This document shows, piece after piece, positions 1-64,000 of a stretch of DNA of 64,000 nucleotides. The notes beneath the pieces were generated by a model. The model was not told where the DNA came from, searched no databases, and was given only the letters and a program-made list of their open reading frames with translations. Numbering within the stretch: position 1 is the stretch's first letter; every line of letters starts with the position of its first letter. The translations under genes were made by a program, and so were the position numbers. The stretch comes from Gemmatimonadaceae bacterium (lineage in GTDB: Bacteria > Gemmatimonadota > Gemmatimonadetes > Gemmatimonadales > Gemmatimonadaceae): NCBI GenBank assembly GCA_030647905.1, contig JAUSJA010000027.1:1-64000 (forward strand), in the 5' to 3' direction.

Positions 1-140
1 CTGCTGAAGCAATACGACGGCAACGGCTGATGGCCTTTCAGACCACGCCAACTGAGCAATCAGACCTTCCAATAACAACATGAACCCAAGGGGACATTTC
101 TACTTTGTTAAGAGGGGGGACATTTCTACTTTGGTTTGAC
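1..140. mobile_element. Remnant end of an insertion sequence (IS21-like ends suspected)
   Basis: The first 30 bases read L-L-K-Q-Y-D-G-N-G-stop in frame 1, which could be the tail of a transposase or helper gene cut off by the window edge. They are followed by two direct copies of an 18-base motif (GGGGACATTTCTACTTTG). Repeated short terminal motifs of this sort occur at the ends of IS21-type elements, and this wording is familiar from such ends. The family assignment is from memory. The scar lies about 90 bp upstream of lepA. Confidence 0.4.
90..133. repeat. Two direct 18-bp repeats, 26-bp spacing
   Basis: GGGGACATTTCTACTTTG occurs at 90-107 and again at 116-133, separated by an 8-base spacer. 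The second copy runs into TTTGACA, the kind of string found at insertion-sequence borders. Most likely these are transposase-binding repeats at the element end. Confidence 0.75.
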
Positions 141-225
141 ACGGCGTCGGGGGCGAGCGTAGCGCTCCGTTATATTTCGGGGTTGTCCCGGGATTCTGCC
201 GGGACTGAAACGCCGGACTCTCCGC

Positions 226-2022
<1,797 letters not shown>

Positions 2023-2025
2023 ACG

Positions 2026-3090
2026 GTGAGCTCGCTCGTTGTGCAGACGAGCTTTCTCGGGGACGTAGTCCTCACCACACCGTTGATCGCCGAGCTGGCG
2101 ACACGGGGGCCGGTAGACGTCCTCACCACTCCCGAAGGATCGGCGATTCTGTCCAACAATCCTTCGATCCGCAACGTCATGGTGTTCGACCGCCGTGAGG
2201 CCGATCGCGGCATCTTCGGTTTTGCGCGCACTGTTGGCCGCATCCGGCACGCGGGGCTCTACGGATCGCCGGAGGCGTCGGAGCCGATTCAAAACACGAC
2301 GAACGGATTCTACGACGCCGCGTACCTGGCTCAGGGTTCGTTTCGCGGCGCGCTTCTCGTTCTGGCGACGGGGATCCGGACGCGGATCGGATTCAACACT
2401 TCAGAGGCACGCTGGCTGTACACGGACAGGGTGGAGTATCGCCCGGACCGGCATCACGCCGAGCGTCTGTGGTGGCTGTCCATGAGCGCGTGCGCCGATC
2501 CGCCGCTGCCGGAGCAGATCGCGCCCCGCCTCTTCCCTTCCGCCGACGATGACCGCGCCGCCGACGCGCTGCTGCGTGCGAATCTGGTCGATCGCGCGCG
2601 TCCGTTCATCGCCCTTGCGCCAGGCAGCGCGTGGGGGACGAAGCGGTGGCCGTTCTATCCGGAGCTCGCCGTCAGGATCGCCTCGGAGTTCAACGTGGTG
2701 GTCGTCGGCGGCAAAGGCGACGTCGCGACCGGCGACATGATCATATCCCGGCTGCCACAGGGATGCGGAGCGAATGCGGCCGGCCGGCTCGGCATCCTCG
2801 CATCCGCCGCGCTGATCGGCCGCGCGGCCGCGCTCGTCTCCAACGATTCCGCGCCGCAGCATCTCGCGTCGGCGACGAATACGCCGACGGTGAGCGTGTT
2901 CGGACCGACCGTGCCCCAGTTCGGATTCGGCCCGCTCGCGCGCGGCTCGACAGTTGCCGGCAGGGACAGTCTCGCGTGCAGGCCATGCGACAGGCATGGC
3001 CCGCAGCGGTGCCCGCTTGGACATTGGCGCTGCATGCGCGAACTTTCGTCGGACTACGTCTTCGATCTCCTCACGCAAACACACTCTTAA
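2026..3090 (+). CDS. Glycosyltransferase family 9, heptosyltransferase-like
   Basis: Likely transfers a heptose or other sugar during lipopolysaccharide core assembly at the cytoplasmic face of the inner membrane. The N-terminus (SSLVVQTSFLGDVVLTTPL) is the usual GT9 opening. A nucleotide-sugar-binding region is seen at LAPGSAWGTKRWP (197-209), and the hallmark SNDSAPQHLASA followed by VFGPT spans 272-295. A terminal cysteine cluster (CRPC at 318-321, C329, C336) is typical of WaaF/RfaF-type enzymes. It starts with GTG three bases after lepA, so the two are probably co-transcribed. A stretch near residues 80-93 looks like a lineage-specific insertion. The donor sugar cannot be deduced. Confidence 0.85.
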   Translation: MSSLVVQTSFLGDVVLTTPLIAELATRGPVDVLTTPEGSAILSNNPSIRNVMVFDRREADRGIFGFARTVGRIRHAGLYGSPEASEPIQNTTNGFYDAAYLAQGSFRGALLVLATGIRTRIGFNTSEARWLYTDRVEYRPDRHHAERLWWLSMSACADPPLPEQIAPRLFPSADDDRAADALLRANLVDRARPFIALAPGSAWGTKRWPFYPELAVRIASEFNVVVVGGKGDVATGDMIISRLPQGCGANAAGRLGILASAALIGRAAALVSNDSAPQHLASATNTPTVSVFGPTVPQFGFGPLARGSTVAGRDSLACRPCDRHGPQRCPLGHWRCMRELSSDYVFDLLTQTHS

Positions 3091-3102
3091 GCGAGCATCC
3101 GG

Positions 3103-4098
3103 GTGACAGTCAGAGAGCAGTTCATAGTCGGCATAGATCTTGGCGGGACCAACATCGCCGCCGGCGCGATGCCCACGGACGGAACGCGCGAGATCGCGAT
3201 GAGGATGGTCCCGACGCGCGCGGAAGAAGGCGCCACCGCGGTGGTGGACCGGATCGCCTCGCTGATCGAGGACGTGATCGCCCAGACGCGCGCCGAGACC
3301 GGCGCCGACCGCAGCGATATTCTCGGGGTGGGCATTGGCTCCCCGGGCCCGCTCGACCGGGCCCGGGGAGTCGTCATCGTCACACCAAACCTTGGCTGGC
3401 GTGATTTCCCGCTGCGTGACGAAGTCGCCAGCCGCGTCAACCTCCCTGCCACGCTCGACAACGACGCCAACTGCGCGACCCTCGGCGAATGGTGGTGCGG
3501 AGCGGCGAAGGGAGGACGCAATGTCGTCGGTCTCACGATCGGAACGGGAATCGGAGGCGGGCTGATTCTCGATGGCAAGCTGTATCACGGCGCGTCCGAC
3601 GCCGCCGGCGAGATCGGGCACACGACCATTGACAGCACCGGCCGCCGATGCAAGTGCGGCAACTACGGTTGCCTCGAGGCCTACACCTCCGGCCCCGCGA
3701 TCGCCGAGCGCGCGCGGGAAGTGCTCGAGGGCGACGGCGATTCGATGATGCCATCAATGGTGGATGGCGACTTGAGCCGCATCACGGCGCAGACAGTCTT
3801 CGAAGCGTCGAAGCACGGTGACCGTGTCGCGCTGGACGTCGTGCGCGACACCGCCCACTTCCTCGGCGTGGGTATCTCGAACCTGATCAACATCTTCAAC
3901 CCCGATACGTTCGTGATCGCGGGCGGAGTGACTCAGGCGGGCGATCTGTTGTTCGATCCACTGCGCGCCGAGGTGCGGAGGCGCGCGTTCAAGCCGTCGG
4001 TAGACGCGTGCCGCATCGTTCCGGGCTCACTTCCATTGTCAGCCGGCGTCGTCGGCGCGGTGGCGACGTTCAGGGCTCAGACGCTCGGAGATCTATAA
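3103..4098 (+). CDS. ROK-family sugar kinase, probable glucokinase
   Basis: Phosphorylates glucose or a related hexose with ATP in the cytosol. Visible features of the 331-residue protein are the phosphate loop GIDLGGTN (10-17), catalytic DND (119-121), the adenosine motif GTGIGGG (147-153), EIGH (170-173) and the ROK zinc site CKCGNYGCLE (183-192). The GTG start lies 12 bases after the glycosyltransferase stop, so it looks like the last gene of a three-gene run. A 19-bp inverted repeat follows. An N-acetyl-hexosamine kinase is the main alternative, as ROK specificity is hard to read from sequence. Confidence 0.9.
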   Translation: MTVREQFIVGIDLGGTNIAAGAMPTDGTREIAMRMVPTRAEEGATAVVDRIASLIEDVIAQTRAETGADRSDILGVGIGSPGPLDRARGVVIVTPNLGWRDFPLRDEVASRVNLPATLDNDANCATLGEWWCGAAKGGRNVVGLTIGTGIGGGLILDGKLYHGASDAAGEIGHTTIDSTGRRCKCGNYGCLEAYTSGPAIAERAREVLEGDGDSMMPSMVDGDLSRITAQTVFEASKHGDRVALDVVRDTAHFLGVGISNLINIFNPDTFVIAGGVTQAGDLLFDPLRAEVRRRAFKPSVDACRIVPGSLPLSAGVVGAVATFRAQTLGDL

Positions 4099-4124
4099 GA
4101 GCGTTAACACAGATGGTACCGATG

Positions 4125-4196
4125 ACCACAGATGGCACAGATGGCACAGATGAAAAGCGGAACTGCAACTTGTGCGTCATCTGTGCCATCTGTGGT
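4125..4196. terminator. Perfect 19-bp inverted repeat between convergent genes, likely bidirectional terminator
   Basis: ACCACAGATGGCACAGATG at 4125-4143 is exactly repeated in inverse orientation at 4178-4196, with a 34-base loop. The left arm is extended by extra copies of the 9-base unit GGCACAGAT. It sits between a plus-strand kinase and a minus-strand phosphatase that converge. No T-run follows, so simple Rho-independent termination is not certain; the structure could also be a dispersed repeat. Confidence 0.6.
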
Positions 4197-4219
4197 AAAT
4201 GCTTTTCCGCCGTCAGGTC

Positions 4220-5809
4220 TTACCGCGCCACCACGGCGCTGAGAACCTTCCCATCCAGATCCTTCGGAAAGGGAATCCCCAGCATCGTCGCGGCGGTCGG
4301 CGCGAAATCCACTGTCGCGGCGCGCGACGAATCGCGGCCGGCGGGAATGCCGGGACCCATGAAGATCATCGGAACGTGGCGATCGTACCAATAGGTCTGC
4401 CCGTGACTGCTCCCGCGAGGGCCCCCGAGAATTCCCGGGATGAAGCGGAATTCGACGCCCTGGCGGCTGAACGTTCCATCCTCCCGGCCGGGATAGAGCG
4501 AGCGCTTCTGCAGCACTGCGAAGCTGTCGGCAGCCTGACCGTTGAGGAGTTCTTCCTGCGTCCACGCATCGGCGACGAGCGGGAGCTTCCTGAGCGACTC
4601 GACGAGCTTGATCGCCGCCGCGCGCTTGTCGGGTGTGCGATCGGCCTCGGCCCTCAGTGAATCGAGCGTCGCAAACTCGCTCGGCGTAAGGCGGTGTCCG
4701 TACTCGCCGCGGGCCTGGAGATCCTCCGGACTGTCCAGCACGCCGTGATCCGCGCTGAGCATCACCGTCCACCGATCCTTCCCGACCTTCCGGTCGAGGA
4801 AATCGAAGAAGTCACCCAGTTCCCGGTCGAGTCTCAGCAGGTTGTCGAGCTGTTCGCGGCTGAGCGGACTGTAGCCGTGGCCGACACGATCGGTGGCGGA
4901 CACCGAGACGTTGAGAAAATCGGGAACTCCGTCACGGCCCAGCTCGAGTGACGTCACGATCCTCTCGGCGAGCTCGAATGTCGCGGCGTCCAGGTTGGGC
5001 GTTGCCTCCCACCACGACCAGAACGGGATGGGCCCATGCTCCGCGGCGAAGCGATGCGGAAAAAAAGTGTGTGTGCCATCGCCCTCCGACGGAACGGTAT
5101 CACGATCGGCGCGCGACAATGCGGTCGCCGGAACACGCAGGTCCCATACGGTGTCGGCTCTATGACGCTGAAGCTCGACACCGTTGAAGCTGCTGATCCA
5201 CAGAGGATCGTTCCGCCGATAGTATGTGGAGGTCACGAACCGGCCGATCTGGCTGTCGAACCAGTACACGAATCCGTGCGTGTGGGCAGCGGAGTGAATC
5301 GCACCGCGGTCCTTGCCGGACACCGAGGCCACTCTCGAGCGGCGATCGGAGGATATCAACCAGTCCGCGAGACCGGTGCGCATGAGATAGTGCGGCGAGA
5401 CACCGGGACGCCCGGGGCTGCCGGTGATGGTCACACCCGTATCTCCTACACTCGACACGAGCACCCATTTGCCATCCGACATCTGGTACCACTGATTCGC
5501 GATCACCCCATGGCGATTGGGATGCACGCCGGTCGAAAGCGTTGCATGGCCGACAGCCGTCTCCGTCGCGGCGTGATCGTGAGCCGCGTTGACGTATGAA
5601 TGGCCCCCGTCCCGGAGCCGCTTGAATCCGCCGGTGAAGAGATCACCGTAGCGGTCGAGCAGGTCAGCGCGCAGCTGGTCCACGACGACAAGCACGATGA
5701 GCGGCGGCGGAGCCGGTCCGGCGGGCAGTGTGGACGGCGCGGGGTTCGAGGCGCACGCGGAAACAGCGAAAAGCGCGGCCGGGATCAACATGGTTCGAAA
5801 TACTCTCAT
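4220..5809 (-). CDS. Secreted alkaline phosphatase / phosphodiesterase-superfamily lipoprotein
   Basis: A 529-residue exported hydrolase of the alkaline phosphatase superfamily, probably scavenging phosphate from phosphomonoesters or nucleotides in the periplasm or at the surface. The N-terminus has a signal peptide with a lipobox-like AVSAC (C19). The metal-binding aspartate region VVVDQLRADLLDRY lies near 41-54, and the nucleophile region HDHAATETAVGHATLSTG (77-94) resembles PafA-type phosphatases with a catalytic Thr. SADHG and a late HGQT motif supply further metal ligands. It is transcribed alone, convergent with the sugar kinase and divergent from the PfkB gene (49 bp between starts). 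Confidence 0.88.
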   Translation of the reverse strand: MRVFRTMLIPAALFAVSACASNPAPSTLPAGPAPPPLIVLVVVDQLRADLLDRYGDLFTGGFKRLRDGGHSYVNAAHDHAATETAVGHATLSTGVHPNRHGVIANQWYQMSDGKWVLVSSVGDTGVTITGSPGRPGVSPHYLMRTGLADWLISSDRRSRVASVSGKDRGAIHSAAHTHGFVYWFDSQIGRFVTSTYYRRNDPLWISSFNGVELQRHRADTVWDLRVPATALSRADRDTVPSEGDGTHTFFPHRFAAEHGPIPFWSWWEATPNLDAATFELAERIVTSLELGRDGVPDFLNVSVSATDRVGHGYSPLSREQLDNLLRLDRELGDFFDFLDRKVGKDRWTVMLSADHGVLDSPEDLQARGEYGHRLTPSEFATLDSLRAEADRTPDKRAAAIKLVESLRKLPLVADAWTQEELLNGQAADSFAVLQKRSLYPGREDGTFSRQGVEFRFIPGILGGPRGSSHGQTYWYDRHVPMIFMGPGIPAGRDSSRAATVDFAPTAATMLGIPFPKDLDGKVLSAVVAR

Positions 5810-5858
5810 GCGATAAGCTTATACTCCGTCACCGACGCCGTCACCCAGAGGAAAATTC

Positions 5859-6881
5859 TTGGACCTTCGAGACAACCGCGAGCCCTTCGTTCCCACCGCG
5901 CGAGATGGACGCCGGCGCAGGGTCGGAGTCATCGGCAGCTTCGTGTGGGACGTCATTCACGGCCGCGATCCCCGCGACGACGCCGTCGAGGAATGGGGGG
6001 GCATCACGTATGCTCTGGGCGGATTCGAAGCTGCACTCCCGGCTTCGTGGGAGATCGTGCCAATCGTCAAGGTCGGCTACGACCTCGCTCCCCGCGCTCG
6101 TGATTTCCTGCACCGGCTCGAGCGCGTGGCGGATGACGCGGCTCCAATCGAGGTGCCCTATCCCAACAATCGCGTCACTCTTCATTACCAGAGCGCGGAG
6201 CGCCGGTGCGAGCGACTGAGCGGCGGTGTGCCGGGGTGGAGCTGGCGGGGGCTGAAACCGCTGCTCGCCGGCCTGGATGCGCTCTACATCAATCTCATCA
6301 GTGGATTCGAGCTGGACCTGGAGACGGCGCAGCTCATCAGGGCCCATTTCGCCGGGCCGATCTACTGCGACATGCACTCGCTGCTCCTTGCGCGCCAGCC
6401 CGATGGCATCCGCGCGCTCCAGCCGCTGCCAGACGCACCGGCATGGTTCAGGTGCTTCGACATCGTGCAGGTCAACGAGGACGAGATGGGCATGATGGCC
6501 CCTGATCCGCTCGCTCTCGCGGCCATGGCGACCGCTGCCGGAGTCAAGGCGCTCAACGTCACGCTGGGACCAAGAGGAGTGGTGTACGTGGCGGCACCAG
6601 GCTTCGACCGGTTATCGGATCTTGTTCGCAACGATCTCACCCCCGCAACGGGAGCGATCCGCACCGAGCTCATGCCCGCCATGCCCGCCCGGGATCTCTC
6701 CGGAGGCGATCCTACGGGATGCGGAGACGTGTGGGGGGCAACATATTTCTCACGCCTGCTTGCTGGAGACGACATCCGGTCCGCAATGCGCGCGGCGTCC
6801 GCCGCTGCGGCACGAAACGTAGACCACCGCGGAGCCACCGGGCTCGCGCAATACCTGAGAGGGGAATTGAGCGTCAAGTGA
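5859..6881 (+). CDS. PfkB-family carbohydrate or nucleoside kinase
   Basis: ATP-dependent sugar or nucleoside kinase of the ribokinase fold, 340 residues. The N-terminal VGVIGSFVWDVIHGRD corresponds to the PfkB substrate-binding start, and SGGDPTGCGDVWGATYFSRL near residue 285 is the second PfkB signature with catalytic Asp and anion hole. The start is TTG, preceded by AGAGGA. Its stop overlaps the GTG of the next gene (GTGA), tying it to a regulatory pair, so it may serve a signalling rather than a catabolic role. The substrate is unknown. Confidence 0.82.
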   Translation: MDLRDNREPFVPTARDGRRRRVGVIGSFVWDVIHGRDPRDDAVEEWGGITYALGGFEAALPASWEIVPIVKVGYDLAPRARDFLHRLERVADDAAPIEVPYPNNRVTLHYQSAERRCERLSGGVPGWSWRGLKPLLAGLDALYINLISGFELDLETAQLIRAHFAGPIYCDMHSLLLARQPDGIRALQPLPDAPAWFRCFDIVQVNEDEMGMMAPDPLALAAMATAAGVKALNVTLGPRGVVYVAAPGFDRLSDLVRNDLTPATGAIRTELMPAMPARDLSGGDPTGCGDVWGATYFSRLLAGDDIRSAMRAASAAAARNVDHRGATGLAQYLRGELSVK

Positions 6882-7768
6882 CGACAATCATCATTGTGCC
6901 GCCATCACTCGACGACCAGTCCTTCGAGCAGATCTTCGATCAGCTTGCGCTGATCCCCCCGGACGAAAAAGTCCTTGTCGACGCGCGGCGAACCCGGTGG
7001 GCATCGCCGTTCGGGCTGACCGCGCTGCTCACGGTCGCACAGACGCGACTGGAGCGGCCCGCGCTGGCCATCCCCGAGAACGAGGACACCGCCTCGTACT
7101 GGGGGCGCGCGAGCTTCTTCAGGCACGCCGAAAGTCTTTACGACATCTCCGGCCGCGTCCCCCGCTCCCGACAGGCGTCGGAGTCGAGCGTATTGCTCGA
7201 AGTCACGCCGGTCGTCCATACACAGGACGTGCACACGGTCGTGGAGAACATCCAGCAGCGCGCCCGCGCCATCCTCCAGGAGAAGCTGCATCTCCAGTCG
7301 AAAGTCACGATGCGGTTCACCATGGCGCTGTCGGAGATATGCCAGAACGTCATCGAGCACGCGGGTACTGGCGGATGGGTCGCGGTTCAGGCATACAAGT
7401 GGCAGCAGCGTCTGGGAGGCAGGTCGGTGGTGGTGATAGCTGTCTGTGACGCGGGAATGGGATTTCGGAAGTCACTCGAGTCGGCGCACGGGTCAGAGCG
7501 CGACGACCGGTGGGGCGACCGGATGGCGCTCGAGGAGACCATGATGCGCGGCGTCTCGAGGTTCCGCGATCCGGGCCGCGGCCAGGGGCTCGCCGGCGTG
7601 AAGCGCTTCATCGGCAACTGGCAGGGCAAGTTCAGTGTTCGCAGCGGAACGGCCCGCATCGCCATCGTGCCCGAGTGGGACCAGGATGAGGTGATGAGGG
7701 AGGGGCTCGCTCCCTTCCCCGGCGCTCAGGTGCAGATCACGATCCCCGAAAGGATGCCCGACGCATGA
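6878..7768 (+). CDS. STAS-like plus HATPase (anti-sigma-factor-type) regulatory protein
   Basis: A 296-residue cytosolic protein. Residues 1-120 look like a STAS-type alpha/beta domain (TTIIIVPPSLDD, VDARRTRWASPFGLTALL). The C-terminal half carries a GHKL ATPase: N-box ALSEICQNVIEHAG, G1 box VCDAGMGF and a G2-like RGQGLAG. This matches anti-sigma-factor kinases and phage/toxin-type ATPases rather than a classical sensor kinase, as no His-phosphotransfer domain is seen. The GTG start at 6878 overlaps the PfkB stop; it is the first in-frame start that yields a clean domain. The end overlaps the next gene by ATGA. Together with the following STAS-like protein it may form a partner-switching module. 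Confidence 0.72.
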   Translation: MTTIIIVPPSLDDQSFEQIFDQLALIPPDEKVLVDARRTRWASPFGLTALLTVAQTRLERPALAIPENEDTASYWGRASFFRHAESLYDISGRVPRSRQASESSVLLEVTPVVHTQDVHTVVENIQQRARAILQEKLHLQSKVTMRFTMALSEICQNVIEHAGTGGWVAVQAYKWQQRLGGRSVVVIAVCDAGMGFRKSLESAHGSERDDRWGDRMALEETMMRGVSRFRDPGRGQGLAGVKRFIGNWQGKFSVRSGTARIAIVPEWDQDEVMREGLAPFPGAQVQITIPERMPDA

Positions 7769-8394
7769 TCAGCCACATTGACGTGAGCTCGGTGCTCAGA
7801 CGCAGCGTCTGCGACCTCTATTCCAATCTCGTCACGCGCCCCACCGGCGCGGCCGTTCGGATCGGCATCGAGCACCATCTCGACGAGATCGGCGACAACG
7901 CTCTTGCGGTGCTCGACTTCTCGCACGTCGGTCTGCTCGATTTTTCGTGCGCCGACGAGATTGTGGCGAAGCTGCTGATGCAGTACGTGAGCGTGGACAT
8001 TCCGCGACGCGAAGTCTATTTCGTGTTTTACGGAATGAGCGAGTCGCACCTGGATGCAATCGAGGCGGTGCTCGAGCGCCACAGCCTGGCTCTCGTGACC
8101 CAGCTCGCCGGCTGCGATGCGCAGCTTATCGGCACGGTAGACGGAGACCAGCGCGCGGCGTGGGAAATGATCTGCGAGCTTGGCAGCGCGTGTCCAGCGG
8201 ATCTTGCCAACGCCACGGGAATGCCCGCCGACAAAGCCGCGCGGACTCTCGAGACACTTTGGCGCCGGCGTCTGGTGATAAGGCAGGAAAGCGGGTATTT
8301 CCCCGTACGCGGTGCAACGAGCGGATTGAATCCCGGCGGATTGCTGGCCGACGATCGGGACACCTCCGGCGGGACGGGGGTAGAGGCGTCATGA
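7765..8394 (+). CDS. STAS-like (DUF4325-type) protein with C-terminal winged-helix region
   Basis: A 209-residue cytosolic protein. The N-terminal half has the pattern of STAS-like DUF4325 domains (ALAVLDFSHVGLLDFSCADE, then YVFFYGM-type strands). Residues about 130-190 (ELGSACPADLANATGMPADKAARTLETLWRRRLV) look like a winged-helix DNA-binding domain. It overlaps the ATPase gene by 4 bp, so co-translation is likely. The natural reading is that the ATPase modifies or sequesters this protein and the helix-turn-helix acts on DNA; that is inference. Confidence 0.65.
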   Translation: MISHIDVSSVLRRSVCDLYSNLVTRPTGAAVRIGIEHHLDEIGDNALAVLDFSHVGLLDFSCADEIVAKLLMQYVSVDIPRREVYFVFYGMSESHLDAIEAVLERHSLALVTQLAGCDAQLIGTVDGDQRAAWEMICELGSACPADLANATGMPADKAARTLETLWRRRLVIRQESGYFPVRGATSGLNPGGLLADDRDTSGGTGVEAS

Positions 8395-8732
8395 AGCGAA
8401 TCAGGCTGCCGGAAGCGAAGCTCAGTCTCGGATCGAGATTCCAGCCGCGGCTGAACGTCATCGAGCACGTCTCGACGAGGCGCGGCGACGCCGACCGCGG
8501 GCCTGTTGTTCGCCTGCGCGGCACCGAAGCGCGAAAGCGTCTCATCCACGATGGCGAGCTGGTGTGGGTCGCCGGTCCCCGCCGTCAGGAGCTGGCTCTC
8601 CTCGTCGTGGACGACAGCATTCCCGCAGGCCACGCGGCTTTGCGCGACATCGCCGGCGTGACGATCTCGGAAGCGGTGACGGTATCAAAGCCCGATACCG
8701 ATACGCCCGTCGGCCGGCGGCACTTCGGCTGA
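8391..8732 (+). CDS. Conserved hypothetical protein, 113 aa
   Basis: Not recognised. It starts with ATG overlapping the previous stop (ATGA) and ends in TGATG with the next gene, so it is translationally coupled on both sides. The protein is basic at the N-terminus (MKRIRLPEAKLSLGSRFQPR) and then beta-rich (GPVVRLRGTEARKRLIHDGELVWVAG split over two strands), reminiscent of small double-psi-barrel domains. No signal peptide, membrane segment or catalytic motif is visible. Confidence 0.6.
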   Translation: MKRIRLPEAKLSLGSRFQPRLNVIEHVSTRRGDADRGPVVRLRGTEARKRLIHDGELVWVAGPRRQELALLVVDDSIPAGHAALRDIAGVTISEAVTVSKPDTDTPVGRRHFG

Positions 8733-9901
8733 TGGCGGCATCGAAGAAGGCGCGCACGCCCGGACGCTCGACCATCGCCATCCACGGCGGTGAGGAGCAC
8801 CGCGAGCCGGGGTCACCGGTCGCGGCCCCGCTCACCCAGTCGGTCAATTACGTGCAGGAGTTCGGACCGGCCGGTGCGGAAGCGCTGATCTACACGCGAT
8901 ATGGCAACACGCCCAACCAGCAGGCGGTTCAGAAGCGGCTCGCGATGCTCGAGGGCGCCGAGGCGGCTCTGGTACTGTCGAGCGGCATGGGCGCCACGGC
9001 GTGCGCGCTTCTCGCTCTGCTGCGCCCGGGAGATCACCTCCTCTCGAGCTCGTGGATCTACGGTGGCACGAGGCGCCTGTTCACGGAAGAGTTCGTCTCG
9101 ATGGGAATCGAGGTCAGCTTTGCGAACCCCGACGAGCGCCGCGTCTGGCGGAACACGATTCGCCAGAATACGCGCGCCGTTTTCGTCGAGTCGCCGGTGA
9201 ACCCTACGACCCGGGTGCTCGACCTTCCGCAGCTCGCGATTCTCGCGAAAACTCAGGGCGTCGCCCTGGTGGTAGATTCGACCCTCGCGAGCCCGATCAA
9301 CAGCCGGCCGATCGAGCACGGCGCGGATGTGGTGATTCATTCCGCGACGAAGTACCTGAACGGACACCACGACATTCTCTGCGGCGTCGTGGCGGGGACA
9401 TCGTCGTACATCGAGGAAGTGCGCCGAAAGATGATCGTGTGGGGTCAGGCTCCGGATCCATTCGCCTGCTGGCTTCTCGAGCGCGGGCTCAAGACTCTCG
9501 ATGTCAGGGTGACGCGCGCCAACGAGAACGCGATGCGCGTCGCTGAATGGTGCGCGGCGCGGTCCGAGATCAGGAAGGTTCATTATGCCGGCCTTCCCGA
9601 CCACCCCGATCACGCGCTGGCCAGGAAGCTCCTCGACGGATTCGGCGGCCTGATGTCCATCGAGCTCGAGGGCGGCGCGGCGGCCGCGGACAAGTTCATC
9701 CGGAAGCTGCGCATGATCATGCACGCCTCGAGCCTCGGCGGAGTGGACACCCTCGTCATCGAGCCGCGGTTCAGCTCGCACGCGCACATGACGAGCCAGG
9801 AGCGGGCGGCCGTCGGGATCCCTGACGGATTCCTCCGCCTGAGCATCGGCATCGAGAACGTCGAAGACATCATCGCCGACATCGCCCAGGCGCTTCAGTA
9901 G
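8732..9901 (+). CDS. PLP-dependent Cys/Met-metabolism enzyme (cystathionine gamma-synthase / O-acylhomoserine sulfhydrylase family)
   Basis: A 389-residue fold-type I PLP enzyme of sulfur amino acid metabolism. Seen are the tetramer-forming YTRYGNTPNQQ (54-64), PLP-stacking SSGMGAT (83-89), cofactor Asp182 in VVDSTLASP, Schiff-base Lys207 in HSATKYLNGH, and the C-terminal SLGG...E-region. The ATG at 8732 overlaps the preceding stop as TGATG. Whether it forms cystathionine, makes homocysteine directly, or is a lyase cannot be read from the motifs. Confidence 0.88.
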   Translation: MAASKKARTPGRSTIAIHGGEEHREPGSPVAAPLTQSVNYVQEFGPAGAEALIYTRYGNTPNQQAVQKRLAMLEGAEAALVLSSGMGATACALLALLRPGDHLLSSSWIYGGTRRLFTEEFVSMGIEVSFANPDERRVWRNTIRQNTRAVFVESPVNPTTRVLDLPQLAILAKTQGVALVVDSTLASPINSRPIEHGADVVIHSATKYLNGHHDILCGVVAGTSSYIEEVRRKMIVWGQAPDPFACWLLERGLKTLDVRVTRANENAMRVAEWCAARSEIRKVHYAGLPDHPDHALARKLLDGFGGLMSIELEGGAAAADKFIRKLRMIMHASSLGGVDTLVIEPRFSSHAHMTSQERAAVGIPDGFLRLSIGIENVEDIIADIAQALQ

Positions 9902-9907
9902 CGGAGC

Positions 9908-10675
9908 ATGATCCGACTCCACGATGTCGCCAAGGAGTACACGCGAACCCGTGTAGCCCTCAGTCATGTGACCTTCCAGGTGAAGAGAGGCGAGTTCGTC
10001 TTCCTGATCGGGCCAAGCGGCTCCGGCAAGACGACGATCCTCAAGCTTCTGTACATGGAGGAGAAGCCGACGCATGGCGACGTGTGGGTGAATGGCGTCC
10101 ACGCCACATCGGCAAAGCGGAAGGAGATCTCGCAGCTTCGCCGCAAGCTAGGAATCATCTTTCAGGATTTCCGTCTTCTCGAGGACAGAACGGCGGAGCA
10201 GAACGTGGCGTTCGCGCTGGAGGTTACCGGCGCGCCGGCGGCGACGATTCCGGCGCGCGTATCCCGCGTGATGACGCAGGTCGGTCTCGCTTCCAAGGCG
10301 ACGCAGCTTCCACGGCAGCTGTCCGGAGGCGAGCAGCAGCGTGTGGCGATCGCGCGCTCTCTCGTGAACGATCCCTACTTTCTTCTCGCCGACGAGCCGA
10401 CCGGTAATCTCGACGAGCGTGCGACGCGGGGCATCTTTCAGCTTCTGCGCGACATCAACTCGTCGGGCACGTCAGTGATCATGGCGACGCACGATCTGGA
10501 GATCGTGCGCAAGGCCGACGAAGCGCGCACGATCGAGCTCAATCACGGCCGCCTCGTGTTCGATTCCTCCGAGACGCCTCCGCCCGAGACGCGCTACACG
10601 CCACTGATCGGACAGCCGGCGATCGGCGGGCCGAACGAAGGTAACTGGCCGGCTCCCCCGAAGGAGCAGTCCTAG
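9908..10675 (+). CDS. ftsE: Cell division ABC ATPase FtsE
   Basis: The ATPase that with FtsX couples cytokinesis to activation of septal peptidoglycan hydrolases. Walker A GPSGSGKTT (35-43), signature LSGGEQQR, Walker B FLLADEPTGNLD and the H-loop ATHD are intact. At 255 residues it is about 30 longer than E. coli FtsE because of a Pro-rich C-terminal tail. ftsX starts one base after its stop, and an EnvC-like partner gene follows, which supports FtsE over a generic LolD/MacB ATPase. Confidence 0.93.
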   Translation: MIRLHDVAKEYTRTRVALSHVTFQVKRGEFVFLIGPSGSGKTTILKLLYMEEKPTHGDVWVNGVHATSAKRKEISQLRRKLGIIFQDFRLLEDRTAEQNVAFALEVTGAPAATIPARVSRVMTQVGLASKATQLPRQLSGGEQQRVAIARSLVNDPYFLLADEPTGNLDERATRGIFQLLRDINSSGTSVIMATHDLEIVRKADEARTIELNHGRLVFDSSETPPPETRYTPLIGQPAIGGPNEGNWPAPPKEQS

Positions 10676-10676
10676 C

Positions 10677-11522
10677 GTGCTGTCTGTTCGCGAAGCGTGG
10701 AACGCGAGCCGGCGCGCGCCGCTGCTCAGCGCACTGGGTGTCATCACGATCGCTTTCTCGATTTTTGCGTTCGGCCTTTTCGCGCTCGTCGCCGTCAACA
10801 TCAGGCATGCCCTCCGCACGGTGGAAGAGCGAGTGGAGGTGCGTGCGTTCGTTTCGGACGGCACGCCGGCCGAAGCCATCTCCGCCGCGATGGCGGACAT
10901 CAGCTCGTTCCCCGAAGTCGCGAGGGTGGATTACGTCTCGCAGGAAGGCGCGCTGGAGCGCGCGCGCAAGGACATGGGAGAGTTCAGCGACGTCTTCGAG
11001 GAGGCGATGCTTCCGGCGTCGCTCGACATCCATCTGAAGGCGGGTCTCCGCGATCCGGGCAACGTGCGTGCAGTGGCCGAGCGGGTAAGGTCGTACGAGT
11101 TCGTGGACGACGTTCGCTACGGCGAGGAATGGGTCGAGAAGCTGTACCAGCTCCGCGGGGTCGCCGCGGGGACGGGTCTCGGGCTTGGGCTGGCGTTCGC
11201 CGCCGTGTCCATCATCATCATCGGCGCGACGACTCGCGTATCGGTGCTCGCCCGCGCGAGGGAGATCGCGATCATGCGCCTGGTGGGCGCGACCGACGGC
11301 TTCATCCGCGCGCCGTTTCTCATTGACGGCTTCGTCAAGGGAATCGTAGGCGGGCTGCTGGCGCTGCTTCTGACGTGGCTGGCATATCGCACGATCGACA
11401 CCCGGTTCCTCGAGCTCGTGTTCTTCGACCAGCGTCTCATCATGATTGGGATTCTCTGCGGGGCGCTGATCGGCGTCGCGGGGAGCGCGACGTCGGTATG
11501 GAGCCACCTGCGCCACATCTAG
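10677..11522 (+). CDS. ftsX: Cell division membrane protein FtsX
   Basis: The inner-membrane partner of FtsE; its periplasmic loop recruits and activates EnvC-type proteins. The 281 residues show a short cytosolic N-terminus, TM1 near 18-42, a periplasmic domain of about 120 residues, then three more hydrophobic segments in the C-terminal half with the FtsX/MacB-type motif REIAIMRLVGATDGFI. The GTG start sits one base after ftsE. A heptanucleotide tandem repeat lies directly after the stop. Confidence 0.92.
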   Translation: MLSVREAWNASRRAPLLSALGVITIAFSIFAFGLFALVAVNIRHALRTVEERVEVRAFVSDGTPAEAISAAMADISSFPEVARVDYVSQEGALERARKDMGEFSDVFEEAMLPASLDIHLKAGLRDPGNVRAVAERVRSYEFVDDVRYGEEWVEKLYQLRGVAAGTGLGLGLAFAAVSIIIIGATTRVSVLARAREIAIMRLVGATDGFIRAPFLIDGFVKGIVGGLLALLLTWLAYRTIDTRFLELVFFDQRLIMIGILCGALIGVAGSATSVWSHLRHI

Positions 11523-11523
11523 G

Positions 11524-11614
11524 ACCCGCTACCCGCTACCAGCTACCCGCTACCCGGTACCCGGTACCCGCTACCCGCTACCCGCTACCCGCTGCCCGGT
11601 ACCCGCTACCCGTT
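11524..11614. repeat. Thirteen tandem copies of the heptamer ACCCGCT
   Basis: Thirteen consecutive 7-base units run from 11524 to 11614. Most are ACCCGCT; variants are ACCAGCT, ACCCGGT, GCCCGGT and ACCCGTT. The array fills the whole gap between the ftsX stop and the TTG start of the EnvC-like gene, so any ribosome-binding site there is unusual. Seven is not a multiple of three, so changes in copy number would shift any reading frame crossing it. Confidence 0.95.
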
Positions 11615-11617
11615 GGC

Positions 11618-12802
11618 TTGAGCCTGCGCGCCGTGCTCGTCGCCGTGATCGCGATTCTTTCAGGCGGACCGCTCCACGCGCAGGATCAGAGCGACGCCCG
11701 CATCCACGCACAGCAGGAGGAGCTCGCCCGCATCCGGCGCGAGCGCGAGGAGCTGCAGCGCCGAATGCGCGGACTTCAGAGCCGGGTGCACGACATCAGC
11801 GAGGAAGTCACGAACATTGACCGGCAGCACGATGCGACGGTGCGCGTCGTACGCTCGCTCGATCAGCAGCTCACCACGCTCAACGGCGAAGTCGAGCACA
11901 CGACGGCCAATCTCGTTCGCGCGCAGGATGAAGTGCAGGTCAAGCGAGCCATCCTGCGCAAGCGGCTCGTCGAGATCTACAAGCGCGGCCCGCTCTATTC
12001 GTTCGAGGTGATGCTGTCGGCGAGGTCGTTCGGCGATCTCGTCGCGAGGTACAAGTATCTCCACATCCTCGCCCAGCGCGACCGCACGGTGGTGCGCCGC
12101 GTGGACCAGCTGCGCGCATCCATCATTGGCCAGCGGCGGCAGCTCGTGTCGCTGCAGAGCGGCGTGGAGCAGAACCGGGTGGAGAAGGCGCGCGAGGCGG
12201 AGCGGCTGTCGGCGCTCGAGCAGCAACGGCAGAAAAGTCTTGTGAGGGCGCAACAGGACACAAAGAAGACGAAGGCGCGTCTCGCCCAGCTCGCGCGCAG
12301 CGAAGCGAGACTGAACAGCGTGATCGAAGGATTCGAGAGCGCCCGCCGGCGCGCGGCGGCGCGTCCGAACGCCGCGCCGTCGGCGCCGAGCTCGATCCGT
12401 ACGAGCGACTACGGCAGGCTCGACTGGCCGGTGGATGGCTCGATCATCTACGGGTTTGGCCGCGTCGTGAATCCGAACAACACGACCACGCGCTGGAACG
12501 GCATCGGCATCGCGGCTTCATCGGGCACCGAAGTGAGGTCGGTTTCGGCGGGGGAGGTCGTGCTCGCCGACGTGATGGGCACGTATGGCAACACAGTTAT
12601 CGTCGAGCACGGCGGTGGCGATTATTCGGTTTACGGCTCGCTGAGCCGCTTGAGCGTGTCAAAGGGCACGCGCGTCACGAAGGGACAGACACTCGGCTCC
12701 GTCGGAGCGACCGATCCTTCGCTCCCCCCGCACCTGCACTTCGAGATCAGACACGGCGGACCTGCGGTGGATCCGCTCGACTGGCTCCGTGGCTCGCGCT
12801 AG
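11618..12802 (+). CDS. EnvC-like murein hydrolase activator with degenerate LytM domain
   Basis: A secreted coiled-coil protein of 394 residues that probably links FtsEX to a cell-wall amidase. The TTG at 11618 gives a good signal peptide (MSLRAVLVAVIAILSG...HA-Q). A long heptad-rich coil (roughly 25-240, rich in Arg/Glu/Gln) precedes a C-terminal LytM/M23 domain. In active M23 enzymes the first zinc ligands lie in HxGxD; here the position reads WNGIGI, so His and Asp are both missing although the later HLHFE is kept. This favours an activator over an enzyme. The frame is open far upstream through the tandem repeat, but the signal peptide fixes the likely start. GTG at 11633 is an alternative. 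Confidence 0.85.
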   Translation: MSLRAVLVAVIAILSGGPLHAQDQSDARIHAQQEELARIRREREELQRRMRGLQSRVHDISEEVTNIDRQHDATVRVVRSLDQQLTTLNGEVEHTTANLVRAQDEVQVKRAILRKRLVEIYKRGPLYSFEVMLSARSFGDLVARYKYLHILAQRDRTVVRRVDQLRASIIGQRRQLVSLQSGVEQNRVEKAREAERLSALEQQRQKSLVRAQQDTKKTKARLAQLARSEARLNSVIEGFESARRRAAARPNAAPSAPSSIRTSDYGRLDWPVDGSIIYGFGRVVNPNNTTTRWNGIGIAASSGTEVRSVSAGEVVLADVMGTYGNTVIVEHGGGDYSVYGSLSRLSVSKGTRVTKGQTLGSVGATDPSLPPHLHFEIRHGGPAVDPLDWLRGSR

Positions 12803-13655
12803 CAAGAAGCCGCAGGCGCCGCTCGGCGCGCACATCTCGATCGCAGGCGGGACGCACGAAGCCCCCCCGCGCGCGAGCACGATCGGCGCGACAGCAATGC
12901 AGATATTCACCAAGATGGCGAACCGCTGGGCTGAGCGCGCCTGCGAGGACGACGAGTGCAACGCATTCCGCACAGCGCTCGCCGATACCGGCGTACGCGA
13001 GATGTCGGCGCACGACAGCTATCTGATCAATCTCGCATCACCCAATCCGGTGCTTCGGGCGCGCTCGCTTGACTCGTTTCTGTCGGAGCTTCGTCGCTGC
13101 GAAGCGCTTGGACTGCAGTATCTCGTGTCGCACCCCGGCAACTACATGGACGACCGCGCCAGTGGACTTGCACGGAATGCCGAGGCGGTGGGCATCGCGC
13201 TCGAAACGGTGCCCGGCCGGACGATGGTGCTGATGGAGACGACGGCGGGCAGCGGGACCGCGATCGGCGCGAGCTTTGAGGAGATGGCGGAGCTGGTCGA
13301 GCTGATTCCAGCGACAGTGCGCGGACGCGCAGGCGTATGCGTGGACACGGCCCATATCTTCGCGGCGGGTTACGACATCGTGACCGATTACGACGGAGTG
13401 CTGGAACGTTTCGACGACGTAATCGGCCTCCGCCGGCTCCGCATGATGCACCTCAACGATTCCAAGGCGCCGCTCGGATCGCGCCGTGACCGGCACGAGC
13501 TCATTGCCGAAGGGGCGATCGGCGAGAGTGCATTCCGCCGCATCATGAACGACGATCGGCTTGCCGAAATCGCGAAGGTAATCGAGACGCCGAAGCTCGA
13601 GCCCGACGTAACCGACCGCACGATGCTCGAGCGGCTGCGCGGTTACATCGAGTAG
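12789..13655 (+). CDS. nfo: Endonuclease IV, AP-endonuclease (Nfo)
   Basis: Cleaves DNA 5' of abasic sites in base excision repair. The 288 residues show the AP2 pattern: GAHISIAGG (13-21), MQIFTK, SHPGNY (zinc His), ETTAGSGTAIG, CVDTAHIFAAGYD, MHLNDSKAPLGSRRDRHE and EGAIG, which together provide the three-zinc ligands. The GTG start overlaps the end of the EnvC-like gene by 14 bp. The catalytic set appears complete. Confidence 0.95.
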   Translation: MARASKKPQAPLGAHISIAGGTHEAPPRASTIGATAMQIFTKMANRWAERACEDDECNAFRTALADTGVREMSAHDSYLINLASPNPVLRARSLDSFLSELRRCEALGLQYLVSHPGNYMDDRASGLARNAEAVGIALETVPGRTMVLMETTAGSGTAIGASFEEMAELVELIPATVRGRAGVCVDTAHIFAAGYDIVTDYDGVLERFDDVIGLRRLRMMHLNDSKAPLGSRRDRHELIAEGAIGESAFRRIMNDDRLAEIAKVIETPKLEPDVTDRTMLERLRGYIE

Positions 13656-13702
13656 GCGGAACGCTGGCCTTCGCGCCGGAACGCCACTACACTTCAGCGG
13701 GT

Positions 13703-14059
13703 ATGAACTTCGTGCCTCACTCGCGTATGCTGCCGCGCGCACTGTGGCGGCCGGCGATTTTCTTCTTCGCGGTCGCGCAGCTGCTGCTCGCCTTCGCGCC
13801 CCTCCTGGAGGGGCGCCAGGGCTCCAATGCGCGCGCACACGTGGAAGAGGCCGGCACGACGCTTCACCACGCCCACAGCGAAGCCCGCTGCGCCGCATGC
13901 ACGGCGCGCGTGCTCATGGGTTCCGCCGGGCCCGGCTCCAGCTACGATCCGGCGCTGCACCTCACACCGACGCGCATCACTCCGGCGGACGCTCCGTCTA
14001 TCGAGCCAGTCTGGACGACACACTCCCGCTCACGCGCGCCTCCTGTAATCGCTGCGTAG
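13703..14059 (+). CDS. Small secreted protein with His/Cys motif, function unknown
   Basis: 118 residues, not recognised. The N-terminus has a signal-like hydrophobic stretch (AIFFFAVAQLLLAFAPLL). The mature part contains HHAHSEARCAACTARV, a compact His/Cys group that could bind a metal such as zinc or copper. It lies directly upstream of a metal-uptake porin and binding protein, which makes a metal role plausible. A similar-sized secreted protein with scattered Cys is found at 19031. Confidence 0.5.
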   Translation: MNFVPHSRMLPRALWRPAIFFFAVAQLLLAFAPLLEGRQGSNARAHVEEAGTTLHHAHSEARCAACTARVLMGSAGPGSSYDPALHLTPTRITPADAPSIEPVWTTHSRSRAPPVIAA

Positions 14060-14061
14060 CG

Positions 14062-14083
14062 AAGCCAGCCATCGGCGGGCTTT
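14062..14083 (+). terminator. Weak hairpin followed by TTT
   Basis: GCCAGCC (14064-14070) can pair with GGCGGGC (14074-14080), with one A-G mismatch and a 3-base loop, followed by TTT. It lies just after the stop of the small secreted protein and before the porin gene. The short U-tract makes it a weak terminator candidate. Confidence 0.3.
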
Positions 14084-14166
14084 GGATGGGTGCGGGAACG
14101 TAACATGCGCGTCGGCCGACCGGCCTTCCGCGGTGTGTCTCAAACAAGACAAAAGGAAATTGAACG

Positions 14167-15483
14167 ATGCGAGGACGCTCCATCCTCTGCGCATTCGGCC
14201 TGATCACGCCTTTGCTGGCACAGGCACAGGCGCCGCAGAAGAAAGACTCGTTGGCAAAGGCGGACAGCGCCGCGCGCGCTGATTCCATAGCGCTCGTGCA
14301 TGAACTGGAAAAAGAGCTTGGTAAACCGGCCGGTGACAGTGGGGCGGCGGCACAGACGCCCCCACACGCGAGCGGTGGCTATATGAACATCGGCTTCGTT
14401 TCTCTGACGGACGCCGGCTGGTCCACAGAGCCTGATATCGGCTCGCTCGAGCGCGGCGATCACGATCCGCAAGTGCGCGGCTTCACCATTCCCAACACGG
14501 AGCTCGCGCTTGACGGAGCGGTGGATCCCTACTTCAAGGGGTTCAGCAACATCGTCTTCAAGCTCGACAAGAACGGTGAAACCGGTGTCGAGCTGGAAGA
14601 GGCTTTCGTGCTGACCACCTCGCTCCCCGCCAATCTCCAGCTCAAGGCCGGTCAGTTTTTCACTGAGTTCGGACGTCAGAATCCGCAGCACCCGCATTCC
14701 TGGGCTTTCGTTGACCAGCCTCTCGTGCTGAATCGCATGTTCGGACCAGACGGCCTTCGTAGCCAGGGCCTGCGGGTCTCATGGCTCGCGCCGACGCCGT
14801 TCTACACTGAGGCCCTGCTCAGCATCGTCAACAGCGCCGGCGGAGCGACATCCAGTTTTCGCTCGGAGGAGTCGCCGGAAATCCATGGTGGGAGAGCCAC
14901 CGAGCGCGCAGTGAGAGGTCTTCAGGACATGCTGATCGTGCCGCGCCTCGCCACATCGTTCGACCTGACCGAAACGCAAACGCTCCTGCTCGGGGCATCA
15001 GCGGCATTCGGCCCCAACAACTCGGGGTCTTCGGCAAGGACGCGGATCTATGGCGTCGATGGCTACTGGAAATGGAAGCCTGCCGCTGCGCAGCAGGGAT
15101 TCCCGTTCATCTCCATGCAGGGCGAGGCACTGCTCCGTCGGTATGACGCGGCGGAGCGCGTTTCTGCGGACGTGCCCACCGTCACGTTGCCAAACGAGAC
15201 GCTCAAGGATCGGGGCGCTTACGCCCAGGTGTTGTGGGGGATCAAGCCTCGCATCGTGGCCGGGCTGCGCGGTGACTGGGCCAGGGGCGACGATGCGTCA
15301 TTCGATTCGGAGCTGCGCGCCGATCGGTTTCGCGTGTCACCGAACTTCACGTGGTACCCTACCGAGTTCTCGAAATTCCGCGTGCAATACAATTACGACG
15401 ATCGCAAAGAAATCGGCTCCGATCACTCGCTCTGGTTCCAGTTCGAGTTTCTGCTCGGCGCACATGCATCACACAAATTCTAA
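14167..15483 (+). CDS. Outer-membrane porin-like protein of a metal-uptake locus
   Basis: A 438-residue secreted beta-rich protein, probably an outer-membrane barrel that admits metal or solutes. It has a signal peptide (MRGRSILCAFGLITPLLAQA), then an Asp/Ala/Lys-rich linker (KKDSLAKADSAARADS). A barrel follows with FTIPNTELALDGAVDPYFKG, FTEFGRQNPQHPHSW and a final strand ending in F (HASHKF). A good AAAGGAAA site precedes the ATG. The binding-protein gene starts 18 bp downstream, so the porin probably feeds the same uptake route. A TonB box is not obvious. Confidence 0.75.
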   Translation: MRGRSILCAFGLITPLLAQAQAPQKKDSLAKADSAARADSIALVHELEKELGKPAGDSGAAAQTPPHASGGYMNIGFVSLTDAGWSTEPDIGSLERGDHDPQVRGFTIPNTELALDGAVDPYFKGFSNIVFKLDKNGETGVELEEAFVLTTSLPANLQLKAGQFFTEFGRQNPQHPHSWAFVDQPLVLNRMFGPDGLRSQGLRVSWLAPTPFYTEALLSIVNSAGGATSSFRSEESPEIHGGRATERAVRGLQDMLIVPRLATSFDLTETQTLLLGASAAFGPNNSGSSARTRIYGVDGYWKWKPAAAQQGFPFISMQGEALLRRYDAAERVSADVPTVTLPNETLKDRGAYAQVLWGIKPRIVAGLRGDWARGDDASFDSELRADRFRVSPNFTWYPTEFSKFRVQYNYDDRKEIGSDHSLWFQFEFLLGAHASHKF

Positions 15484-15501
15484 ACAGTGCAAGACACAAA
15501 A

Positions 15502-16428
15502 ATGAAAAGCATGAATCTCCATAGAATCGCCACTCTCGCGCTGATCGCGATTGCGGCTACTGGATCGTCGGCCGCTGCACAACTTCGCGTCGTCGCCACG
15601 ACTCCCGATCTTGCATCGCTGGCCAGGGAGATCGGCGGAAATGTCGTCAACGTCACCGCGCTCGCCAAACCGACTGAGGATCCGCATTACGTCGATGCCA
15701 AGCCGAGCCACATCGTGACGCTCAACCGCGCGGACGTACTCATCGAGGGCGGCGCCGAGCTGGAGCTCGGATGGCTGCCGCCGCTGCTGGAGAGCTCGCG
15801 CAACGCCAGGATCGCCGCCGGCGCCCGGGGCCGCATCGTGGCTTCGACAGGCGTCAGGATGCTCGAGATTCCCACGAGCTTCGATCGCTCGAAGGGTGAT
15901 GTGCACTCACTCGGCAATCCGCACTTTCTGGCCGATCCCGTAAGCGTCAAGATCGTTGCCCGGAGGATTTCCGACCACCTCGCGCAGGTGGATCCCAGGT
16001 TGGCGGCGAGCTACAAGGCCAATCTGGTAAGATTCAACGCCAGGATCGACGCGAAGATGGCTGAGTGGCAGCGGCAGCTTGCGCCGTTTCGCAACGCAAA
16101 GATCGTGACGTATCACAAGGACTTCGTCTACTTCGCCAACCGGTTCAACCTCGAGATCGTCGAAACCCTCGAGCCCAAGCCGGGCATCGCGCCTTCGCCC
16201 GCGCATCTCGCCAAGGTCATCGGCACAATGAAGGCGGAGAATGCGCGCGTGATACTCGTACAGCCCTACCAGAATCGCAGAACGGCAGAGACGGTCGCGC
16301 GTCAGGCTGGCGCGGTGGTGCTCGACATGCCTCAGCAGCCCGGGGCACGTCCCAACACCGGCACGTATTTCGACATGATGGACTACCTGGTGACTACGCT
16401 CGCCGCCGGATTACGGGGGCAGAAATGA
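15502..16428 (+). CDS. Periplasmic zinc/manganese-type ABC substrate-binding protein (ZnuA-like)
   Basis: Captures a divalent metal, most likely Zn or Mn, for the downstream permease. 308 residues with signal peptide MNLHRIATLALIAIAATG. The cluster A-1 fold is shown by RVVATTPDLASLAREIGG, PTEDPHYVDAKPSH (metal His), SLGNPHFLADP (second His) and TYHKDFVYFANRF (third His region). The His-rich loop of typical ZnuA is absent. The ATG at 15502 was chosen; GTG 15487 and ATG 15511 are in the same frame. Its stop overlaps the permease start by ATGA. Confidence 0.88.
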   Translation: MKSMNLHRIATLALIAIAATGSSAAAQLRVVATTPDLASLAREIGGNVVNVTALAKPTEDPHYVDAKPSHIVTLNRADVLIEGGAELELGWLPPLLESSRNARIAAGARGRIVASTGVRMLEIPTSFDRSKGDVHSLGNPHFLADPVSVKIVARRISDHLAQVDPRLAASYKANLVRFNARIDAKMAEWQRQLAPFRNAKIVTYHKDFVYFANRFNLEIVETLEPKPGIAPSPAHLAKVIGTMKAENARVILVQPYQNRRTAETVARQAGAVVLDMPQQPGARPNTGTYFDMMDYLVTTLAAGLRGQK

Positions 16429-17258
16429 GCGCGGACCTTCAGGTCGTCTGGGAGGTCATGAAATGGCCCCTCGCGGCGTGCCTCCTGTTTCCACCGCTGC
16501 TGGTCTATCTGGGTCTGCACGTCGTGAAGCGGGAGGTGATCTTCGTTGACCTCGCACTCGCGCAGGTGGCGACTCTGGGTACGTGTGTGGCGCTGCTGAT
16601 GGGCTACCATTTCGATGACCGCATGACATTCTGGATTTCCCTCGCTGTGACGTTCGTGGGAGCGGCGTTCTTCAGCTGGTCGCGCAGCACGAAGAAAGGC
16701 GAAGTTCCGCAGGAAGCCATCATCGGCATCACGTTCGTCGTGGCCGCAGCAGGAGTCATATTGCTGCTGAGCAGGGTAGCGGGTGGAAAGGAAGAGCTCG
16801 AGCACCTGCTGACCGGCGACATTCTGAACGTGACGAAAGCGGAGATTGGCCAGCGTGCACTGCTCTTCGTGGCGCTCGGCGTTTTCTACGCGGCGTTTCA
16901 TAAGCGCTTCGTCCTCATCTCGTCCGATCCTGAAAAGGCCTTTGCAAGCGGAATGCGCGTGCGGCTCTGGGACTTTCTGTTCTATGCAGCATTCGCGCTG
17001 GTAGTCGTGAGTTTTGTGCGCGTGGCAGGGGTGCTGCTGACCTTTGCTTATCTGATCGTGCCGGCGGTTTGCGGAACGATGCTCGCCCAGCAATGGATGA
17101 GGCGCCTGGCCATAGGGTGGGGGATCGCCGCTGCAGCGAGCTTGTTGGGACTGTGGGCGTCGTATCAGATGGACTTGCCTACCGGTGCTGCGATTGTATG
17201 CGCCTCTGGTCTGCTATTGGCCATCGTGAGCGTTCTGGCTGCGGCACGGCGGGCCTAG
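16425..17258 (+). CDS. Metal ABC transporter permease (ZnuB/MntB-like)
   Basis: Inner-membrane permease of 277 residues with about eight hydrophobic segments and the ABC-3 family look (DLALAQVATLGTCVALLMG near the start, FVRVAGVLLTFAYLIVPA later). ATG overlaps the binding-protein stop. The frame is open upstream within the previous gene, but the coupled ATG gives the family's N-terminus. No ATPase gene (znuC) accompanies it in the window, so the transporter must borrow one encoded elsewhere. Confidence 0.88.
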   Translation: MSADLQVVWEVMKWPLAACLLFPPLLVYLGLHVVKREVIFVDLALAQVATLGTCVALLMGYHFDDRMTFWISLAVTFVGAAFFSWSRSTKKGEVPQEAIIGITFVVAAAGVILLLSRVAGGKEELEHLLTGDILNVTKAEIGQRALLFVALGVFYAAFHKRFVLISSDPEKAFASGMRVRLWDFLFYAAFALVVVSFVRVAGVLLTFAYLIVPAVCGTMLAQQWMRRLAIGWGIAAAASLLGLWASYQMDLPTGAAIVCASGLLLAIVSVLAAARRA

Positions 17259-17349
17259 CCTGAAGAAGTTCAGCCGCTGCCTGGGTTTGCGAAACGCTGC
17301 CGCGTCAGTACTCTGCTGGTAGCGACAGCCCCGAACTGAAGGAGTGGAA

Positions 17350-17823
17350 TTGGCTGAATCAGGAAACAGGGAAAGCTCACCGAAGCGCCGCGCGGCGGGC
17401 ATTCATGACACGGTACGACTATCGGCGAGAGGGCTTGCCAAGGTGCTCGGCGACCTCGAAGCACGCGTCCTGCGCGCAGTCTGGAAAGCCGGAAAGCCTT
17501 CAACGGCGCGGGAGATCCACACCCGCGTCGTCCGGCAGCACAAGGTGGAGCTTCTGACCGTGATCACCGTGCTCAACAAGCTTGTCACCAAGGGAGTGCT
17601 GGTCAGAGCCAAGAAGGACGATCTCTTTCATTATAGGGCGCGCTCGAGCGAGAAGGAGTTCATGGCATCAGCGTCACGAAGAGTGGTAGAAGGAATTCTG
17701 GCGCTTGGTCCGCAGGCGGTGGCGGCTTCGCTCGTCGATGCTTTGGCAGAGCGAGACCCTGAGCAACTCGCCGAGCTAGGCCGTCTGGTGCGGCGGAAGC
17801 TGGCCGAGACCGACGACCGGTGA
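17350..17823 (+). CDS. BlaI/MecI/CopY-family winged-helix repressor
   Basis: 157 residues. The winged helix is clear: LGDLEARVLRAVWKAGKPS, then TAREIHTRV, LLTVITVLNKLVTKGVLVRAK and FHYRA. These repressors bind operator palindromes and are removed by proteolysis or metal. The start is taken as TTG at 17350, since GAAGGAG (17338-17344) lies five bases before it; GTG 17344 would overlap this site. The stop overlaps the M56 peptidase GTG (GGTGA), a typical blaI-blaR1 arrangement. No beta-lactamase lies nearby; the downstream efflux pump may be the target. Confidence 0.88.
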   Translation: MAESGNRESSPKRRAAGIHDTVRLSARGLAKVLGDLEARVLRAVWKAGKPSTAREIHTRVVRQHKVELLTVITVLNKLVTKGVLVRAKKDDLFHYRARSSEKEFMASASRRVVEGILALGPQAVAASLVDALAERDPEQLAELGRLVRRKLAETDDR

Positions 17824-18908
17824 CGACGCGCTCTCGGGGGCAGATTTCCGGGAGACTCCGCCTGCGCGAGAATCTGCACCGGCGCATGCTGCTCCTGAGC
17901 GCGGCGACACTGCTGCTCCTCGCAACGCTCCCCACCATTGCGCATCACCTCCCCATCGCCCTCGGCGAGCTTCCTGGAGTCCAGCACCTCTGGCGATTCT
18001 GCCTTGCGGCTCTCAACGACGTTCTGACGCCGGTCCACCGTGCGTTCCATATCGCTTTGGCGATCGGACTCGCTTATGCTTTCCGGGACAGGATCAAAGC
18101 AACACGATCATTGCGATCGGTTCTCGCCAACCTCGATGCGCAGTGCCCGCAGGAAGGGGACGCGATATGGAACGCTGCGATTGCGGCGGGCGTCGATCCG
18201 TCCATCGTGCGCATCGTCGCCGGCCTTCCCAACCCCGCTTTCACCGCCGGCGCGCTGGCGCCTCGTATATATGTAGCGTCGAACCTGGGAGCTCGCCTGT
18301 CAGCCGACGAGCTGGCTCTGGTTTTCGCGCACGAGGCTGCTCACGTTCGCCGCCGGGACCCGCTACGCCTTTCCATCTACCGCTTCCTGAGCTGCATGTT
18401 CTTCTGGATTCCGGCACTCCGCGCCTTGTCGGACGACATAGCGGACGAGGCTGAGATCGAGGCGGACGATTCCGCGGGGGCGCGCGCACCACTCATTCTT
18501 GCGTCGGCAATTCTCCGGCTGGCGGATTGCGGCGGATCTTCCCGGATTTTGTCCACCGTCGGATTCCAGAACCCCGACCTGCTGGAGCGAAGGGTCCGGA
18601 GACTGGCCGGCGAGGAGACTTCCCTCCCCACCCGGCTTACCCGGCTCTCGATCATCGGCGCCTGCCTTTCCGTCGCGCTAGTGTTCTCCTCCGGCCTCGC
18701 CGCGGCTGCGGGACCAGGCGGCCCTGCACACTGCCGGCACACTCACACGCTTCCATTCGCGCACCTGTTTGCAACGGAACAAACCGGCAGCACATGGAAA
18801 GCAGATGCCCGCACTCAGGATGAGCCTCGTCCACCCGCCGAATCCAACATTCACGGCTGGGACAAAGGGCAGCATTTCGTTATGTCGGGTCGCGCCTCGT
18901 CGTCGTAG
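17820..18908 (+). CDS. BlaR1-like M56 family membrane metallopeptidase
   Basis: A 362-residue membrane zinc protease expected to sense a signal and cleave the coupled BlaI-type repressor. Hydrophobic segments lie near 23-43 and 55-90, the zinc site HEAAH is at 171-175, the third ligand probably in ADEAEIEADDSAGAR near 210, and another segment near 275-295. The C-terminal sensor domain of classical BlaR1 is missing; only a short His-containing tail (CRHTHTLPFAHLF) follows, which hints at metal rather than beta-lactam sensing. GTG start overlaps the repressor gene. Confidence 0.82.
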   Translation: MTTRSRGQISGRLRLRENLHRRMLLLSAATLLLLATLPTIAHHLPIALGELPGVQHLWRFCLAALNDVLTPVHRAFHIALAIGLAYAFRDRIKATRSLRSVLANLDAQCPQEGDAIWNAAIAAGVDPSIVRIVAGLPNPAFTAGALAPRIYVASNLGARLSADELALVFAHEAAHVRRRDPLRLSIYRFLSCMFFWIPALRALSDDIADEAEIEADDSAGARAPLILASAILRLADCGGSSRILSTVGFQNPDLLERRVRRLAGEETSLPTRLTRLSIIGACLSVALVFSSGLAAAAGPGGPAHCRHTHTLPFAHLFATEQTGSTWKADARTQDEPRPPAESNIHGWDKGQHFVMSGRASSS

Positions 18909-18944
18909 GGGCAACCCTCATGATTGTTGGGTGTAACTCCGGAC

Positions 18945-18974
18945 TTGTTTTCAAGGCCGGCGTCGGGCTAGAAT
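18945..18974 (+). promoter_or_regulatory. Possible sigma-70-type promoter upstream of the efflux region
   Basis: TTGTTT at 18945-18950 and TAGAAT at 18969-18974 are separated by 18 bases, in the gap between the M56 peptidase and the next small gene. It would give a leader of about 50 bases to the ATG at 19031. No palindromic BlaI-type operator was found by eye near it. Confidence 0.35.
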
Positions 18975-19030
18975 CAGGGCAGCCGTGTACCATAAGGTGT
19001 TTCCATATTTAACGGATCAAGTGCTCTGAA

Positions 19031-19417
19031 ATGTCCCTTCTTCGCAGGATAGCAGGCGTAATGGTTTCTCTCCTTCTGCTGCAGTCAAGCGTGACTGCGG
19101 TGGGTGGTGTGGCCTGCGCGTCAGCTTCCGAACGGATGGGTTCCGCGTCCTTGATGAACCACGGCTCCACGGCGATGCCGGGGACGCCCAGACCGGTGTC
19201 AGAATTCATTGTGTCGGTACTTGCGGATCAGCTCTGCGCAGATGCACACGGCGCAAGCTGCATCGCCATGGGGTCTTGCACTTCGACTGGCAGTCTTCCA
19301 TCGGCGCGATCGATGGACTCGCCGCGGCCGCCCCCCGGTGCAACCGTGGCACTGCAGCCGAGCGCGATCCCGCAAAGTCCAAGCCCCACCCCCGACGTGC
19401 CTCCCCCTCGAGCGTAA
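19031..19417 (+). CDS. Small secreted protein of unknown function, 128 aa
   Basis: Not recognised. Signal peptide-like start (MSLLRRIAGVMVSLLLLQSS) followed by a Ser/Ala/Met stretch, a cysteine-containing middle (CADAHGASCIAMGSC) and a Pro-rich end (SPSPTPDVPPPRA). It lies between the BlaI/M56 pair and the metal efflux operon and may belong to the same regulon. CxxxxxxC-type spacing with Met and His could bind copper or silver, but that is speculative. Confidence 0.5.
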   Translation: MSLLRRIAGVMVSLLLLQSSVTAVGGVACASASERMGSASLMNHGSTAMPGTPRPVSEFIVSVLADQLCADAHGASCIAMGSCTSTGSLPSARSMDSPRPPPGATVALQPSAIPQSPSPTPDVPPPRA

Positions 19418-19540
19418 CCCTGCACGCTGACCCGGGACGGAGAATCACCGCCCCGGTCTAACCACCGCGGTCAGCATTTGCCGGGCCGCCGCTAAACCTC
19501 CCGCGATGTAGTCAACGCAGCGGGACCAGGGAGAAAAACA

Positions 19541-20971
19541 ATGGAACGTCTCAACCACGCTGGCACGATTGCCGGGCGTGCAATGCCCATGCGGTTGATC
19601 ACTGCAACGCTATTCGCTCTCGTCGCTCCGGGAATCCTCTCCGGCCAGTCGGGGGTGAGCGGTCCCGCGACGCGTGACTCCGTGAAGACTGAGAGCACAG
19701 ATTCGGCGACTCGTCTACGGCTCGGAGCCGTCTATGATGAGCTGCGGAAAGCGAACCCGCGCATTCAGGCAGCTGAAGCTCTCGCCCGGGCTGCTCGTGC
19801 CCGCATCCCCGCAGCAGGCCTTCCTCCGGACCCGCAGGTCCAGCTCGGATGGATGAACTACGAGCTGCCGGCGCTCAAGCCCATGGAAGTCCTTGGCATG
19901 ACGCAGCTGCAGGTGATGCAGATGCTGCCAATCGGTGGAAAGCTCGGGTTGTCGAAAAACATCGCGAGATCGCGCGCGACCGCGCAGTCGGAGCGCGCGC
20001 AGGAGGTATGGCGGGAGGTGCGGGCTCAAGCAGCGATGCCTTTCTACGAGCTATACCGTGCTGATCAGTCACTCGCGGTGATGCGGGAGACGATCCGTCT
20101 CCTCGGCGACACGCGCGAAGTGGTCAGCGTGATGTACCGCGTCGGCACTGGCAACCAGGCCGACGTGCTCCGGGCGCAGGTGCAGATCGCGCGAATGACG
20201 GAAGACACCCTGCGCATGCAGGCGATGCGAAGCGGAATGGCCGCGCGACTCAATGCCATCCTCGATCGCCCGCAGCCTACGTCGATCGCCTCGCCTGCGC
20301 TGCCGGTATTCCCGAAAGACATTCCGAGCCTGGACTCGCTCGAGCAGCTTGCCTACGCCGCGAGGCCGATGCTGAAGGCAGGGGCCGCAGAACTCTCAGC
20401 CGCCGAGTCAATGGAACGGCTGGCTCGAAAGGAGCTGCTGCCCGACCTTCAACTGGGAGTGCAGTACGCGCAGAGGGGCAAGGCCGGAAGCGCTGGCGAC
20501 ATGGCCGGTGGTACCGCCGGTGGAACGGAGCGCATGGGCAGCCTGATGATCGGCGCCAGCGTTCCCGTCTTCGCGCGCAGCCGGCAACTCAGGCTGCGCG
20601 ATGAGGCCGCGGCAATGCGCCAGATGGCCGCCGCGGACCTTGCAACGATGCGAGCTGACACTCGTGGCGCCCTGGGAGAGCGGTACGCTGACGTCGTTCG
20701 CGCCCGCCGGCTGGCAGACCTCTACCGCAACACAATCATTCCTCAGGCCAAGGCCGCCGTGTCGTCTGCACTTGCCGCCTATCGCGTAGGCAAGGTGGAC
20801 TTCATGACGCTGCTGGACAATCAGATGACTGTGAACAGATACCGCCAGGACCTGTCGGCACTGGAAGCCGAAGAGGGCCGCGCCTGGGCGGAGCTGGAAA
20901 TGCTGACCGGCACCGAACTGATCGAGACCAGCGCGACCTCTGCCGCACCCCTCTCCGGATATGGAAAATGA
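19541..20971 (+). CDS. TolC-family outer-membrane factor (CusC-like)
   Basis: The outer-membrane channel of the tripartite pump, 476 residues. After a signal region (an internal start MPMRLITATLFALVAPG at 19583 is also possible) come the two OEP repeats of long amphipathic helices: LGAVYDELRKANPRIQAAEA, LPPDPQVQLGWMNYELP, QMLPIGGKLGLSKNIARSRA and the mirror set in the second half. The ATG of the adaptor gene overlaps its stop (ATGA), placing it first in a C-B-A operon. Confidence 0.9.
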   Translation: MERLNHAGTIAGRAMPMRLITATLFALVAPGILSGQSGVSGPATRDSVKTESTDSATRLRLGAVYDELRKANPRIQAAEALARAARARIPAAGLPPDPQVQLGWMNYELPALKPMEVLGMTQLQVMQMLPIGGKLGLSKNIARSRATAQSERAQEVWREVRAQAAMPFYELYRADQSLAVMRETIRLLGDTREVVSVMYRVGTGNQADVLRAQVQIARMTEDTLRMQAMRSGMAARLNAILDRPQPTSIASPALPVFPKDIPSLDSLEQLAYAARPMLKAGAAELSAAESMERLARKELLPDLQLGVQYAQRGKAGSAGDMAGGTAGGTERMGSLMIGASVPVFARSRQLRLRDEAAAMRQMAAADLATMRADTRGALGERYADVVRARRLADLYRNTIIPQAKAAVSSALAAYRVGKVDFMTLLDNQMTVNRYRQDLSALEAEEGRAWAELEMLTGTELIETSATSAAPLSGYGK

Positions 20972-22233
20972 GCGACACACAATCGAATCCGTTCGGGCCG
21001 TCACGCTCGAAGTCGAATCGCATGATCGCCGTAGCAGGCGCTGGCACCCTGTTGGTCGCGGTAGCCATTGCGTGGCTCGCCACGAGAAAGCCGGAGGCGG
21101 CTGCTCCGGCCGCTCACGACCACTCGGCGCAGTCCGCGGCGAGCGAGGCAATGCCTGTCACGCTTTCGGCTGAGCAGTCGCAACGCATTGGCGTCACTTA
21201 CGCGGTGGCGACTCTCGCACCCGTCAAGCGGGAGATTCGGACCGTCGGGCAAGTGACGTTCGACGAGACCCGGGTCAAGACGATATCGCCCAAGATTGAG
21301 GGCTGGATCGAGCGCCTCCTCGTCAACTACACGGGGCAGCTCGTCACCGCGGGCCAGCCGCTGCTGACCATTTATTCCCCAATGCTCGTGACTGCGCAGG
21401 AAGAGCTTCTTCTCGCAAAGCGTCTTCGGGGCGACGTGCGCGAAGGAACGGGTGACGCGCGAAAGAGTGCAGACGAGCTCATCGAATCGGCAAGGCGCCG
21501 CCTCAGCTACTGGGACATTACGCAGAGTGAGATCTCCGCGATCGAGCGCACGGGACAGGTTCGAAAAACGCTCACACTTCGTTCGCCGTACAATGGCTAC
21601 GTCCTGGAAAAGAACGTTCTGGAAGGTCAGCGCGTGATGATGGGTGACGCGCTATACAAGCTCGCCGACTTGAGCGTAGTGTGGATCGAGGGAGAAGTGT
21701 TTGAGAAGGACCTCCCGGCCGTGCGTCTCGGCCAGCAGGTCACCGCCGAATTCGAGGGGCTCGCCGGGCAGAGAATGGCCGGCCGGATCACCTACGTCTA
21801 TCCGACAGTCAACCCGGAGACGCGCACCGCGAAGGTCAGGGTGGTGCTTCCAAACCCGGGGATGCGCCTCAAGCCGGGGATGTATGCGACGCTGCGCATG
21901 GACGCTTCGGCCTCGGTCGCAACGCTTGGCGTACCGCGCTCAGCGGTTCTGCAGACTGGCGAGCGCAGCCTGGTGTTCGTGAAGGCGCCCAATGGACAGC
22001 TGCAGCCGCGCGAAGTGAAAGTGGGGGCGGCGAGCGAGGATCGTATCGAGATCCTGTCCGGGCTCAGGGCGGGCGAGACAGTGGTCGCATCGGGGACGTT
22101 CCTCGTGGATGCCGAATCGAATCTCGGATCGCTTCTCGGCGGGATGGGCAACATGCCGGGGATGGATATCGGGCCACTGCCGGACAAGAAGGAAGCCGCT
22201 GCTTCTTCGCCCCCTGCCGTACGGAAGGAGTAG
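20968..22233 (+). CDS. RND periplasmic adaptor (membrane fusion protein, CusB-like)
   Basis: 421 residues. One N-terminal membrane anchor (MIAVAGAGTLLVAVAIAWLA), then HlyD/CusB-type barrel-sandwich and beta-barrel domains (RTVGQVTFDETRVKTISPKI, GWIERLLVNYTGQLV, LRSPYNGYVLEKNVLEGQRV). The N-terminal metal-binding CPMHP domain of many CusB relatives is absent. The tail (MGNMPGMDIGPLPDKK) is Met-rich, which fits Cu/Ag. Overlaps the TolC-like gene by four bases. Confidence 0.9.
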   Translation: MSDTQSNPFGPSRSKSNRMIAVAGAGTLLVAVAIAWLATRKPEAAAPAAHDHSAQSAASEAMPVTLSAEQSQRIGVTYAVATLAPVKREIRTVGQVTFDETRVKTISPKIEGWIERLLVNYTGQLVTAGQPLLTIYSPMLVTAQEELLLAKRLRGDVREGTGDARKSADELIESARRRLSYWDITQSEISAIERTGQVRKTLTLRSPYNGYVLEKNVLEGQRVMMGDALYKLADLSVVWIEGEVFEKDLPAVRLGQQVTAEFEGLAGQRMAGRITYVYPTVNPETRTAKVRVVLPNPGMRLKPGMYATLRMDASASVATLGVPRSAVLQTGERSLVFVKAPNGQLQPREVKVGAASEDRIEILSGLRAGETVVASGTFLVDAESNLGSLLGGMGNMPGMDIGPLPDKKEAAASSPPAVRKE

Positions 22234-22237
22234 GACG

Positions 22238-25200
22238 ATGCTCAAGCGAATCATCGAGTGGTCGGTCGCCAACAGGCTGATAGTAATTCTCTTTACCGTT
22301 GCGGCTGTCGCCGGTGGCGTGTGGGCCCTGAAGAACACGCCACTCGAAGCACTGCCCGACCTGTCCGATGTGCAGGTGATCGTTCAGGCTGACTACAGCG
22401 AGCAGGCTCCGCGCATCGTCGAGGATCAGGTGACGTACCCAATCGCCGCGGAGATGCTGAAAGTGCCTGGTGCGCGGACGGTTCGAGGTTACTCCTTCTT
22501 CGGCGTCTCCTTCGTGTATGTGATCTTCGAGGATGGAACCGACCTTTACTGGGCAAGGAGCCGCGTGCTCGAGTATCTGAGCGGAATCAAAGGGCGACTT
22601 CCGTCCACTGTGACCCCCACGCTGGGCCCCGACGCTACAGGCCTGGGCTGGATTTACCAGTATGCGCTCGAGGATACCACCGGAAAAACGAGTCTCGCCG
22701 GGCTGCGAAGTCTGCAGGACTGGTATCTCCGATACGCGCTCACCTCGGTTCCCGGAGTTTCAGAGGTCGCTTCCGTCGGTGGTTTCGAGAAGCAGTACCA
22801 GATAGACGTCGACCCCGCACGCCTGCTGGCTTATCGAATTCCGATTACCCAGGTGATGAGCGCAATTCAGAACGCCAACAGCGATGTCGGCGCCATGGTG
22901 ATGGAGCTGTCGGAACGAGAGTACATGGTTCGCGGTCTTGGCTACCTCAAGTCGCTCAGCGATATCGAGAACGTCGTCGTCGGCTCGACTCCGTCGGGCA
23001 CTCCGATAAGGGTTGCGGAGCTGGGGCGGGTGACCGTCGGCCCCGCCGTCCGGCGCGGCATAGCCGAGCTCGACGGAAGGGGCGATGCGGTCGGCGGTAT
23101 CGTCGTGATGCGCTTCGGTGAAAATGCGTTGACGACAATCGCGAACGTCAAGAAAAAGCTGGTGGAGATAGAGCGCGGCCTGCCGCCGGGTGTGGTGTTG
23201 CGAACCGTCTACGACCGCAGCGATCTGATCGAGCGGGCAATAGCCACTCTGCGCGACAAGCTGGTGGAGGAAACCATCATCGTTGCACTGGTGTGCTTCG
23301 TCTTTCTTTTCCATGCGCGGTCGGCGCTGGTCGCGATTCTCACGCTTCCCGTAGGCATCCTCATCGCTTTCATCGCGATGCGTTTCGTCGACGTGGGCGC
23401 AGACATCATGTCGCTCGGCGGAATCGCGATCGCCATCGGGGCGATGATAGACGCCGCGATAGTGATGATCGAGAACATGCACAAGCACCTCGAGCGAATG
23501 GCGACCGCGCATGGCCAGGCAGGAAATTTCCTGGACACGGGCGCGCTGACGGCGGAGCAGCGGCGTCTCGCTGTCATGGAATCCGCGAGAGAGGTCGGCC
23601 CCGCCCTCTTTTTCTCGCTACTCATCATCACCGTTTCATTCCTGCCTGTCTTCTCACTGGAAGGCCAGGAGGGCCGGCTGTTCTCGCCTCTCGCCTTCAC
23701 GAAGACGTTCGCGATGGCCGCGGCCGCACTACTGTCGGTGACGCTGGTGCCCGTGACCATGGGATTGTTCGTTCGCGGACGTATCTACCGCGAGCGCGCA
23801 AATCCGGTCAACCGCTGGCTGATTCGCATGTACCAGCCGCTCATCCGGGTCGTGCTTCGCCATCGCTGGCCCGTAATCATCGGTGCGGCAGCCACTCTCG
23901 TGCTCACGTGGATCCCATGGAAAGCGATCGGCAGCGAGTTCATGCCGCGTCTCGATGAAGGCACGATGCTCTTCATGCCCACCACTCTGCCGGGAGTGAG
24001 CGTGGCACGTGCCCGTGAGATCCTCCGGATCCAGGACTCCATCATCAAGCGATTCCCCGAGGTCGAGCACGTGTGGGGCAAAGCCGGCCGCGCCACAACG
24101 GCTACCGACCCGGCGGGCCTCGACATGTTCGAAACGACCATCACGCTCAAGCCCGAGGACCAATGGCGGAAGGGCGTGACCTACGATCGCCTCGTCGCCG
24201 AGATGGATTCCGCAACGCGGATGGCCGGTGTCACGAATGCGTGGACGATGCCAATCAAGGGGCGCATCGACATGCTCGCGACCGGGATTCGCACGCCCGT
24301 GGGCATCAAGATATTCGGCTCTGATCTCGCCGAGCTCGAGCGAATCGGCAAGCAGGTTGAACAGGCGGTTCAGTCTGTTCCGGGAACGCGCAGCGCCTTC
24401 GCCGAGCGCGCCGTGTCCGGCTACTATCTCGATATAGAAATAGACCGTGCGGCCGCTGCCCGGCATTCGGTAAATGTCGGCGATGTGCAGGCAGTGATAG
24501 CGACCGCAATCGGTGGAATGGCGGTGACGCAGACCGTGGAAGGGCGCGAGCGCTACGGCGTGCGCCTTCGTTATCCGCAGGAGCTGCGCAACACGCCTGA
24601 ACGGCTCGCTTCCGTACTGGTTCCGATCAGCCACAGCCTGCAGGGATCGTCGGCGTCTGGTGGAATGGGTTCGCCCGGCGGTGGACCGTCGGGCGGCGCC
24701 GCGCAGATCCCGCTCGGCCAGATCGCGACGATACGCCGCGTTGCGGGTCCGATGGTCGTGCGCACTGAGGACGCTCTGCCCACTGCGTGGGTGTACGTGG
24801 ATGTCGCAGGCCGGGACATCGGCAGTTACGTCGCGGAAGCACAGCGTGTCGTCGCATCCCGGGTGACGCTTCCACCGGGCTATACGCTGACCTGGAGCGG
24901 CCAGTACGAATACATGGAGCGCGCAAAGAAGAAGATGATGCTGGTCGTGCCCGCCACGCTCGCGATCATCGTACTGCTGCTTTACTTCAATTTTCGAAGT
25001 GTGCCCGAGACTGCCATTGTGATGCTGTCACTGCCGTTCTCTATAGTCGGCGGCATGTGGTTCATCTGGGCGCTCGGTTACGACTGGTCGGTGGCTGTGG
25101 CGATCGGGTTCATCGCGCTGGCTGGTGTTGCGGCGGAGACGGGGGTCGTGATGCTGATATATCTCGACCAGGCGTGGGAGGCGGCGGTTGCCGCAGCCCG

Positions 25201-25528
25201 GGACGAGGGCCGCCGGCCTTCGCTCCGCAACCTCTACGACGCCGTGATGGAGGGAGCCGTGGGACGCGTGCGCCCGAAATTGATGACCGTGACCGCGATC
25301 ATGGGAGGGTTGCTTCCCATTCTCTGGGGTAGCGGGACCGGTGCGAGCGTGATGAAGCGCATCGCCGCGCCGATGATCGGCGGGATGGTCTCCAGCACTG
25401 TACTGACGCTGCTCGTCATTCCGGCGGTGTACACGCTCTGGAAAGAGCGAGAGCTCGCGGCTGCTTCGCCAACGCCTGCGCCTGAAGGCCCGGCAACCCC
25501 TGATGAAAAGGAAGGCCAGGAGCGGTGA
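22238..25528 (+). CDS. cusA: Heavy-metal RND efflux pump (CusA/CzcA family)
   Basis: The inner-membrane proton-driven pump, 1096 residues with the usual twelve-helix, two-loop plan. TM4 carries [20 protein letters not shown], the HME-RND signature with the proton-relay Asp; AIDAAI/V in this form is closer to CusA (Cu, Ag) than to CzcA. Opening [16 protein letters not shown] is standard. A clear AAGGAG (22225-22230) precedes ATG 22238. A Gly/Ser-rich insert ([18 protein letters not shown]) interrupts the second periplasmic half. The acetate kinase gene starts just after it, with no gap for a separate promoter. Confidence 0.92.
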
Positions 25529-25535
25529 CCTCCCC

Positions 25536-26774
25536 GTGAAAATCCTTGTTCTCAACGCCGGCTCTTCGACTCTAAAGTTTCAGCTCATCGAGACGGATGA
25601 AGCTACCATCGCGAACAACGCGGAGCACAAGCTCGCGCGCGGTCAGATCGAGCGAATCGGAGGCGAAGCAGTCATAACGCTGGAAGCAGGCGGGCACAGC
25701 AGCAAGAGCGCAGCACCGCTTCGAGACCATGCGGCAGCCGTCGAGCACGTCGTCTCCTGGCTCCGTAGCGACAGCTTTCCGGACACAAAGAGCCCGGCCG
25801 TAGTAGACGCCGTCGGACATCGGGTCGTCCACGGTGGGGAGCGGTTCGCGCAATCCACGCGCATCGACGACCAGGTGCTCGTCGAGCTTCAGGACCTCAT
25901 CGATCTCGCCCCCCTCCACAATCCAGCTAACATCACGGGGATAACGGCCGCTCGCGCGGTGTTCGGACGCAGCATTCCGAACGTCGCGGTTTTTGACACG
26001 GCGTTCCACCACACGCTGCCCGAGACGGCTTATATCTACGCGATACCCTACCAGCTCTACCGGCGGTACCGCGTCCGCCGGTACGGCTTTCACGGTACTT
26101 CGCACAGGTATGTATCCTACCGTTACCGGCAGCTCACCAACCGCACGCGGGAGGGGACGCGAATCATTACCCTCCACCTTGGCAACGGCGCCTCCGCCTG
26201 CGCCATCGCGAAAGGACAATCCGTCGACACCTCGATGGGTTTCACTCCCCTCGAGGGACTCGTCATGGGAACGCGCTCGGGCGATCTCGATCCGGCTATC
26301 GTCGACTTCATCGCCTCGAAGGAAGGCCTCTCGTTGCGCGACGTGGACTCGCTCCTCAACAAGCAGTCGGGTCTTCTCGGAGTTTCCGGCCTCACGGGTG
26401 ACATGCGGGAGCTGCTCGCCGAGGAGGCCGAGCACAATGACAGGCGGGCCAGGCTCGCAATTGATCTGTTCTGCTATCGTGCGAAGAAATACATCGGCGC
26501 CTACGTCGCCGCACTGAATGGCGCCGATGCCATCGTGTTCACCGGCGGCATCGGTGAAAATTCTCCCGCGATACGAGCGCGCATCTGCAAGGATCTGGGG
26601 TGGCTCGGCATCGAGGTAGACGACGGGCTCAACGCCGGAATCGCCGACGGCACCGAGGGTCGCATTGATCGGACCGGCTCGCGCGTCGAGCTGTGGGTGA
26701 TTCCGACCGACGAGGAGCTGCTCATAGCGCGCGACACGTGGAGAGTCGTTTCCGGAGTTCCGGCTCCCTTCTGA
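25536..26774 (+). CDS. ackA: Acetate kinase (first copy)
   Basis: Converts acetyl-phosphate and ADP to acetate and ATP. 412 residues with the ASKHA motifs [11 protein letters not shown] (4-14), [50 protein letters not shown] and [12 protein letters not shown] at 25536 gives the standard N-terminus; an in-frame ATG at 25503 lies inside the end of the pump gene. No phosphotransacetylase is nearby. A second, diverged copy sits at 41332 beside phosphoketolase; the two have different N-terminal motifs (NAGSST versus NGGSSS). Confidence 0.95.
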
Positions 26775-26793
26775 CAGCCGCTTTCGGAACGAA

Positions 26794-27138
26794 TCATTCG
26801 GCTCCCCTCATCGCCCCGCGTGCCCGACCGAGATGACGAGATGTCGTGAGGACTCTTGCCAGACGGAAATACATCACTACGAGCACCGGGAACATCAGAA
26901 GTGTCGGAAGCGTCGGCCACTGAAGCACAAAGCCGGTCATTATGAGGATGAACGCGGCATACTGCGGGTGCCGAATCCGCGCGTAGGGGCCTGTGACCGC
27001 GAGATTTTCACTTCGCTGCGCCGCGTAGAGGACATTCCACGCGGCGGCGAGAAGCCAGAACCCCGAGAAAATGACGAAGATCGCGGAATTGATCGCGACG
27101 AGCGTCCAGAGCCCGTAGGCAGGCATGCTGTCTGACAT
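26794..27138 (-). pseudogene. Internally deleted isoprenylcysteine methyltransferase-like copy
   Basis: 114 residues matching the 225-residue protein at 58393-59070. It keeps the start (PAYGLWTLVAINSAIFVIFS), then jumps directly to GFWLLAAAWNVLY, losing about 80 residues in frame, keeps GPYARIRHPQYAAF and VLQWPTLPTLLMFPVL, and departs after MYFRLA into an unrelated tail, losing the C-terminal E-E...FG..W.RY part of the active region. It is a shrunken paralogue, probably inactive as a methyltransferase, although a four-helix membrane protein could still be made. It sits 3' of remnants of the same neighbours as the intact copy. Confidence 0.72.
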
Positions 27139-27143
27139 GGAGA

Positions 27144-27296
27144 TTACCAGCCCACGCGGCTCGGGCGAACGGAACCGTTCCCGGTCTGGCCCGCGCCGAG
27201 GTTCTGAGCTTCGCCATGGCTCCCAATGCCGGCTGTCGCGTCAGTGGTCTGGTGACCTCCATGCCCGCCGTGTCCTCGATCGGGCGGCGTTTTCAT
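27144..27296 (-). CDS. Short GHGGHGGH-containing ORF, remnant of a DUF2933-like protein
   Basis: 50 residues beginning MKTPPDRGHGGHGGHQ and ending SRVGW, with the stop five bases before the start of the deleted methyltransferase-like copy. The GHGGHGGH run is shared with the small membrane protein at 52815 and with the HMA-DUF2933 protein at 59082-59669, but the membrane segment that precedes it there is missing. The position relative to the methyltransferase-like gene is the same as in the intact locus, so this is best seen as the tail of a deleted copy. Confidence 0.45.
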   Translation of the reverse strand: MKTPPDRGHGGHGGHQTTDATAGIGSHGEAQNLGAGQTGNGSVRPSRVGW

Positions 27297-27400
27297 GCAT
27301 CGTCTGGTCCTCGACTATTACTGTGTGCTGACCATGGGTTCGCCCTTCACCTCCGCCCGCCGTGTGGACTGAAGCGCAAGCTTCGAGAGTGAGCTCTGAC

Positions 27401-27634
27401 TTACGCCGACGGGACCGAACGCGCGGCCACATTGCCGTCGCAAAGTCGATTGTACGTCCACCCGGCGATCGCAAAAACGACGAACGCCGTAATCGCCCAG
27501 AAGCAGAAGCCGAGCACGTAGGATGTCCAGGAAAGAGTTTGCGCCTTGCCTTGGAGGGTCAGATGCACCGCGTTGTCCGGTGTCGCCCCGGAAGGTGACG
27601 GCGCCGACCGCCTGCCCCTACCCTCACCCGGCAT
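27401..27634 (-). CDS. Small membrane protein, truncated DUF5676-like paralogue
   Basis: 77 residues with one clear membrane segment: LSWTSYVLGFCFWAITAFVV...AGWTYNRL. This aligns with VTWGSFITGVVGWGLIAGLA...AGFYNRF of the 105-residue protein at 59727-60044 (shared W-x-S, G, W, A-G-x-Y-N-R). The N-terminal half with the first helix is replaced by a Ser/Pro/Arg-rich stretch. It is the third member of a shrunken copy of the 58.4-60.0 kb module. Confidence 0.5.
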   Translation of the reverse strand: MPGEGRGRRSAPSPSGATPDNAVHLTLQGKAQTLSWTSYVLGFCFWAITAFVVFAIAGWTYNRLCDGNVAARSVPSA

Positions 27635-27837
27635 TCAGGTAGCCTTCAGGATTCAGCAGAGCCTTCACCGCGAACCATGAGCCGAAGGAGACGGGCAACA
27701 TGTCGGATGCTTCAGCTCAAGACCTGCCCATGCACCGACGCCAATTCCTGAAGTGGCCGAGAGACATTGCCGAGAATTCCATGACGCACTCCGAACGGCA
27801 CGCTTGTGCACACTCACCTCGATCCACGGAGCTTCAC

Positions 27838-28317
27838 ATGTCGCACTATCGAACCGTTCTCAACCTCGCAGTGACCGCCGCGCTTGCGATCGCCGCGCCC
27901 GTCGTCGCACAGCAGCCGGGGATGATGCAGGGGACGCAACAGCAGCACATGCAGCAGCACATGGGGCAGATGCAGGACATGATGCGTCAAATGTCCGACA
28001 TGTCCCAGCGCTCACAGCAAATGAAACAGCAGATGGGACAGATGCAGGGCGGGCAGATGAGCGGCGGACACATGGCAATGCCGCAGATGGCCGATCACAT
28101 GACAGCCATGACGACGCAGATGAAGGGGCTCATGGGGCAGATGCAGACGATGATGAAGGATCAGCAGATGATGAAGGACCGCGCGATGCAGCACGACATG
28201 GGCAACATGCACGAGCACATGGCGGCGATGTCCAAGGACATGGGCAAGATGCTCCAGACGATGGAGCAGATGCAGAAGCGGATGGGGACGAGCCCACCGC
28301 AACCAAGGAAGCCGTAA
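27838..28317 (+). CDS. Secreted methionine/glutamine/histidine-rich protein, possible Cu(I) binder
   Basis: 159 residues. A signal peptide (MSHYRTVLNLAVTAALAIAAPVVAQ) is followed by a helical mature part in which roughly a quarter of residues are Met, in repeats such as MGQMQDMMRQMSDM and MMKDQQMMKDRAMQ with interspersed HM pairs. Such Met/His composition fits a periplasmic Cu(I)/Ag(I) sponge or carrier. ATG 27838 was chosen for the signal peptide; the frame is open upstream to 27700 but codes for nothing convincing. A barrel-like protein gene follows 14 bp later. Confidence 0.72.
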   Translation: MSHYRTVLNLAVTAALAIAAPVVAQQPGMMQGTQQQHMQQHMGQMQDMMRQMSDMSQRSQQMKQQMGQMQGGQMSGGHMAMPQMADHMTAMTTQMKGLMGQMQTMMKDQQMMKDRAMQHDMGNMHEHMAAMSKDMGKMLQTMEQMQKRMGTSPPQPRKP

Positions 28318-28331
28318 GCCAGGAGACACCG

Positions 28332-29210
28332 ATGTCGAACGTCGCGTGCTGTGCGCGGCGCCTTGCGCTCGCGGTCGGGGTGTTGGCAGTTGCGGCCGTG
28401 GCGGCCCCCGCGCAGTCGCTCTCCTACCTCGGAGGGCTGCAATACGCCACCGGCGATTTCATCTTCACGCAGCGTACGTGGAGTACCTATCTCTCGAACG
28501 GACTCTCGTGGTCGGCGGGCCGATTCCGGGCGTCGGCGAGCGTGCCTCTGGTGATGCAACCGGCGGGATGGCTGCAGTACAGCGGGACCGGCATGATGGT
28601 GCCCACGGGTGGGATAGCGGGAAGCGCGGGAGGCCCAACGAGTAGTAGTTCAGGCATGGGGAACGGGATGCACGGTGGGACCATGACGCCCTCGAGCGAC
28701 ATGCCGTTCAGTAGAGTCGGCATCGGCGATCCCATTGGCCGAATTGACGTGGCGCTATCGCGGGGTGACGCCGAACATCCCGTGGTGAGTCTCGTGGGCG
28801 CGGCGAAAGCGCCGCTCGCGGACGTGAACCGTGGATTCGGCACAGGCGAATGGGATGTCGGCGCCGGACTGTCCAGCGCGGTGAAATTTGGCAGCATCTC
28901 CGTGTTCGCTGAAGCCGTGTATTGGAGACTCGGGAATCCTCCCGGCGCCTCGCTGCGCAACGCCGTGGCGTATGCGCTGTCGGTCGGGCGAGCATTCCCC
29001 CGTAGCCGCTGGTCGGTGCTCAGCACAGTGTCTGGCGCGAGCAGCCTTTGGACGGGGCTCGAGGCGCCGGTGCAGGCGGGGATGGGCGTTGGGTATCTAT
29101 TCGAATCGGGAAGCAGCGTGTTCGCGACCGCCGCAGCCGGCCTTACGCGCACGGCGCCAGCGATTTCGACAGGACTCGGTTGGCGGGTGCCGCTCGGCAA
29201 GACGCGGTAG
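28332..29210 (+). CDS. Secreted beta-rich protein, probable outer-membrane barrel
   Basis: 292 residues with a signal peptide (LALAVGVLAVAAVAAPAQS) and beta-strand periodicity throughout (FIFTQRTWSTYLSNGLSW, VGIGDPIGRIDVALSR, STGLGWRVPLG). The pattern resembles transporter-like outer-membrane proteins of about 12 strands. An internal Met/Gly/Ser loop (SSSSGMGNGMHGGTM) suggests metal contact. AGGAGA before the ATG. It appears co-transcribed with the Met-rich protein. Function unknown. Confidence 0.6.
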   Translation: MSNVACCARRLALAVGVLAVAAVAAPAQSLSYLGGLQYATGDFIFTQRTWSTYLSNGLSWSAGRFRASASVPLVMQPAGWLQYSGTGMMVPTGGIAGSAGGPTSSSSGMGNGMHGGTMTPSSDMPFSRVGIGDPIGRIDVALSRGDAEHPVVSLVGAAKAPLADVNRGFGTGEWDVGAGLSSAVKFGSISVFAEAVYWRLGNPPGASLRNAVAYALSVGRAFPRSRWSVLSTVSGASSLWTGLEAPVQAGMGVGYLFESGSSVFATAAAGLTRTAPAISTGLGWRVPLGKTR

Positions 29211-29296
29211 GTCCTGGAGCTTCGGCAGCCCCGGGCGGCTATTCCCCAAACTGATGGGTTCTGGATTGCGGACGTCAAAGAAATAATGGAGACGCC

Positions 29297-29959
29297 ATGA
29301 AGAAAATGTATGCAGTGCTTCCAGCGCCGCTTTTTCTCAGCGGCTGCATGGTGCTCGGTATGGGAGGAATGGGGCTCGCCGGGGGCGGCGGCATGCACGG
29401 AGCGTCACATGGTTCCTCCATGAACGGTCAAACACTCGTCAAGGAATCTGTGGTCAACGGGATACGAATCACCGCTGAGTTTCCACAATATGTGTTCGGC
29501 GATGAACTGGCCTATAAAGTTACTCTTCGTAATGTTCGCGACAAATCAACTATCTCCGATGCGTCAATTGCATTGATCGTGACGTCGGATGACGATCGCA
29601 ACCAGGGCTCGCGGTCCGGGGAAGCGGGCTCACATTCCGGACATGGCGATTCATCCACGACTCAGAGTCAGGGCAAGGTGGGGAAAATGAAAGTTTCTCC
29701 GGACGAAACTGGTAACGGTACGTATGTGTTCCGTCCATCAATCACAAATGGAGGCGCCTACAAATTTGTTTTTGTCCTGGAAAGAGTTGGCAATGTCACG
29801 ATAGAACCGCCAATCGAAGTTGAGCAAACCGTTCGACTCGACGGTCAGAGGGATCAACACTCAGGAAATCGCGATCACATGACAGGATCCGGCAGGGCTC
29901 CTGCCGTCCTGATCGGCGCCGGCGTCATGGCAATAATGATGCTCTTCATGGTCAGATGA
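29297..29959 (+). CDS. Lipoprotein with Ig-like (YtkA/FixH-type) domain and C-terminal membrane segment
   Basis: 220 residues. Lipobox LSGC (C17), a Gly/Met/His stretch (GGGGMHGASHGSSMNG), then a beta-sandwich-like region (NGIRITAEFPQYVFGDELAY, KVTLRNVRDKSTI) similar to YtkA-like domains, a His/Ser linker and a final hydrophobic helix (APAVLIGAGVMAIMMLFMV). The base composition is clearly lower in G+C than its neighbours, suggesting recent transfer. The partial gene at the right window edge has the same general design (beta domain, Met-rich linker, terminal helix). Confidence 0.6.
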   Translation: MKKMYAVLPAPLFLSGCMVLGMGGMGLAGGGGMHGASHGSSMNGQTLVKESVVNGIRITAEFPQYVFGDELAYKVTLRNVRDKSTISDASIALIVTSDDDRNQGSRSGEAGSHSGHGDSSTTQSQGKVGKMKVSPDETGNGTYVFRPSITNGGAYKFVFVLERVGNVTIEPPIEVEQTVRLDGQRDQHSGNRDHMTGSGRAPAVLIGAGVMAIMMLFMVR

Positions 29960-30208
29960 TTCCAGCAGCATGCTAACCAACCAGGAAAGCATGTTAGAAC
30001 CAGCCGATCCCGGCGCCAGCGGCTCCACGCCACATCACCTCACCCCGGACACCGGGTCGGTTAGCCCGGCGCGGGTGCGCTAGTCACATCAGGCGGAGGG
30101 CTGGAGGATGTCAACAAGGTCCGCAGTTCCCACTCATTCCCCGGGACGGCCTTCCGTCGTCACGATAGGCACAGCAACGGGGTTGTCTTTCTCATTAGGA
30201 GGCTCGAC
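29960..30208. other. Intergenic region, no gene seen
   Basis: 249 bp between the lipoprotein and the PCYCGC gene. It contains GC-rich palindromic stretches (around CCCGGACACCGGG at 30045-30057 and TAGCCCGGCGCGGG at 30063-30076) that could fold, and an AGGAGG ribosome-binding site just before 30209. No ORF with a recognisable product was found. Confidence 0.5.
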
Positions 30209-30646
30209 ATGTTACCACGCGTGATTTGGGTCATCGTCCCGCTGTTGGCGGGCAGTTTAGTCGCCGGCTGTGGCAGGACGTCTTCGGCTTCAACCGACCA
30301 CGAGCTCAAGATGGCTCCGATGTCGATGATGCCTGAAGCAGTGCAGAGTGCTGCCGCAGTGACACAGCAGTCATATCAGTTCGCCGTCGCCAACCCCGAT
30401 GTCATGCAGCACATTCCTTGTTACTGCGGCTGCGGCAGTATGGGGCATACATCGAATTACTCCTGCTACGTCGAGAGCGTTGATGCCAAAGGCAACGTGA
30501 ACTTCGACTCGCACGCGCTCGGCTGCTCAATCTGCGTAGACATCACGCAAGACGCGATGCGCCTATCAAGACAGGGCCAGAGTCTGCAGGATATCAAGGC
30601 CTACGTTCACAAGACTTATAGCCGCTACGGCCCTTCAAACATGTAA
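30209..30646 (+). CDS. PCYCGC-motif lipoprotein
   Basis: 145 residues. Signal peptide with lipobox LVAGC (C21). The motif PCYCGCG (70-76) followed by SNYSCYVE (C86) and LGCSICVD (C106, C109) matches the PCYCGC lipoprotein family, six conserved cysteines suited to binding a metal or to thiol exchange outside the cytoplasmic membrane. It precedes two CuA-domain proteins and a membrane Fe-S protein, so a role in delivering copper to CuA sites is an attractive inference. A strong AGGAGG site precedes the ATG. Confidence 0.82.
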   Translation: MLPRVIWVIVPLLAGSLVAGCGRTSSASTDHELKMAPMSMMPEAVQSAAAVTQQSYQFAVANPDVMQHIPCYCGCGSMGHTSNYSCYVESVDAKGNVNFDSHALGCSICVDITQDAMRLSRQGQSLQDIKAYVHKTYSRYGPSNM

Positions 30647-30722
30647 TCAGAACTCACCACGGAGACACAGCGTGTTAGAAGTCTCGCCGTTCCTTTGAAC
30701 GTGAAATGGATTACCGGGAATC

Positions 30723-31184
30723 ATGACACGAGCTCGTTTACCACGGCGCTCAATGGTAGTGGGATTGATCGCAATAGCTATTGCGTTCGTCCCAATGCCG
30801 ACGACGATGGCGGCTCCCACCGATCGTCACTTCCGCATCGAGGCCAGCAGATTTCAATACACGCCCGCAGCGATGACTGTGAACCCCGGCGATCACGTCA
30901 CGATCGATCTGGTCGCGACTGATGTGGTGCATGGCCTCTACATCGACGGTTACGATCGCAGCGTCGTAGCCGATCCGGGGCAAACGGCGTCGTTGTCGTT
31001 TGTGGCCGATCAGGTGGGCACGTTTCGCTTTCGCTGTTCGGTGACGTGTGGCGCGCTGCATCCTTTCATGATCGGCAAGCTGAATGTTGGTAATAACGAT
31101 CTGCTGTGGCGGGGTCTCGGTCTTGCGATGCTGGCCGCCGTGGCCTCCGTGTGGTTGGCACGCCCCGGGGACAAACGTCAATGA
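30723..31184 (+). CDS. CuA-type cupredoxin protein (cytochrome oxidase subunit II-like), membrane-anchored
   Basis: 153 residues: signal or anchor helix (MVVGLIAIAIAFVPMP), a single cupredoxin domain, then a C-terminal membrane helix near 128-147. All side-chain CuA ligands are present: H70 (in VVHGLYIDG), C105, C109, H113 and M116 in CSVTCGALHPFM. The N-terminal two-helix hairpin of oxidase subunit II is missing, and no oxidase subunit I is near. It probably carries electrons in the periplasm. The stop overlaps the Fe-S protein start (ATGA). Confidence 0.85.
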   Translation: MTRARLPRRSMVVGLIAIAIAFVPMPTTMAAPTDRHFRIEASRFQYTPAAMTVNPGDHVTIDLVATDVVHGLYIDGYDRSVVADPGQTASLSFVADQVGTFRFRCSVTCGALHPFMIGKLNVGNNDLLWRGLGLAMLAAVASVWLARPGDKRQ

Positions 31185-32665
31185 CCCGGCACGACGTCAA
31201 TGAATCGGGTAACCGCGACGAGACGATCATCCCGCTACTGATACGCCCTGAGCCGCAGGCGCGAGAACGCCTGCGGCTCAGGCGTGAACCGCTGCGCGCT
31301 CACCGGGGCCTGGATGTGCTGCGCTGGCCGTTGATCAACACCCTGCTGCGCAATCGCTGGCCGCAGTTGATCGTCCGTGGCGTTGCGCTGGCTGGCTTCC
31401 TCATCGCAATCATAGCCGGGTTGATCGGCACGCCGGTGGGCAGCCACAACTTCGGCATCGTGGGCGTGTGGATTGCGTGGTGGGCGCTGTTGATGCTGAT
31501 CGCTGTGCCGGTCTTCGGACGCGGTTGGTGCAGCATCTGCCCCATTCCCATGCCAGGCGAATGGCTGCAAAACGGCGCGATCCTTGGCCCGCAGAAAGGA
31601 GGCCTGGGGCTCAATCGCAAATGGCCCAAGCGCTTCAGAAACATCTGGCTGCAGAACCTCGCGTTCACGCTGGTCGCCTTGTTCAGCGCCGTCGTACTCA
31701 CCCAACCCAGCATCACGGCGATCGTGCTAAGCACCTTCTTGTTCGTCGCTATTGGCACCAGTCTCATCTTTGAGCGGCGCGCTTTCTGCCGCTATCTGTG
31801 TCCGGTGGGCGGCTTCATCGGCCTGTATTCGCAACTCGCGCCGGTTGAGATTCGCGTGAAGGACACGGCCGTCTGCGCCGCGCACACCGCAAAATCATGC
31901 TACGTGGGCAGCGCCGGCGGCTACGGTTGCCCGTGGTTGTTGTTTCCCGGGGCGCTGACCAAAAACACGTACTGCGGCACGTGTCTGGAATGTATCCGCA
32001 CGTGTCCGTATGATAACATCGCCTTCAACATCCGATCGTTTGGCGCAGATCTACACAAACCGGCGAACCGCAAACTCGACGAAGCGTTCAAAGCCCTCAT
32101 CATGCTGGGCGCGGCGATCGTTTATTCCGCGGTCATGTTGGGACCGTGGGGCGCGCTGAAATCGGCCGCTTACAACATTGGTTCAGCGGCGTGGCTGGCA
32201 TATGCGCTGACGTTCCTCGGCTTCATCTTCGGCGCGTTGCCGGGACTGTATCTGTTGGCCGTCGCGATCGGCCGTAAACTGTCCAAGTCAACAGAGACGT
32301 TGAAGAAATCATTCATCGCGTTTGCGTATGCGCTCGTGCCGTTGGGCTTGATGGCCTGGATCGCGTTTAGCCTGTCGTTTGTGTTCAGTAACATCTCATA
32401 TTTGTGGCCGACGTTGAGCGATCCGTTAGGGCAAGGCTGGAATCTGTTTGGCACGGCGAACGTGAGCTGGCAACCGTATCTCACAGCGATTGTGCCGTTT
32501 CTGCAAACGGCCGTATTGATCGGCGGGTTGGTGTGGGCAAGTGTCACGGCGCGTCGCATCGCCGCCGAGAAACAATTGGGGCGCGGCACGATGTTGCAGG
32601 CCCTGCCGGTGATAGGCTTCTGTTTCGTCATCACCGCGGGCTTGATGGGGCTATTGATCGCATGA
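31181..32665 (+). CDS. NosR/NapH-like polytopic membrane protein with 4Fe-4S motifs
   Basis: 494 residues with multiple membrane helices and cysteine motifs typical of NapH/NosR/RdxA-type ferredoxins: GWCSICPIPMPG, FCRYLCPVGGF, and the cluster motif CGTCLECIRTCPYDN; an extra group is C-x6-C (VCAAHTAKSC) plus GCPW. Such proteins pass electrons from the quinol pool across or along the membrane. The classical double C-x2-C-x2-C-x3-CP set is only partly present. Start ATG overlaps the CuA gene stop; its own stop overlaps the next gene. TTG/GCG codon use differs somewhat from the core genes. Confidence 0.85.
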   Translation: MTRHDVNESGNRDETIIPLLIRPEPQARERLRLRREPLRAHRGLDVLRWPLINTLLRNRWPQLIVRGVALAGFLIAIIAGLIGTPVGSHNFGIVGVWIAWWALLMLIAVPVFGRGWCSICPIPMPGEWLQNGAILGPQKGGLGLNRKWPKRFRNIWLQNLAFTLVALFSAVVLTQPSITAIVLSTFLFVAIGTSLIFERRAFCRYLCPVGGFIGLYSQLAPVEIRVKDTAVCAAHTAKSCYVGSAGGYGCPWLLFPGALTKNTYCGTCLECIRTCPYDNIAFNIRSFGADLHKPANRKLDEAFKALIMLGAAIVYSAVMLGPWGALKSAAYNIGSAAWLAYALTFLGFIFGALPGLYLLAVAIGRKLSKSTETLKKSFIAFAYALVPLGLMAWIAFSLSFVFSNISYLWPTLSDPLGQGWNLFGTANVSWQPYLTAIVPFLQTAVLIGGLVWASVTARRIAAEKQLGRGTMLQALPVIGFCFVITAGLMGLLIA

Positions 32666-33639
32666 AGGCCGAACGCATTGCGCGACTATTGGTGATCGTG
32701 CTGGCGATCGGTTTGCCCGCACTGGTCGCACTCGCCCGATTGGCACCTGGCAGCACGATCGACATACATGGTGTCATGGCGGACGAGGGCGGCTGGACAC
32801 CGGGCGAACTCACCGCGAAAGCAGGTGTGCCGATCCACCTGCGCTTGACGTCCGATGACGTGATGCACGGCTTCGCCATCGGGAAACGTACCTGGCCGTC
32901 GGTCGAGGTAGTGCCGGGCAAGTGGACGACGACGACCGTCGTGTTTGATCGGCCCGGCAAATACACGTTCTATTGCACGCGCTGGTGCGGCCCCAATCAC
33001 TGGCGCATGCGCGGCACGATCGAAGTGACGGGCGATGAAACACACATGCGCGCTGAAACAACGCCGCTGTTTATCAGGCTGAAACTCGATCTGGATGCGC
33101 CGCATCCCACTGACAGGGTGCCGAGTGAGAAGCCGTCGGCATCGCGTGGCACCGCGTTGAACATCAAACCCGATCTCGCCGCCGACACCTATCGGACGCA
33201 GAGTCCCGCGCACGTCTGGCGTACATTGCGCGAGCGCGCGACGAGCCAATCGTTGAGCGATCAGCAAGTATGGGATCTCGTGGCCGCCGTGTGGCGCTCC
33301 AATACAACCGCCAAGCAACTGGCGGAAGGCCGCAAGTTGTATGAAGAGAACTGCGCCGCCTGTCACGGTGAAACCGGGCGGGGCGATGGGGTCATGGCGA
33401 CCTCATTGCAGAAGTCCGCGCCGTCTGATATGCCCGGGATGTTGGGGCATGGTACAATATCACCCGTCGATTTCACCAATGCTCGGAACATGCTGGGCGC
33501 GAGTTCAACGATTTTGCAAGGCAAGATCATTCGCGGCGGCATGGGTACTGGCATGCCCTACTGGGGACCGATCTTCACCGAATCGCAGATCTGGTCGATA
33601 GTCAATTATCTGTGGACGTTTCAGTTTGCTGATCCATGA
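32662..33639 (+). CDS. CuA cupredoxin-cytochrome c fusion protein
   Basis: 325 residues: N-terminal membrane anchor (LLVIVLAIGLPALVALA), cupredoxin domain with a full CuA ligand set at H69, C105, C109, H113 and M116 (CTRWCGPNHWRM), a linker of about 90 residues, then a class I cytochrome c with CAACH (231-235) and an axial Met in MGTGMPYWGP near 296. This domain order is that of CuA-cyt c subunit II proteins (caa3-type), but the first transmembrane hairpin is reduced and no subunit I gene is present. It ends a tightly overlapping three-gene unit. Positions of its CuA ligands match the upstream CuA protein almost exactly. Confidence 0.87.
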   Translation: MKAERIARLLVIVLAIGLPALVALARLAPGSTIDIHGVMADEGGWTPGELTAKAGVPIHLRLTSDDVMHGFAIGKRTWPSVEVVPGKWTTTTVVFDRPGKYTFYCTRWCGPNHWRMRGTIEVTGDETHMRAETTPLFIRLKLDLDAPHPTDRVPSEKPSASRGTALNIKPDLAADTYRTQSPAHVWRTLRERATSQSLSDQQVWDLVAAVWRSNTTAKQLAEGRKLYEENCAACHGETGRGDGVMATSLQKSAPSDMPGMLGHGTISPVDFTNARNMLGASSTILQGKIIRGGMGTGMPYWGPIFTESQIWSIVNYLWTFQFADP

Positions 33640-33746
33640 TACAGGAACACACCGTCGGCGATTCGTCGCAAACTGCAGCAAGCAGCCTGCATGCGAGGGC
33701 GATCGGTATTCGCAGGCTCCTGCAGCACAGGGATGGAGTTGACCGG

Positions 33747-33867
33747 GTTGGTGGACACTTCACCCTTTGGGGGAGGAGGAGTCCCAATGCCGACACGCAG
33801 ATCGTATCCAAACGAGTTCAAAGAACAGCTGGTGGAGCTAGTCCGAGACGTCCGGACGCGCGAGTGA
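33747..33867 (+). mobile_element. IS3-type element scar with N-terminal transposase fragment
   Basis: At 33787 a short frame reads MPTRRSYPNEFKEQLVELVR and ends at a TGA at 33865-33867. This is the opening of an IS3-family OrfA helix-turn-helix transposase, only 26 residues long. The bases before it (GGTGGACACTTCACCC) look like an element end plus a GGAGGAGG ribosome-binding site. The rest of the element is gone, replaced by the gene remnant that follows. Confidence 0.65.
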
Positions 33868-34468
33868 AGCCCGGGAAGTGGAATGAGTATCTGGCCATGC
33901 GTGAGGGCATACTGGCGCTGAACGCGAAGCACCGGGATCTCCTGTCGAACGACCTCGGAGCGATAGCGGGGTTGCTGTTCGACGTCGGATCGAAGCGTTA
34001 CGCACCGCCACCACGAGCGGATGACGCGGAAGCGCGGCGCTCGTGGGAAGCGGACCTCGCACGAGTGCGCGAAGAGGCGGCGAAGTCTGACAAGGCGCTC
34101 GCCGCCGCGCGCGAAGGCGACCGAACGCACACCGAGATACAGGGCTGGCTTCGCGACCTTGGCCACGCGTTGGGGTTCGAGGTCTGGGTGGCGAGTAACG
34201 ACGTCGGCCGCCCGTATGCGGGTGGGCGGCTTGGCGACGGATGTATGAGCGCGCTGCCGGCGACGATCGACAACGCTCCGGGAGCAGAGGCGGTGCGGCT
34301 GATTGACATCCTCTGGCTGGAGCGCAGCTCCCGCGGCCGGCGTTCAGCCATGTCGCCGACCTTCGCGTGCGATTCCTTCCGTACGGCGAGCTGGAGCGTC
34401 ACCGCGACGCGATGGCGAGGTTTAGGCAAGGAATGCGACCGATCGAGGCGCTGGCGAAAGTGCTATAG
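33868..34468 (+). pseudogene. Remnant of a hypothetical protein gene, deleted and frameshifted
   Basis: The frame reads KWNEYLAMREGILALNAKHR, a charged helical middle, then WLRDLGHALGFEVWVASND, GRLGDGCMSALPA and AVRLIDILWLER, after which it becomes nonsense. In another frame the text resumes as FSHVADLRVRFLPYGELERH...RFRQGMRPIEALAKVL with a stop at 34466-34468. The two parts look like the middle and end of one protein with a core segment lost between them. The family looks familiar as a large uncharacterised, possibly nuclease-like protein, but I cannot name it. It directly abuts the transposase fragment. Confidence 0.6.
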
Positions 34469-34512
34469 TAACCTCTCGACCCTCTTCTACCCGTGGCGAA
34501 TTGGAGCACCAG

Positions 34513-34782
34513 ATGACAACGAGTCGGGAGACCAACAATCTGAATCATTCCATGCTGCGCGAACTCGTCGGCGCGGCGAACGCCATGCCTCTTGCCGACC
34601 GGATCACGCTGCTCAAGGCGCTCGTGCCTGGCATAGCGAGAGAGATGACGCCACGTGACTTCGAGGGGCTGATGGTCGAGCTCCGCCTCAAGGGCGAACG
34701 CTTTTACGACGCAGTCACCCACCCGGGCGAAGGCCGGGATTCGCGTCACGTCATGGGAGAGCGGGACATAGAGGAGCGATGA
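34513..34782 (+). CDS. Small hypothetical protein, 89 aa
   Basis: Not recognised. Soluble, charged, helical by composition: NHSMLRELVGAANAMPLADR, ITLLKALVPGIAREM, then LMVELRLKGERFYDAV. It starts at ATG 34513; an in-frame TTG at 34501 is possible. It lies between the pseudogene and the epimerase fusion with gaps on both sides. No partner is suggested by context. Confidence 0.45.
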   Translation: MTTSRETNNLNHSMLRELVGAANAMPLADRITLLKALVPGIAREMTPRDFEGLMVELRLKGERFYDAVTHPGEGRDSRHVMGERDIEER

Positions 34783-34986
34783 GCGCCCAGACGTCACGTT
34801 CGCTCGGCTGAGGCGCAGCGAGGTGCCGGACTGAGAGACGAGAAAGCGCTGAAGCATTCGTGGACCTTCAGCGCACGTTCAGGCGATTCTCAGTATGGGC
34901 GGCATACGTTGTGCCATTCGCTGCGTGTCGCCGACGAGTCACAGCCGCCGCGTCTACTGTACACGCCCGAAGCGGGAACAACAGCC

Positions 34987-37431
34987 ATGACACCAGAGAA
35001 GGGAATCATCCTGGTCACGGGGTCAAACGGATTGATCGGCCAAGCCGTAATGCGGCGATTCGTCGGCCGCTTCACGGACGTCGTGGGCTTCGACCGCAAG
35101 GCGCCTGCGCCGCCACCACCCGGTTGTGTGCACGTCGCTGTCGAGATCACGTCCGACGAAAGCGTGCGAGAGGGCCTCCGCATGATTCGCGCGCATCATG
35201 GGGAGCGCATCGCGTCCGTGATCCATCTCGCCGCCTATTACGATTTCTTCGGCGAGCCGAGCCCCAAGTACGAGGAAATCACCGTGCAGGGGACCGGTCG
35301 TCTGCTGCGGGAGCTCCGCGCGCAGGGCTTTCAGATCGAGCAGTTCGTCTTCTCGAGCACGATGCTCGTCCACCGTCCCGGCGAGCCGGGCGAATTCATC
35401 ACTGAGGATTGGCCACTCGAGCCCACGTGGGCGTACCCCGAGTCCAAAGTCCGGACCGAACAGATCATCCATGATGGGCGCGGCGACATCCGCACCGTGC
35501 TGCTGCGCATCTCCGGCGTGTACGATGACCTCACTCATTCGATCCCGCTCGCGCACCAGATCCAACGGATCTACCAGCGGGACCTGACCAGCCGGGTCTA
35601 CTCCGGCTCAACCGCGCATGGACAGTCGTTCATGCACATGGACGACCTGATCGACGCTATCGAGCTGGTTGTGGAGCGCCGCACCGCGTTGCCGCCGGAA
35701 GTCCCGATCTTGCTCGGTGAACCCGAGGCGCTCAGTTACGATGAGCTGCAGCACACAATCGAACGCCTGATCCGCGAAACGAGCAAGGAAACCATCGAGA
35801 TTCCCGGCGCGCTGGCGCCGGTAGCCAAGGCGGGTGCATGGGTGCTCGACCACGTCCCCGGTCAGGAAGGGTTCATCAAGCCGTGGATGATCGATCGCGC
35901 GAACGACCACTACGACCTCGACATTACGCGGGCCCGTACACTGCTCGGATGGGAGCCGAAGCGTTCGCTGCGCGAGACGCTGCCGAAGATGGTGGCAGCG
36001 CTGAAGGCCGATCCGCTCGGCTGGTACCGCGAGAACAAGCTGGAGCCTCCGTCCGAGCTCGAGAAGACAGCCGGAAAGTCCGAGGCGCCGCACCAGGCCG
36101 ACCACGCCGGCCACGCGCCGATGGCGATGGCGCACGGCCAGGGTGCGCCCTGGGCGCATTTTGCCAACATGACGTTGGGCCTGTGGCTCATCACCAGCGC
36201 ATTCGCCCTCGGGTACCGCAGCACGGCGCTCCAGCTGAGCGACGTCGTGAGCGGGGCGCTCGTCATTATGCTCGCAGCGCTCTCGCTCTCGCGCCGTCCC
36301 TTCTGGAAGCTGTGGGCTCCGTGGGCGAACTCGCTGGTCGGCCTGTGGTTGCTCTTCGCCCCCCTGGTCTTCTGGGCGCCCACGGCCGCCGCCTACTCCA
36401 ACGACACGCTCGTCGGTGCGCTGGTCGTGGTGTTCGCCATCCTGGCGCCGGGGATGCCGATGCCACCGGGGATGAGCATGGAGCCCGGCCCGGACGTGCC
36501 GCCGGGCTGGTCCTACAACCCTTCAAGCTGGCCGCAGCGGGCGCCGATCATCGCGCTCGCGCTCGTCGGCTTTTTCCTCTCGCGGCAGATGGCCGCGTTT
36601 GAGCTCGGCCACGTCACCACGCTCACCGACCCGTTCTTCAGGATGGGCACGGAGCGCGTGCTGACCTCCGACGTCTCGCGCGCCTTCCCTATTCCCGATG
36701 CGGGACTCGGCGCCATCGCCTACATGGTTGAGTTCCTGATGGGCTTCATGGGCGACAAGCGACGGTGGCGGACGATGCCGTGGATGGTCACGTTCTTCGG
36801 AATCCTCGTCGTTCCACTCGGCATCGTCAGCATCACGTTGATCATCCTGCAGCCGCTCGCGGTGGGGGCATGGTGCACGCCGTGCCTCATCGCCGCGGTC
36901 GCGATGCTGATCATGATCGCGCTTACCCTCGACGAGGTCGTGGCCATGGGCCAGTTCCTCGTGCAGGCGCGGCGCGAGGGCCAGCCGTTCTGGCGCGTGT
37001 TCTGGCTGGGCGGCACGTTGCGCGACCTGCCGGAAGTCGGACCGACGCGCGCGGACGTGGTGAGCGCCAAGGCGATGGTCTGGGGGGTCGCGCTGCCATG
37101 GAATCTGCTTCTGTGCGCGGGACTCGGCGTGTGGCTGATGTTCACGCCCTCGGTGCTCGGAAGCGCGGGCACGGCCGCGCACAGCGACCATCTTTTCGGT
37201 GCGCTGATCGTGACCATTGCCGTTATCGCCCTGGCCGACGTGGGGCGCGCGGCACGGTTCGTCAACTTGTTTCTCGGTGCGTGGATCATCGCTGCACCAT
37301 GGCTGCTGGCCGGTGCCAGCTCTGCGTCCACGTGGAGCGACGCGATCGCGGGCGCGGTCGTGATCCTGCTCAGCTTCCCGCGAGGCCGCGTGGGCGAGCG
37401 CTATGGCACGTGGGAGCGCTTCATCCGATGA
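34987..37431 (+). CDS. NAD(P)-epimerase / SPW-repeat / VKOR fusion protein
   Basis: 814 residues. Domain order: an extended short-chain dehydrogenase/epimerase domain (TGSNGLIG at 11-18, SSTML and YPESK catalytic region) to about 350; a His/Met linker (HQADHAGHAPMAMAHG); two SPW-type membrane repeats (WAHFANMTLGLWLI, WANSLVGLWLLFAPLVFW); a vitamin K epoxide reductase-like membrane domain with WCTPC (W629, C630, C633); then another SPW-like pair (VNLFLGAWIIAAPWLLAG). The VKOR part suggests quinone-linked thiol oxidation, the epimerase part a nucleotide-sugar or small-molecule reductase on the cytosolic side. ATG 34987 gives the clean Rossmann start. It is followed by a Cys-pair-rich CBS protein. 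Confidence 0.8.
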   Translation: MTPEKGIILVTGSNGLIGQAVMRRFVGRFTDVVGFDRKAPAPPPPGCVHVAVEITSDESVREGLRMIRAHHGERIASVIHLAAYYDFFGEPSPKYEEITVQGTGRLLRELRAQGFQIEQFVFSSTMLVHRPGEPGEFITEDWPLEPTWAYPESKVRTEQIIHDGRGDIRTVLLRISGVYDDLTHSIPLAHQIQRIYQRDLTSRVYSGSTAHGQSFMHMDDLIDAIELVVERRTALPPEVPILLGEPEALSYDELQHTIERLIRETSKETIEIPGALAPVAKAGAWVLDHVPGQEGFIKPWMIDRANDHYDLDITRARTLLGWEPKRSLRETLPKMVAALKADPLGWYRENKLEPPSELEKTAGKSEAPHQADHAGHAPMAMAHGQGAPWAHFANMTLGLWLITSAFALGYRSTALQLSDVVSGALVIMLAALSLSRRPFWKLWAPWANSLVGLWLLFAPLVFWAPTAAAYSNDTLVGALVVVFAILAPGMPMPPGMSMEPGPDVPPGWSYNPSSWPQRAPIIALALVGFFLSRQMAAFELGHVTTLTDPFFRMGTERVLTSDVSRAFPIPDAGLGAIAYMVEFLMGFMGDKRRWRTMPWMVTFFGILVVPLGIVSITLIILQPLAVGAWCTPCLIAAVAMLIMIALTLDEVVAMGQFLVQARREGQPFWRVFWLGGTLRDLPEVGPTRADVVSAKAMVWGVALPWNLLLCAGLGVWLMFTPSVLGSAGTAAHSDHLFGALIVTIAVIALADVGRAARFVNLFLGAWIIAAPWLLAGASSASTWSDAIAGAVVILLSFPRGRVGERYGTWERFIR

Positions 37432-37496
37432 CGCGACGCGAGAATCACGACGCGCTCCGAGGAAAGCCCACCCCGGCCATGATCGGCTTCCTGGTC

Positions 37497-37953
37497 GGAG
37501 TTGAGTCTCTGTTGCGCACAGCGCCTCGTTGATTGAATTCGATCTCAAACACTTAAGGAGGAAAAGACAATGGGCTGTTGTAGCGATGTGATGAAACCAA
37601 TCGAAGCGTCTTCGTGCTGTACCCCGCAAGACACGGCGGCACACGCTGCGCGAGCGATGCGCGATTCAGGTTGCGGCTGCGCGCCCGTGGTTGAGGATAC
37701 AGAAAACCTCAAGCTGGCCGGCGTCGTCACCGAGCGCGACGTGTGTTGCGGCGTGGCGGCTGAGGACCGCCGTGCTTCCGAAGTTCGCGTCGAAGAGATT
37801 ATGCGACCCTCGTCTGCTTGTTGTGCCGCAGATGAGCCGGTTGAAGAAACGCGCCGGAAACTCCACGAGCATCGCACGACGAGCTTGCCCGTTGTGGACA
37901 AAGCGGGCTGTTGCTGCGGCACAGTCAGCATTCACAGTCTTGAGAGATCATAA
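37497..37953 (+). repeat. Copy 1 of a duplicated segment including the CBS gene
   Basis: From GGAGTTGA at 37497 the sequence closely matches 55365 onward, through the end of an upstream reading frame (GVESLLRTAPR-stop versus GVDALLRTVPC-stop), a ribosome-binding region and the CBS gene. Upstream of 37497 and 55365 the sequences are unrelated, so the left edge of the duplicated unit is sharp. Copy 2 carries a 79-bp internal deletion. Confidence 0.85.
37570..37953 (+). CDS. Cysteine-pair-rich CBS-domain protein
   Basis: 127 residues forming a CBS pair (SDVMKPIEA, CAPVVEDTENLKLAGVVTERD, then VEEIMRPSS and TSLPVVDKAG). Thirteen cysteines, nearly all adjacent or close: C3-C4, C16-C17, C35/C37, C59-C60, C84-C85, C114-C116. 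Ordinary CBS proteins bind adenosine nucleotides and have few Cys, so a metal- or redox-sensing role seems likely. Good site TTAAGGAGG before ATG. It follows the VKOR fusion, a thiol-oxidising context. A damaged second copy is at 55439. Confidence 0.85.
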   Translation: MGCCSDVMKPIEASSCCTPQDTAAHAARAMRDSGCGCAPVVEDTENLKLAGVVTERDVCCGVAAEDRRASEVRVEEIMRPSSACCAADEPVEETRRKLHEHRTTSLPVVDKAGCCCGTVSIHSLERS

Positions 37954-38058
37954 AGCACGGGATGACGCCGATGTGTCGCCACGTTTGTCGGGCACGCGGC
38001 GAGCTTGCGCCTGGGGCGTGGAAATAAGTTTGAGAAGACCATGTGGAGGAGGCCAGGC

Positions 38059-39531
38059 ATGTCAGCCATGAGCGTGACACCCCAGACGGCGCAGTTCGGA
38101 GTGATCGGCCTCGGCGTGATGGGCGAGAACCTTGCGCTCAACATGGAGGACCATGGCTACCGCGTGGCGCTCTGGACCCACACTGAGGGGAAGGTCGAGC
38201 GCTTCCTCGAGAACAGCGGCGCGAGCCGGCAGTGGGTCGGCACGCGGACGCTCGAGGAGTTCACGGCGGCGCTCGTTCCGCCCCGCCGCATCCTGCTGAT
38301 GGTCAAGGCCGGCGAGCCCGTGGACGAGATGCTCGATCGGCTGGCGCCGCTCCTCTCTCGCGGCGATGTGGTGATTGACGGTGGCAACTCATTCTTCCGT
38401 GACACGCAGCGGCGCGAGGCCGCCATGCGCGCACGCGGGATCTACCTCGTCGGGATGGGCGTTTCCGGCGGCGAGGAGGGCGCGCGCTACGGTCCGTCGC
38501 TGATGCCGGGCGGCGCGCGCGCGGCGTACGATCTGCTGCGCCCGGTGCTCGAGTCGATCGCCGCGAAGACGGAGTCCGGTCCGTGCGTGACCTACGTCGG
38601 GCCGGACGGCGCCGGCCACTTCGTGAAGATGGTGCACAACGGCATCGAGTACGGCCTCATGCAGGCAATCGCCGAGGCGTACGACCTGCTCCGCCGGGGG
38701 ATGGGCCTCCCGGCGGAGGAAGTGGCCGGCATCTTCGCCGGGTGGAACCGCGGGCCCCTCGAGTCCTACTTGATCGAGGTCGCGGCGCAGGTGCTCGGCG
38801 CGCGGGATCCCGAGACGGGGAACCCGTTGGTCGAGATGATCCTCGACCAAGCCGGACAGAAGGGCACCGGGAAGTGGACGGCGCAGTCGGCGCTCGACCT
38901 CGGCGTTCCGATCCCGACGATCGCGGCGGCGATCGATGCGCGGATGATGTCAGGCATGAAGGGCGAGCGCGTGACCGCCAGCACCTTGCTCGCGAGCGCG
39001 ACCACGGGCCGCATTACGGGCGACGCGAGCGAAATGGTCGCCGCCGTCCACGACGCCCTCCGCGGTGCGATGGTCTGCGCCTACGCGCAGGGGATGAGCC
39101 TGCTCCGTGTGGCCTCCACCGGGTACGGCTGGGGCGTCGACCTGCAAGAGATCGCGCGCATCTGGAAGGGCGGCTGCATCATCCGCGCGCGGTTGCTCGA
39201 CACGCTCATGCACGCATTCGAGCGCGCGCCCGATCTGCCGAACCTGCTGCTCGACATCGACGTCCGTCCGTTGCTGTCGGAGGCGGAGAGCGGGTGGCGG
39301 TGCACGGTGGCGGCGGCGGTCGCGGCGGGCGTTCCCGTGCCGGCGATGTCGGCCGCCCTCGCGTACTTCGACAGCTATCGCAGCGCGCGGCTGCCGCAGA
39401 ACCTCACGCAGGCCCAGCGTGACTTCTTCGGCGCGCACACGTACGAGCGCGTGGATCGGCCGGACGCCGGGTTCGTGCACACCGACTGGCGAAGTGTGAT
39501 CGAGCAGTCCGCACAAGGGGAACCGCGATGA
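38059..39531 (+). CDS. gnd: 6-phosphogluconate dehydrogenase, decarboxylating
   Basis: Oxidises 6-phosphogluconate to ribulose 5-phosphate, CO2 and NADPH. 490 residues (long form, as in E. coli). Visible: GVIGLGVMGENLALNM near the start, VIDGGNSFFRDTQRR, GVSGGEEGARYGPSLMPGG, catalytic GHFVKMVHNGIEYG, KGTGKWT, and the C-terminal FFGAHTYER. ATG 38059 is preceded by GGAGGAGG six bases upstream. zwf overlaps its stop by ATGA, so the two oxidative pentose-phosphate enzymes are made together. Confidence 0.96.
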   Translation: MSAMSVTPQTAQFGVIGLGVMGENLALNMEDHGYRVALWTHTEGKVERFLENSGASRQWVGTRTLEEFTAALVPPRRILLMVKAGEPVDEMLDRLAPLLSRGDVVIDGGNSFFRDTQRREAAMRARGIYLVGMGVSGGEEGARYGPSLMPGGARAAYDLLRPVLESIAAKTESGPCVTYVGPDGAGHFVKMVHNGIEYGLMQAIAEAYDLLRRGMGLPAEEVAGIFAGWNRGPLESYLIEVAAQVLGARDPETGNPLVEMILDQAGQKGTGKWTAQSALDLGVPIPTIAAAIDARMMSGMKGERVTASTLLASATTGRITGDASEMVAAVHDALRGAMVCAYAQGMSLLRVASTGYGWGVDLQEIARIWKGGCIIRARLLDTLMHAFERAPDLPNLLLDIDVRPLLSEAESGWRCTVAAAVAAGVPVPAMSAALAYFDSYRSARLPQNLTQAQRDFFGAHTYERVDRPDAGFVHTDWRSVIEQSAQGEPR

Positions 39532-41102
39532 GCGTGACCGTGCGGGCTGTCACTCGCGAGACCGCCGAGGATGCGCCGTCTCCGCGTGCCGAGTCGTGCA
39601 CGGTGATCATCTTCGGCGCGACGGGAGACCTGACGCAGCGGAAGCTCATGCTCGCGCTCTACGGTCTGCAGTGCGTCGGCGAATTGAGCAACCGGTGCGA
39701 GGTGATCGGCACGGGGCGGACGCCGCTGTCCGGGGAGGAATTCCGCGCCCGCATGCGCGAGGCCGCCGCGGCGTCGCGGGACGGGAGCGACGCGGACGAC
39801 CCCCGCTGGCGGGAGTTCGAGCAACGGCTGCGTTACCTCGCCGGCGACCCAAACGACCCCGCCTTCTATCCGGAGCTCGCGGCCGAGCTCGAGGCCCGGC
39901 GGCAGGACGGCGCGAGCCCGAACTACCTGTTCTACGTCGCGACCCCGGCCTCGTTGGCGCGGCCGATCATCGAGGGGCTCGGCACCGCCGGCCTGGCGCG
40001 CAACGCTCACGGCTGGTCGCGCATCGTTCTCGAGAAGCCGTTTGGCCGCGACCTCGAGTCGGCGCGCGAGCTGAACCTCGTCGTCAACGATGTGTTCCCC
40101 GAGGACGCGGTCTTCCGCATCGACCACTACCTCGGGAAGGAGACCGTTCAGAACCTCCTCGTGTTCCGCTTCGGCAACTCGATCTTCGAGCCGGTGTGGA
40201 ACCGCAACTACGTCGAGTACGTCGAGATCACGGCCGCCGAGGAGCTCGGCGTCGAGCACCGGGCTGCGTTCTACGAGGAGACGGGTGCACTGCGCGACAT
40301 GGTCGCGAACCACCTGCTGCAGCTCCTGACCCTTACCGCGATGGAGCCGCCCGCAGCCTTCGACGCCGACGCGGTGCGCGGCCAGAAGGTGGAGGTGCTG
40401 CGGGCGATGCCGCCGATGACCGTCGAGGAGGTGCTGCGGCGGACAGTGCGCGGCCAGTACAGAGCGGGGACGGTCGGGGGGATACCAGTCCCGGGCTACC
40501 GCGACGAGCCCGGCGTGAGCAGGACCTCTCTCGTGGAGACCTTCGCCGCCATCGAGTTTCACGTCGATAACTGGCGCTGGGCGGGGGTGCCCTTCTACGT
40601 GCGCGCCGGGAAGCGGCTTGGGCGCAAGATGACGGAGATCATGGTCCACTTCCGGCGGACACCGCAGACGCTTTTCGCGAGCACGCTCGCGGCGGGCAGG
40701 GAGCCGAATCTGATCACGCTCCGGATCCAGCCAGGCGAAGGTATCACCATCACCTTCGCGGCCAAGCAGCCCGGCTCGGAGATGCGGCCGCTCCCCGTCG
40801 AGGCGGAGTTCGCCTACGCGAAGAGCTTCCCGTCGGAGCTGCCGGACGCGTACGCGACGCTCCTGCTCGACGCGATGCGCGGCGATGGGACGCTCTTCAC
40901 GCGCCGCGACGAGGTGGAGGCCGCGTGGCGCATCATCACTCCGATCGAAGAGGCCTGGGCGCGCCTCCCTCCTCCACCCTTCCCGAATTACGCCGCCGGG
41001 AGCGACGGGCCTGCGGAGGTCCAGGCGCTGATGCACGGCCGCGCCTGTCACGCGTGGTGCGCAATCGAACCGACGGCTTGTCCGGGATCGCCCGGCTCAT
41101 GA
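39528..41102 (+). CDS. zwf: Glucose-6-phosphate 1-dehydrogenase
   Basis: First step of the oxidative pentose-phosphate route, glucose 6-phosphate to 6-phosphogluconolactone with NADP. 524 residues. Nucleotide motif IIFGATGDLTQRKL near residue 28, EKPFGRD, catalytic RIDHYLGKE near 200 and NWRWAGVPFYVRAGKRL are intact. The start overlaps gnd. No 6-phosphogluconolactonase gene is adjacent, unless the short frame that follows is a relic of another pathway gene. Confidence 0.96.
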   Translation: MSVTVRAVTRETAEDAPSPRAESCTVIIFGATGDLTQRKLMLALYGLQCVGELSNRCEVIGTGRTPLSGEEFRARMREAAAASRDGSDADDPRWREFEQRLRYLAGDPNDPAFYPELAAELEARRQDGASPNYLFYVATPASLARPIIEGLGTAGLARNAHGWSRIVLEKPFGRDLESARELNLVVNDVFPEDAVFRIDHYLGKETVQNLLVFRFGNSIFEPVWNRNYVEYVEITAAEELGVEHRAAFYEETGALRDMVANHLLQLLTLTAMEPPAAFDADAVRGQKVEVLRAMPPMTVEEVLRRTVRGQYRAGTVGGIPVPGYRDEPGVSRTSLVETFAAIEFHVDNWRWAGVPFYVRAGKRLGRKMTEIMVHFRRTPQTLFASTLAAGREPNLITLRIQPGEGITITFAAKQPGSEMRPLPVEAEFAYAKSFPSELPDAYATLLLDAMRGDGTLFTRRDEVEAAWRIITPIEEAWARLPPPPFPNYAAGSDGPAEVQALMHGRACHAWCAIEPTACPGSPGS

Positions 41103-41335
41103 GCGCGCCCCGGCGGCAGGGACGTTACGCACTCGACCCCGACGTACTCTCCGGCTCCCCGCCGGCCGACCTGGCCATCGCCGGCATCGGCGACCTGCTG
41201 GCCTACGATCTGCCTACGTTGCTCGACGCGGCCACCGGCGTGGCCGCGACGCGCAGGAGGGACGCATGCACCCGACCCAACGACTCCCAACAGGAACCAC
41301 GGACGGGCGGTCTTATCACGGGAGTCGACCCATGA
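41099..41335 (+). CDS. Short ORF coupled to zwf, possibly a truncated gene
   Basis: 78 residues, ATG overlapping the zwf stop (ATGA). The first 50 residues look like real protein (QGRYALDPDVLSGSPPADLA, IAGIGDLLAYDLPTLLDAA), then the text becomes low-quality and runs into the start of the acetate kinase gene. This suggests the 5' part of an operon gene whose remainder was lost when the acetate kinase gene was joined here. The original function is not recognised. Confidence 0.4.
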   Translation: MSAPRRQGRYALDPDVLSGSPPADLAIAGIGDLLAYDLPTLLDAATGVAATRRRDACTRPNDSQQEPRTGGLITGVDP

Positions 41336-42534
41336 AATCTGCGTTGCCCTGCGTCCTGACGATCAACGGCGGCTCGTCGAGCATCCGATTCGCGGTGTAT
41401 GAGGCAGGCGACACGCCGCGGCGGCGGCTCGATGGGAAGATCGATCGCATCGGTTTGAGCGGCACGAATTTGATCGTCAACGATCCGGCTGGAACACCGC
41501 AGGTCTCCCGCCGCCTTGCCGCAGCCGACCACCGAACGGCGGTAGGTTTTCTGCTGGACTGGCTGGAGGCGCAGCCGGTCTTCGCGTCGGTGAAAGCGGT
41601 GGGACATCGCGTGGTGCATGGCATGAAGCATTCCGAACCGGAGCGGGTCACGCCGACGCTACTCGCGGAACTGCACCGCATCACGCCGTATGCCCCCGAT
41701 CACCTGCCGCGCGAGATCACACTGATCGAGGCGTTCAGGCGGCGGCATCCAAAACTGCCCCAAGTGGCGTGCTTTGACACCGCGTTTCACCGCACCATGC
41801 CGCGGGTCGCCAAGTTACTGCCGATCCCGCGGCGCTATGCGGCCGAGGGCGTCGAGCGCTACGGCTTCCACGGCCTGTCCTACGCCTCTTTGATGGAGGA
41901 ACTCGGCCGCCTCGATCCCGCGGCCACGAAGGGTCGTGTGATCCTCGCGCATCTCGGCAATGGCGCCAGCCTGGCCGCCGTGCGCCACGGCAAGAGCATC
42001 GACACCAGCATGGGCTTCACGCCCACGGCAGGATTGGTGATGAGCACGCGCACGGGAGACCTGGATCCCGGCCTGGTATACTACCTGGCACGCACCGAGC
42101 GCATGAGCGCGGCGCGATTTCAGCAGATGGCGAACCACGAATCCGGGTTGCTTGGAGTTTCCGGGACCAGCTCGGACCTGCACGACTTGCTTGCGCACGA
42201 AGCCGGTGACGGGCGGGCGGCGGAAGCCGTGGCGCTGTTTTGTTATCAGGCCAAAAAGTGGATCGGCTCCTTCGCTGCCGCGCTCGGTGGATTGGACACG
42301 CTCGTCTTCGCAGGCGGCATCGGCGAAAACGCGCCGCTTATCCGGGAGCGGATCTGCGATGGACTCGGCTTTCTCGGCATCGAACTACACCAGAAGCGCA
42401 ATGCGAAGAACGCACCGGTGATTTCGCCGGACGCCGGTCGCGTCATTGTACGGGTCATCCGCACGGACGAGGAGCTCATGATCGCGCGGTCGGTCATCCG
42501 CGTCCGCAAGCTCGGCTCAATTCGGGGAACATGA
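41332..42534 (+). CDS. ackA: Acetate kinase (second copy)
   Basis: 400 residues. Motifs [68 protein letters not shown] and FAGGIGENAPLI show an intact ASKHA active site. It differs from the copy at 25536 (NGGSSS and GLSYA here, NAGSST and GTSHR there), so it is a separate lineage rather than a recent duplicate. ATG 41332 (GGGAG upstream) gives the usual N-terminus; ATG 41266 has a stronger AGGAGG and would add 22 residues. It is near phosphoketolase and would turn that enzyme's acetyl-phosphate into ATP. Confidence 0.92.
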   Translation: MKSALPCVLTINGGSSSIRFAVYEAGDTPRRRLDGKIDRIGLSGTNLIVNDPAGTPQVSRRLAAADHRTAVGFLLDWLEAQPVFASVKAVGHRVVHGMKHSEPERVTPTLLAELHRITPYAPDHLPREITLIEAFRRRHPKLPQVACFDTAFHRTMPRVAKLLPIPRRYAAEGVERYGFHGLSYASLMEELGRLDPAATKGRVILAHLGNGASLAAVRHGKSIDTSMGFTPTAGLVMSTRTGDLDPGLVYYLARTERMSAARFQQMANHESGLLGVSGTSSDLHDLLAHEAGDGRAAEAVALFCYQAKKWIGSFAAALGGLDTLVFAGGIGENAPLIRERICDGLGFLGIELHQKRNAKNAPVISPDAGRVIVRVIRTDEELMIARSVIRVRKLGSIRGT

Positions 42535-42620
42535 AGCATGAGAACCAAGGATAAGCGGCCCGACGGCCAGCGGCCTGAACCGCCCCTATGAAGACCACCC
42601 TGAAACGTCCACTCGCTGAG

Positions 42621-42688
42621 CGGCGCCATCACCCCGGAAGTCATCGACGTTCCAGCTGTTCTGCACGCGCCGCGGGCCGCCTTTCCTC
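42621..42688 (+). repeat. 68-bp segment shared with 55750-55819
   Basis: Both segments encode the same kind of protein tail: GAITPEVIDVPAVLHAP here and [17 protein letters not shown] in the other. They are about 80 percent alike with a small indel. This appears to be the 3' end of a lost gene left at two sites of the island. The rest of the 42535-42783 gap shows no gene. Confidence 0.6.
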
Positions 42689-42783
42689 CAAGAGTGATTC
42701 ATGATTTCTGACGGTACCTCGATCCAGACCCCACATCCCTTTGACGCGGCGCGCACGTCGAAATGGAACGACGCGGTGGATGT

Positions 42784-43218
42784 ATGACGTTGGACCGTCA
42801 GCTCGTGTTGCTGCTTGTTCTCCCGATTCCGATTGCGTCCATCGCGTGGACCGTGACGCACGAAGAAATGTTTCGCGAGCCTCGCGAGTGGTGCGCCGCG
42901 AAAAGCAAAACGTGCCGGCGCCTATACTTGCGCAAGTTCTTCTACCTGTTCACGTGCGAGTATTGCTTCAGTCACTACGTCACCGCCCTCTTCCTGTTCA
43001 TCACCCGTTACAAGCTGCTGTTCGATGACTGGCGAGGCTATCTCGTCGCAGGTTTCTCGCTGGTAGGGCTGGCCAACGTCTACATGAGCTTCTTTGGCAG
43101 CTTGCGCCTGGAGATTCGGGAAGATCGGATGGAAATCGCAGCAGCGGAGTCGAGAGAACGCACTGAAGTCAGGAATGCGCAGAACGACCCCGAAAATCTG
43201 CGTGGCCCTGCGTCGTGA
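42784..43218 (+). CDS. Small membrane protein upstream of phosphoketolase, unknown function
   Basis: 144 residues with a hydrophobic start ([16 protein letters not shown]), a cysteine-bearing middle ([29 protein letters not shown]), another hydrophobic stretch ([20 protein letters not shown]) and a charged tail. The CEYCFSHY motif resembles the cysteine pair of DUF1360-type membrane proteins. Its stop overlaps the phosphoketolase GTG (GTGA), so they are coupled. Confidence 0.65.
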
Positions 43219-45599
43219 AACCCAACACACTCACGCCGGAACTGCTCCACCAGATGGACGCCTACTGGCGCGCCGCCAACTATCTGTCGGTCGGCCAGAT
43301 CTATCTGTACGACAATCCGCTGCTGAAGCGGCCGCTGACGCTTGCGGATGTGAAGCACATGCTGCTCGGACATTGGGGCACGACCCCCGGGCAGAACTTC
43401 ATTTATGTGCACTTGAACCGGGTCATCAAGAAATACGACCTCGATATGATTTACGTGTCGGGCCCCGGGCATGGTGGCCCGGCCGTGGTGGGCAACACGT
43501 ACCTCGAGGGCACGTACAGCGAGGTCTATCCCGACATCAGTCAGGATGAGGCCGGGCTGCGGAAGCTCTTTCTTCAGTTTTCGTTTCCCGGCGGCATTCC
43601 CAGTCATGCTTCACCGGAGACGCCTGGCTCCATTCACGAGGGCGGCGAGTTGGGCTATTCGCTCAGCCATTCGTTCGGGGCCGTGTTCGACAATCCCGAT
43701 CTCGTCGTCGCCTGCGTCGTCGGCGATGGCGAAGCGGAAACCGGACCGCTGGCCACGGCGTGGCACGCCAACAAGTTTCTCGATCCGGCCACCGATGGCG
43801 CGGTGCTGCCGATCCTGCATCTCAACGGCTACAAGATTGCCAACCCGACGATCCTCGCGCGCATCACCCACGAGGAATTGGAACAGCTGCTGCGCGGCTA
43901 CGGGTGGACGCCGTATTTCGTCGAGGGGCATGAGCCCGCGTTGATGCACGAGGCCATGGCCGTGACGCTCGACACGGCGGTGGAGCAGATCAGGCAGATC
44001 CAGCAGGACGCGCGCGTGAACGGCAATACCGTGCGTCCGCGCTGGCCGATGATCGTCCTCAATTCGCCCAAGGGCTGGACGGGGCCGAAGATGGTTGATG
44101 GCCAGCAGATCGAAGGCACGTTCCGTTCGCACCAGGTGCCGCTCTCTGATCCGGCCACGCATCCCGAACACCTCGAGCTGTTGCAGGATTGGCTGAAGAG
44201 CTACAAGCCGGAACAGCTCTTCGATGAGCAGGGACGTCTAAGACCGGAACTGGCGGACCTTGCACCCAAGGGCGACCGACGCATGGGGGCGAATCCCCAC
44301 GCCAACGGCGGCCTGCTGCTCCGCGACCTGCGGATGCCGGATTTCCGCGACTACGCGGTGGACGTACCCTCGCCGGGGGTGCTCGGCATCGGCGACACGC
44401 ATGTGCTCGGGCGTTTTCTGCGTGACGTGATAAGACTGAACGGGGAGCAGCGCAATTTCCGCATTTTTGGTCCCGACGAAACGCTCTCTAACGGCTTGGA
44501 AGCCGTGTTTGAGCAGACCAACCGCCAATGGGACGCCGCGATCGCGCCGAACGACGAATTTCTCGCGCCCAGTGGTCGCGTGATGGAAATGCTCAGCGAG
44601 CACCAATGCGAGGGCTGGCTCGAGGGCTACCTGCTCACCGGGCGGCATGGACTCTTCAACTGCTACGAAGCGTTCATCCACATCGTCGATTCGATGTTCA
44701 ACCAGCACGCAAAGTGGCTGAAGGTCACATCACATCTGCCGTGGCGGCGGAAGATCGCCTCGCTGAACTACCTGCTGGCCTCGCACGTCTGGCGCCAGGA
44801 TCACAACGGCTTCACGCATCAGGATCCCGGTTTCATCGACCTCGTCATGAACAAGAAGGCCGAGGTCGTGCGTGTGTACCTGCCGCCGGATGCAAACTGC
44901 CTGTTGTCGGTGATGGACCACTGCCTGCGCAGTCGACATTACGTGAATGTCGTGATCGCGGGCAAACATCCCGCGCCGCAATGGCTGACGATGGACGCCG
45001 CCGTCAAGCACTGCACTGCGGGCATCGGCATCTGGCAGTGGGCCAGCAACGACCAGGGCGTTGCGCCCGACGTGGTCATGGCCTGCTGTGGCGACGTGCC
45101 CACGCTGGAGACGCTTGCCGCCGTGTCCATTCTGCGCGAGCATCTGCCCAACCTGAAAATCCGTGTGGTCAATGTCATCGACCTCATGAAGCTACAGCCG
45201 CAAATCGAGCATCCGCACGGGTTGAGCGACATGGATTTCGACGAACTGTTCACCAGGGACACGCCGGTCATCTTCGCCTTTCATGGCTACCCATGGTTGA
45301 TCCACCGGCTGACATACCGCCGCACCAACCACGATAACATTCACGTCCGCGGTTACAAGGAAGAGGGCACCATCACCACGCCCTTCGACATGACGGTGCT
45401 CAACGATCTGGACCGCTTCCACCTCGTGATGGACACCATCGACCGCCTGCCGCAGACCGGCGACACGGGCATCTACTTGAAGCAGCAGCTCAAGGACAAG
45501 CTGATCGAGCACAAGCAATACATCAACACATTCGGACAGGACATGCCGGACATCCGCAATTGGAAGTGGGGCGCGACCAACGCAGGCATCCCGGCGTAA
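43215..45599 (+). CDS. xfp: Xylulose-5-phosphate / fructose-6-phosphate phosphoketolase
   Basis: Thiamine-diphosphate enzyme splitting xylulose 5-phosphate or fructose 6-phosphate with phosphate into acetyl-phosphate plus a triose or tetrose phosphate. 794 residues, the normal length. Signatures [11 protein letters not shown], the [15 protein letters not shown] motif, the TPP motif [28 protein letters not shown] and [10 protein letters not shown] are all present. GTG start overlaps the small membrane protein gene. With acetate kinase this forms a bifid-type shunt. Confidence 0.97.
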
Positions 45600-45650
45600 A
45601 CCGGGCAGGCGCCAGTGCGTGGGCCATCTGAAGACAATTAAGGAGACGCG

Positions 45651-46031
45651 ATGAAAACGAGCGTTATTGAAGTGCACGACATGCTATCTGTATTGAGCGT
45701 CGACGAAGTGGAAAAGCGGCTTGGCGAGGTGCCGGGTGTCGAAAGCGCCACCGTGAATTTCGCTGCGGGAAACGCCACCGTGCGCTACGACGAAACCCGA
45801 CTCAGAGTCGCCGATATCAAGGTGATCGTGCACCAACGCGGGCATCAGTCCGCAGACGAATCCCTACCCAATCATGTGAGCGAACACGAGCCCACACGCG
45901 AGCGTGCTGTAGTGCCAACGCCGGACGCTGCGCCGGCCTCCGCTTCAATCCCAGCAGCCACTGTACCCCAAGCTTCCACGGTCGCACCCGCCGCCGTACC
46001 CGCGCCCGCCGCTTCCGCAGGCGGCGGATGA
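45651..46031 (+). CDS. Stand-alone HMA-like domain without CxxC, duplicate of the ATPase N-terminus
   Basis: 126 residues. The first 75 match the N-terminus of the ATPase at 46403 almost residue for residue ([43 protein letters not shown]). The fold is that of a heavy-metal-associated domain, but the metal site GMTCxxC is replaced by HDMLSVL, so no cysteine is available. A Pro/Ala-rich linker ends in AGGG and a stop where the ATPase copy continues. The upstream AATTAAGGAG is duplicated as well. It may be a regulator or decoy of the pump, or a leftover of tandem duplication. Confidence 0.72.
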   Translation: MKTSVIEVHDMLSVLSVDEVEKRLGEVPGVESATVNFAAGNATVRYDETRLRVADIKVIVHQRGHQSADESLPNHVSEHEPTRERAVVPTPDAAPASASIPAATVPQASTVAPAAVPAPAASAGGG

Positions 46032-46197
46032 TTCAACCATTCGTTCGCGGCTTGCCGTCGACACGTCACTGCGCCAGTTCGTTCTCGACATAATCGACTT
46101 CATGCCGACCGAGCATCGCGAAATTATGCGCGCGATGTTGCCGCCAGTTTCTGCCAAGACCGGAGTTCCCTCAACCCTCACACCAGCGAAGAAACCC

Positions 46198-46350
46198 ATG
46201 ACCAAATCTACGCCGAAAGCACCGTCCAAGCCTGCTGCCAAGAAGGATTCAATGGCGGGAATGGATCACAGCAAGATGCCTGGGATGAAAATGCCCGCCG
46301 ACACGGCGAAGACACCGCTGGCGAAGAAGTCGACTGGGCGTGGAGGGTGA
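46198..46350 (+). CDS. Small Lys/Met-rich peptide with GMDHSKM motif
   Basis: 50 residues from ATG 46198 (an upstream in-frame ATG at 46102 would add 32 less convincing residues). Lys/Pro/Ala-rich start (STPKAPSKPAAKKDS), then MAGMDHSKMPGMKMP and a basic tail. The MDHSKM-type motif is known from copper-resistance proteins such as PcoA/CopB Met-His repeats. A second small ORF with PGMDHSKMNMG is at 63430. No signal peptide is obvious. It lies between the two HMA copies. Confidence 0.5.
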   Translation: MTKSTPKAPSKPAAKKDSMAGMDHSKMPGMKMPADTAKTPLAKKSTGRGG

Positions 46351-46402
46351 AAGCGACGGCCAATATGGTTGTGAAGGGTGCGAAGACAGTTAAGGAGGTA
46401 CG

Positions 46403-49021
46403 ATGAAAACGAGCGTCATTGAAGTGCACGACATGCTATCGGTATTGACCGTGGACGAAGTGGAAAAGCGGCTTGTCGATGTGCCGGGTGTCGAAAGCGC
46501 TACAGTGAATTACGCTGCGGGAAACGCCACAGTGCGCTACGACGAAACCCGACTCAACGTCACCGATATCAAGGTGATCGTGCACCAACGCGGGCATTAC
46601 ACCGCGGGCGAATCCCTACCCAAGGATGCGAGCGAAGACGAGCCCGCTCTCGAGCGCGCTGTAGTGCCAACGCCGGATGCTGCGCGAGCCTCCGCTATGA
46701 CGCCCGCGGCCGCTGAGCCTCAAACGGCCCCTCTCGCGCCGGGTGCCATCCCCGCGCCGACCGCTCCGGCAGTCGACGAACAACACGAAAGAGCGGCGTC
46801 CGGCGCGCCGCCTTCAACCCCCGCACCCGCTGGGCCACACGCTTCCCCGGACGCGACCGCCGCCGCACCCACGCCGACCGTCCCCGCAGCCGACAGCCAC
46901 AAGGGCCACGCGGCGCCTGGAGCGCTGGCCGCGATGCCGGCAGACATGGCTCATGAGATGGGCCATGGCGGCGAGGACCTGCCGGCCATGGTCCGCGACA
47001 CGCGCAACCGTTTCTGGATCTGCCTGATCTTCACCGTGCCAATCTTTGTCTACGCCCCAATGGGAGGCTTCTTCAAGCCGCCGGCGCCGCCGTTCGGGCT
47101 GGAGCTCAACCTGTGGCTGTTCTTCTTCGCAAGTGCCGCGATTCTCTATCCAAGCTGGCCGTTCTTCGTCTCCGCCTGGCGTGCGCTCAGGACGGGCACC
47201 CTGAGCATGGCGGTGCTGGTCGTGTTGAGCGTCGGTACCGGGTATCTCTTCAGTATCGGCACCACTTTCTTCTTCAAGGAGGGCGGGCAGTTCTTCGAAG
47301 CCGCAGCCGTTTTGCTGGTGTTCATCCTGCTCGGCCACGGGCTGGAAATGCGGGCCCGTGCCGGTGCGTCGTCCGCCATCAAGGCGCTGATGAATCTCAC
47401 TCCGGCGAAGGCCTCTGTTATTCGCAACGGCGCCGAGATTGAAGTTCCGACGGCGGAGGTGTTGGCCGGCGAGATCGTCGTGATCCGGCCGGGCAGCAAG
47501 ATTCCGGTCGACGGCACGGTGGAGACCGGTGAATCACTGGTCGACGAGTCGATGCTCACCGGCGAGTCGATGCCGGTCCAGAAGGGGCCGGGCGCCACGG
47601 TGATCGGTGCGACCATCAACAAGAGCGGCAGCTTTCGCTACAAGGCGACGAAGGTCGGGGCCGACTCGGCGCTGGCGCAGATCGTAAAACTGGTGCAGGA
47701 GGCGCAGAACTCAAAGGCGCCGGCGCAACTCCTGGCGGACAAGGCCGCGCAATGGCTAGTGATTGCCGCGATCGTCATCGGTCTTGTGACCTTTGCGGTG
47801 TGGTTCTGGTGGATCGGACAGCCGCTGCTGTTCGCGGTGACACTGACCATCACGGTCTTCGTGATCGCGTGTCCGGATGCGTTGGGACTCGCGACGCCTA
47901 TGGCGGTGATGGTGGGAACGGGCCTCGGCGCCGTGAACGGCATCCTGTTCAAAAACGCCTCTGCGCTCGAAGACGCCACGAAGCTCAACGTCATCGTCTT
48001 CGACAAGACCGGTACGCTCACCGTCGGCCAGCCGGAGGTCGTGGAGATCGTGACGGCGGACGGGGTCACCGAGGACGTGGTGCTGACTGCGGCCGCGGCC
48101 GTCGAGCAGGGGTCCGCCCATCCGCTGGCCCAGGCAATCCTGCGTCGGGCGACTAACCTCACCGTCGCGGCACCGACAGGATTCGAAAGCCTCGACGGCA
48201 TGGGCGCGCGCGCCGAGACCGCTGGGGGCACGGTGTTCCTCGGCAACCGGCTGCTGATGGATACGCAAAAACTCGCGCTCGGTCGCCTGGAAGCCGAAGC
48301 CTCCCGCCTGCAGGGGGACGGCCGCACCGTCGTCCATGTATCTCAGGCGGCTCGCGTGATTGGCCTCATCGCCATCGCCGATGCGATCAGGCCAACTTCC
48401 AAGGCAGCGGTGGCAAAGCTGCGCGAACGCAGCATCGAGGTGGTGATGTTGACCGGCGACAACGCGGCCACGGCCAAGCGCATCGCCGCGGATCTCGGCA
48501 TCGACAGCGTGTTGGCCGACGTGCTACCGGGCCAGAAGGCCGAGAAGGTGAAGGAGCTGCAGGCCACGGGGAAGAAGGTCGGGGTGGTGGGCGATGGTGT
48601 CAACGACGCGCCAGCGCTAACCCAGGCCAACGTGGGGTTTGCCATTGGCGCCGGCACCGACGTCGCGATGGAAAGCGCCGATGTAGTGCTGATGAAGAGC
48701 GACCCATATGACATCGTCGCCGCGATCGAGCTGTCGCGCGCAACGTTGCGAAAGATGCACCAGAATCTTTGGTGGGCGGTGGGCTACAACGTGATCGCGT
48801 TCCCGCTCGCTGCGGGCGTCTTGTACCCATTCGTACTGAGTCCGGAGGTCGCGGCGCTGTCAATGTCCGGCAGTACCCTCTTGGTGGCGAGCAATGCGCT
48901 GATGCTGAAGCGCACCGAGCTGGCAAGTATTCGTCAGCCTGGCAAGACAGCGGCACCCGGGGCGCCCGACGCGGCAGCCAGTGAGCCGAGCGTCTTCGGT
49001 CCAGGAGCTGCCGCAAAGTGA
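46403..49021 (+). CDS. P1B-type metal ATPase, CopB-like, with CPD in place of CPC/CPH
   Basis: 872 residues. N-terminal HMA-like domain without CxxC (HDMLSVL), a Pro/Ala/His linker to about 180 with HKGHAAP and MAHEMGHGG, then the ATPase core: TGES phosphatase loop ([11 protein letters not shown]), TM6 motif [23 protein letters not shown] phosphorylation site, [18 protein letters not shown] hinge. TM7/TM8 read GYNVIAFP and [13 protein letters not shown], closest to CopB (P1B-3). Copper ATPases have CPC or CPH at the TM6 site; Asp there would alter the metal site, so the substrate is uncertain. Confidence 0.88.
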
Positions 49022-49159
49022 ATGCGGCGGCGTCATCGACTCATCGCGTGATGTGGAGTATCTCTCAATGAGGACCACAGGCATCTTGCTCGCCGCCGTT
49101 CCGGCTAGATGGATCGCAAGGACGGGCGCTCGCGGTGCCTATGAAAAGGAAGGTCGGCG

Positions 49160-50209
49160 ATGAAGACGAACGATCTGGAAAGCACGATCGGGGTGCTCAT
49201 GGCGACCGGCCGGGGTATCCTCGCCGCCGACGAGAGCCAGGCGACGATCGCCAAACGCTTCGAGGCGTTGGCCATCGAGCCCAGTGAGGAGAACCGGCGG
49301 CGCTACCGGCAGCTGTTGTTCACTGCGCCAGGTCTGAATGAGTTCATCAGTGGCGTGATCCTGTTCGACGAGACGCTGCGTCAATCTGCCGACGACGGCC
49401 GGCGGTTCGTGGAGGTCCTGGTCGGAAGCGGTATCACTCCGGGGATCAAGGTCGACCGGGGCGCGAAGCCGTTGGCGGGAGCGCCGGGCGAGCGCGTCAC
49501 CGAGGGCCTCGATGGCCTGCGGGAGCGGCTGGAGGAATACCGGACGCTGGGCGCCCGCTTCGCCAAGTGGCGCGCCGTGATCGACATTGGTGACGGCCGG
49601 CCCAGCGGCTACTGCCTCGACACGAACGCCCACGCGCTCGCGCGGTACGCGGCGCTGTGTCAGGAGGCGGGGCTGGTCCCGATCGTGGAGCCCGAGGTTC
49701 TCATGGACGGGGCGCATTCGGTCGATCGCGCCTTCGAGGCGACGGAGGCGACGCTCGAGCGCGTCTTCATCGCGCTCCGGGCCCAGCGCGTCGTCCTCGA
49801 GCACATCCTGCTCAAGCCCAACATGGTCCTGCCCGGGACCGACTCCCCGCGGCAGGCCAGCGTGCGCGAGGTCGCGGAGGCGACCGTGCGGTGCCTGCGC
49901 CGGACAGTGCCGGCGGCGGTGCCGGGAATCGTCTTCCTCTCCGGCGGGCAGGACGCGCAGGCTGCGACGGCGCACTTGAATGCCATGAATGCGATGCCGA
50001 CAGCCCACCCGTGGCCGCTCAGTTTCTCCTTTGCGCGGGCGCTCCAGGCGCCCGCGCTGGATGCCTGGCGGGGAGAGCCGAGCAATGTCCCGGCGGCGCA
50101 GCGGGCCTTCCTTCATCGCGCCCGCTGCAACAGCGCGGCCCGCGAGGGACGGTACACCGCCGAGTTGGAGCAGATGGTGGACGCGCCGGCCACGGAGAAA
50201 TCGATATGA
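49160..50209 (+). CDS. Class I fructose-bisphosphate aldolase
   Basis: Schiff-base aldolase interconverting fructose 1,6-bisphosphate with two triose phosphates. 349 residues, the eukaryote-like class I length. Seen: GRGILAADESQATIAKRF (18-35), VILFDETLRQ, GIKVDRGAKPL, AKWRAVIDIG, VEPEVLMDGAH, and Schiff-base lysine in HILLKPNMVLPG, then FLSGGQ. The stop overlaps the glucoamylase-like gene (ATGA). It fits a sugar-phosphate role in the island next to phosphoketolase. Confidence 0.94.
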   Translation: MKTNDLESTIGVLMATGRGILAADESQATIAKRFEALAIEPSEENRRRYRQLLFTAPGLNEFISGVILFDETLRQSADDGRRFVEVLVGSGITPGIKVDRGAKPLAGAPGERVTEGLDGLRERLEEYRTLGARFAKWRAVIDIGDGRPSGYCLDTNAHALARYAALCQEAGLVPIVEPEVLMDGAHSVDRAFEATEATLERVFIALRAQRVVLEHILLKPNMVLPGTDSPRQASVREVAEATVRCLRRTVPAAVPGIVFLSGGQDAQAATAHLNAMNAMPTAHPWPLSFSFARALQAPALDAWRGEPSNVPAAQRAFLHRARCNSAAREGRYTAELEQMVDAPATEKSI

Positions 50210-51504
50210 GCCACAGAAAGCCAACCACCAATGTCGACCTGGAAAAGCTCCAGCACGAATCGTTCAACTATTTCCTGTATGAGGCGAACGCCGCCAACGG
50301 GCTGGTGATCGACAAGACAGCGCCGGACTGGCCCGCGAGCATCGCCGCTATCGGCCTCGCGCTGGCGGCATATCCCGTTGGGGTCGAGCGCGGGTATATG
50401 TCGCGTGCCGCCGCAGTCGAACGAACGCTCACGACGCTCAGGTTCTTCTGGAACAGCCCGCAAGGCCCGGAGCCTGACGCCACCGGCTACAAAGGCTTTT
50501 ACTATCATTTTCTCGACATGCAGACCGGCCGGCGCGCCTCGCAATGCGAGCTGTCAACGGTGGACAGCACGTTTCTGCTGGCGGGCGCCTTGACGGCGGG
50601 GCTTTATTTTGCCGCGGATACGTCCGACGAGCGAGAGATCCGCTCCCTGGCCGACGCACTTTATCGCCGTGCCGATTGGCAATGGGCGCAAGATGGAGGC
50701 TCGACCGTCACGCACGGCTGGACGCCCGAAAACGGCTTTCTCAAATACCGATGGGAAGGCTACGATGAGGCGATGCTGCTGTATGTGCTGGGCCTCGGCT
50801 CGCCCACTCATCCGCTGCCGGAGACCAGCTACTCAGCGTGGTGTTCCACGTATGAGTGGAAAGGTATTTACGGACAGGAATATCTTTACGCCGGGTCATT
50901 GTTCATCCATCAGCTCTCGCATATCTGGATCGACTTTCGCGGGATTCAGGACGCCTTTATGCATGAGCAGGGCATCGATTATTTCGAAAACAGCCGCCGT
51001 GCCACGTATGTGCAGCAAGGATACGCGATCGACAACCCGCTGAAGTTCGAGGGATACGGCCGCGATTGCTGGGGAATCAGCGCCAGCGAAGGTCCGGGTC
51101 CAAAGACCATGCGTGTCAACGGCATCGAGCGGCAGTTCTTCGATTACGTGGGGCGAGGCGTACCATACGGACCGGACGACGGCACCATCGCACCGTGGGC
51201 CGTGGTGGCGTCGTTACCGTTCGCGCCCGAAATTGTGTTGCCCACGCTCGGCTATTGTATCCACGAGGCCAAACTGACAGAGTCGAATCTGTACGGATTC
51301 AAGGCGTCCTTTAATCATACCTTTCCGGAGAAATCGGGCAATCCCCACGCCTGGGTATCGCCGTGGCATTTCGGGCTCAACCAGGGTCCGATCGTTCTGA
51401 TGATCGAAAACCATCGCACGGGCTTATTGTGGCGATTGACGCGACACTGCCCGTATCTCGCCAGTGGCTTGCGGCGAGCGGGGTTTGCCGGGGGCTGGCT
51501 CTGA
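50206..51504 (+). CDS. Glucoamylase-like glycoside hydrolase-family protein (PF10091 type)
   Basis: 432 residues, no signal peptide. Opening LEKLQHESFNYFLYEAN, then GYKGFYYHFLDM, ELSTVDSTFLLAGAL, PENGFLKYRWEGYDEAMLLY, SLFIHQLSHIWIDFRG, CWGISASEGPG and IAPWAVVASLPFAPEI match the putative glucoamylase/cyclic-glucan-type alpha-toroid domain. It probably acts on a glucan; as it lacks a signal peptide it would work on internal reserves or storage glucans. Translationally coupled to aldolase. Confidence 0.85.
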   Translation: MSHRKPTTNVDLEKLQHESFNYFLYEANAANGLVIDKTAPDWPASIAAIGLALAAYPVGVERGYMSRAAAVERTLTTLRFFWNSPQGPEPDATGYKGFYYHFLDMQTGRRASQCELSTVDSTFLLAGALTAGLYFAADTSDEREIRSLADALYRRADWQWAQDGGSTVTHGWTPENGFLKYRWEGYDEAMLLYVLGLGSPTHPLPETSYSAWCSTYEWKGIYGQEYLYAGSLFIHQLSHIWIDFRGIQDAFMHEQGIDYFENSRRATYVQQGYAIDNPLKFEGYGRDCWGISASEGPGPKTMRVNGIERQFFDYVGRGVPYGPDDGTIAPWAVVASLPFAPEIVLPTLGYCIHEAKLTESNLYGFKASFNHTFPEKSGNPHAWVSPWHFGLNQGPIVLMIENHRTGLLWRLTRHCPYLASGLRRAGFAGGWL

Positions 51505-51772
51505 CTCTCAGGTTCCGATGCGATACGTTCGGCGTTCTCAATGTAGGTGGTGAAGACGTTGTTCAACGGCACTCCAGCCTCGGGCTGCCTTACTGGCTCG
51601 TGCCCCGTAGCGTCGGCAGCGCGGTGGGCGACGGCAAGGCGGGCCGCCCCACTCCGTGGTCAACCACCGAGTGAAGGGTCAAGTCCAGATCGCGGGTGAG
51701 AATCACGCGCTGAGGCCGGATTGACCCCGCCGCCAGGATAGAAGTCCGTGACTCTCAACGTAGCTACGACGT
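51505..51772. other. Intergenic region, no gene seen
   Basis: 268 bp between the glucoamylase-like gene and the convergent lycopene-cyclase-like gene. It lacks convincing coding sequence on either strand and shows no hairpin with a T-run. It may be leftover DNA from island rearrangement. Confidence 0.4.
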
Positions 51773-52474
51773 TCAACGCGTCTGCGCCACGCTTTCAGTC
51801 CAGGCGAAGTGCTCATAGACACCGCTCCAGTAGAGCCCGAACGCCGTGCCGAACAGGAGCTCCTCGAGCGGAATACCACCAAACAGAACGCCGCTCAGCG
51901 CTTGCAGATTCCAAACCTGCTCGATGTATCCCGGCGCAAACCATTTGAGCCCCAACATGAAGACGGCGTAGAACCCGAGAAAGAGCGCTCCACAGACGAG
52001 CGTCTTCTTCGCGAGGCGCGGACGACAGATTACTGACGCCGTGCTGCCGAGCACCAGCGCTGTGATCGCTGGATAGATCGAGTTCCATGGCAGGAGAGCG
52101 AGCGGGACGAACGCGGCAAAGGGAACGAGCAAGGCGATCGTATGGAATCGATGTAGCGGCGTGGTCCGCTGCTCGGTCGGGACAGGAACCAGATGCGTCC
52201 GGGTCAGCGCATTGTACAGAACGACGCCAACGCCGCCGATCGCGAACGAGAAGATCACGCTTTCAATATCAAACCCCGTGCGCTGCACCAGGTCGAAGAG
52301 ACTGGGCGGATTCCAGTACCCCGGAACGAAGATCGGCTCGGTCAGCCCGAGCACAGCCGTCGCGAGGCTCGCACGCCACATGACTGTGCGCAAGAGCGGG
52401 TTGGACAGGTACAGCGCGATCCACGGGAGGAGAAACGCGCTCGACCAAATCAACCACACGTAGTGATACCTCAT
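51773..52474 (-). CDS. Lycopene cyclase-domain membrane protein
   Basis: 233 residues with about six or seven hydrophobic segments. The pattern of the heterodimer-type lycopene cyclase domain is visible twice: EPIFVPGYWNPPSLFDL with FDIESVIFSFAIGGVG in the first half and GGIPLEELLFGTAFGLYWS in the second. Such proteins cyclise lycopene ends in carotenoid synthesis. No other carotenoid gene is in the window. Minus-strand gene in an otherwise plus-strand stretch, so it is a separate unit. Confidence 0.82.
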   Translation of the reverse strand: MRYHYVWLIWSSAFLLPWIALYLSNPLLRTVMWRASLATAVLGLTEPIFVPGYWNPPSLFDLVQRTGFDIESVIFSFAIGGVGVVLYNALTRTHLVPVPTEQRTTPLHRFHTIALLVPFAAFVPLALLPWNSIYPAITALVLGSTASVICRPRLAKKTLVCGALFLGFYAVFMLGLKWFAPGYIEQVWNLQALSGVLFGGIPLEELLFGTAFGLYWSGVYEHFAWTESVAQTR

Positions 52475-52814
52475 GGATATCTCTCATGGCAGGTGAGCTC
52501 CGGCATGATCGAGGAAGACGGATTGCCGGGTATGACATCGAGTCCATCCATCTTCGAGGAGACGGGGACGCCCGACTCGTGGTCGTCATGCCGCCGCGGC
52601 ACAAGAAGGGCCTAGCCCGTTCCGGCGAGGCCGACGTGCAGCGTTTGCGCTTGACGTTGCCTGCTCCACACTCATCTTCTCCATGGCCGGTGGCTCCTTT
52701 TCGTTTCCGGGATTCTCCCGGGGGTGATTGGCTCACCCGAGACGGTGTCACCGCCTTCCGCCTATTTCCACACTTTCGAGAATAGCTCGACGACAAACCG
52801 GAAGGAGACAAGTC
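52475..52814. other. Divergent intergenic region, no supported gene
   Basis: 340 bp between the minus-strand lycopene-cyclase gene and the plus-strand small membrane protein. A plus-strand open frame (from 52486) contains a short protein-like stretch (RIAGYDIESIHLRGDGDARL) but then degenerates; it may be a relic. The region must hold promoters in both directions; none stands out. GGAAGGAG at 52799-52806 serves the next gene. Confidence 0.4.
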
Positions 52815-53012
52815 ATGGCATGGATTACGGCAAACTGGTTCTGGGTGTTGATCTTCATCGCCTTTATCGCGATGCACATGTTCGGTCACGGCGGGCACGG
52901 TGGTCATCGCCGTCATGCTGGAGGTGATCGTCAACTAAGCAAGGATGAAGGAGACAAAGACGAAGCACAAGGTCGCGTCGTGAACACGAGTTCAGGCGGG
53001 CATCAGCACTGA
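52815..53012 (+). CDS. Small single-helix membrane protein with GHGGHGGH tail (DUF2933-like)
   Basis: 65 residues: one membrane helix (NWFWVLIFIAFIAMHMF) directly followed by GHGGHGGHRRHAGG and a charged tail ending in GHQH. DUF2933-type proteins have this design and are common in metal-resistance islands. Good ribosome-binding site. The His cluster at the membrane surface could bind Cu or Zn. Relatives occur at 59082-59669 (fused to an HMA domain) and as a remnant at 27144. Confidence 0.75.
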   Translation: MAWITANWFWVLIFIAFIAMHMFGHGGHGGHRRHAGGDRQLSKDEGDKDEAQGRVVNTSSGGHQH

Positions 53013-53106
53013 AAGGCTGAACTCAGTCACACTCGGGAGTTGAAGGAAAGAACTGTCACCCGTGACATAGGACTGAACAACCGCGAAGCGTAAAGGAGTA
53101 AGAGCA

Positions 53107-53379
53107 ATGCTGAATATCAAAGTCGTGAGCTGGTCGCTGGGACTCTTTACCGCCATCAGCTTCGTCCTGTGCGTCATCTACGGCTTGATCGTGCCGCCGA
53201 GCTTACACATGGCTCCATTCTTGGAGATGGTTTTACCGGCTTTCAAGTGGCTGACCTTTTGGGGCTTCTGCCTGGGGTTGATTGAGAGCTTTCTCTACGG
53301 CGCTTACGCCGGACTCGTGTTCGTCCCCATCTACAACTTTCTCGCCCGCCGGTGGGGGGTTGCAGCAGCGCATCAATAG
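53107..53379 (+). CDS. DUF5676-like small membrane protein
   Basis: 90 residues with two or three hydrophobic segments (VVSWSLGLFTAISFVLCVIY, WLTFWGFCLGLIESFLYGAY, LVFVPIYNFLARRW). The design of two helices ending in Y-N-F/R-x-x matches DUF5676 membrane proteins. It follows the GHGGH protein with a 94-bp gap and has AAAGGAG upstream. Function unknown; recurrent partner of the GHGGH proteins in this window. Confidence 0.75.
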   Translation: MLNIKVVSWSLGLFTAISFVLCVIYGLIVPPSLHMAPFLEMVLPAFKWLTFWGFCLGLIESFLYGAYAGLVFVPIYNFLARRWGVAAAHQ

Positions 53380-53494
53380 CGATGAAGAGCGAAAATTCAG
53401 CCATTGCCAAGCTATGACCGGCTACGTCGGACCGATTCAAACACAGGCTCTGAAGAACGCCTGCTTCCGGCAGGTACGGTGAAGGAGAATAGCT

Positions 53495-53980
53495 ATGTAC
53501 AGTCGGCATGAGGAACATAGCGCACCTATCAATGCCTCAGCCGAGCGGGTCTTCGATCAGCTCGACGATCAGACGCGCCTAACAGAACACATGAGCAAAC
53601 GCTCTTGGAAAATGGGGTGGGGAAGGATGGCAACGGTGCTCGACGCGCAGCATGGACGCTCGGTCGGGTCACACATCGTCCTTCGTGGCCGAGTATTCGG
53701 GATTAGGCTGTATCTTGATGAGGTCGTGACCATGCGCGAGCCGCCGCTGACAAAGACATGGGAGACCGTAGGCGAGCCACGGCTGCTCGTCATTGGTCCT
53801 TACCGCATGGGTTTCAACCTGATCCCGGACGACACCACCTCGCAGCTTCGTGTCGCGATCGACTACGAGCTGCCGACGAAGGGGATCTCGCAGTTGCTCG
53901 GTCGACTCTTCGGGCGATCGTACGCGAAGTGGTGCACGCGGCAAATGGTGCGGGACGCCCAGCACTCCTTCGCCAAGTAA
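53495..53980 (+). CDS. SRPBCC-family (polyketide cyclase/START-like) protein
   Basis: 161 residues. The N-terminal HEEHSAPINASAERVFDQLDD is the usual SRPBCC opening strand and helix, and the rest (VLRGRVFGIRLYLDEVVTMR, ETVGEPRLLVIGPYRMGF) is the curved sheet. Such proteins bind hydrophobic ligands or act as stress chaperones. AAGGAG precedes ATG. No catalytic residue can be assigned. Confidence 0.75.
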   Translation: MYSRHEEHSAPINASAERVFDQLDDQTRLTEHMSKRSWKMGWGRMATVLDAQHGRSVGSHIVLRGRVFGIRLYLDEVVTMREPPLTKTWETVGEPRLLVIGPYRMGFNLIPDDTTSQLRVAIDYELPTKGISQLLGRLFGRSYAKWCTRQMVRDAQHSFAK

Positions 53981-54087
53981 GCAGCGTGTGGTGCTTTTCG
54001 CTGTCGATTCTGGTGTCGATTCAACCCGACAATAGCCGGCAAACCCGTGAAGGCAACGGCAAGTGCGCTGGGCAACGGGGACACTGA

Positions 54088-55329
54088 ATGGATGCAATGA
54101 AGAAACACTTGTACGTGCTGCTCGCCTGTTTCTTTGTGGTGATGATCGGTTTCGGCATCACCTTGCCGGTGCTGCCCTTCTACGTCGAGCGACTTGCGCT
54201 GGCGGGAGGGGCGTCGCGCCAATCAATCGTGCTGCACGTTACACTGCTGACCGGTGTCTATGCGCTGATGCAGCTCATCTTCGCGCCCTTGTGGGGATGC
54301 TGGTCGGATCGCATCGGCAGAAGGCCGCTCATCTTAATCGGCATCGCTGGCTACGTCATAGCGCAAGTGCTCTTCGGTCTTGCAACGTCGCTGTGGCTGC
54401 TCTATTCGGCACGCATTCTCGGCGGCATTTTGTCCTCGGCAACACTGCCGGTCTCGGCAGCTTATCTTGCCGACTTGACGACCGAAAAAGAGCGCAGTCG
54501 CGGGATGGCGTGGCTCGGCACGGCGGTGAGTCTCGGCGTCGTTGTCGGACCCGCGCTCGGCGGATTGCTGTCGCGCCAGGATTGGCATTTTAATTGGCGT
54601 GTTGGACACTTCATGGTTGATAGTTTCTCGATTCCGTTCTTCACGGCGGCGTTTTTAGGACTGTTGACGCTGTTCGCGGCATTGCGCTGGCTGCGGGAAT
54701 CGCTACCCAAAACTTCAGTACAAGATATGAACAAGGAAACGAGGACGGATTGGCGAACATTGATAAAAAGTCTGTCTCCGTTGCTCGTTCTCGCACTCGC
54801 CGGACAATTCGCGCTGACGATCTTCGAGGCGACGTTCGCGCTGTACGCCCAGGCGAAGTTCAACTATGGTCCCGTTGAAGTGGGAGCGGTCTTCGTCGTG
54901 TGCGGGCTGGTGATGACGGTCTTTCAAGCAGGCGCGGTCGGCTTCCTGGCGGGAAGAATTAGCGAGATTCACCAGATCGGCGCGGGCTTCGGCTTGATGG
55001 GGACGGGTATTGCGTTGCTGGCGACGGCGCGCACGAAGATCTTTGTCTTTGCCTTTGTCGCGTTGCTTGCATTAGGGATGGCTTTAATCGCTCCCAATCT
55101 CGCGGCGCTTATTTCAAAGCGCGGCGGAGAGCGGCAGGCGGGCGCGTCGCTCGGCATTCAGAATGCCGCCAACAGTCTCGGTCAAGCGAGCGGACCGCTG
55201 TTGGCGGGAGTGCTTTTCATCTGGCAGATAAACGCACCGTATTTGTTTAGCGGAGCAGTATTGCTGGCGCTCGCCTTGGTTATCGGGTGGAAAGCGATGG
55301 ATAGGCAGCCCGAGGCCAGACTCGCTTGA
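54088..55329 (+). CDS. Major facilitator superfamily exporter (TetA-like)
   Basis: 413 residues, twelve predicted helices. MFS motifs: loop 2-3 APLWGCWSDRIGRRPLILIG, motif C-like LGTAVSLGVVVGPALGGLLS in helix 5, and symmetrical second half (FLAGRISEIHQ). The drug:H+ antiporter-1 look (DHA1, TetA/MdtG) suggests efflux of small organic molecules. The substrate is open. Start ATG 54088; ATG 54097 is also possible. Confidence 0.88.
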   Translation: MDAMKKHLYVLLACFFVVMIGFGITLPVLPFYVERLALAGGASRQSIVLHVTLLTGVYALMQLIFAPLWGCWSDRIGRRPLILIGIAGYVIAQVLFGLATSLWLLYSARILGGILSSATLPVSAAYLADLTTEKERSRGMAWLGTAVSLGVVVGPALGGLLSRQDWHFNWRVGHFMVDSFSIPFFTAAFLGLLTLFAALRWLRESLPKTSVQDMNKETRTDWRTLIKSLSPLLVLALAGQFALTIFEATFALYAQAKFNYGPVEVGAVFVVCGLVMTVFQAGAVGFLAGRISEIHQIGAGFGLMGTGIALLATARTKIFVFAFVALLALGMALIAPNLAALISKRGGERQAGASLGIQNAANSLGQASGPLLAGVLFIWQINAPYLFSGAVLLALALVIGWKAMDRQPEARLA

Positions 55330-55438
55330 TGAAGGAGGCCACGACGACAACAGCAATCGACTTGGGAGTTGATGCTCTGTTGCGCACAGTACCTTGTTGA
55401 TTGAATTGCGATCTCAAAAACTGGAGGACGAAAAGAAA

Positions 55439-55822
55439 ATGAGTTGTTGTAGTGATGTGATGAAACCAATCGAAGCGTCTTCGTGCTGTACGCTGCAAGA
55501 CACAGCGGCACATGCTGCGCGAGCGATACGCGATTCAGGCTGCGGCTGCGCGCCCGTGGTTGAGGATACAGAAAACCTCAAGCTTGTCGGCGTCGTCACC
55601 GAGCGCGACGTGTGTTGCAGCCTGGTGGCTGATGACCGTCATGCTTCCGAAGTTCGTGTCGAAGAGATCATGCGACGCTCGTTGTGGACAAGGCGGGCGG
55701 TTGCTGCGGCACAGTCAGCATGCACAGTTTGGAGAGGTCGTAGAAAACGCGGGGCCATCACCCAGGAAGTCATCGACATTCTGGCCGTGCTGAACGCGCG
55801 TTGCGGGCCGCATTTCCTCTGA
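55439..55822 (+). pseudogene. Damaged second copy of the CBS protein (79-bp deletion)
   Basis: Matches the CBS gene at 37570 through VEEIMR (MSCCSDVMKPIEASSCC, SGCGCAPVVEDTENLKL), then jumps out of frame. Compared with copy 1, 79 bp are missing between two CGT triplets (37811-37813 and 37890-37892), joined at 55680-55682. The frame then reads LWTRRAVAAAQSACTV and fuses with a 23-residue tail ([17 protein letters not shown]...). Only the first CBS motif is intact, so function is doubtful. Confidence 0.82.
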
Positions 55823-55860
55823 CAGACGCTACGGACGCAAACTCAACTTTTTTCGTACCC

Positions 55861-58314
55861 ATGGACGAGCACACTGAACACCGCGAATCTCCCGGCGCCA
55901 CCGCAATCGACCCGGTCTGCGGCATGAGCGTGCCCGTCACGAGCCCTTACCGATACGAGGCAGGGGGAGTCAATGTGATCTTCTGCGGTGCGAGCTGTCA
56001 TGATCGGTTTGTGAGCGACCCGATGAAGTACGCGCACGCACATGATCGAATACCTTCGGCGCCCGCCACAGCGCCGAGCGCCGGCCGCTACACCTGCCCA
56101 ATGCACCCAGACGTGCGCGCCGATCGGCCGGGTTCCTGTCAAAAGTGTGGAATGGCGCTTGAAGCGTCCTCCCCGCGCCCACCTGCGTCGAAGACCGAGT
56201 GGGTATGCCCGATGCACCCGGAGATTGTCCGCGATGCGCCGGGTGCCTGCCCGATCTGCGGCATGGCGCTCGAGCCGCGCTCGGCGCTGACCGCCGAGGA
56301 GGAAGAGAATCCCGAGCTTCACGACATGACTCGACGGTTCTGGCTTGCGACGCTCTTCACCATACCGCTGCTCCTGCTCGCGATGAGCGAGTACGTTCCT
56401 CCGCTCCAGAGTCTGCGCGCGTCGCTCATGTCGATCCGGGCCTGGACGGTCATGGAGCTCCTGCTGGCGACGCCCGTGTGCATCTGGGCCGCATGGCCGT
56501 TCTATGAGCGCGCCGTGCATTCGGTGAGGAACCGCAGCCTGAACATGTTCACTCTCATCGGGCTCGGCGTCTCCGTTGCATACGTCTACAGCGTGGTGGC
56601 GACCCTGATTCCGGGGATCTTTCCGGGATCATTCCGTGACCGGTCAGGCGAGGTCGCGGTATACTTCGAGGCGGCCGGCGTCATCGTGACGTTGATCCTG
56701 CTGGGGCAGGTCCTCGAGCTTCGGGCTCGCACTGCGACCGGCGCGGCCATTCGCAAGCTCCTTGGCCTCGCTCCGACCACGGCGCGCCGCATTCGGGCAG
56801 ATGGAAGCGAGGAAGACGTTCCGCTGGCGGTCGTGCAGGTTGGCGACCGGCTTCGGATCAGGCCCGGAGAGAAGGTCCCGGTTGATGGCATCGTGCTCGA
56901 TGGCGCGAGCTCGATCGACGAGTCGATGGTCACTGGCGAGTCGATACCAGTTGAGAAGCATGCCAACGATCGCGTCGTTGGAGCGACCGTCAATGGGACG
57001 GGCGCCCTCGTCATGCAAGCCGAGAAAGTGGGCGCGGACACGCTCCTCTCACGCATAGTCGCCCTGGTGGCGGACGCCCAACGAAGCCGTGCACCCATCC
57101 AGAAGCTTGCAGACGCTGTCGCAGGTTACTTCGTCCCAGTCGTCGTTGGCATCGCCGTCGTCACGTTCGTGGTGTGGAGCCTCGTTGGTCCTGAGCCACG
57201 AATGGCGCACGCGCTCATCAACGCGGTCGCCGTCGTCATCATCGCCTGCCCCTGTGCCCTCGGGCTCGCGACTCCGATGTCGATCATGGTCGCGACTGGC
57301 CAGGGTGCGACCATGGGCGTCCTCTTTCGCAACGCCGAGGCGATCGAGGTGATGCGCAAGGTGGATACACTGGTCGTGGACAAGACCGGAACCCTCACTG
57401 AGGGCAAGCCGAGGCTGATGTCCGTGCTGCCCGTTCCGGCGATCGACGAGGAGGCGCTTCTTCGTCTCGCCGCGACTCTCGAACGAGGAAGTGAGCACCC
57501 GCTTGCGGACGCCATCGTTTCAGGGAGCGAGGCTCGTGGTGTGAAGCTTGGCGAGGCATCGCAATTCGAGAGCATCACTGGCAAGGGCGTGCGCGGAACT
57601 GTGGACGGTCGCGCCGTCGCCCTGGGGAATCGTGCGCTCATTGACCAGCTGGGGGTCGCGCTCGGTCCGCTCGCGGAAAAGGCAGAGGCGCTGCGTGTCG
57701 GAGGACAGACAGTCATGTTCGTCGTGATCGACGGTGAGCCTGCGGGCCTCATTGGAGTCGCCGACCCTGTCAAGGAAAGCACGCCTGAGGCGATTCGCGC
57801 GCTTCACGACGAGGGCATCCGCATCGTGATGTTGACGGGAGACAGTCGCACGACAGCAGCGGCCGTGGCGAGGCAACTGAAGATCGACGAGGTGATCGCC
57901 GAGGTGCTACCAGACCAGAAGATCGATGTCGTGAAGCGCCTCCAGAAGGATGGGCGTTTCGTGGCTATGGCGGGCGACGGTATCAACGACGCTCCCGCGC
58001 TGGCGCAGGCGCAGGTCGGCATCGCCATGGGGACCGGCACTGATGTCGCGATGGAGAGTGCTTCCGTGACGCTGGTAAAGGGCGACCTCAGGGGGATCAT
58101 CCGTGCTCGCCGACTGTCGCGGAACACGATGCGGAACATCAGGCAGAACCTCTTCTTTGCGTTTATCTATAACGCGCTTGGCGTGCCGATCGCGGCTGGC
58201 GTTCTCTATCCGTTTTTTGGAGTGCTCCTGTCGCCCATCATTGCCGCGGCCGCCATGAGTTTCAGTTCGGTGTCTGTAGTGGGCAACGCGCTCAGGTTGC
58301 GGCGCATCGCGTGA
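55861..58314 (+). CDS. copA: Copper-exporting P1B-type ATPase (CopA) with YHS and two heavy-metal-binding domains
   Basis: 817 residues. N-terminal YHS domain ([22 protein letters not shown]), two CPMHP-type domains ([17 protein letters not shown] with [24 protein letters not shown] with CGMALE), then the ATPase core: [13 protein letters not shown]6 [41 protein letters not shown] and [14 protein letters not shown] indicates Cu(I)/Ag(I) export. ATG 55861 starts before the YHS domain; the frame is open upstream through TTG 55801. It converges with the methyltransferase-like gene at 58393. Confidence 0.95.
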
Positions 58315-58392
58315 GCGGAGAGTATGAAAGGGATCGATACGCGCCTCCCTTGCGCTGCGCGAAAGCTCCAAACCACCAGCCGTTGTGGGGTC

Positions 58393-59070
58393 TCACATCG
58401 GCCTCCGTGCATTCAGGGACGGCCAACTCTCGTCACGGCGGCCTAACCGTGGGAAAAAGCGTGGGGTCTGTGCAGCGTAGCGCTCCCACGGCTCACCAAA
58501 CGTCGCGCGCGCGTCGGCTTCCTCGTGGATTGCAAGTCTGACATACATGGCGACGAGCACCGGGAACATCGCGAGCGTCAGCAGCGTGGGCCACTGAAGA
58601 AGGAAGCCGAGCATGATCACGACGAAGCCATCGTACTGCGGGTGGCGCACGCGAGCGTACGGGCCTGTGGTGGCAAGATGACCGGCCTGTTGCGCCTTGT
58701 ACAGCACGTTCCAGGCGGCCGCGAGAAGCCAGAAGCCGCCGAAGATCAAGACATTGCTCAGGAGGTGCAGCGGGTTGAAATGTGGGTCCCCCCTCCAGCC
58801 GAATAGCGTCTCCCAAAGATGGCCCGCGCCGTGTGACGTCAGATCTAGCCCCGGGTAGCGCCGTCCGAGCCAGCCGGAAAGCAGATAAATCGTGAGTGGA
58901 AAGCCGTACATCTCTACGAACAGCGCCACGATGAACGCCGAGAAGGCGCTGAACGAGCGCCAGTCCCGGCGGGTTTTCGGTTTCGTGAAGCTGAAGGCGA
59001 AGATCAGGAAGATCGCCGAGTTTATCACGACGAGCGTCCAGAGTCCGTATGCGGGTGAGTTGTTGCTCAT
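58393..59070 (-). CDS. Isoprenylcysteine carboxyl methyltransferase-like membrane protein
   Basis: 225 residues. Several hydrophobic segments (YGLWTLVVINSAIFLIFAF, FSAFIVALFVEMYGFPL, LLSNVLIFGGFWLLAAAW) and the ICMT/PEMT catalytic part GPYARVRHPQYDGF, LQWPTLLTLAMFPVL, then HEEADARATFGEPWERY. Such bacterial relatives methylate lipids or small substrates using S-adenosylmethionine; the true substrate is unknown. ATG at 59070 has AAGGAG seven bases upstream on the minus strand. It is the third gene of a minus-strand module; a shortened copy is at 26794-27138. Confidence 0.82.
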   Translation of the reverse strand: MSNNSPAYGLWTLVVINSAIFLIFAFSFTKPKTRRDWRSFSAFSAFIVALFVEMYGFPLTIYLLSGWLGRRYPGLDLTSHGAGHLWETLFGWRGDPHFNPLHLLSNVLIFGGFWLLAAAWNVLYKAQQAGHLATTGPYARVRHPQYDGFVVIMLGFLLQWPTLLTLAMFPVLVAMYVRLAIHEEADARATFGEPWERYAAQTPRFFPRLGRRDESWPSLNARRPM

Positions 59071-59081
59071 GGCTAGCTCCT

Positions 59082-59669
59082 TCAATCGTCGCGGGTCGCG
59101 CGGGGGAGGTGCTGATGCCCACGGGACGACTGCTCGTAGTTGCCGGCCCGGGCCGCCTGGTCGCGATCCCGGGCATCACCCTCCTGTACTTCGGCAGCAT
59201 GCCCGCCATGGCCCCCGTGCCCGCCATCGCCGCCATGGCCGAACCTGTGAAGGAACAGACAGGCGAGGAGGAAGAGAAACGGCAGGATGCCAAAGAGATG
59301 GGCGCGGTGCTCGGTGATCAGGAAAAAGCCGGAGATCGCGACGAAGCCCGCGAATGCCCACCATGTTCTGGATCGAGTGGCGGTGTCGCGCAGGGGAAGC
59401 CTCTCTGAGGGAAAAGGGAACGGGACGATAGCGGGCGGTCGCGCCGCAGCCGGGTGAAGCGCGTGGACGCCGACCGATTCCACTGCGACCTCGAGATCGG
59501 CCTCACTGCACCGTTCGGCGTCGTACTCGACGTAGGCGGCCTCGGTGGCCGGATTGACATAGGCGCGCAAAACGCCGGGAACCTCTCGGAGGGCTTTCTC
59601 GACGGTATGCGCGGAGCCGCCAGCGCATTCGGCGTTCTCCAACATCACGGTCGTGGTCTTGCGCGTCAC
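59082..59669 (-). CDS. HMA-domain / DUF2933-like fusion protein
   Basis: 195 residues. Residues 1-70 form an HMA fold (TVMLENAECAGGSAHTVEKAL, VPGVLRAYVNPATEAAYVEY), in which the metal motif CxxC is reduced to C-A-G-G-S, a single Cys. A linker follows, then two membrane helices (WWAFAGFVAISGFFLI, LFGILPFLFLLACLFLHRF) and the surface motif GHGGDGGHGGHGGH. GTG at 59669 has GAGGAGG six bases before it. The metal-capturing design and position beside CopA suggest copper handling at the membrane. Gene 2 of the minus-strand module. Confidence 0.78.
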   Translation of the reverse strand: MTRKTTTVMLENAECAGGSAHTVEKALREVPGVLRAYVNPATEAAYVEYDAERCSEADLEVAVESVGVHALHPAAARPPAIVPFPFPSERLPLRDTATRSRTWWAFAGFVAISGFFLITEHRAHLFGILPFLFLLACLFLHRFGHGGDGGHGGHGGHAAEVQEGDARDRDQAARAGNYEQSSRGHQHLPRATRDD

Positions 59670-59726
59670 GGGTACCTCCTCGTGGCGACGTCCACTGAGC
59701 TGGAACCGCCGCCATGTCGGATTCGC

Positions 59727-60044
59727 TCACACAACGTCGTGCGCGGCCGCCTCGCGGCGTTCCGCCCGCGCTGCGCTGGAGAACCGATTGTAGAACCCGG
59801 CGGCTGCGGAAAACGCCAGCCCCGCAATAAGCCCCCAGCCGACCACGCCAGTGATGAAACTCCCCCACGTGACCATGGGTGCGAGGCCGCTCAGGTCGGA
59901 ATGGATCAAGTAGCCCACCAGTGCCCTGGTGGCCTCTGGCGCAATAGCTAAAGCAATGGCGCAGACGGCGGAAATCGCCGCGGCGACCGTGCCTGCCGCG
60001 AACCCAAAGGCGCGCGCATCGAGTGTGGCACAATCGGATCTCAT
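59727..60044 (-). CDS. DUF5676-like small membrane protein
   Basis: 105 residues with helices at about 15-38 (GTVAAAISAVCAIALAI) and 55-85 (VTWGSFITGVVGWGLIAGLA), ending GFYNRF plus a charged tail. ATG at 60044 has AAGGAG eight bases before it. It opens the minus-strand module DUF5676 - HMA/GHGGH - methyltransferase-like. The open frame upstream is longer but codes for no recognisable sequence. Confidence 0.72.
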   Translation of the reverse strand: MRSDCATLDARAFGFAAGTVAAAISAVCAIALAIAPEATRALVGYLIHSDLSGLAPMVTWGSFITGVVGWGLIAGLAFSAAAGFYNRFSSAARAERREAAAHDVV

Positions 60045-60300
60045 AACGACACTCCTTGAAGTGAGGGCTGCAGTGCTGTTTCTCCGCCTGGCGCGAACAA
60101 TGAATGCCGATGCTGATGCCAACCTGAAGGCCGGCTGAAATGGCTCGGGGGAGCGGCAATCTGTACGCGCGACTTTCGCGTTCAGGTCACGATCCGCCAT
60201 CGCGGGTCGATTCAAAAAAACCATCGCGGCGCTCGGTTCGCACGGAACATTGGCGACCGATCCTGAGGACAAGGTGAGGGAGAGGTGAACGCTTGTCCGC

Positions 60301-60344
60301 GACCTGAAGCTCGGCGTACGCCGACCTGAAGCTCGGCGTACGCG
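60301..60344. repeat. Two tandem 22-bp repeats
   Basis: GACCTGAAGCTCGGCGTACG plus two bases occurs at 60301-60322 and again at 60323-60344, differing only in the last base. It lies in the gap between the small-membrane-protein module and the two-component genes, immediately before a SHOCT-like tail. Internal CGTACG is palindromic. Confidence 0.9.
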
Positions 60345-60443
60345 GCGGCGTTCAGCCGTCGCCACGCCGCCGGCCAGGTCTCGACCGAGGAATACGAGCA
60401 ACGGAAGGCCGTGCTGGAGCGGTACGAGCCGGCGAAGATCTAA
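60345..60443 (+). pseudogene. SHOCT-like C-terminal fragment
   Basis: The frame reads AAFSRRHAAGQVSTEEYEQR then KAVLERYEPAKI and a stop at 60441-60443. A-G-x-[IV]-[ST]-x-E-E-Y-E-x-R-K is the short SHOCT motif that ends many small membrane proteins. Within 15 bases upstream the frame meets a stop and there is no start codon, so only the tail of a gene survives. The remaining 60045-60528 stretch holds no supported gene. Confidence 0.55.
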
Positions 60444-60528
60444 GCTGCCGGCTGCGCGCGCCGAGCTCGCGCGTGCCCTTGATCGCGCGCACGCGGCGTA
60501 CACGTTCGACGCCTCGCTCCGCGATGCC

Positions 60529-60852
60529 GTGGACGTGCTCGTCGCTGAACTCCGGCGTGAAGGCCAGTCGGTTGAAGACGTCATAGATGCGGTCGGCGCG
60601 TCCGTCCGTGTGATTCGACCAGCCGACACCTTCTCAAACGACGACGCGTGGGAGCGAGCATGGCGATCATACTTCGCGCTGTATGACATCTTGATCCAAC
60701 GAGCCATTCGGACATTCGTGATCGGTAGTCTCGAAGGGGATGTCCGTCCCATACGTGCCGTCGCCGGGCAGTGCACGCGGTGTGTCGCGAGGTCGCCCGC
60801 GACTCGGCTCAGCGAGCGTTCAGCCCCGGTTCACCGTGGCGCGGCAGACTGA
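60529..60852 (+). CDS. Hypothetical protein fragment, 107 aa
   Basis: Not recognised. The first 60 residues are protein-like (VDVLVAELRREGQSVEDVI, DAVGASVRVIRPADTF), preceded in frame by ARAELARALDRAHAAYTFDA without an ATG, then YFALYDILIQRAIRTFVIG, and a low-quality Arg/Ser-rich tail. It may be the 5' part of a damaged gene. The GTG start is a guess. Confidence 0.35.
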   Translation: MDVLVAELRREGQSVEDVIDAVGASVRVIRPADTFSNDDAWERAWRSYFALYDILIQRAIRTFVIGSLEGDVRPIRAVAGQCTRCVARSPATRLSERSAPVHRGAAD

Positions 60853-60880
60853 AGCCTCGATCAGGGAAGAGGCACAATGT

Positions 60881-62287
60881 TCACGCAGCCCCTGCCGGAA
60901 GCCGGATCCTGACTGTGGTTCCTTCACCGGGCGAGCTCTTCAGTGAAATAGACCCACCGTGCTCGGTTGCGACCCAATGGGCGATTGAGAGACCAAGCCC
61001 GCTTCCCGCCGGGTCACGCATGCGGGCCGCGTCAGCGCGAAAAAACCTGTCGAAGACCCTTGGCAATTCTTCCGCGTGAATTCCGATGCCTTCATCGCTG
61101 ACCGCCACCTCGATACTGCCCGGCATTCGTCGGATTTCGACGGAGATGCGCCCGCGGCCTCCCGTATACTTGATGGCGTTCTCGACAACATTGAGGAAAA
61201 GCTGCTTCAGCCGATCCGGATCGCCGAGAACGGTTCCGGGCTCCAGGTGGGTGAGCTCGACCCGCTGTCCCCGCGTGAGATGGCGCGTCTCGTTCAGAAC
61301 GTCGAGCACGACCCGATCCAGTTCGACGGACTCACGGCGAATCGGCACTCCGGCGTCGGCTCGTGCCAGCACCAGAAGGTCCGCCACGAGCCTCGCCATC
61401 CGCTCCGACTCCCTCAATGCTTCGCGCACGGAGATGGCGCGGTCGTCTTCGGATAGCTCACGTGACTGGAGCAGGTCGAGGTTCGCCTGGACCACCGTGA
61501 GAGGCGCCCGGAGCTCATGAGAGGCCGCCGATACAAAACGCACCTGGGAATCGTAGGCCGCTTCGAGGCTTGCAAGCATCGCATTGAAGGTCCGCGACAG
61601 ACGGCCGAGCTCGTCACGCGATGAGCTCTCCGCCACTCGCCGCGAGAACTCCCGGGACCGCGCGATCGTCGCCGCAGATTCAGTGAGCGCCGCCACAGGA
61701 TACAGCGCGCGCCCGGCAATCGCCCATCCGGCTCCGAATGCTGCGACGCCCCCGGCTGCGCCAATCGCCAACATCAGAATGGCGAACCTTTGCATCGCGC
61801 GGTCGATGCGCGACAGCGGTGTCGTCAGAGCGAGGTAGTCTCCACCCTCAACCGGTATCACAAATACCCGGTAGCGCTCGCCCGATTGACCGTAAACCAG
61901 CCCGAACCATCCACGTCCGGTACCACTGTCATGAATGGAGGGAGCAATACGTGCCACCGCTGCATAAGCACGCGCATTCGTCGATGCGCGAAGTTTCTGA
62001 AGATCGATGAGAGGTGCATCGGCGGCCGCAGACGATTGAAACAGCGTTTCACCACGCTCGTTAAGAAGCCTGACCCCCGACCCGACCGGACGCCCGAGAA
62101 TGAGAGCGCGCGCTCCGGGCGCTTCCGCCAACTCATCCGCCAGACGTATTGCGGTTTCATGGATGACGCGATCCAGCTCATCATAGTGCGTGCGATTGTG
62201 CACCGCATAGCTGTAGATACAGGCAACCGCTACAACCAGGACGCTGAGACCAGCGTACCACATGGCAAGGCGCAGCCGAAGCGACAT
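60881..62287 (-). CDS. Sensor histidine kinase (CusS/QseC-like architecture)
   Basis: 468 residues in the order TM1 (LRLAMWYAGLSVLVVAVACIY), periplasmic sensor of about 140, TM2 (FAILMLAIGAAGGVAAFGAG), HAMP, HisKA with FVSAASHELRAPLTVV (His about 254), and a HATPase with N-box NVVENAIKYT, G1 DEGIGI, F-box and G2 GSGLGLS. It autophosphorylates and feeds the regulator encoded upstream on the same strand (200 bp gap). The neighbouring copper ATPase suggests metal or envelope stress as signal. Confidence 0.9.
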   Translation of the reverse strand: MSLRLRLAMWYAGLSVLVVAVACIYSYAVHNRTHYDELDRVIHETAIRLADELAEAPGARALILGRPVGSGVRLLNERGETLFQSSAAADAPLIDLQKLRASTNARAYAAVARIAPSIHDSGTGRGWFGLVYGQSGERYRVFVIPVEGGDYLALTTPLSRIDRAMQRFAILMLAIGAAGGVAAFGAGWAIAGRALYPVAALTESAATIARSREFSRRVAESSSRDELGRLSRTFNAMLASLEAAYDSQVRFVSAASHELRAPLTVVQANLDLLQSRELSEDDRAISVREALRESERMARLVADLLVLARADAGVPIRRESVELDRVVLDVLNETRHLTRGQRVELTHLEPGTVLGDPDRLKQLFLNVVENAIKYTGGRGRISVEIRRMPGSIEVAVSDEGIGIHAEELPRVFDRFFRADAARMRDPAGSGLGLSIAHWVATEHGGSISLKSSPGEGTTVRIRLPAGAA

Positions 62288-62487
62288 GTCAGCGCCGACG
62301 ACTGGCGGATAACGCCATCATCGCAGTATTCTCAGCGAACGGGGAGTTCTCCGAATCGTTCCGGCAAGGCTGGCTGAGGTCATACAGAGGGATGCCGAAT
62401 AACACAGCGGCTACGCCAGCTATGACGAGTCGACGCCTCGTTGGTTCCCTCCTTTGCTGCTCATGCGTTGGGAGAAACGACAGAGTC

Positions 62488-63162
62488 TCAAGCCTCTCGA
62501 AGGACGTATCCCGCGCCGCGAAAGGTATGTATCAGCCGCATCTCCCCCGCCGCCTCGAGCTTGTGGCGAAGCTGCTTCACGTATACCTCGACGATATTGG
62601 AGCTGCCCGCGACTTCGAAGCCCCACACACGGTCCATCAGGAGATGTTTCGGAATGACCCTCCGGGGGCGCATGAGGAACTGACGCAGCACCTCATACTC
62701 CGTTGACGTCAGGTCAATCACCCGGTCGCCCCTCTGCGCCTGCCTCGTCCCCGTATCGAGCGACAGATCGGCGAACCGCATCACTTCCGGATGGTCGATC
62801 TCGGAACGTCGGAGCAACGCCTTGATTCGCGCGATCAGAACCTCGAATCGGAAAGGCTTGACGACGTAGTCGTCCGCCCCGAGCTCAAGTCCTTTCACCT
62901 GGTCCGAGGCACTGTCACGGGCGGTAAGCATCAGCACGGGCAAGTTCTCGTCGACGCGGCGCAGACGCGCCAGCACCTCGTAGCCGTCGATACCGGGCAA
63001 CATGATATCCAGGATCGCCAGGTCAGGTGCATGATCTCGCGCGATGGCAAGTGCCTGCTGGCCCGATGACGCAACGTCCACCGAGAAGCCGTCGTATGCC
63101 AGTCCTCGCTTCAGGACGCTCGTGACACTCGGATCATCGTCTATCAGTAGAATGCGCTGCAT
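62488..63162 (-). CDS. OmpR/PhoB-family response regulator
   Basis: 224 residues. Receiver domain with DDD (acidic pocket, LLIDDDPS), phospho-acceptor Asp in LAILDIMLPG, Thr in LMLTARD and Lys in YVVKPF. The C-terminal winged helix reads TSTEYEVLRQFLMRP, SSNIVEVYVKQLRHKLE and RGAGYVL. ATG 63162 directly follows AGGAGGAGG on the minus strand; a longer open frame upstream is not protein-like. Partner of the kinase downstream. Confidence 0.93.
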   Translation of the reverse strand: MQRILLIDDDPSVTSVLKRGLAYDGFSVDVASSGQQALAIARDHAPDLAILDIMLPGIDGYEVLARLRRVDENLPVLMLTARDSASDQVKGLELGADDYVVKPFRFEVLIARIKALLRRSEIDHPEVMRFADLSLDTGTRQAQRGDRVIDLTSTEYEVLRQFLMRPRRVIPKHLLMDRVWGFEVAGSSNIVEVYVKQLRHKLEAAGEMRLIHTFRGAGYVLREA

Positions 63163-63429
63163 GCCTCCTCCTGTCGATCGGCGTGATTCATTGCTTGCAG
63201 CATCGCAGAAACCTTTTTCTCTCGCAGCCGGGTAAATGCCTAACGCTGTAAGGGTTTCCCCCATGATATTCCAGGCCGTGCCGGACGGTGGCAGCCGCGC
63301 ATGACCTCCAGCTTGGCTAGCCAAGAGCGCGCGCGAGCACCTCGATCCCTTTCATCCCGCTTCCGAATCTGGCAATGCTCTCCCGGTGCCGGTCCACTGG
63401 ATATGCCGGCACCTGTCGCGCCGAGCCGC

Positions 63430-63594
63430 ATGAAGTCGCACGAGACGCCCGCGCCGGGCAGGCTGGAATCCGCTTCAGCCAGCACCGTCAAGCGATCGAA
63501 GGTCACCACAACGAAGCCTCCCGCCAAGCCCGACCCGATGAAGGGAATGCCTGGCATGGATCACAGCAAGATGAACATGGGACCGAAGAAGTAG
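63430..63594 (+). CDS. Small Lys/Pro-rich peptide with PGMDHSKM motif
   Basis: 54 residues from ATG 63430: basic Lys/Thr/Pro part (KVTTTKPPAKPDP) followed by MKGMPGMDHSKMNMG and PKK. The same core GMDHSKM occurs in the peptide encoded at 46198. No signal peptide; the frame is open upstream to 63301. Two independent short ORFs sharing one motif in metal-related settings argues for a real product. It is divergent to the response regulator gene. Confidence 0.5.
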   Translation: MKSHETPAPGRLESASASTVKRSKVTTTKPPAKPDPMKGMPGMDHSKMNMGPKK

Positions 63595-63637
63595 GCCCGC
63601 ACTTCCAGGTCGGGACGACGACCGCAGAAGCCAGCGC

Positions 63638-64000
63638 TCACTGCGCCCGGGCGCTCCGGGACTTCGCCAGCAACGCTGCTCCGCCAGCGAAGCTGAGCAG
63701 GATCAGAGCGCCGATGATCGTCCACTCGACCGGGGTCGTGCGGGTCTCGATCTTCATCATTTCCGCGGAGGCTTTCATTCCCGGCATGTCAGCCATCTCT
63801 CCGCCGGCGGCCATCTGCGGCATGCCGCTCGCCGCCGCGGCAACGACTGCCGGAGGACCAACCGTCACTTCAGTTCTCCCTGCGATGTCGCCGTCGGCGG
63901 CGATCAGCACCAGCGTGTAAACTCCTGCAGGAACCGCGACCGGTACCGTGACGCCTGCGGCAAGCGCGCCAGTCGCCCCCGTTCGCACACTTCCGAGAAC
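63638..64000 (-). CDS. C-terminal part of a membrane-anchored Met-rich protein (runs off the window)
   Basis: The frame is open to the window edge, so only the C-terminal 120 residues are seen: a beta-type domain end (VPVAVPAGVYTLVLIAADGD, GRTEVTVGPP), a Met-rich linker (GMPQMAAGGEMADMPGMKAS), a single helix (WTIIGALILLSFAGGAALLA) and a short basic tail. The layout resembles the lipoprotein at 29297. Probably a periplasmic sensor or carrier protein near the copper genes. Confidence 0.6.
   Translation of the reverse strand, partial: VLGSVRTGATGALAAGVTVPVAVPAGVYTLVLIAADGDIAGRTEVTVGPPAVVAAAASGMPQMAAGGEMADMPGMKASAEMMKIETRTTPVEWTIIGALILLSFAGGAALLAKSRSARAQ

What the first reader, a model, noticed from the sequence alone, without database searches (positions are those of the whole stretch)
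30209..33639. CuA / Fe-S / CuA-cytochrome c electron-transfer block without a terminal enzyme
Four consecutive genes encode a PCYCGC lipoprotein, a one-domain CuA protein, a NosR/NapH-like membrane ferredoxin and a CuA-cytochrome c fusion. The last three overlap by 4 bp. Both CuA proteins keep the full ligand set (His, Cys-x3-Cys, His, Met) at nearly the same positions. CuA sites are known from cytochrome oxidase and N2O reductase, yet no oxidase subunit I or nosZ is present. The block could be a quinol-to-periplasm electron path serving an unknown copper enzyme or metal reductase, with the PCYCGC protein loading copper. The function is inference; the motifs are seen.
Basis: partly seen in the sequence, partly recalled or inferred. 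Interest (0 to 1): 0.78.

Follow-up and report, generated by a model that had tools for sequence, protein, structure and literature searches.

The report
Twin-CuA, iron-sulfur electron-transfer copper operon
Four genes encode what looks like a membrane-to-periplasm electron wire built from an iron-sulfur membrane protein and two purple-copper (CuA) proteins; relatives sit mostly in copper-resistance islands rather than beside an oxidase, so it may be an undescribed way for bacteria to control copper or feed outside enzymes with electrons.

Summary
The four genes and their motifs are real. The block PCYCGC / CuA / NapH-like / CuA-cytochrome c recurs, mostly in this order, in about 30 places in Chloroflexota and a few Gemmatimonadota. 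The three-gene core CuA-NapH-CuA reaches Limnochordaceae, Armatimonadota and Methanoperedens. CuA ligands and 11 Fe-S cysteines are invariant.

"No terminal enzyme" is true only locally: the same genome carries a full nosZ and two oxidase subunit I genes on other contigs. The block is not a detached piece of either. Of 101 nosZ-bearing genomes in the phylum, 97 lack it; most Chloroflexota carriers lack nosZ; several carriers lack any heme-copper oxidase. Only Limnochordaceae has nosZ directly downstream.

The strongest association is copper: 21 of 30 blocks lie within 15 kb of a copper P-type ATPase (1.3 expected). Relatives' neighbours include CopZ, multicopper oxidase, CusA-type RND and DUF411. 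PCYCGC genes without CuA also occur in copper loci.

Best reading: a NapH-type, probably quinol-fed module whose periplasmic carriers are two CuA proteins, working in copper redox handling (cupric reduction favoured, untested). The electron-transfer role is fairly secure; acceptor and direction are inference. A new variant of a known kind, acquired horizontally here.

The parts
30209..30646 (+). PCYCGC lipoprotein (lipobox Cys21; P-CYCGC at residues 70-75; further invariant H80, C86, H102, C106, C109)
   Evidence: Pfam PF13798 96 bits; NCBIfam NF041379 CYCXC (seleno)protein 70.7 bits, under its cut-off of 90; alignment A4; AlphaFold model pLDDT 83, weak CcmH-like resemblance
30723..31184 (+). 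CuA1: N-terminal signal-like segment, periplasmic CuA cupredoxin domain (H70, C105, C109, H113, M116), C-terminal transmembrane anchor
   Evidence: Pfam COX2 and Cupredoxin_1 over cut-off; best solved relatives are CuA domains of cytochrome oxidase and N2O reductase; ligands invariant; hydropathy
31181..32665 (+). NapH-like membrane protein, about 9 predicted TM helices, 11 invariant Cys (C117, C120, C203, C207, C232, C240, C250, C265, C268, C271, C275), all in positively charged, predicted cytoplasmic loops
   Evidence: Pfam Fer4_5 38.1 bits; NCBIfam napH_ only 26.9 bits, cut-off 213; alignment A1; hydropathy and charge
32662..33639 (+). CuA2-cytochrome c fusion: N-terminal TM anchor, CuA domain (H69, C105, C109, H113, M116), C-terminal c-type cytochrome domain with CAACH motif
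   Evidence: Pfam COX2, Cytochrom_C; alignment A3; hydropathy
33787..33868 (+). remnant resembling an IS3-type transposase orfA (MPTRRSYPNEFKEQLVELVRDVRTRE*) just behind the block, where relatives carry a DUF1573 gene
   Evidence: translation; identification by eye, not by a family search; no DUF1573 relative found in the genome
19541..25528 (+). tripartite metal efflux RND (outer-membrane factor 19541-20971, adaptor 20968-22233, CusA/CzcA-family pump 22109-25528): context
   Evidence: Pfam; TIGR00914 CusA/CzcA 1187.8 bits, cut-off 701
45651..46031 (+). protein with a heavy-metal-associated (HMA) domain: context
   Evidence: Pfam HMA 44.1 bits
46403..49021 (+). copper-translocating P-type ATPase: context
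   Evidence: TIGR01511 587 bits, cut-off 397
55801..58314 (+). second copper-translocating P-type ATPase, CopA-like: context
   Evidence: TIGR01511 598 bits

Best explanation
The block encodes a membrane-anchored electron-transfer module. The NapH-like Fe-S protein takes electrons from the menaquinol pool (inferred) and passes them out to two membrane-tethered CuA proteins in series, the second ending in a c-type heme. In this copper-island lineage the module most likely serves periplasmic copper redox handling: it keeps copper in the Cu(I) form that thiol lipoproteins (PCYCGC), CusCBA-type pumps and CopA-type ATPases bind and move, as the Fe-S protein CcoG is reported to do in proteobacteria. 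Shown here: the genes, intact cofactor ligands, recurrent order, and statistical association with copper islands. Inferred: cofactor loading, quinol as donor, order of electron flow, copper as final target and the reducing direction. In distant relatives the same core appears wired to other partners (N2O reductase in Limnochordaceae; a molybdopterin oxidoreductase next door in one Methanoperedens; NAD(P)H-type flavo-Fe-S proteins in others).
For: Motifs, ligands and Fe-S cysteines invariant. CuA domains match oxidase and N2OR CuA domains best. Block order recurs in Chloroflexota and Gemmatimonadota. 21 of 30 blocks lie within 15 kb of a TIGR01511 copper ATPase against 1.3 expected. Neighbours in relatives include CopZ, multicopper oxidase, cupredoxin, YtkA/FixH-like, DUF411 and CusA-type RND proteins. 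PCYCGC genes without CuA genes lie beside Cu ATPase, MCO and copper-binding proteins on an Exiguobacterium plasmid, beside a heavy-metal ATPase in Paenibacillus, and near CopA/CopZ genes in Bacillota genome G816. The window holds a CusA/CzcA pump and two Cu ATPases. Literature: CcoG, with two 4Fe-4S clusters, reduces Cu(II), and its loss raises Cu sensitivity; CopG-like proteins act in Cu resistance under anaerobic conditions (PMC7558416); NapH/NapG as a menaquinol-oxidising module (PMC3475470).
Against: No block-linked acceptor is proven; copper-island association does not show that copper is the substrate. The NapH-like protein fails the curated NapH model (26.9 bits vs 213) and gave no CcoG hit. 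Fe-S loops are predicted cytoplasmic and no trans-membrane cofactor to the periplasm is evident. The c-type heme suggests exchange with the general cytochrome pool. 9 of 30 blocks have no Cu ATPase within 15 kb; in the window the nearest is 14.5 kb away. The 15 kb threshold was set after seeing the data, and related genomes are not independent.
Confidence: 0.42

Rival explanations
1. Accessory electron donor to N2O reductase encoded elsewhere in the genome: quinol to NapH-like protein to CuA proteins to the CuA site of NosZ, replacing NosR or NosGH.
For: The genome has full-length nosZ; 4 of 5 Gemmatimonadota block carriers have nosZ against 97 of 293 others (Fisher p 0.047); in Limnochordaceae the order is CuA1-NapH-CuA2-nosZ with small gaps, nosD further on.
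Against: 97 of 101 nosZ-bearing genomes of the phylum lack the block; among the Chloroflexota carriers tested only G306 and G312 have nosZ; clade III L-NosZ is absent too; in the window's genome nosZ is on another contig.
Confidence: 0.18
2. A general bypass of the bc1 or alternative complex III: quinol oxidation delivered through CuA and cytochrome c to an aa3- or ba3-type oxidase.
For: The CuA2 protein carries a c-type heme domain; the genome and 32 of 38 genomes tested have heme-copper oxidases.
Against: Six carriers of the core lack any COX1-family gene at E<=1e-20 (G306, G312, G316, G318, G321, G506), though some are incomplete MAGs; COX1 is rarely nearby; it does not explain the copper-island setting.
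Confidence: 0.18
3. The CuA proteins are copper buffers, sensors or chaperones rather than electron carriers, and the NapH-like protein keeps their thiols or copper reduced.
For: Copper-island context; CuA1 weakly resembles the cuproprotein CopI; PCYCGC proteins stand alone in copper loci.
Against: Strict conservation of the complete CuA ligand set in both proteins and fusion of CuA2 to cytochrome c point to electron transfer; the core also occurs next to nosZ.
Confidence: 0.12
4. A thiol/selenol reductant system: the chain delivers electrons to the periplasmic thiol or selenol proteins that flank it (PCYCGC, DUF1573 with Cys-Cys or Cys-Sec).
For: DUF1573 genes flank the block in most relatives and use an in-frame TGA in 21 of 25 cases; TlpA- and CcdA-like genes are often nearby.
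Against: The window's genome shows no such DUF1573 protein; CuA potentials are high for disulfide reduction (general knowledge).
Confidence: 0.08

Closest known systems
NapGH menaquinol dehydrogenase module (also NosGH, NosR)
   Same: Multi-TM protein with CxxCP and CxxxCP motifs and a ferredoxin-type CxxCxxCxxxC motif as the membrane electron source for periplasmic reductases
   Different: No NapG; periplasmic carriers are two CuA proteins; about 9 rather than 4 TM helices; curated NapH score far under cut-off; no FMN domain annotated
CcoG (FixG/RdxA) cupric reductase
   Same: Membrane protein with 4Fe-4S clusters, linked to copper ATPases
   Different: No hit to a CcoG model; CuA partners and cytochrome c instead of cbb3 assembly genes; activity untested
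Cytochrome c oxidase subunit II / N2O reductase CuA domains
   Same: Full CuA ligand set and cupredoxin domain; CuA-cytochrome c fusion resembles subunit II of caa3-type oxidases
   Different: No subunit I or CuZ domain in the operon; one-domain protein with a C-terminal anchor; both score far below the CoxB and NosZ cut-offs
PmoD (CuA protein of methanotrophs; PMC6189053)
   Same: A CuA site outside oxidases and N2OR, tied to copper-dependent metabolism
   Different: PmoD forms CuA as a cupredoxin homodimer with a different ligand set; here the canonical ligands lie in each chain
CYCXC/PCYCGC (OS_HP4) and DUF1573/OS_HP2 (seleno)protein families
   Same: Window PCYCGC protein passes the Pfam family; relatives' DUF1573 carry Sec or Cys
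   Different: Both fall under the NCBIfam cut-offs; their linkage to a CuA-NapH module was not found in the papers searched

Membership tests
NapH (TIGR02163) | score over curated cut-off 213 bits | tested here: not met
   26.9 bits
NapH/NosR-like Fe-S membrane proteins, broad sense (Fer4_5) | Fer4_5 domain plus Cys motifs CxxCP, CxxxCP and CxxCxxCxxxC | tested here: met
   Pfam 38.1 bits over cut-off 22; motifs invariant in 22 rows
NapGH quinol dehydrogenase module | menaquinol oxidation by NapH with periplasmic NapG partner | not testable with these tools
   no NapG in the block; biochemistry needed
CcoG cupric reductase | match to a CcoG family model | tested here: inconclusive
   only NapH-type models hit at E<=0.01 in NCBIfam; presence of a CcoG model in the library was not checked separately
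CcoG cupric reductase | Cu(II) reduction | not testable with these tools
   no assay
Cytochrome c oxidase subunit II | full CuA ligand set in a COX2-type domain | tested here: met
   PF00116 over cut-off in both proteins; ligands invariant
Cytochrome c oxidase subunit II | CoxB model cut-off and a subunit I partner in the locus | tested here: not met
   41.4 and 45.9 bits against 147.7; COX1 genes lie on other contigs than the block
N2O reductase system | nosZ in the same locus | tested here: not met
   nosZ is at C26, block at C27; met only in the Limnochordaceae relative
PCYCGC (PF13798) | Pfam gathering score and PCYCGC motif | tested here: met
   96 bits, cut-off 25
CYCXC (seleno)protein (NF041379) | score over curated cut-off 90 bits | tested here: not met
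   70.7 bits

The most novel reading that the evidence does not exclude
A dedicated twin-CuA/NapH electron conduit, separate from oxidases and N2O reductase, that reduces periplasmic Cu(II) (or otherwise couples the quinone pool to copper homeostasis) and has been re-plugged in other lineages to N2O reductase and to cytosolic NAD(P)H or F420 flavoproteins.
Probability: 0.3. Interest if true: 0.8.

Novelty: new variant of a known kind. Interest (0 to 1): 0.6.

Why it matters
CuA is textbook equipment of cytochrome oxidase and N2O reductase. A recurrent operon with two CuA proteins and a NapH-like electron source, set in copper-resistance islands, would extend CuA to stand-alone electron wiring and give a testable respiratory link to copper homeostasis in lineages where the O2-dependent copper oxidase cannot work. 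The Limnochordaceae arrangement also offers a concrete candidate for the unknown electron donor of clade II N2O reductases that lack NosR or NosGH.

Tried and rejected
Detached piece of an oxidase or nos cluster: rejected by neighbourhoods and co-occurrence. Clade III L-NosZ as hidden terminal enzyme: no genome over cut-off; the three weak hits are ordinary nosZ genes. The 575-aa gene behind Anaerolineae blocks, first suspected to be nosZ, is a NarX-like histidine kinase with a NarL-like regulator; the ~665-aa gene behind other blocks is a GltD-like flavo-Fe-S protein. Solved structures of the NapH-like protein: none by sequence or by Foldseek (model pLDDT 76). PCYCGC fold: the CcmH N-terminal domain appears in three searches but weakly, so it is only a lead. 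Plasmid hits to the NapH-like protein (Deinococcus, haloarchaea, cyanobacteria) are distant, 25-31% identical, and the two contexts opened were uninformative. Literature searches found no description of this gene set.
Full report
Observation. Pfam assigns PCYCGC, COX2/cupredoxin, Fer4_5, and COX2 plus cytochrome c, each over the curated cut-off for at least one family. Both CuA proteins keep His, Cys-x3-Cys-x3-His-x2-Met, and the ligands fall at nearly the same residue numbers (70/105/109/113/116 and 69/105/109/113/116). All are invariant in the alignments of homologues. The best solved relatives of the one-domain protein are CuA domains of oxidases and N2O reductases.

Anatomy. Hydropathy and charge suggest that CuA1 has an N-terminal signal-like segment and a C-terminal anchor, that CuA2-cytochrome c has an N-terminal anchor, and that the NapH-like protein has about nine TM helices with every conserved Fe-S cysteine in positively charged, cytoplasmic loops. 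Eleven cysteines are invariant in 22 homologues. PCYCGC is a lipoprotein with further invariant Cys and His; its model (pLDDT 83) resembles the CcmH N-terminal domain only weakly.

The genome. The window is contig C27 of a 3.1 Mb genome. A same-family genome, G030, matches the record 'Gemmatimonas sp. isolate PR.004' (compare: G030 and G300 give identical places), so the host is taken as Gemmatimonadota. It does carry nosZ (C26, 932 bits) and two COX1 genes. 'Without a terminal enzyme' is therefore true of the window only. The block is absent from the eight other same-genus genomes listed, while its closest relative by identity is a Chloroflexota protein (75%). In the tree the window groups with two Gemmatimonadota sequences and two Chloroflexota sequences inside a mixed clade. 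GC of the block is 0.593 against 0.632 for the window, and a transposase-like remnant follows it. Horizontal acquisition is likely (inference).

Distribution. A scan of genome contigs gave 29 loci: Anaerolineae and other Chloroflexota, Gemmatimonadota, Limnochordaceae, Armatimonadota, Brocadiaceae and Methanoperedens. One 'Clostridiales' bin is near-identical to a Levilinea locus and is probably mis-binned. In 298 genomes of the window's phylum the close form occurs in five. In 301 genomes of the Chloroflexota phylum 51 have a NapH-like match at E<=1e-30, of which about 12 genomes score like the block form (over 600 bits). Two layers are visible: a three-gene core CuA1-NapH-CuA2, and the copper-island form in which PCYCGC precedes it, a c-type heme is fused to CuA2 and a DUF1573 gene adjoins it.

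What adjoins it. In Limnochordaceae the core lies directly upstream of nosZ. In one Methanoperedens, NapH and CuA2 follow a molybdopterin oxidoreductase set. In several other loci the neighbour is a GltD-like flavo-Fe-S protein, and in a second Methanoperedens an F420-hydrogenase-beta-like protein (identified by eye). In the copper-island form the neighbours are two-component genes, copper ATPases, CopZ, multicopper oxidases, cupredoxin, YtkA/FixH, DoxX and DUF2085 proteins, Lgt and TlpA/CcdA-like genes, and in Gemmatimonadota DUF411 and a CusA-type RND. Taking 30 blocks, 21 lie within 15 kb of a TIGR01511 copper ATPase where 1.3 would be expected from copy number and genome size (nominal P 7e-23). 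That P ignores common descent and a threshold chosen after seeing the data, so only the size of the effect should be used.

PCYCGC on its own. PCYCGC genes without CuA genes lie between a Cu-type P-ATPase and copper-binding, multicopper-oxidase and regulator genes on an Exiguobacterium plasmid, near a heavy-metal ATPase in Paenibacillus and near CopA/CopZ-type genes in genome G816, but not in Thermomicrobium or Priestia. This argues for a copper-related role that is not limited to loading CuA.

Testing the rivals. nosZ: 101 of 298 genomes of the phylum have it and 97 of these lack the block; 4 of 5 carriers have it (p 0.047), so a weak link cannot be excluded. Among the Chloroflexota carriers only two have nosZ. 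L-NosZ: none over cut-off. Oxidase: 32 of 38 carriers of the core have COX1, six have none.

Mechanism. By analogy with NapH, described as oxidising menaquinol and delivering electrons to a periplasmic adapter (PMC3475470), the NapH-like protein should be the electron source, with the two CuA domains and the heme as periplasmic carriers. How electrons pass from cytoplasmic Fe-S clusters to the periplasm is not evident, a puzzle shared with NapH and NosR (general knowledge). In the copper islands the simplest target is copper itself: the 4Fe-4S membrane protein CcoG reduces Cu(II), and its loss raises copper sensitivity (PMC7558416). Cupric reduction with Cu(I) captured by PCYCGC and exported by CusA/CopA-type pumps is the reading favoured here, with modest confidence. 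The electron-transfer role itself is much safer, about 0.75 in my judgement.

Membership. The NapH-like protein is not NapH by the curated model (26.9 against 213 bits). The CuA proteins are not subunit II of an oxidase in the full sense (CoxB score far under cut-off, no subunit I). The block works like a NapGH-type module; it is not filed as one.

Novelty and verdict. The papers searched hold no description of this gene set; only open-access papers were searched. It is a new variant of a known kind (periplasm-directed NapH-type electron modules) using CuA in an unusual way.

Noticed in passing
L034 10742-11053, L044 7738-8229, L136 14556-14843 and 18 further loci: The DUF1573-like gene beside the block stops at a TGA after '..EGC' while the frame runs on with a conserved tail; Cys replaces it in L035, L063, L064, L066. 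It is a likely selenoprotein (Cys-Sec); SelB is over cut-off in 24 of 25 genomes; the curated OS_HP2 (seleno)protein model matches only under its cut-off.
   Followed up: partly
L052 9402-13722 (same region L131): Limnochordaceae: CuA1, NapH-like, CuA2 and NosZ in one run with small gaps, a candidate electron route to a clade II N2O reductase.
   Followed up: partly
L051, L057, L058, L059, L133, L145, L150: NapH-like gene (with CuA2 in most) next to or fused with a GltD-like flavo-Fe-S protein: a possible cytosolic NAD(P)H donor to the same core.
   Followed up: partly
L136 7297-8676, L140 4853-6232: A second, more distant NapH-like gene preceded by a YtkA-like protein about 5-6 kb from the block in copper islands.
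   Followed up: no
L045: 'Clostridiales bacterium PH28_bin88' contig is near-identical in gene layout to L044 (Levilinea, Chloroflexota): probably mis-binned.
   Followed up: no
window 34909-37431: One long ORF joins an NAD-dependent epimerase domain, SPW repeats and a VKOR domain, an unusual fusion.
   Followed up: no
G641:C8:2665-3000, G716:C1:1231253-1231585: PCYCGC genes of two genomes have an in-frame TGA, likely Sec versions; the second lies near a P-type ATPase and a NapH-like gene.
   Followed up: partly
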